Source of the DNA: Clostridia bacterium
Lineage (GTDB): Bacteria > UBA6262 > WVXT01 > JAUXBS01
NCBI GenBank assembly: GCA_030618495.1
Contig: JAUXDE010000083.1
Span: 1-8,017 of the forward strand
DNA length: 8,017 nt
Reading direction: 5' to 3'
Shown: piece after piece, positions 1 through 8,017 of the stretch
Layout: every line of letters starts with the position of its first letter
Position numbering within the stretch: the first letter of the stretch is position 1
Notes under the pieces: model-generated
What the model was told of the DNA's origin: nothing
The model's database searches: none
What the model saw: the letters and a program-made list of their open reading frames with translations, nothing else
Translations under genes and position numbers: made by a program

Positions 1-924
1 AACAGTCAGTATTAATCCGACAATGACAAGCGGCTTGATGTTCTTTCTCAATCTAAAAACGCTTATGAACACAAAATCCGCCAGTATTACCAGGAGGTAA
101 ATTGCCGCGGAATAGTGAGTAAGCTGCCCGAAGGCAAGGAAGGTAAAAGCCGCATATATATACCTGTAATCCATTCCCTTTCTTCCCCTGAGGTAGAAGT
201 ACAATCCCAGCAGGACGTAGTAATTGGTCAAATGCCTGGTCCAGGTATAGGTAAGGTTTCTTACAAATGTTGGATTGAGAAGGAAGAACCCGGCGGCTAC
301 AATAAGTATATATTTTGATTTAATCTTTAAAACCCTCTTCAGGAGCAGGTATACGGGCAGAATGACCACCAGGTTCATGTATGAACAGACAACCTGGAAT
401 ACCCAGAAACCTTCCCCGAGGATTGACTGGAAGAAATACGTAACCACATTGAACATCGGTGGCCTTGCGGGCAGAAGGTACACGTTAAGGAACCTGTGAC
501 CGGAATCGTATGACTTTAAATAAAATTGCATCCTGTCGTAATGCTCATACCAATCACCCATCCAACCCCCGCCATTGTAAATGGGCAGCAAGGCCTGGAA
601 ACATACCAGCACCAGGAACAACGCCAGGAATATACCCAGTAATCTCAGTTCCTCTCCTGGAATGAAATCATTCTTTTTTAAAAGAACCAGAATGAATATA
701 ACAATAAAAATGACCGGCACCAACACATGCAGGTACGCCTTATTAAAACCAATAACGTACCCGGCAAATCCCACAAGGTAATACAGGAAGAAGCTAACGC
801 CAAAACTGCATGCAAGTTTTTCCTCACCGGACAACTTAAGAAAACTTAGTTTCTCGATAATAACCCTTCCGGGTATATACCCCATAAGGAACACTGCTAC
901 AAAAATAATTACCAGGTTTAGCAC
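1..924 (-). CDS. Polytopic membrane glycosyltransferase, GT-C/GT39-like (3' end beyond window)
   Basis: The open frame is uninterrupted for 308 codons from a GTG at 924-922 to the left edge of the window, so the C-terminus is missing. The translation is very hydrophobic, with membrane segments at about residues 1-17, 41-60, 64-82, 94-113, 173-195, 204-218, 233-246 and 255-288. Between segments 4 and 5 lies a long loop with acidic and aromatic residues (D124, W125, E127, D130) followed by an RPP motif near 154-156. This arrangement is typical of GT-C glycosyltransferases of the ArnT/PMT (GT39) type, which move a sugar from a polyprenyl-phosphate carrier on the outer face of the inner membrane; the acidic loop would hold the catalytic residue. 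Acceptor and sugar cannot be read from sequence. It is the last visible gene of a minus-strand operon and overlaps the stop of the radical SAM gene by one base (TAGTG), so translation is probably coupled. An O-antigen-polymerase-like or uncharacterised membrane protein is the alternative. Confidence 0.8.
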   Translation of the reverse strand, partial: MLNLVIIFVAVFLMGYIPGRVIIEKLSFLKLSGEEKLACSFGVSFFLYYLVGFAGYVIGFNKAYLHVLVPVIFIVIFILVLLKKNDFIPGEELRLLGIFLALFLVLVCFQALLPIYNGGGWMGDWYEHYDRMQFYLKSYDSGHRFLNVYLLPARPPMFNVVTYFFQSILGEGFWVFQVVCSYMNLVVILPVYLLLKRVLKIKSKYILIVAAGFFLLNPTFVRNLTYTWTRHLTNYYVLLGLYFYLRGRKGMDYRYIYAAFTFLAFGQLTHYSAAIYLLVILADFVFISVFRLRKNIKPLVIVGLILTV

Positions 925-2321
925 TATTTATTTCCTCCCTTAAAAAGATAATCAATAGCTCTTTTGACCAGTGTTTTGAAATGATAGAACGACTTTATCT
1001 CGGATAACATCTTGAACAATATCCCGGGCCTGAGATAAAACCCGAGAAACGCCTTTTTCTGCAGCTCTTTCAATTCCTGCGGGGAAATCCCATCGGGGCA
1101 ATAGGCTATTTTTGAATAAAACATCCTCCCGGAATCAACCTTGCCTAATTTTCCCTCTGATTTCAACTTCTCGGTTTCACACGTTCCGGGCAGCGGCAGG
1201 AAGTTGCTGAAATGAGCTCTTTTAATCTTAAGTTTCTTTGCGAACTCAATAGTTTGCTTTATGTCTTCCCTGGTCTCTCCCGGGAACCCCACGATGAAGA
1301 ACCCGCTCGGTTCAATACCCGCTTCATTAATAAGGTTTATTTTTTCCTCTATAACCTCCGGGGTCAGTTTCTTTTTCATTGCCCTGAGTATTTTTGGAGA
1401 ACCGGATTCTATACCAACCGTAAACGCGTAAACACCTATTTCATGAAGTAACTCCAGCATTTCCTTGTCGAGCGTATCCAGCCGCACGCCATTGGGGAAT
1501 GAAAGCGAGAATTTCATCCGGGATTCCTTAATCTTGTCACAGAAGTCCTTAACTCTTTCAGGGTTGAAGGTAAAGTTGTCATCGAGTATATGAAACTCCC
1601 TTATTCCGTAATAATCATACAACAACTTCATCTCCGAGATTACATTATTAACGCTCCTCATACGGAGTTTCCTGCCCATCATCACTCCTGAAGCGCAGAA
1701 GGTGCATAGGAAGGGGCACCCGCGGCTGGTTACAATGGGAGCCACGGGGAAGTTCTTGAAAAACGCGCCCTGGGGGTTCTCGGGATAAGTGTCCGGCCTG
1801 AGTATATCCCACGCCGGGAACTCAAGCCTGTCAAGGTCCTGCAGAAAAACCCTCTTATTAGAATTAATCTCCTCCTGGTTTTTCCAGAACAAACCGGGTA
1901 TCTTATCCAGCGCGATACTCTCATTTCTTAGCAGTCTCTTCAATAGAAGGGGCAGGGACTCTTCCCCCTCGCCGCAGAAGGCATAGTCTATCCCCGGAAT
2001 ATCATTAAATACTTCTTTCCCCACACATGTAGGATGCGCGCCTCCAACGATTATCGTTCTGTCAGGATATGTTTCCCGTATTATTCGTATGGAATGAACC
2101 ACGCTCTCCAGGTCACAGGTAAATACCTGGAATCCGACAACCTTGAAATTAGTCTTTGAAATAAATTCATGAAAGTCATCCAGGTTATGCCCTTCCTTAA
2201 CGCAGTCGAGCACTGAAACGCTGAATTTCTCCCTGCGGACAGCGCTGGCAAGGTATCCCAAACCGATTGGGGGTACGGTATAATGAGTGTTGGTAATGGG
2301 TGATATAAGCAATATATCCAT
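924..2321 (-). CDS. B12-binding-domain radical SAM protein, class B methyltransferase-like
   Basis: The 465-residue protein has an N-terminal cobalamin-binding Rossmann-like domain (about 1-135, with the segments VVGFQVF at 61-67, IIVGGAHP at 90-97 and CGEGEES at 116-122). A radical SAM barrel follows (about 190-400). The cluster motif is C202-x3-C206-x2-C209, which binds the [4Fe-4S] cluster that cleaves S-adenosylmethionine. GIESGSP at 303-309 and GFPGET at 345-350 match SAM-contacting strands. The C-terminal tail (about 425-465) resembles the helical tail seen in the BchE/HpnP-like group. The B12 domain lacks the DxHxxG motif, as is usual in this group. Known members methylate unactivated carbons or phosphorus, or form rings; the substrate here is unknown. 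Its place between two glycosyltransferases suggests modification of an envelope lipid or glycan, which is inference. The start at 2321 lies 8 nt after the stop of the GT2 gene and has no clear Shine-Dalgarno, so it probably depends on coupling. Confidence 0.9.
   Translation of the reverse strand: MDILLISPITNTHYTVPPIGLGYLASAVRREKFSVSVLDCVKEGHNLDDFHEFISKTNFKVVGFQVFTCDLESVVHSIRIIRETYPDRTIIVGGAHPTCVGKEVFNDIPGIDYAFCGEGEESLPLLLKRLLRNESIALDKIPGLFWKNQEEINSNKRVFLQDLDRLEFPAWDILRPDTYPENPQGAFFKNFPVAPIVTSRGCPFLCTFCASGVMMGRKLRMRSVNNVISEMKLLYDYYGIREFHILDDNFTFNPERVKDFCDKIKESRMKFSLSFPNGVRLDTLDKEMLELLHEIGVYAFTVGIESGSPKILRAMKKKLTPEVIEEKINLINEAGIEPSGFFIVGFPGETREDIKQTIEFAKKLKIKRAHFSNFLPLPGTCETEKLKSEGKLGKVDSGRMFYSKIAYCPDGISPQELKELQKKAFLGFYLRPGILFKMLSEIKSFYHFKTLVKRAIDYLFKGGNK
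933..939 (-). promoter_or_regulatory. Shine-Dalgarno inside the preceding gene that fixes the GTG start
   Basis: On the minus strand GGGAGGA lies in the last codons of the radical SAM gene, with 9 nt between GGAGG and a GTG at 924-922. No ATG is available near this point in the frame; the next in-frame ATG is 13 codons downstream, inside the first membrane segment. The strong, well-spaced site therefore supports the GTG as the true start and links translation of the two genes. Confidence 0.75.
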
Positions 2322-2329
2322 GACAGGTT

Positions 2330-3304
2330 TTACCAGACAAAAGTCTTGTATTTCAGGTTTCCTTTCATTACCCAGTAAAATCGTATAAACGGAATAACGA
2401 GAAATTGAAAGAACAGGATAACGAGGTGTTTAAGTGTCACCGTTTTTTTTCTGCAGGCAAAGGCTATAGTCGCAACATGCGACAGGGAAAACAATATAAC
2501 GGCCGCCAATAACAAGGACATGTTGTTTTTTATCAATGAAATTATAATAACGGGTATTGAAAGATAGTAGCCGTAATAATATACAGGGAACGCCCAGCCG
2601 TCGTACCATTTGAGTTTCCTTCTGTAAAGTTTAGGATGTTTTTTGTATAGCAATGCGTCGTAGAACCCTTCCTTTGCTTTTCTGAAGTGTTTTAAATAAT
2701 TTTTATTGATTGAGGGGTGCGCTACAACGGAGTCAGGAGCGAACACAATTTTCTTGTCCGTTTCAATCACGGCAAAGGCGAGGTCGGAATCTTCACGTAT
2801 CGCCAGTTTAAACCTTTCGTCAAAACCGCCCGTTTCCTCAAGTGTTTCCCTGCGGTAGAAAATGTTGCAGGTCATGAAATTATTACCCTTGCTGTTTTGG
2901 GCCTGGTGGCTGAATGGCGTGTTTTCATCAGGATTTTTAATAATGGTTTTTCCTTCGACACCGGCTACCCCGCTATCATTAAAATAGGGCAGGGCGGACC
3001 TTATCCATGTTTTGTCGGGGATGCAGTCCGTGTCGGTGAAGGCTATGATTGAACCGTTTGATTTACTGATGCCGAGGTTACGGGCAGCTCCGGGCCCCTT
3101 GTTTTCCTGTCTGAAGTATTTAAGGTTGCCGGTTGATTGCAGTTCTTCCGACAGTTGTTGGGTGCCATCGGTTGAACCGTCGTCAACTACAATAATTTCA
3201 TAGTCTTCCCCAGGAAAATCCTGGTCCTTCAGCGCCCGGATGCAGCCGGCGAGGAAGTCTTTTTGATTATATGTGGGAACCACGACTGAAACGGTTATCG
3301 GCAT
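2330..3304 (-). CDS. Family 2 glycosyltransferase with C-terminal membrane segments
   Basis: With the ATG at 3304 the protein has 324 residues. The GT-A fold is evident: the nucleotide-binding start SVVVPTYN (6-13), the acidic pair in VVDDGSTD (39-46), KGPGAARN at 69-76, the metal-binding TDTD (90-93), GGFDE (159-163) and the catalytic-base region REDSD (170-174). Roughly the last 80 residues hold three hydrophobic segments (about 244-260, 262-284, 293-310), so it is probably anchored to the inner membrane and works on its cytoplasmic face. It would transfer a sugar from a nucleotide-sugar to a lipid-linked or polysaccharide acceptor; sugar and acceptor are not predictable. The frame extends 8 codons upstream to a TTG, but the ATG has a GGAG 5 nt upstream and begins directly at the conserved strand, so I prefer it. 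It is the first gene of the minus-strand operon with the radical SAM and GT-C genes. Confidence 0.92.
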   Translation of the reverse strand: MPITVSVVVPTYNQKDFLAGCIRALKDQDFPGEDYEIIVVDDGSTDGTQQLSEELQSTGNLKYFRQENKGPGAARNLGISKSNGSIIAFTDTDCIPDKTWIRSALPYFNDSGVAGVEGKTIIKNPDENTPFSHQAQNSKGNNFMTCNIFYRRETLEETGGFDERFKLAIREDSDLAFAVIETDKKIVFAPDSVVAHPSINKNYLKHFRKAKEGFYDALLYKKHPKLYRRKLKWYDGWAFPVYYYGYYLSIPVIIISLIKNNMSLLLAAVILFSLSHVATIAFACRKKTVTLKHLVILFFQFLVIPFIRFYWVMKGNLKYKTFVW

Positions 3305-3309
3305 TTTTT

Positions 3310-3313
3310 CTCC
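3310..3313 (-). promoter_or_regulatory. Shine-Dalgarno deciding the GT2 start
   Basis: On the minus strand GGAG (3313-3310) sits 5 nt before the ATG at 3304. It lies downstream of the alternative in-frame TTG at 3328, which has no purine-rich site, so it argues for the shorter 324-residue protein. Confidence 0.7.
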
Positions 3314-3322
3314 AGAAACCTT

Positions 3323-3350
3323 TTGCAATTCACAGGAATTATTTTATAAT
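3323..3350 (+). promoter_or_regulatory. Predicted sigma70-type promoter for the DUF362 gene
   Basis: TTGCAA (3323-3328) and a perfect TATAAT (3345-3350) are separated by 16 nt. Transcription would start near 3357, about 40 nt before the DUF362 start. A second overlapping TATAAT occurs at 3350-3355. The -10 box overlaps that of the divergent minus-strand promoter by two bases. Confidence 0.5.
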
Positions 3351-3369
3351 ATAATGCTGTTATTTACAA
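3341..3369 (-). promoter_or_regulatory. Predicted sigma70-type promoter for the minus-strand glycan operon
   Basis: Reading the minus strand, TTGTAA (3369-3364, 4/6 match to the -35 consensus) is followed by a 17-nt spacer and TAAAAT (3346-3341, 5/6 match to the -10 consensus). Transcription would begin near 3334, giving a leader of about 30 nt before the GT2 ATG. The region is very AT-rich, so chance matches are possible. Confidence 0.45.
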
Positions 3370-3385
3370 GTATTTAATAATAATG

Positions 3386-3391
3386 AAAGGA
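3386..3391 (+). promoter_or_regulatory. Shine-Dalgarno of the DUF362 gene
   Basis: AAAGGA lies 5 nt before the ATG at 3397 and 8 nt before the adjacent ATG at 3400. Both spacings are acceptable, so the protein may begin with MM or a single M. Confidence 0.6.
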
Positions 3392-3396
3392 AATCC

Positions 3397-4548
3397 ATGA
3401 TGGACCATAAAGTAAGCCTGGTAAAATGCGGAGACTATGAATTTGAAAGATTGAAGCATTCAATTGATAAATCGCTGAGCCTTCTCGGGGGGATAAAAAG
3501 GTATATAAGGAAAGGCAGTAAGGTATTGATAAAACCCAACTTGCTTTCCGCAAGAAAACCCGAAGAAAACGTTACAACCCACCCATTGTTCGTGAAAGCG
3601 GTGATAGCCATTGCAAGGGAAGCGGGGGGCATTGTTTTTCTCGGGGACAGCCCGTCAGGGCTGGTTAATGATTCAAAGCTTAAAAAAATTCACGGGGTTA
3701 CAGGCATGGAGGAGGTTTGCAGGCAAACGCAAACCCGGATTATTTCATTTGAAGAGGATTTGATATCATATGAAAATAAAAGCGGCAGGGTGTACAGAAA
3801 CTTCACAATGTCCGGGAAATTAAGGGATTTTGATGTCATTATTTCATTGCCAAAAATGAAAACACATAATTTTACGCTTCTTACAGGGGCGATTAAAAAC
3901 AATTACGGGTTTATCCCCGGGCTGCGGAAGGCGGAACTGCATATAATTATGAAGAGCAGTGAATTATTTTCCGAGATGCTTCTTGATGTGGTCCAGACAA
4001 TCAAACCCTCGTTAATAATAACCGATGCGGTGGTTTCGATGGAAGGGGCCGGCGGTCCCGACAGCGGCAATTCATGTAACACGGGATTGATCATTTCGGG
4101 TACGAATGCCGGAGCAGTGGATTTTATCATGGCAAGAATAATGGGATACAATGATCCCCTGAAGGTTCCAACGAATAAGGCTGCGGTTAAAAGAGGGGTT
4201 CTGACTCCGGAAAAAATCGAGGTGCTTGGTGAAAGACTAGAGGACGTTATTGTTAAGGATTTCAAAAGAATTTCCTCGATATCGTTTGACAGGATTCCCG
4301 GGTTCCTTAAAGACTGGGCAAAACATATTTTATCTCCAAAGCCGGTGATAGTGTATTCAACCTGTACGAAATGCGGGTCATGTGTGGAAATATGCCCGGT
4401 TAAAACAATTATAAGAGAAGAGGACAACACTCCTGTAATAGAATATAATAAATGTATCAGATGTTTCTGCTGTAAGGAAACCTGCCCGAGTTCCGCAATA
4501 AACATACGAAGGATGTGGTTGTTAAAACTACTAAGAATCGGAAAGTAG
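3397..4548 (+). CDS. DUF362 domain protein with C-terminal 2x[4Fe-4S] ferredoxin domain
   Basis: The 383-residue protein has a DUF362 domain over about residues 5-290. Typical elements are VLIKPNLLS near 43-51, TTHP at 60-63, LGDSPSG at 82-88, ISLPKMKTHNFT near 149-160, GAIKNNYG at 164-171 and TDAVVSMEGAGGP at 209-221. A bacterial-type ferredoxin domain follows, with two full cluster motifs: C323, C326, C329, C333-P and C353, C356, C359, C363-P. There is no signal peptide or membrane segment, so it is likely cytoplasmic. The fusion is common in anaerobes and archaea, but the biochemical role is not established; the ferredoxin part implies electron transfer. The gene is divergent from the glycosyltransferase operon and has its own promoter. 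A weak terminator and a new promoter separate it from smc, so it is probably monocistronic. The family assignment is secure; the function is unknown. Confidence 0.9.
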   Translation: MMDHKVSLVKCGDYEFERLKHSIDKSLSLLGGIKRYIRKGSKVLIKPNLLSARKPEENVTTHPLFVKAVIAIAREAGGIVFLGDSPSGLVNDSKLKKIHGVTGMEEVCRQTQTRIISFEEDLISYENKSGRVYRNFTMSGKLRDFDVIISLPKMKTHNFTLLTGAIKNNYGFIPGLRKAELHIIMKSSELFSEMLLDVVQTIKPSLIITDAVVSMEGAGGPDSGNSCNTGLIISGTNAGAVDFIMARIMGYNDPLKVPTNKAAVKRGVLTPEKIEVLGERLEDVIVKDFKRISSISFDRIPGFLKDWAKHILSPKPVIVYSTCTKCGSCVEICPVKTIIREEDNTPVIEYNKCIRCFCCKETCPSSAINIRRMWLLKLLRIGK

Positions 4549-4550
4549 CT

Positions 4551-4571
4551 CCGGAAAGCAGCTCCGGTTTT
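4551..4571 (+). terminator. Weak Rho-independent terminator candidate after the DUF362 gene
   Basis: Two nt past the stop codon, CCGGA (4551-4555) can pair with TCCGG (4563-4567) around a 7-nt loop, followed by TTTT. The 5-bp stem is short, and the same bases form a direct repeat of AGCTCCGG. A further T-rich stretch (CTTTTT, 4581-4586) follows but without a stem. Confidence 0.4.
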
Positions 4572-4613
4572 AAATGGTCCCTTTTTCACAATCATTTTTT
4601 AATAATATTTTGC

Positions 4614-4643
4614 TTGACAGCACTATATGTGGTATGCTATATT
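4614..4643 (+). promoter_or_regulatory. Strong predicted sigma70 promoter of smc, extended -10
   Basis: A perfect TTGACA (4614-4619) is followed by an 18-nt spacer and TATATT (4638-4643), preceded by TGC (4635-4637), an extended -10 element. Transcription would start near 4650, leaving a leader of about 120 nt before smc. This is the best promoter match in the window. Confidence 0.7.
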
Positions 4644-4757
4644 CAGCGCAACACACTATATTGAGGTATTTATTCTTTAGTGGAATAAATGTACTAAAAT
4701 ATACGGTACTATATGTTGTAGACAGTGATTCAGTTAAATACATTATATTGTGGTATG
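4621..4757 (+). repeat. Four imperfect copies of a ~17-nt AT-rich motif in the smc promoter and leader
   Basis: Copies resembling CACTATATTGTGGTATG begin at 4621, 4654, 4707 and 4741. Copies 2 and 4 agree at 14 of 17 positions. Copy 1 matches copy 4 apart from one missing T and one substitution. Copy 3 (4707-4722) is the most diverged. Spacing is 33, 53 and 34 nt. Copy 1 fills most of the promoter spacer and copy 4 ends 3 nt before the Shine-Dalgarno. They could be operators for a regulator of smc or a decayed tandem repeat. AT-rich composition raises the chance of coincidence, but the shared GTGGTAT portion is not simple AT sequence. Confidence 0.5.
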
Positions 4758-4760
4758 AAC

Positions 4761-4766
4761 AGGAGG
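4761..4766 (+). promoter_or_regulatory. Shine-Dalgarno of smc
   Basis: A perfect AGGAGG sits 4 nt before the ATG at 4771. The following GGAGT offers an overlapping register. Start choice is also supported because the conserved SMC N-terminus (FKRIELFGFKSF) begins at residue 3. Confidence 0.8.
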
Positions 4767-4770
4767 AGTA

Positions 4771-7710
4771 ATGTTTTTTAAACGTATAGAGTTGTTTGGA
4801 TTCAAATCTTTTGTAAACAGGGTAACAATAAAGTTTCAGCCGGGGATAACTGCTGTAATAGGTCCAAATGGCTGCGGTAAAACCAACATTGTGGATGCTG
4901 TGAAGTGGGTGCTTGGAGCCCAGAGCGCTAAACAGCTGAGGGGCAGCAGAATGGAAGATATTATATTTAACGGGACCAGTGACAGGAAAGCCCTTGGGCT
5001 GGCTGAGGTGTCGCTTACCTTTGATAATTCGCAGCAGATGCTCCCGATAGATTTTCAGGAAGTGACCGTAACCAGGCGCCTTTTCCGTTCCGGAGAAAGC
5101 GAGTATTTTATTAACAAGGCGGCCTGCAGGCTTAAGGATATTACCGAAATGTTTATGGACACAGGGTTAGGGGTTGATGCTTATTCGCTGATGGAGCAAA
5201 ACAAGATTGATTTTATCCTTAACAGTAAACCCGAGGAAAGACGCGCTATTTTTGAAGAGGCCGCGGGGATAATGAAGTATAAGACAAAAAAAGAAGAATC
5301 CCTGCGTAAATTAGAGCAGACCAAATCAAACCTGCTCAGGATATCCGATATCGTAGGGGAAATAAAAAAGCAGATAGGCTCACTTGACTATCAGGTCCGC
5401 AAGACAAAACAGTATCAGAAAAACAAGGAAAATATTAAATCTTTGGATGTAAAACATCTCTGTGAAGATTATATGCTTCTTGAAAAAGAAATGTCAGTAA
5501 GCAAGAAGATACTTGATGACATAGCTGACAGGATGGGGTCTATTAATACGCAAATTAGCAAGAAGGACGCTGAGGTTTCCGCCTTAAGGCTTAATCTCCA
5601 GGAGAAAGAGGAATCCATAATTACAACCCAGGAAAAAATATTCTCACTTTCTTCGGAAGTGAACCGCGCTGAAGACAGGGTTCAGATGGGAATTGAGCGC
5701 GCCAAAGAGCTGGAAGAGCAGGTAGAGGACCTGAAGGAAGATATTAAGGACGCCAGGGGAAAGATAGAAAATTTAGAGAAGAGTTTTGGTTCGCTTGAAG
5801 AAGCGGAAAAGGAACTGACTGTCAGTTTGGAAGGAAAGGAAGCTTCCACAAGGGGCAGGGAAGAAGTTCTTGAGGATAAGACTGAAAAACTCGGAGCATT
5901 AAAAACCGGTATCAGAAACAAGACGGAGGAATTTATCGGGCTTAAGGGCAGTGTCTCCCAGGTAAAAGCGCAGATGGAAAATCTTCAATCCGAAGAACGC
6001 AATGCCCGTTCCAGGAGAGAGAGGTTATGCAGGGAAGAAGAAATAATCAATGAGGACAGGAAACAGGTGTCGGTGGATTTGGAGAATAAAACCAGGCAGA
6101 TGGATAATTATATCCGCAGAAATGATGAGTTATCAGGTAAGAGGAATTTCCTGGTAGAAGTGGTCGAGCAGAATGCCTCAAACGAAAGACTGAAGAGGAA
6201 GTTTCATAAAGTGCATGATGCTATGCTTGGGATGGCAAGCCTTGTATCGGAGTACGATGAGTTGCTGGAAAGCGCGCTGGAGCATATTAAAAGGGAAGTA
6301 TCCGAAGTGAAAGCGCAGGATGATAAGTTCGAAGCGAGAATCCAGCCGATTGTTCATGAAAGGAACGAACTTGAGAAAAAAATAGTTGATGGCGCCAAAC
6401 AGTTTGAAGAGTTTGTGAAGAACCAGGAATCAATTGAGAAGCAGGCTGAAGAATGCAGGGCTTCAATATCGCAAATGGAAGCAGGGTCAATTTCCCTTGA
6501 AGAACAAATCAAGGTAGTCCGGGAGGAAATTACGGAGCTTAAAGTCGCCTGCACCGTTACGGGAGAGAAAAAATCAGGTATCAGGGCGGATTATAACAGG
6601 GCCCGGGAGGATAAAGAGAATTCAATAAGTCTCATCGGCAATAAGGAAAAAACTATTGTTGATATCGGTGAGCGGATAAAGGAAATAGAGAAGGCGGGCG
6701 TTAAAGCCGCCGAATCAATAGCCGTTTTTCATGAAGGACAGAACACTGCGGGGAAAGTCCTGAAAGAAATACAGGAAGAGAAAGAAAACATCGTTATAAA
6801 ACTTAAGAAAGAAGAAGGATTGATAGGAACGTTGAGAAAGGACCTTTCTTCGGTTCAGTCCGGTTCAGAACAGGACAGGATTAAGGAAACGCAAACAAAA
6901 ATGAAGGTGGAGCAGATTAAGGAGAAGTTATCCGGTGATTATGATATTTCACTTGATGACGCGCTGGCGTCATTTACAAAGGAAGAGCTGGAATCCCGCC
7001 AAAGCAGGGAAGAAGAAGCCGGGACAATTGAAAAATTAAGAAAACAAATTGATTCAATGGGGCCTGTTAACCTTGCCGCGCCTGAGGAATATGCCAAGCT
7101 TGATGAAAGGTACAAATTCCTGAAGGCTCAGGAAGAAGACCTGATAAGAGCGTCTGAAGACCTCAGGAAGGTTATTAGTAAAATAAATACAACTTCCCGC
7201 GCGAATTTTGAGAAGACGTTTAATCAGGTAAGAGAGAACTTCAAAAAGATATTCAATGAATTGTTTGAGGGCGGGAGCGCGGATATCGTCCTGGTCGATA
7301 ATGAAAACATGCTGGAGAGCGGTATTGATATTATTGCTCAGCCGCCGGGAAAGAAACTTCAGCACATAGCTCTCCTTTCAGGGGGAGAGAAGGCGCTGTG
7401 CGCCATAGCCCTGTTATTTGCCGTCTTCCTGGTAAAACCTTCTCCATTCTGTATCCTGGACGAAATAGACGCTCCTCTTGATGATGCAAATCTGGAAAGA
7501 TTCAAGAACATGCTCAAGAAATTCACAGCCAGGTCACAGTTCATTATGATTACCCACAACAAGAAGACAATGGAAATGGCTGATATACTTTACGGTATTA
7601 CGATGGAGGAATTCGGGGTTTCAAATATTGTTTCAGTTAAACTGAAGAAATCAGAGCCCGCCATTGACCAGGGTAAACCGGAGGAAGAGGAATTGCCGGT
7701 CAAAGTGTAG
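4771..7710 (+). CDS. smc: Chromosome segregation SMC ATPase, short form without a recognisable hinge domain
   Basis: SMC is the ATPase of the bacterial condensin that compacts and segregates the chromosome with ScpA and ScpB. The 979-residue product has an N-terminal head (1 to about 168) with Walker A GPNGCGKT (31-38), the RGSRMEDIIFNGT element (58-69) and a Q-loop at Q143. An N-arm coiled coil spans about 170-455 and a C-arm about 510-790. The C-terminal head (about 760-960) has GPVNLAAPEEY (764-774), signature LSGGEKAL (869-876), Walker B FCILDEID (893-900), D-loop APLDDAN (901-907) and H929. The head halves are as conserved as in any housekeeping SMC. The family is usually about 1,150-1,200 residues, and the shortfall is close to one hinge domain: no hinge motif such as GRxxFLPL is visible, and there is no CxxC zinc hook. 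Residues about 459-505 may be a hinge remnant. The gene has its own promoter and perfect ribosome binding site. The downstream glycosyltransferase gene begins 10 nt after its stop. Confidence 0.93.
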   Translation: MFFKRIELFGFKSFVNRVTIKFQPGITAVIGPNGCGKTNIVDAVKWVLGAQSAKQLRGSRMEDIIFNGTSDRKALGLAEVSLTFDNSQQMLPIDFQEVTVTRRLFRSGESEYFINKAACRLKDITEMFMDTGLGVDAYSLMEQNKIDFILNSKPEERRAIFEEAAGIMKYKTKKEESLRKLEQTKSNLLRISDIVGEIKKQIGSLDYQVRKTKQYQKNKENIKSLDVKHLCEDYMLLEKEMSVSKKILDDIADRMGSINTQISKKDAEVSALRLNLQEKEESIITTQEKIFSLSSEVNRAEDRVQMGIERAKELEEQVEDLKEDIKDARGKIENLEKSFGSLEEAEKELTVSLEGKEASTRGREEVLEDKTEKLGALKTGIRNKTEEFIGLKGSVSQVKAQMENLQSEERNARSRRERLCREEEIINEDRKQVSVDLENKTRQMDNYIRRNDELSGKRNFLVEVVEQNASNERLKRKFHKVHDAMLGMASLVSEYDELLESALEHIKREVSEVKAQDDKFEARIQPIVHERNELEKKIVDGAKQFEEFVKNQESIEKQAEECRASISQMEAGSISLEEQIKVVREEITELKVACTVTGEKKSGIRADYNRAREDKENSISLIGNKEKTIVDIGERIKEIEKAGVKAAESIAVFHEGQNTAGKVLKEIQEEKENIVIKLKKEEGLIGTLRKDLSSVQSGSEQDRIKETQTKMKVEQIKEKLSGDYDISLDDALASFTKEELESRQSREEEAGTIEKLRKQIDSMGPVNLAAPEEYAKLDERYKFLKAQEEDLIRASEDLRKVISKINTTSRANFEKTFNQVRENFKKIFNELFEGGSADIVLVDNENMLESGIDIIAQPPGKKLQHIALLSGGEKALCAIALLFAVFLVKPSPFCILDEIDAPLDDANLERFKNMLKKFTARSQFIMITHNKKTMEMADILYGITMEEFGVSNIVSVKLKKSEPAIDQGKPEEEELPVKV

Positions 7711-7720
7711 TAAACTGATA

Positions 7721-8017
7721 ATGAATAAAATCAGGATTCTTGATGCGAATGTAGACAACCTTGAACTGAAGGAAATAATTGACCGGGTTAAAGGGTTTGT
7801 CCAAAGCGGCAGGCCTAATATGATAATTACAGCCAATTCGTTGATGGTTAACTGCATTTCAGGAGACAACCGTTTAAAGAAAGTTTTTGATGAAGCGGCG
7901 CTTGTTTTAGCGGATAGTGTCGGTATCGTATGGGCGTCAAAGTGCCTTGGTGAGCCTGCCTTAAAAAGAATTCCCGGGATAGACCTCATGATAGAGATTT
8001 GCTCTTTAGCGGCCCGG
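7721..8017 (+). CDS. WecG/TagA/CpsF family glycosyltransferase (N-terminal part, continues beyond window)
   Basis: The frame is open from an ATG at 7721 to the right edge, giving 99 residues of a family that usually has about 200-250. TANSLMVN (37-44), ALVLADSVGIVWASKCLG (60-77) and RIPGIDLM (83-90) are diagnostic of this GT26 family. Members add N-acetylmannosamine or its uronic acid to undecaprenyl-diphosphate-linked GlcNAc in teichoic acid, enterobacterial common antigen or capsule synthesis, acting at the cytoplasmic face of the membrane. T37 and D65 correspond, as I recall, to the active-site Thr and Asp of Thermoanaerobacter TagA; the usual DG after that Asp is DS here. No Shine-Dalgarno is evident before the ATG. 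The start lies 10 nt after the smc stop, which suggests cotranscription and reinitiation. The exact sugar and polymer are unknown; genes further right would tell. Confidence 0.9.
   Translation, partial: MNKIRILDANVDNLELKEIIDRVKGFVQSGRPNMIITANSLMVNCISGDNRLKKVFDEAALVLADSVGIVWASKCLGEPALKRIPGIDLMIEICSLAAR

Follow-up and report, generated by a model that had tools for sequence, protein, structure and literature searches.

The sole Smc protein encoded in the genome of a bacterium deposited as Clostridia bacterium (GCA_030618495.1) was found to retain complete ATPase heads and long coiled-coil arms and to lack the hinge domain that normally joins the arms. Dimerisation, DNA loading and loop extrusion by Smc are all held to depend on the hinge. 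A sole chromosomal Smc devoid of it, which selection maintains along with ScpA, ScpB and ParB while a sister family of the order retains the hinge, represents a natural deletion experiment; it separates the hinge-specific roles from the roles that any apical link could play and is of direct relevance to the question whether the hinge can be dispensed with. Taken as a whole, the observations are best explained by an ordinary, functional Smc that has lost its hinge and probably dimerises through self-association of an apical helix, a reading which is held here at about even confidence. Hinge-less Smc proteins as a class have been known since 2025; the new elements here are an apparently independent origin, the genomic context, the placement of the loss between two sister families and an indication of how widely the trait is spread.

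The gene lies in a stretch of 8,017 nucleotides of the contig JAUXDE010000083.1 (hereafter referred to as the window), which carries a single complete smc gene, and its features are collected in Table 1. A preliminary description of the window had proposed intact heads with all the ATPase motifs in an unbroken reading frame, and this was borne out: the motifs could be read directly, the NCBIfam model SMC_prok_B (TIGR02168) matched the protein with 887.6 bits against a curated cut-off of 567.35, and the Pfam profiles SMC_N/AAA_23 matched the head region. The solved Smc heads 5xg3 and 5h66 were recovered from PDB both by sequence and by fold. Conservation of the head motifs was judged on the alignment columns of 42 Smc sequences, among which the corresponding columns are invariant or nearly so; the H-loop lies within ITHNKK (residues 927-932).

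Table 1. Features of the smc gene and its surroundings in the window (positions are those of the window; residues are those of the Smc protein)
Feature	Position	Strand	Basis
Ribosome-binding site AGGAGG	4761..4766	+	5' of smc; direct sequence reading
smc coding sequence, 979 codons (979 aa), sole Smc of the genome	4771..7710	+	Open frame from ATG at 4771 to stop at 7710; SMC_prok_B; only match in the genome (G000)
ATPase head, N-terminal half, residues 1-167	4771..5271	+	Pfam SMC_N/AAA_23; PDB heads 5xg3, 5h66
Walker A GPNGCGKTN, residues 31-39	4861..4887	+	Sequence; columns (nearly) invariant
N-terminal arm, helix 168-468	5272..6174	+	AlphaFold2; hydrophobic periodicity of about 3.5 residues
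Apex in place of the hinge, residues 469-500	6175..6270	+	Predicted turn 469-478, then hydrophobic helix (full-length model)
Possible hinge-helix relic, residues 475-498 (KRKFHKVHDAMLGMASLVSEYDEL)	6193..6264	+	Hinge-helix profile; hhalign register
C-terminal arm and joint, residues 501-831	6271..7263	+	AlphaFold2 helices 479-723, 770-831
ATPase head, C-terminal half, residues 832-957	7264..7641	+	Pfam/NCBIfam/PDB matches
ABC signature LSGGE, residues 869-873	7375..7389	+	Sequence; columns near-invariant
Walker B FCILDE, residues 893-898, catalytic E898	7447..7464	+	Sequence; D897 and E898 invariant
WecG/TagA-type glycosyltransferase gene after smc	7664-8017		

The missing hinge, also claimed in the preliminary description, was confirmed by profile searches, profile comparison and structure prediction. 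Pfam SMC_hinge (PF06470) gave no match to the window protein at E<=1 and no match anywhere in the whole 98%-complete genome, while the positive controls, the Smc of the sister family (L033) and that of the next relative (L036), scored 93 and 72 bits, respectively. A hinge HMM of 143 positions, built in this analysis from 47 full-length relatives and searched with the filters off, did not match the window Smc; most of the complete Smc proteins scored 83-191 bits with it (three low outliers lie at -1 to 9), and the same hinge tests gave 93-137 bits for sister Smc proteins. The hinge comparison with hhalign returned a probability of 0.4% for the window Smc versus 99.7% for the sister family, and the AlphaFold2 model contains no strand at the apex but helix only, so that the predicted structure offers no hinge fold. 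A divergent, hidden hinge is ruled out by the filters-off HMM, hhalign and AlphaFold2 results, and the Pfam search of the 98%-complete genome found no hinge encoded elsewhere. A Rad50-like zinc hook is also ruled out, as had been proposed, since the apex carries no CxxC and no cysteine occurs between residues 420 and 562 (the cysteines are at 35, 119, 231, 420, 562, 594, 877 and 894).

Over the matched range the sister Smc measures 1184 aa and the window Smc 979, a difference of 205 aa, and the alignment with L033 distributes the missing residues over four blocks (69+58+54+42 residues), which correspond to the hinge along with ~47 residues of the N-terminal arm and 42 of the C-terminal arm, the borders inside the coiled coil being approximate. 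The earlier account of a shortfall of about 200 residues, close to the size of the hinge, is refined in that ~40-50 residues of each hinge-adjoining arm appear to have been lost besides the ~160-residue hinge.

The AlphaFold2 model of the full-length protein (mean pLDDT 79.8, pTM 0.43) consists, around the apex, of a helix at 168-468, a loop at 469-478 and a helix at 479-723, and the arms on either side of the apex are nearly equal. The model supports a helical apex at which the chain folds back by a turn of about ten residues, at low confidence in the apex itself (pLDDT < 50 at 468-475 and 484-493). The apex fragment folded alone, from an alignment of two sequences, was predicted as one unbroken straight helix (pLDDT about 87-93 in its central part) and does not show the proposed fold-back; this prediction is too weak to decide between a hairpin and a through-helix. 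The helix at ~480-508 is one of the two most hydrophobic arm stretches in the window species (0.42 vs a mean of 0.27, SD 0.065), and conservation of the apex between the two species of the genus is average for the arms. No proline occurs at 155-525 of the window protein, while the related species has one at position 460.

The best placement of a hinge-helix profile in the whole window protein is at 475-498, with a negative score and a local-shuffle value of 0.0068 (0.0094 in L032), and hhalign puts the hinge helix in the same register with an E-value of 0.14. These placements are suggestive only of a relic of a helix from the second half of the hinge. Profile placement revealed no convincing trace of the first strand, the first helix or the Gly-rich motif of the hinge in the window Smc. 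The likeness to the start of a hinge, earlier noted for residues 459-505, is thus retained as a weak resemblance at 475-498, but to a helix of the second half and not to the start.

The same hingeless Smc is encoded in a separate MAG of the same genus (G001; L032, JAUXBS010000069.1, CSMAG_2805), and the family is sampled here by these two species only. The two proteins are both of 979 residues and align without a single indel at 72.5% identity. Synonymous sites are saturated (pS 0.73), while pN is 0.15 (pN/pS about 0.2) and varies from 0.06 in the heads to 0.17-0.19 in the arms and 0.27 in the apex. Saturated pS along with low pN and the absence of indels indicates long-standing selective maintenance of the hingeless Smc, and the lack of any gap across 979 residues indicates that neither the arms nor the apex have changed in length, although the two species diverged long ago. 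The preliminary description had allowed for close relatives that all carry full-length hinges, with this copy reflecting an assembly deletion; the comparison of orthologues instead revealed that the deletion is shared by both sampled species of the genus, G001 being equally hingeless, while the sister family has a normal hinge. Occurrence of the same architecture in a separate MAG shows that this is no deletion in a single assembly. The window genome is fragmented (179 contigs), which might favour a misassembly, a frameshift repair or a pseudogene; an artefactual or decaying gene is nevertheless barely conceivable given the ungapped copy in the second MAG, the strong purifying selection, the intact motifs and the clean frame, and this explanation was rejected.

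In the sister family, which belongs to the same order, four genomes (G002-G005) carry Smc reading frames of 1195-1212 residues with clear hinges, and the window Smc is orthologous to these. In a tree inferred from the head sequences, the window family and this hinge-bearing family group together with a support of 98/94, and the two join L036 and the hingeless family f117 (G120/G257) with a support of 100/99. As the second species is hingeless, the sister family has a normal hinge and no other Smc or hinge is present, the hinge was most likely lost in the ancestor of the window family, the moment of the loss being deduced. The Smc proteins of G120, G257 and G336 are the nearest hingeless relatives of the window Smc, and the apexes of the window Smc and of f117 are faintly alike. 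A tree constrained to unite the window family and f117 is worse by 8.1 log-likelihood units (p-AU 0.0455), by which a shared hingeless ancestor is marginally rejected; separate losses in the two families are the likelier, though not proven, history. Over the head tree as a whole the hingeless label changes seven times, including changes on weak deep branches and long rows, and the starred branches force four; the number of independent losses is uncertain. The entries L032-L035 are titled 'Clostridia bacterium', yet their Smc proteins group with Elusimicrobia fen_1175 and f117 rather than with the sampled Bacillota; the NCBI label is doubtful.

The smc gene of the window is the only match in the 98%-complete genome, which rules out a second, normal Smc as an explanation. 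ScpA (142 bits), ScpB (180 bits) and ParB (177 bits) were all identified above their curated cut-offs, the ScpA and ScpB genes being adjacent on contig C57. The presence of these partners with a sole Smc is most simply read as a chromosomal condensin; thus, the window Smc is probably the working condensin of an Smc-ScpAB/ParB system and not a spare copy. The ScpA of the window genome (L031:1099-2178) ends in an acidic tail of ~130 residues composed of near-identical repeats (EAKDSGGDDIVEESSEPAE..., then TEPAKTEPAET...). The neighbours of smc are unrelated to chromosome biology, with a DUF362-ferredoxin gene upstream, a WecG-type glycosyltransferase gene downstream and GT2, radical SAM and PMT-like genes farther off. 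A WecG/TagA-type gene follows smc in the window family, the sister family and L036, so that this gene order predates the loss of the hinge, while the DUF362-ferredoxin gene adjoins smc only within the genus.

The window Smc resembles the canonical Smc-ScpAB system (TIGR02168) in its ATPase heads, in both long arms and in the presence of ScpA, ScpB and ParB in the genome, and differs from it in lacking the hinge and in having each arm about 40-50 residues shorter beside the hinge position. As the hinge was tested for and is absent, the protein is filed as a hinge-less variant and not as a canonical Smc. In the freely searchable, published literature one precedent was found, the oceanic hinge-less SMC variants annotated as Actinomycetes and reported in 2025 (PMC12153180), which likewise combine Smc heads and a coiled coil with no hinge, no CxxC and no normal Smc alongside. 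The unusual condensin apex proposed in the preliminary description is soundly deduced, but hinge-less Smc has this precedent and recurs in several other, unrelated lineages. In contrast to the oceanic variants, the window case comes with a genomic context (ScpA, ScpB, ParB and a sole Smc). Its Smc groups in the head tree with hinge-bearing proteins from the same order, far from the sampled Bacillota. Judged from this tree, built without actinobacterial Smc and without the oceanic sequences, the window lineage appears to be separate from the oceanic clade.

RecN is also an SMC-like, hinge-free ATPase and dimerises through apical helices, which shows such helices to be a sufficient interface (PMC4255302); its coiled coil is, however, much shorter and it has no known partners, and the RecN equivalog model gave the window protein 51 bits against a cut-off of 407.85. 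Rad50/SbcC and the archaeal ASRP share with the window Smc a long coiled coil that ends in a small apex and not in a hinge, but the window Smc lacks the zinc-hook CxxC of Rad50/SbcC, and the Rad50 and ASRP models scored far below their cut-offs. Published work indicates that dimerisers of different fold can be exchanged, yet that some link is needed: the hinge of Bacillus subtilis Smc can be replaced by the Rad50 zinc hook, while loss of hinge dimerisation inactivates the protein (PMC5344682), hook and hinge are interchangeable in yeast Rad50 (PMC6969161), and a hingeless JetC core works only while held by an engineered covalent link (PMC12647877).

In the preferred reading, the family ancestor would have lost the hinge (~160 residues) and, on either side of it, about 40-50 residues of arm. 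As the model supports, the chain would turn back at ~469-478 and the arms would pair as an antiparallel coiled coil, bringing the head halves together. At the apex, the short hydrophobic helices 475-500 of the two chains would most likely associate with each other and so keep the dimer, and with it the ring, shut, in the manner of the RecN apical helices or the Rad50 zinc hook, and the other end would be closed by ATP-dependent head engagement and ScpA. Hinge-specific activities such as DNA binding and gating through the hinge channel would be absent. Such a tip-to-tip helical interface appears the likeliest dimer link because the helix at ~480-508 ranks with the most hydrophobic arm stretches and residues 475-498 occupy the position expected of a hinge-helix relic.

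Other arrangements of a functional hingeless Smc were also weighed. The monomers could be joined at the head end alone, through a ScpA bridge and ATP-driven head engagement and without any contact at the apex, and the complex would then work as a clamp or a bridge rather than as a closed ring. The absence of a recognisable dimeriser at the apex, the retention of ScpA and ScpB and the unusual acidic, repetitive tail of ~130 residues in ScpA are in keeping with this arrangement, which is nonetheless unlikely, though not to be dismissed, in view of the inactivation of B. subtilis Smc on loss of hinge dimerisation (PMC5344682), the cessation of DNA cleavage by the hinge-deleted JetC core once its engineered link was reduced (PMC12647877) and the strict, indel-free conservation of arm length, which suggests that the far end matters.

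A domain-swapped dimer, in which the helix continues unbroken across the apex, two chains lie antiparallel and each head is made of the N-terminal half of one chain and the C-terminal half of the other, would let the polypeptide itself join the arms in place of the hinge and would yield an obligately closed dimer that needs no dimerisation domain. Over-long helices are common from shallow two-sequence alignments, the helix is interrupted at 469-478 in the full-length model, QNASNE has the look of a turn and position 460 is a proline in the related species; this makes the swap improbable, even though the apex fragment is predicted as a continuous helix (pLDDT about 87-93 mid-segment), the arms are nearly equal and free of indels, and the segment 155-525 of the window protein is free of proline. 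The combined proposition that hinge loss is recurrent and viable in bacteria and that the ring of this lineage is closed by such domain-swapped antiparallel chains is given marginally less credence than the swap itself. Dimerisation could also be supplied by a separate partner protein at the apex; Pfam SMC_hinge detects no hinge-like protein in the genome, but an unrelated protein would escape this kind of search. As the DUF362-ferredoxin and WecG-type neighbours of smc include no candidate, such a partner is improbable.

Of 336 genomes surveyed, 264 have an Smc and 225 a Pfam hinge. A missing Pfam hinge match alone was not accepted as a loss, since some long Smc proteins have divergent hinges, as in L104 and L106 (G018 and G305, family f15), where the hinges are reduced or very divergent and hhalign recovers the second half only (52%). 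Short Smc proteins in which the hinge signal is fully absent occur in G022/G169, G120/G257 and G205, and that of G308 is short with essentially no hinge signal; recurrence in other lineages provides independent replicates of the natural experiment. The hingeless Smc proteins of G308, G022 and G169 (L097, L102 and L103, respectively) are of 927-1075 aa, with apexes that look like longer helical bundles, and a Pfam hinge was found in only one of the 120 genomes of the phylum of G022 and G308. The smc gene of G308 is adjoined by RNase HII and DUF3276 genes, an arrangement also seen in Borrelia, and the phylum is perhaps Spirochaetota. If so, the loss may bear on the lack of inter-arm contacts in Borrelia chromosomes; the Smc of Borrelia has been termed canonical (PMC10406323).

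All three genomes of the small phylum of G120 have a short Smc without the hinge part of the model, and Smc proteins of 980-1003 aa with this part missing are found in G120 (L100:1088-4096), G257 (L101:128-3127) and G336. The Omnitrophota genome RA.bin146 encodes a 1100-aa Smc without a hinge (L040:6001-9300), in which the first hinge strand may have left a trace (HQSGIIGKVKEV); in the related L082 the hinge is complete. A hingeless Smc of 720 aa (L099:990-3149) is encoded in the complete 0.6-Mb genome G205. The 709-aa Smc of G202 (L098:970-3096) has very short arms and no Pfam hinge and carries CNDCGKPVTIISECNHCGK, with two CxxC motifs, at its midpoint; its apex looks like a natural zinc ribbon or hook, and the protein resembles the laboratory chimera of B. 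subtilis Smc with a zinc hook.
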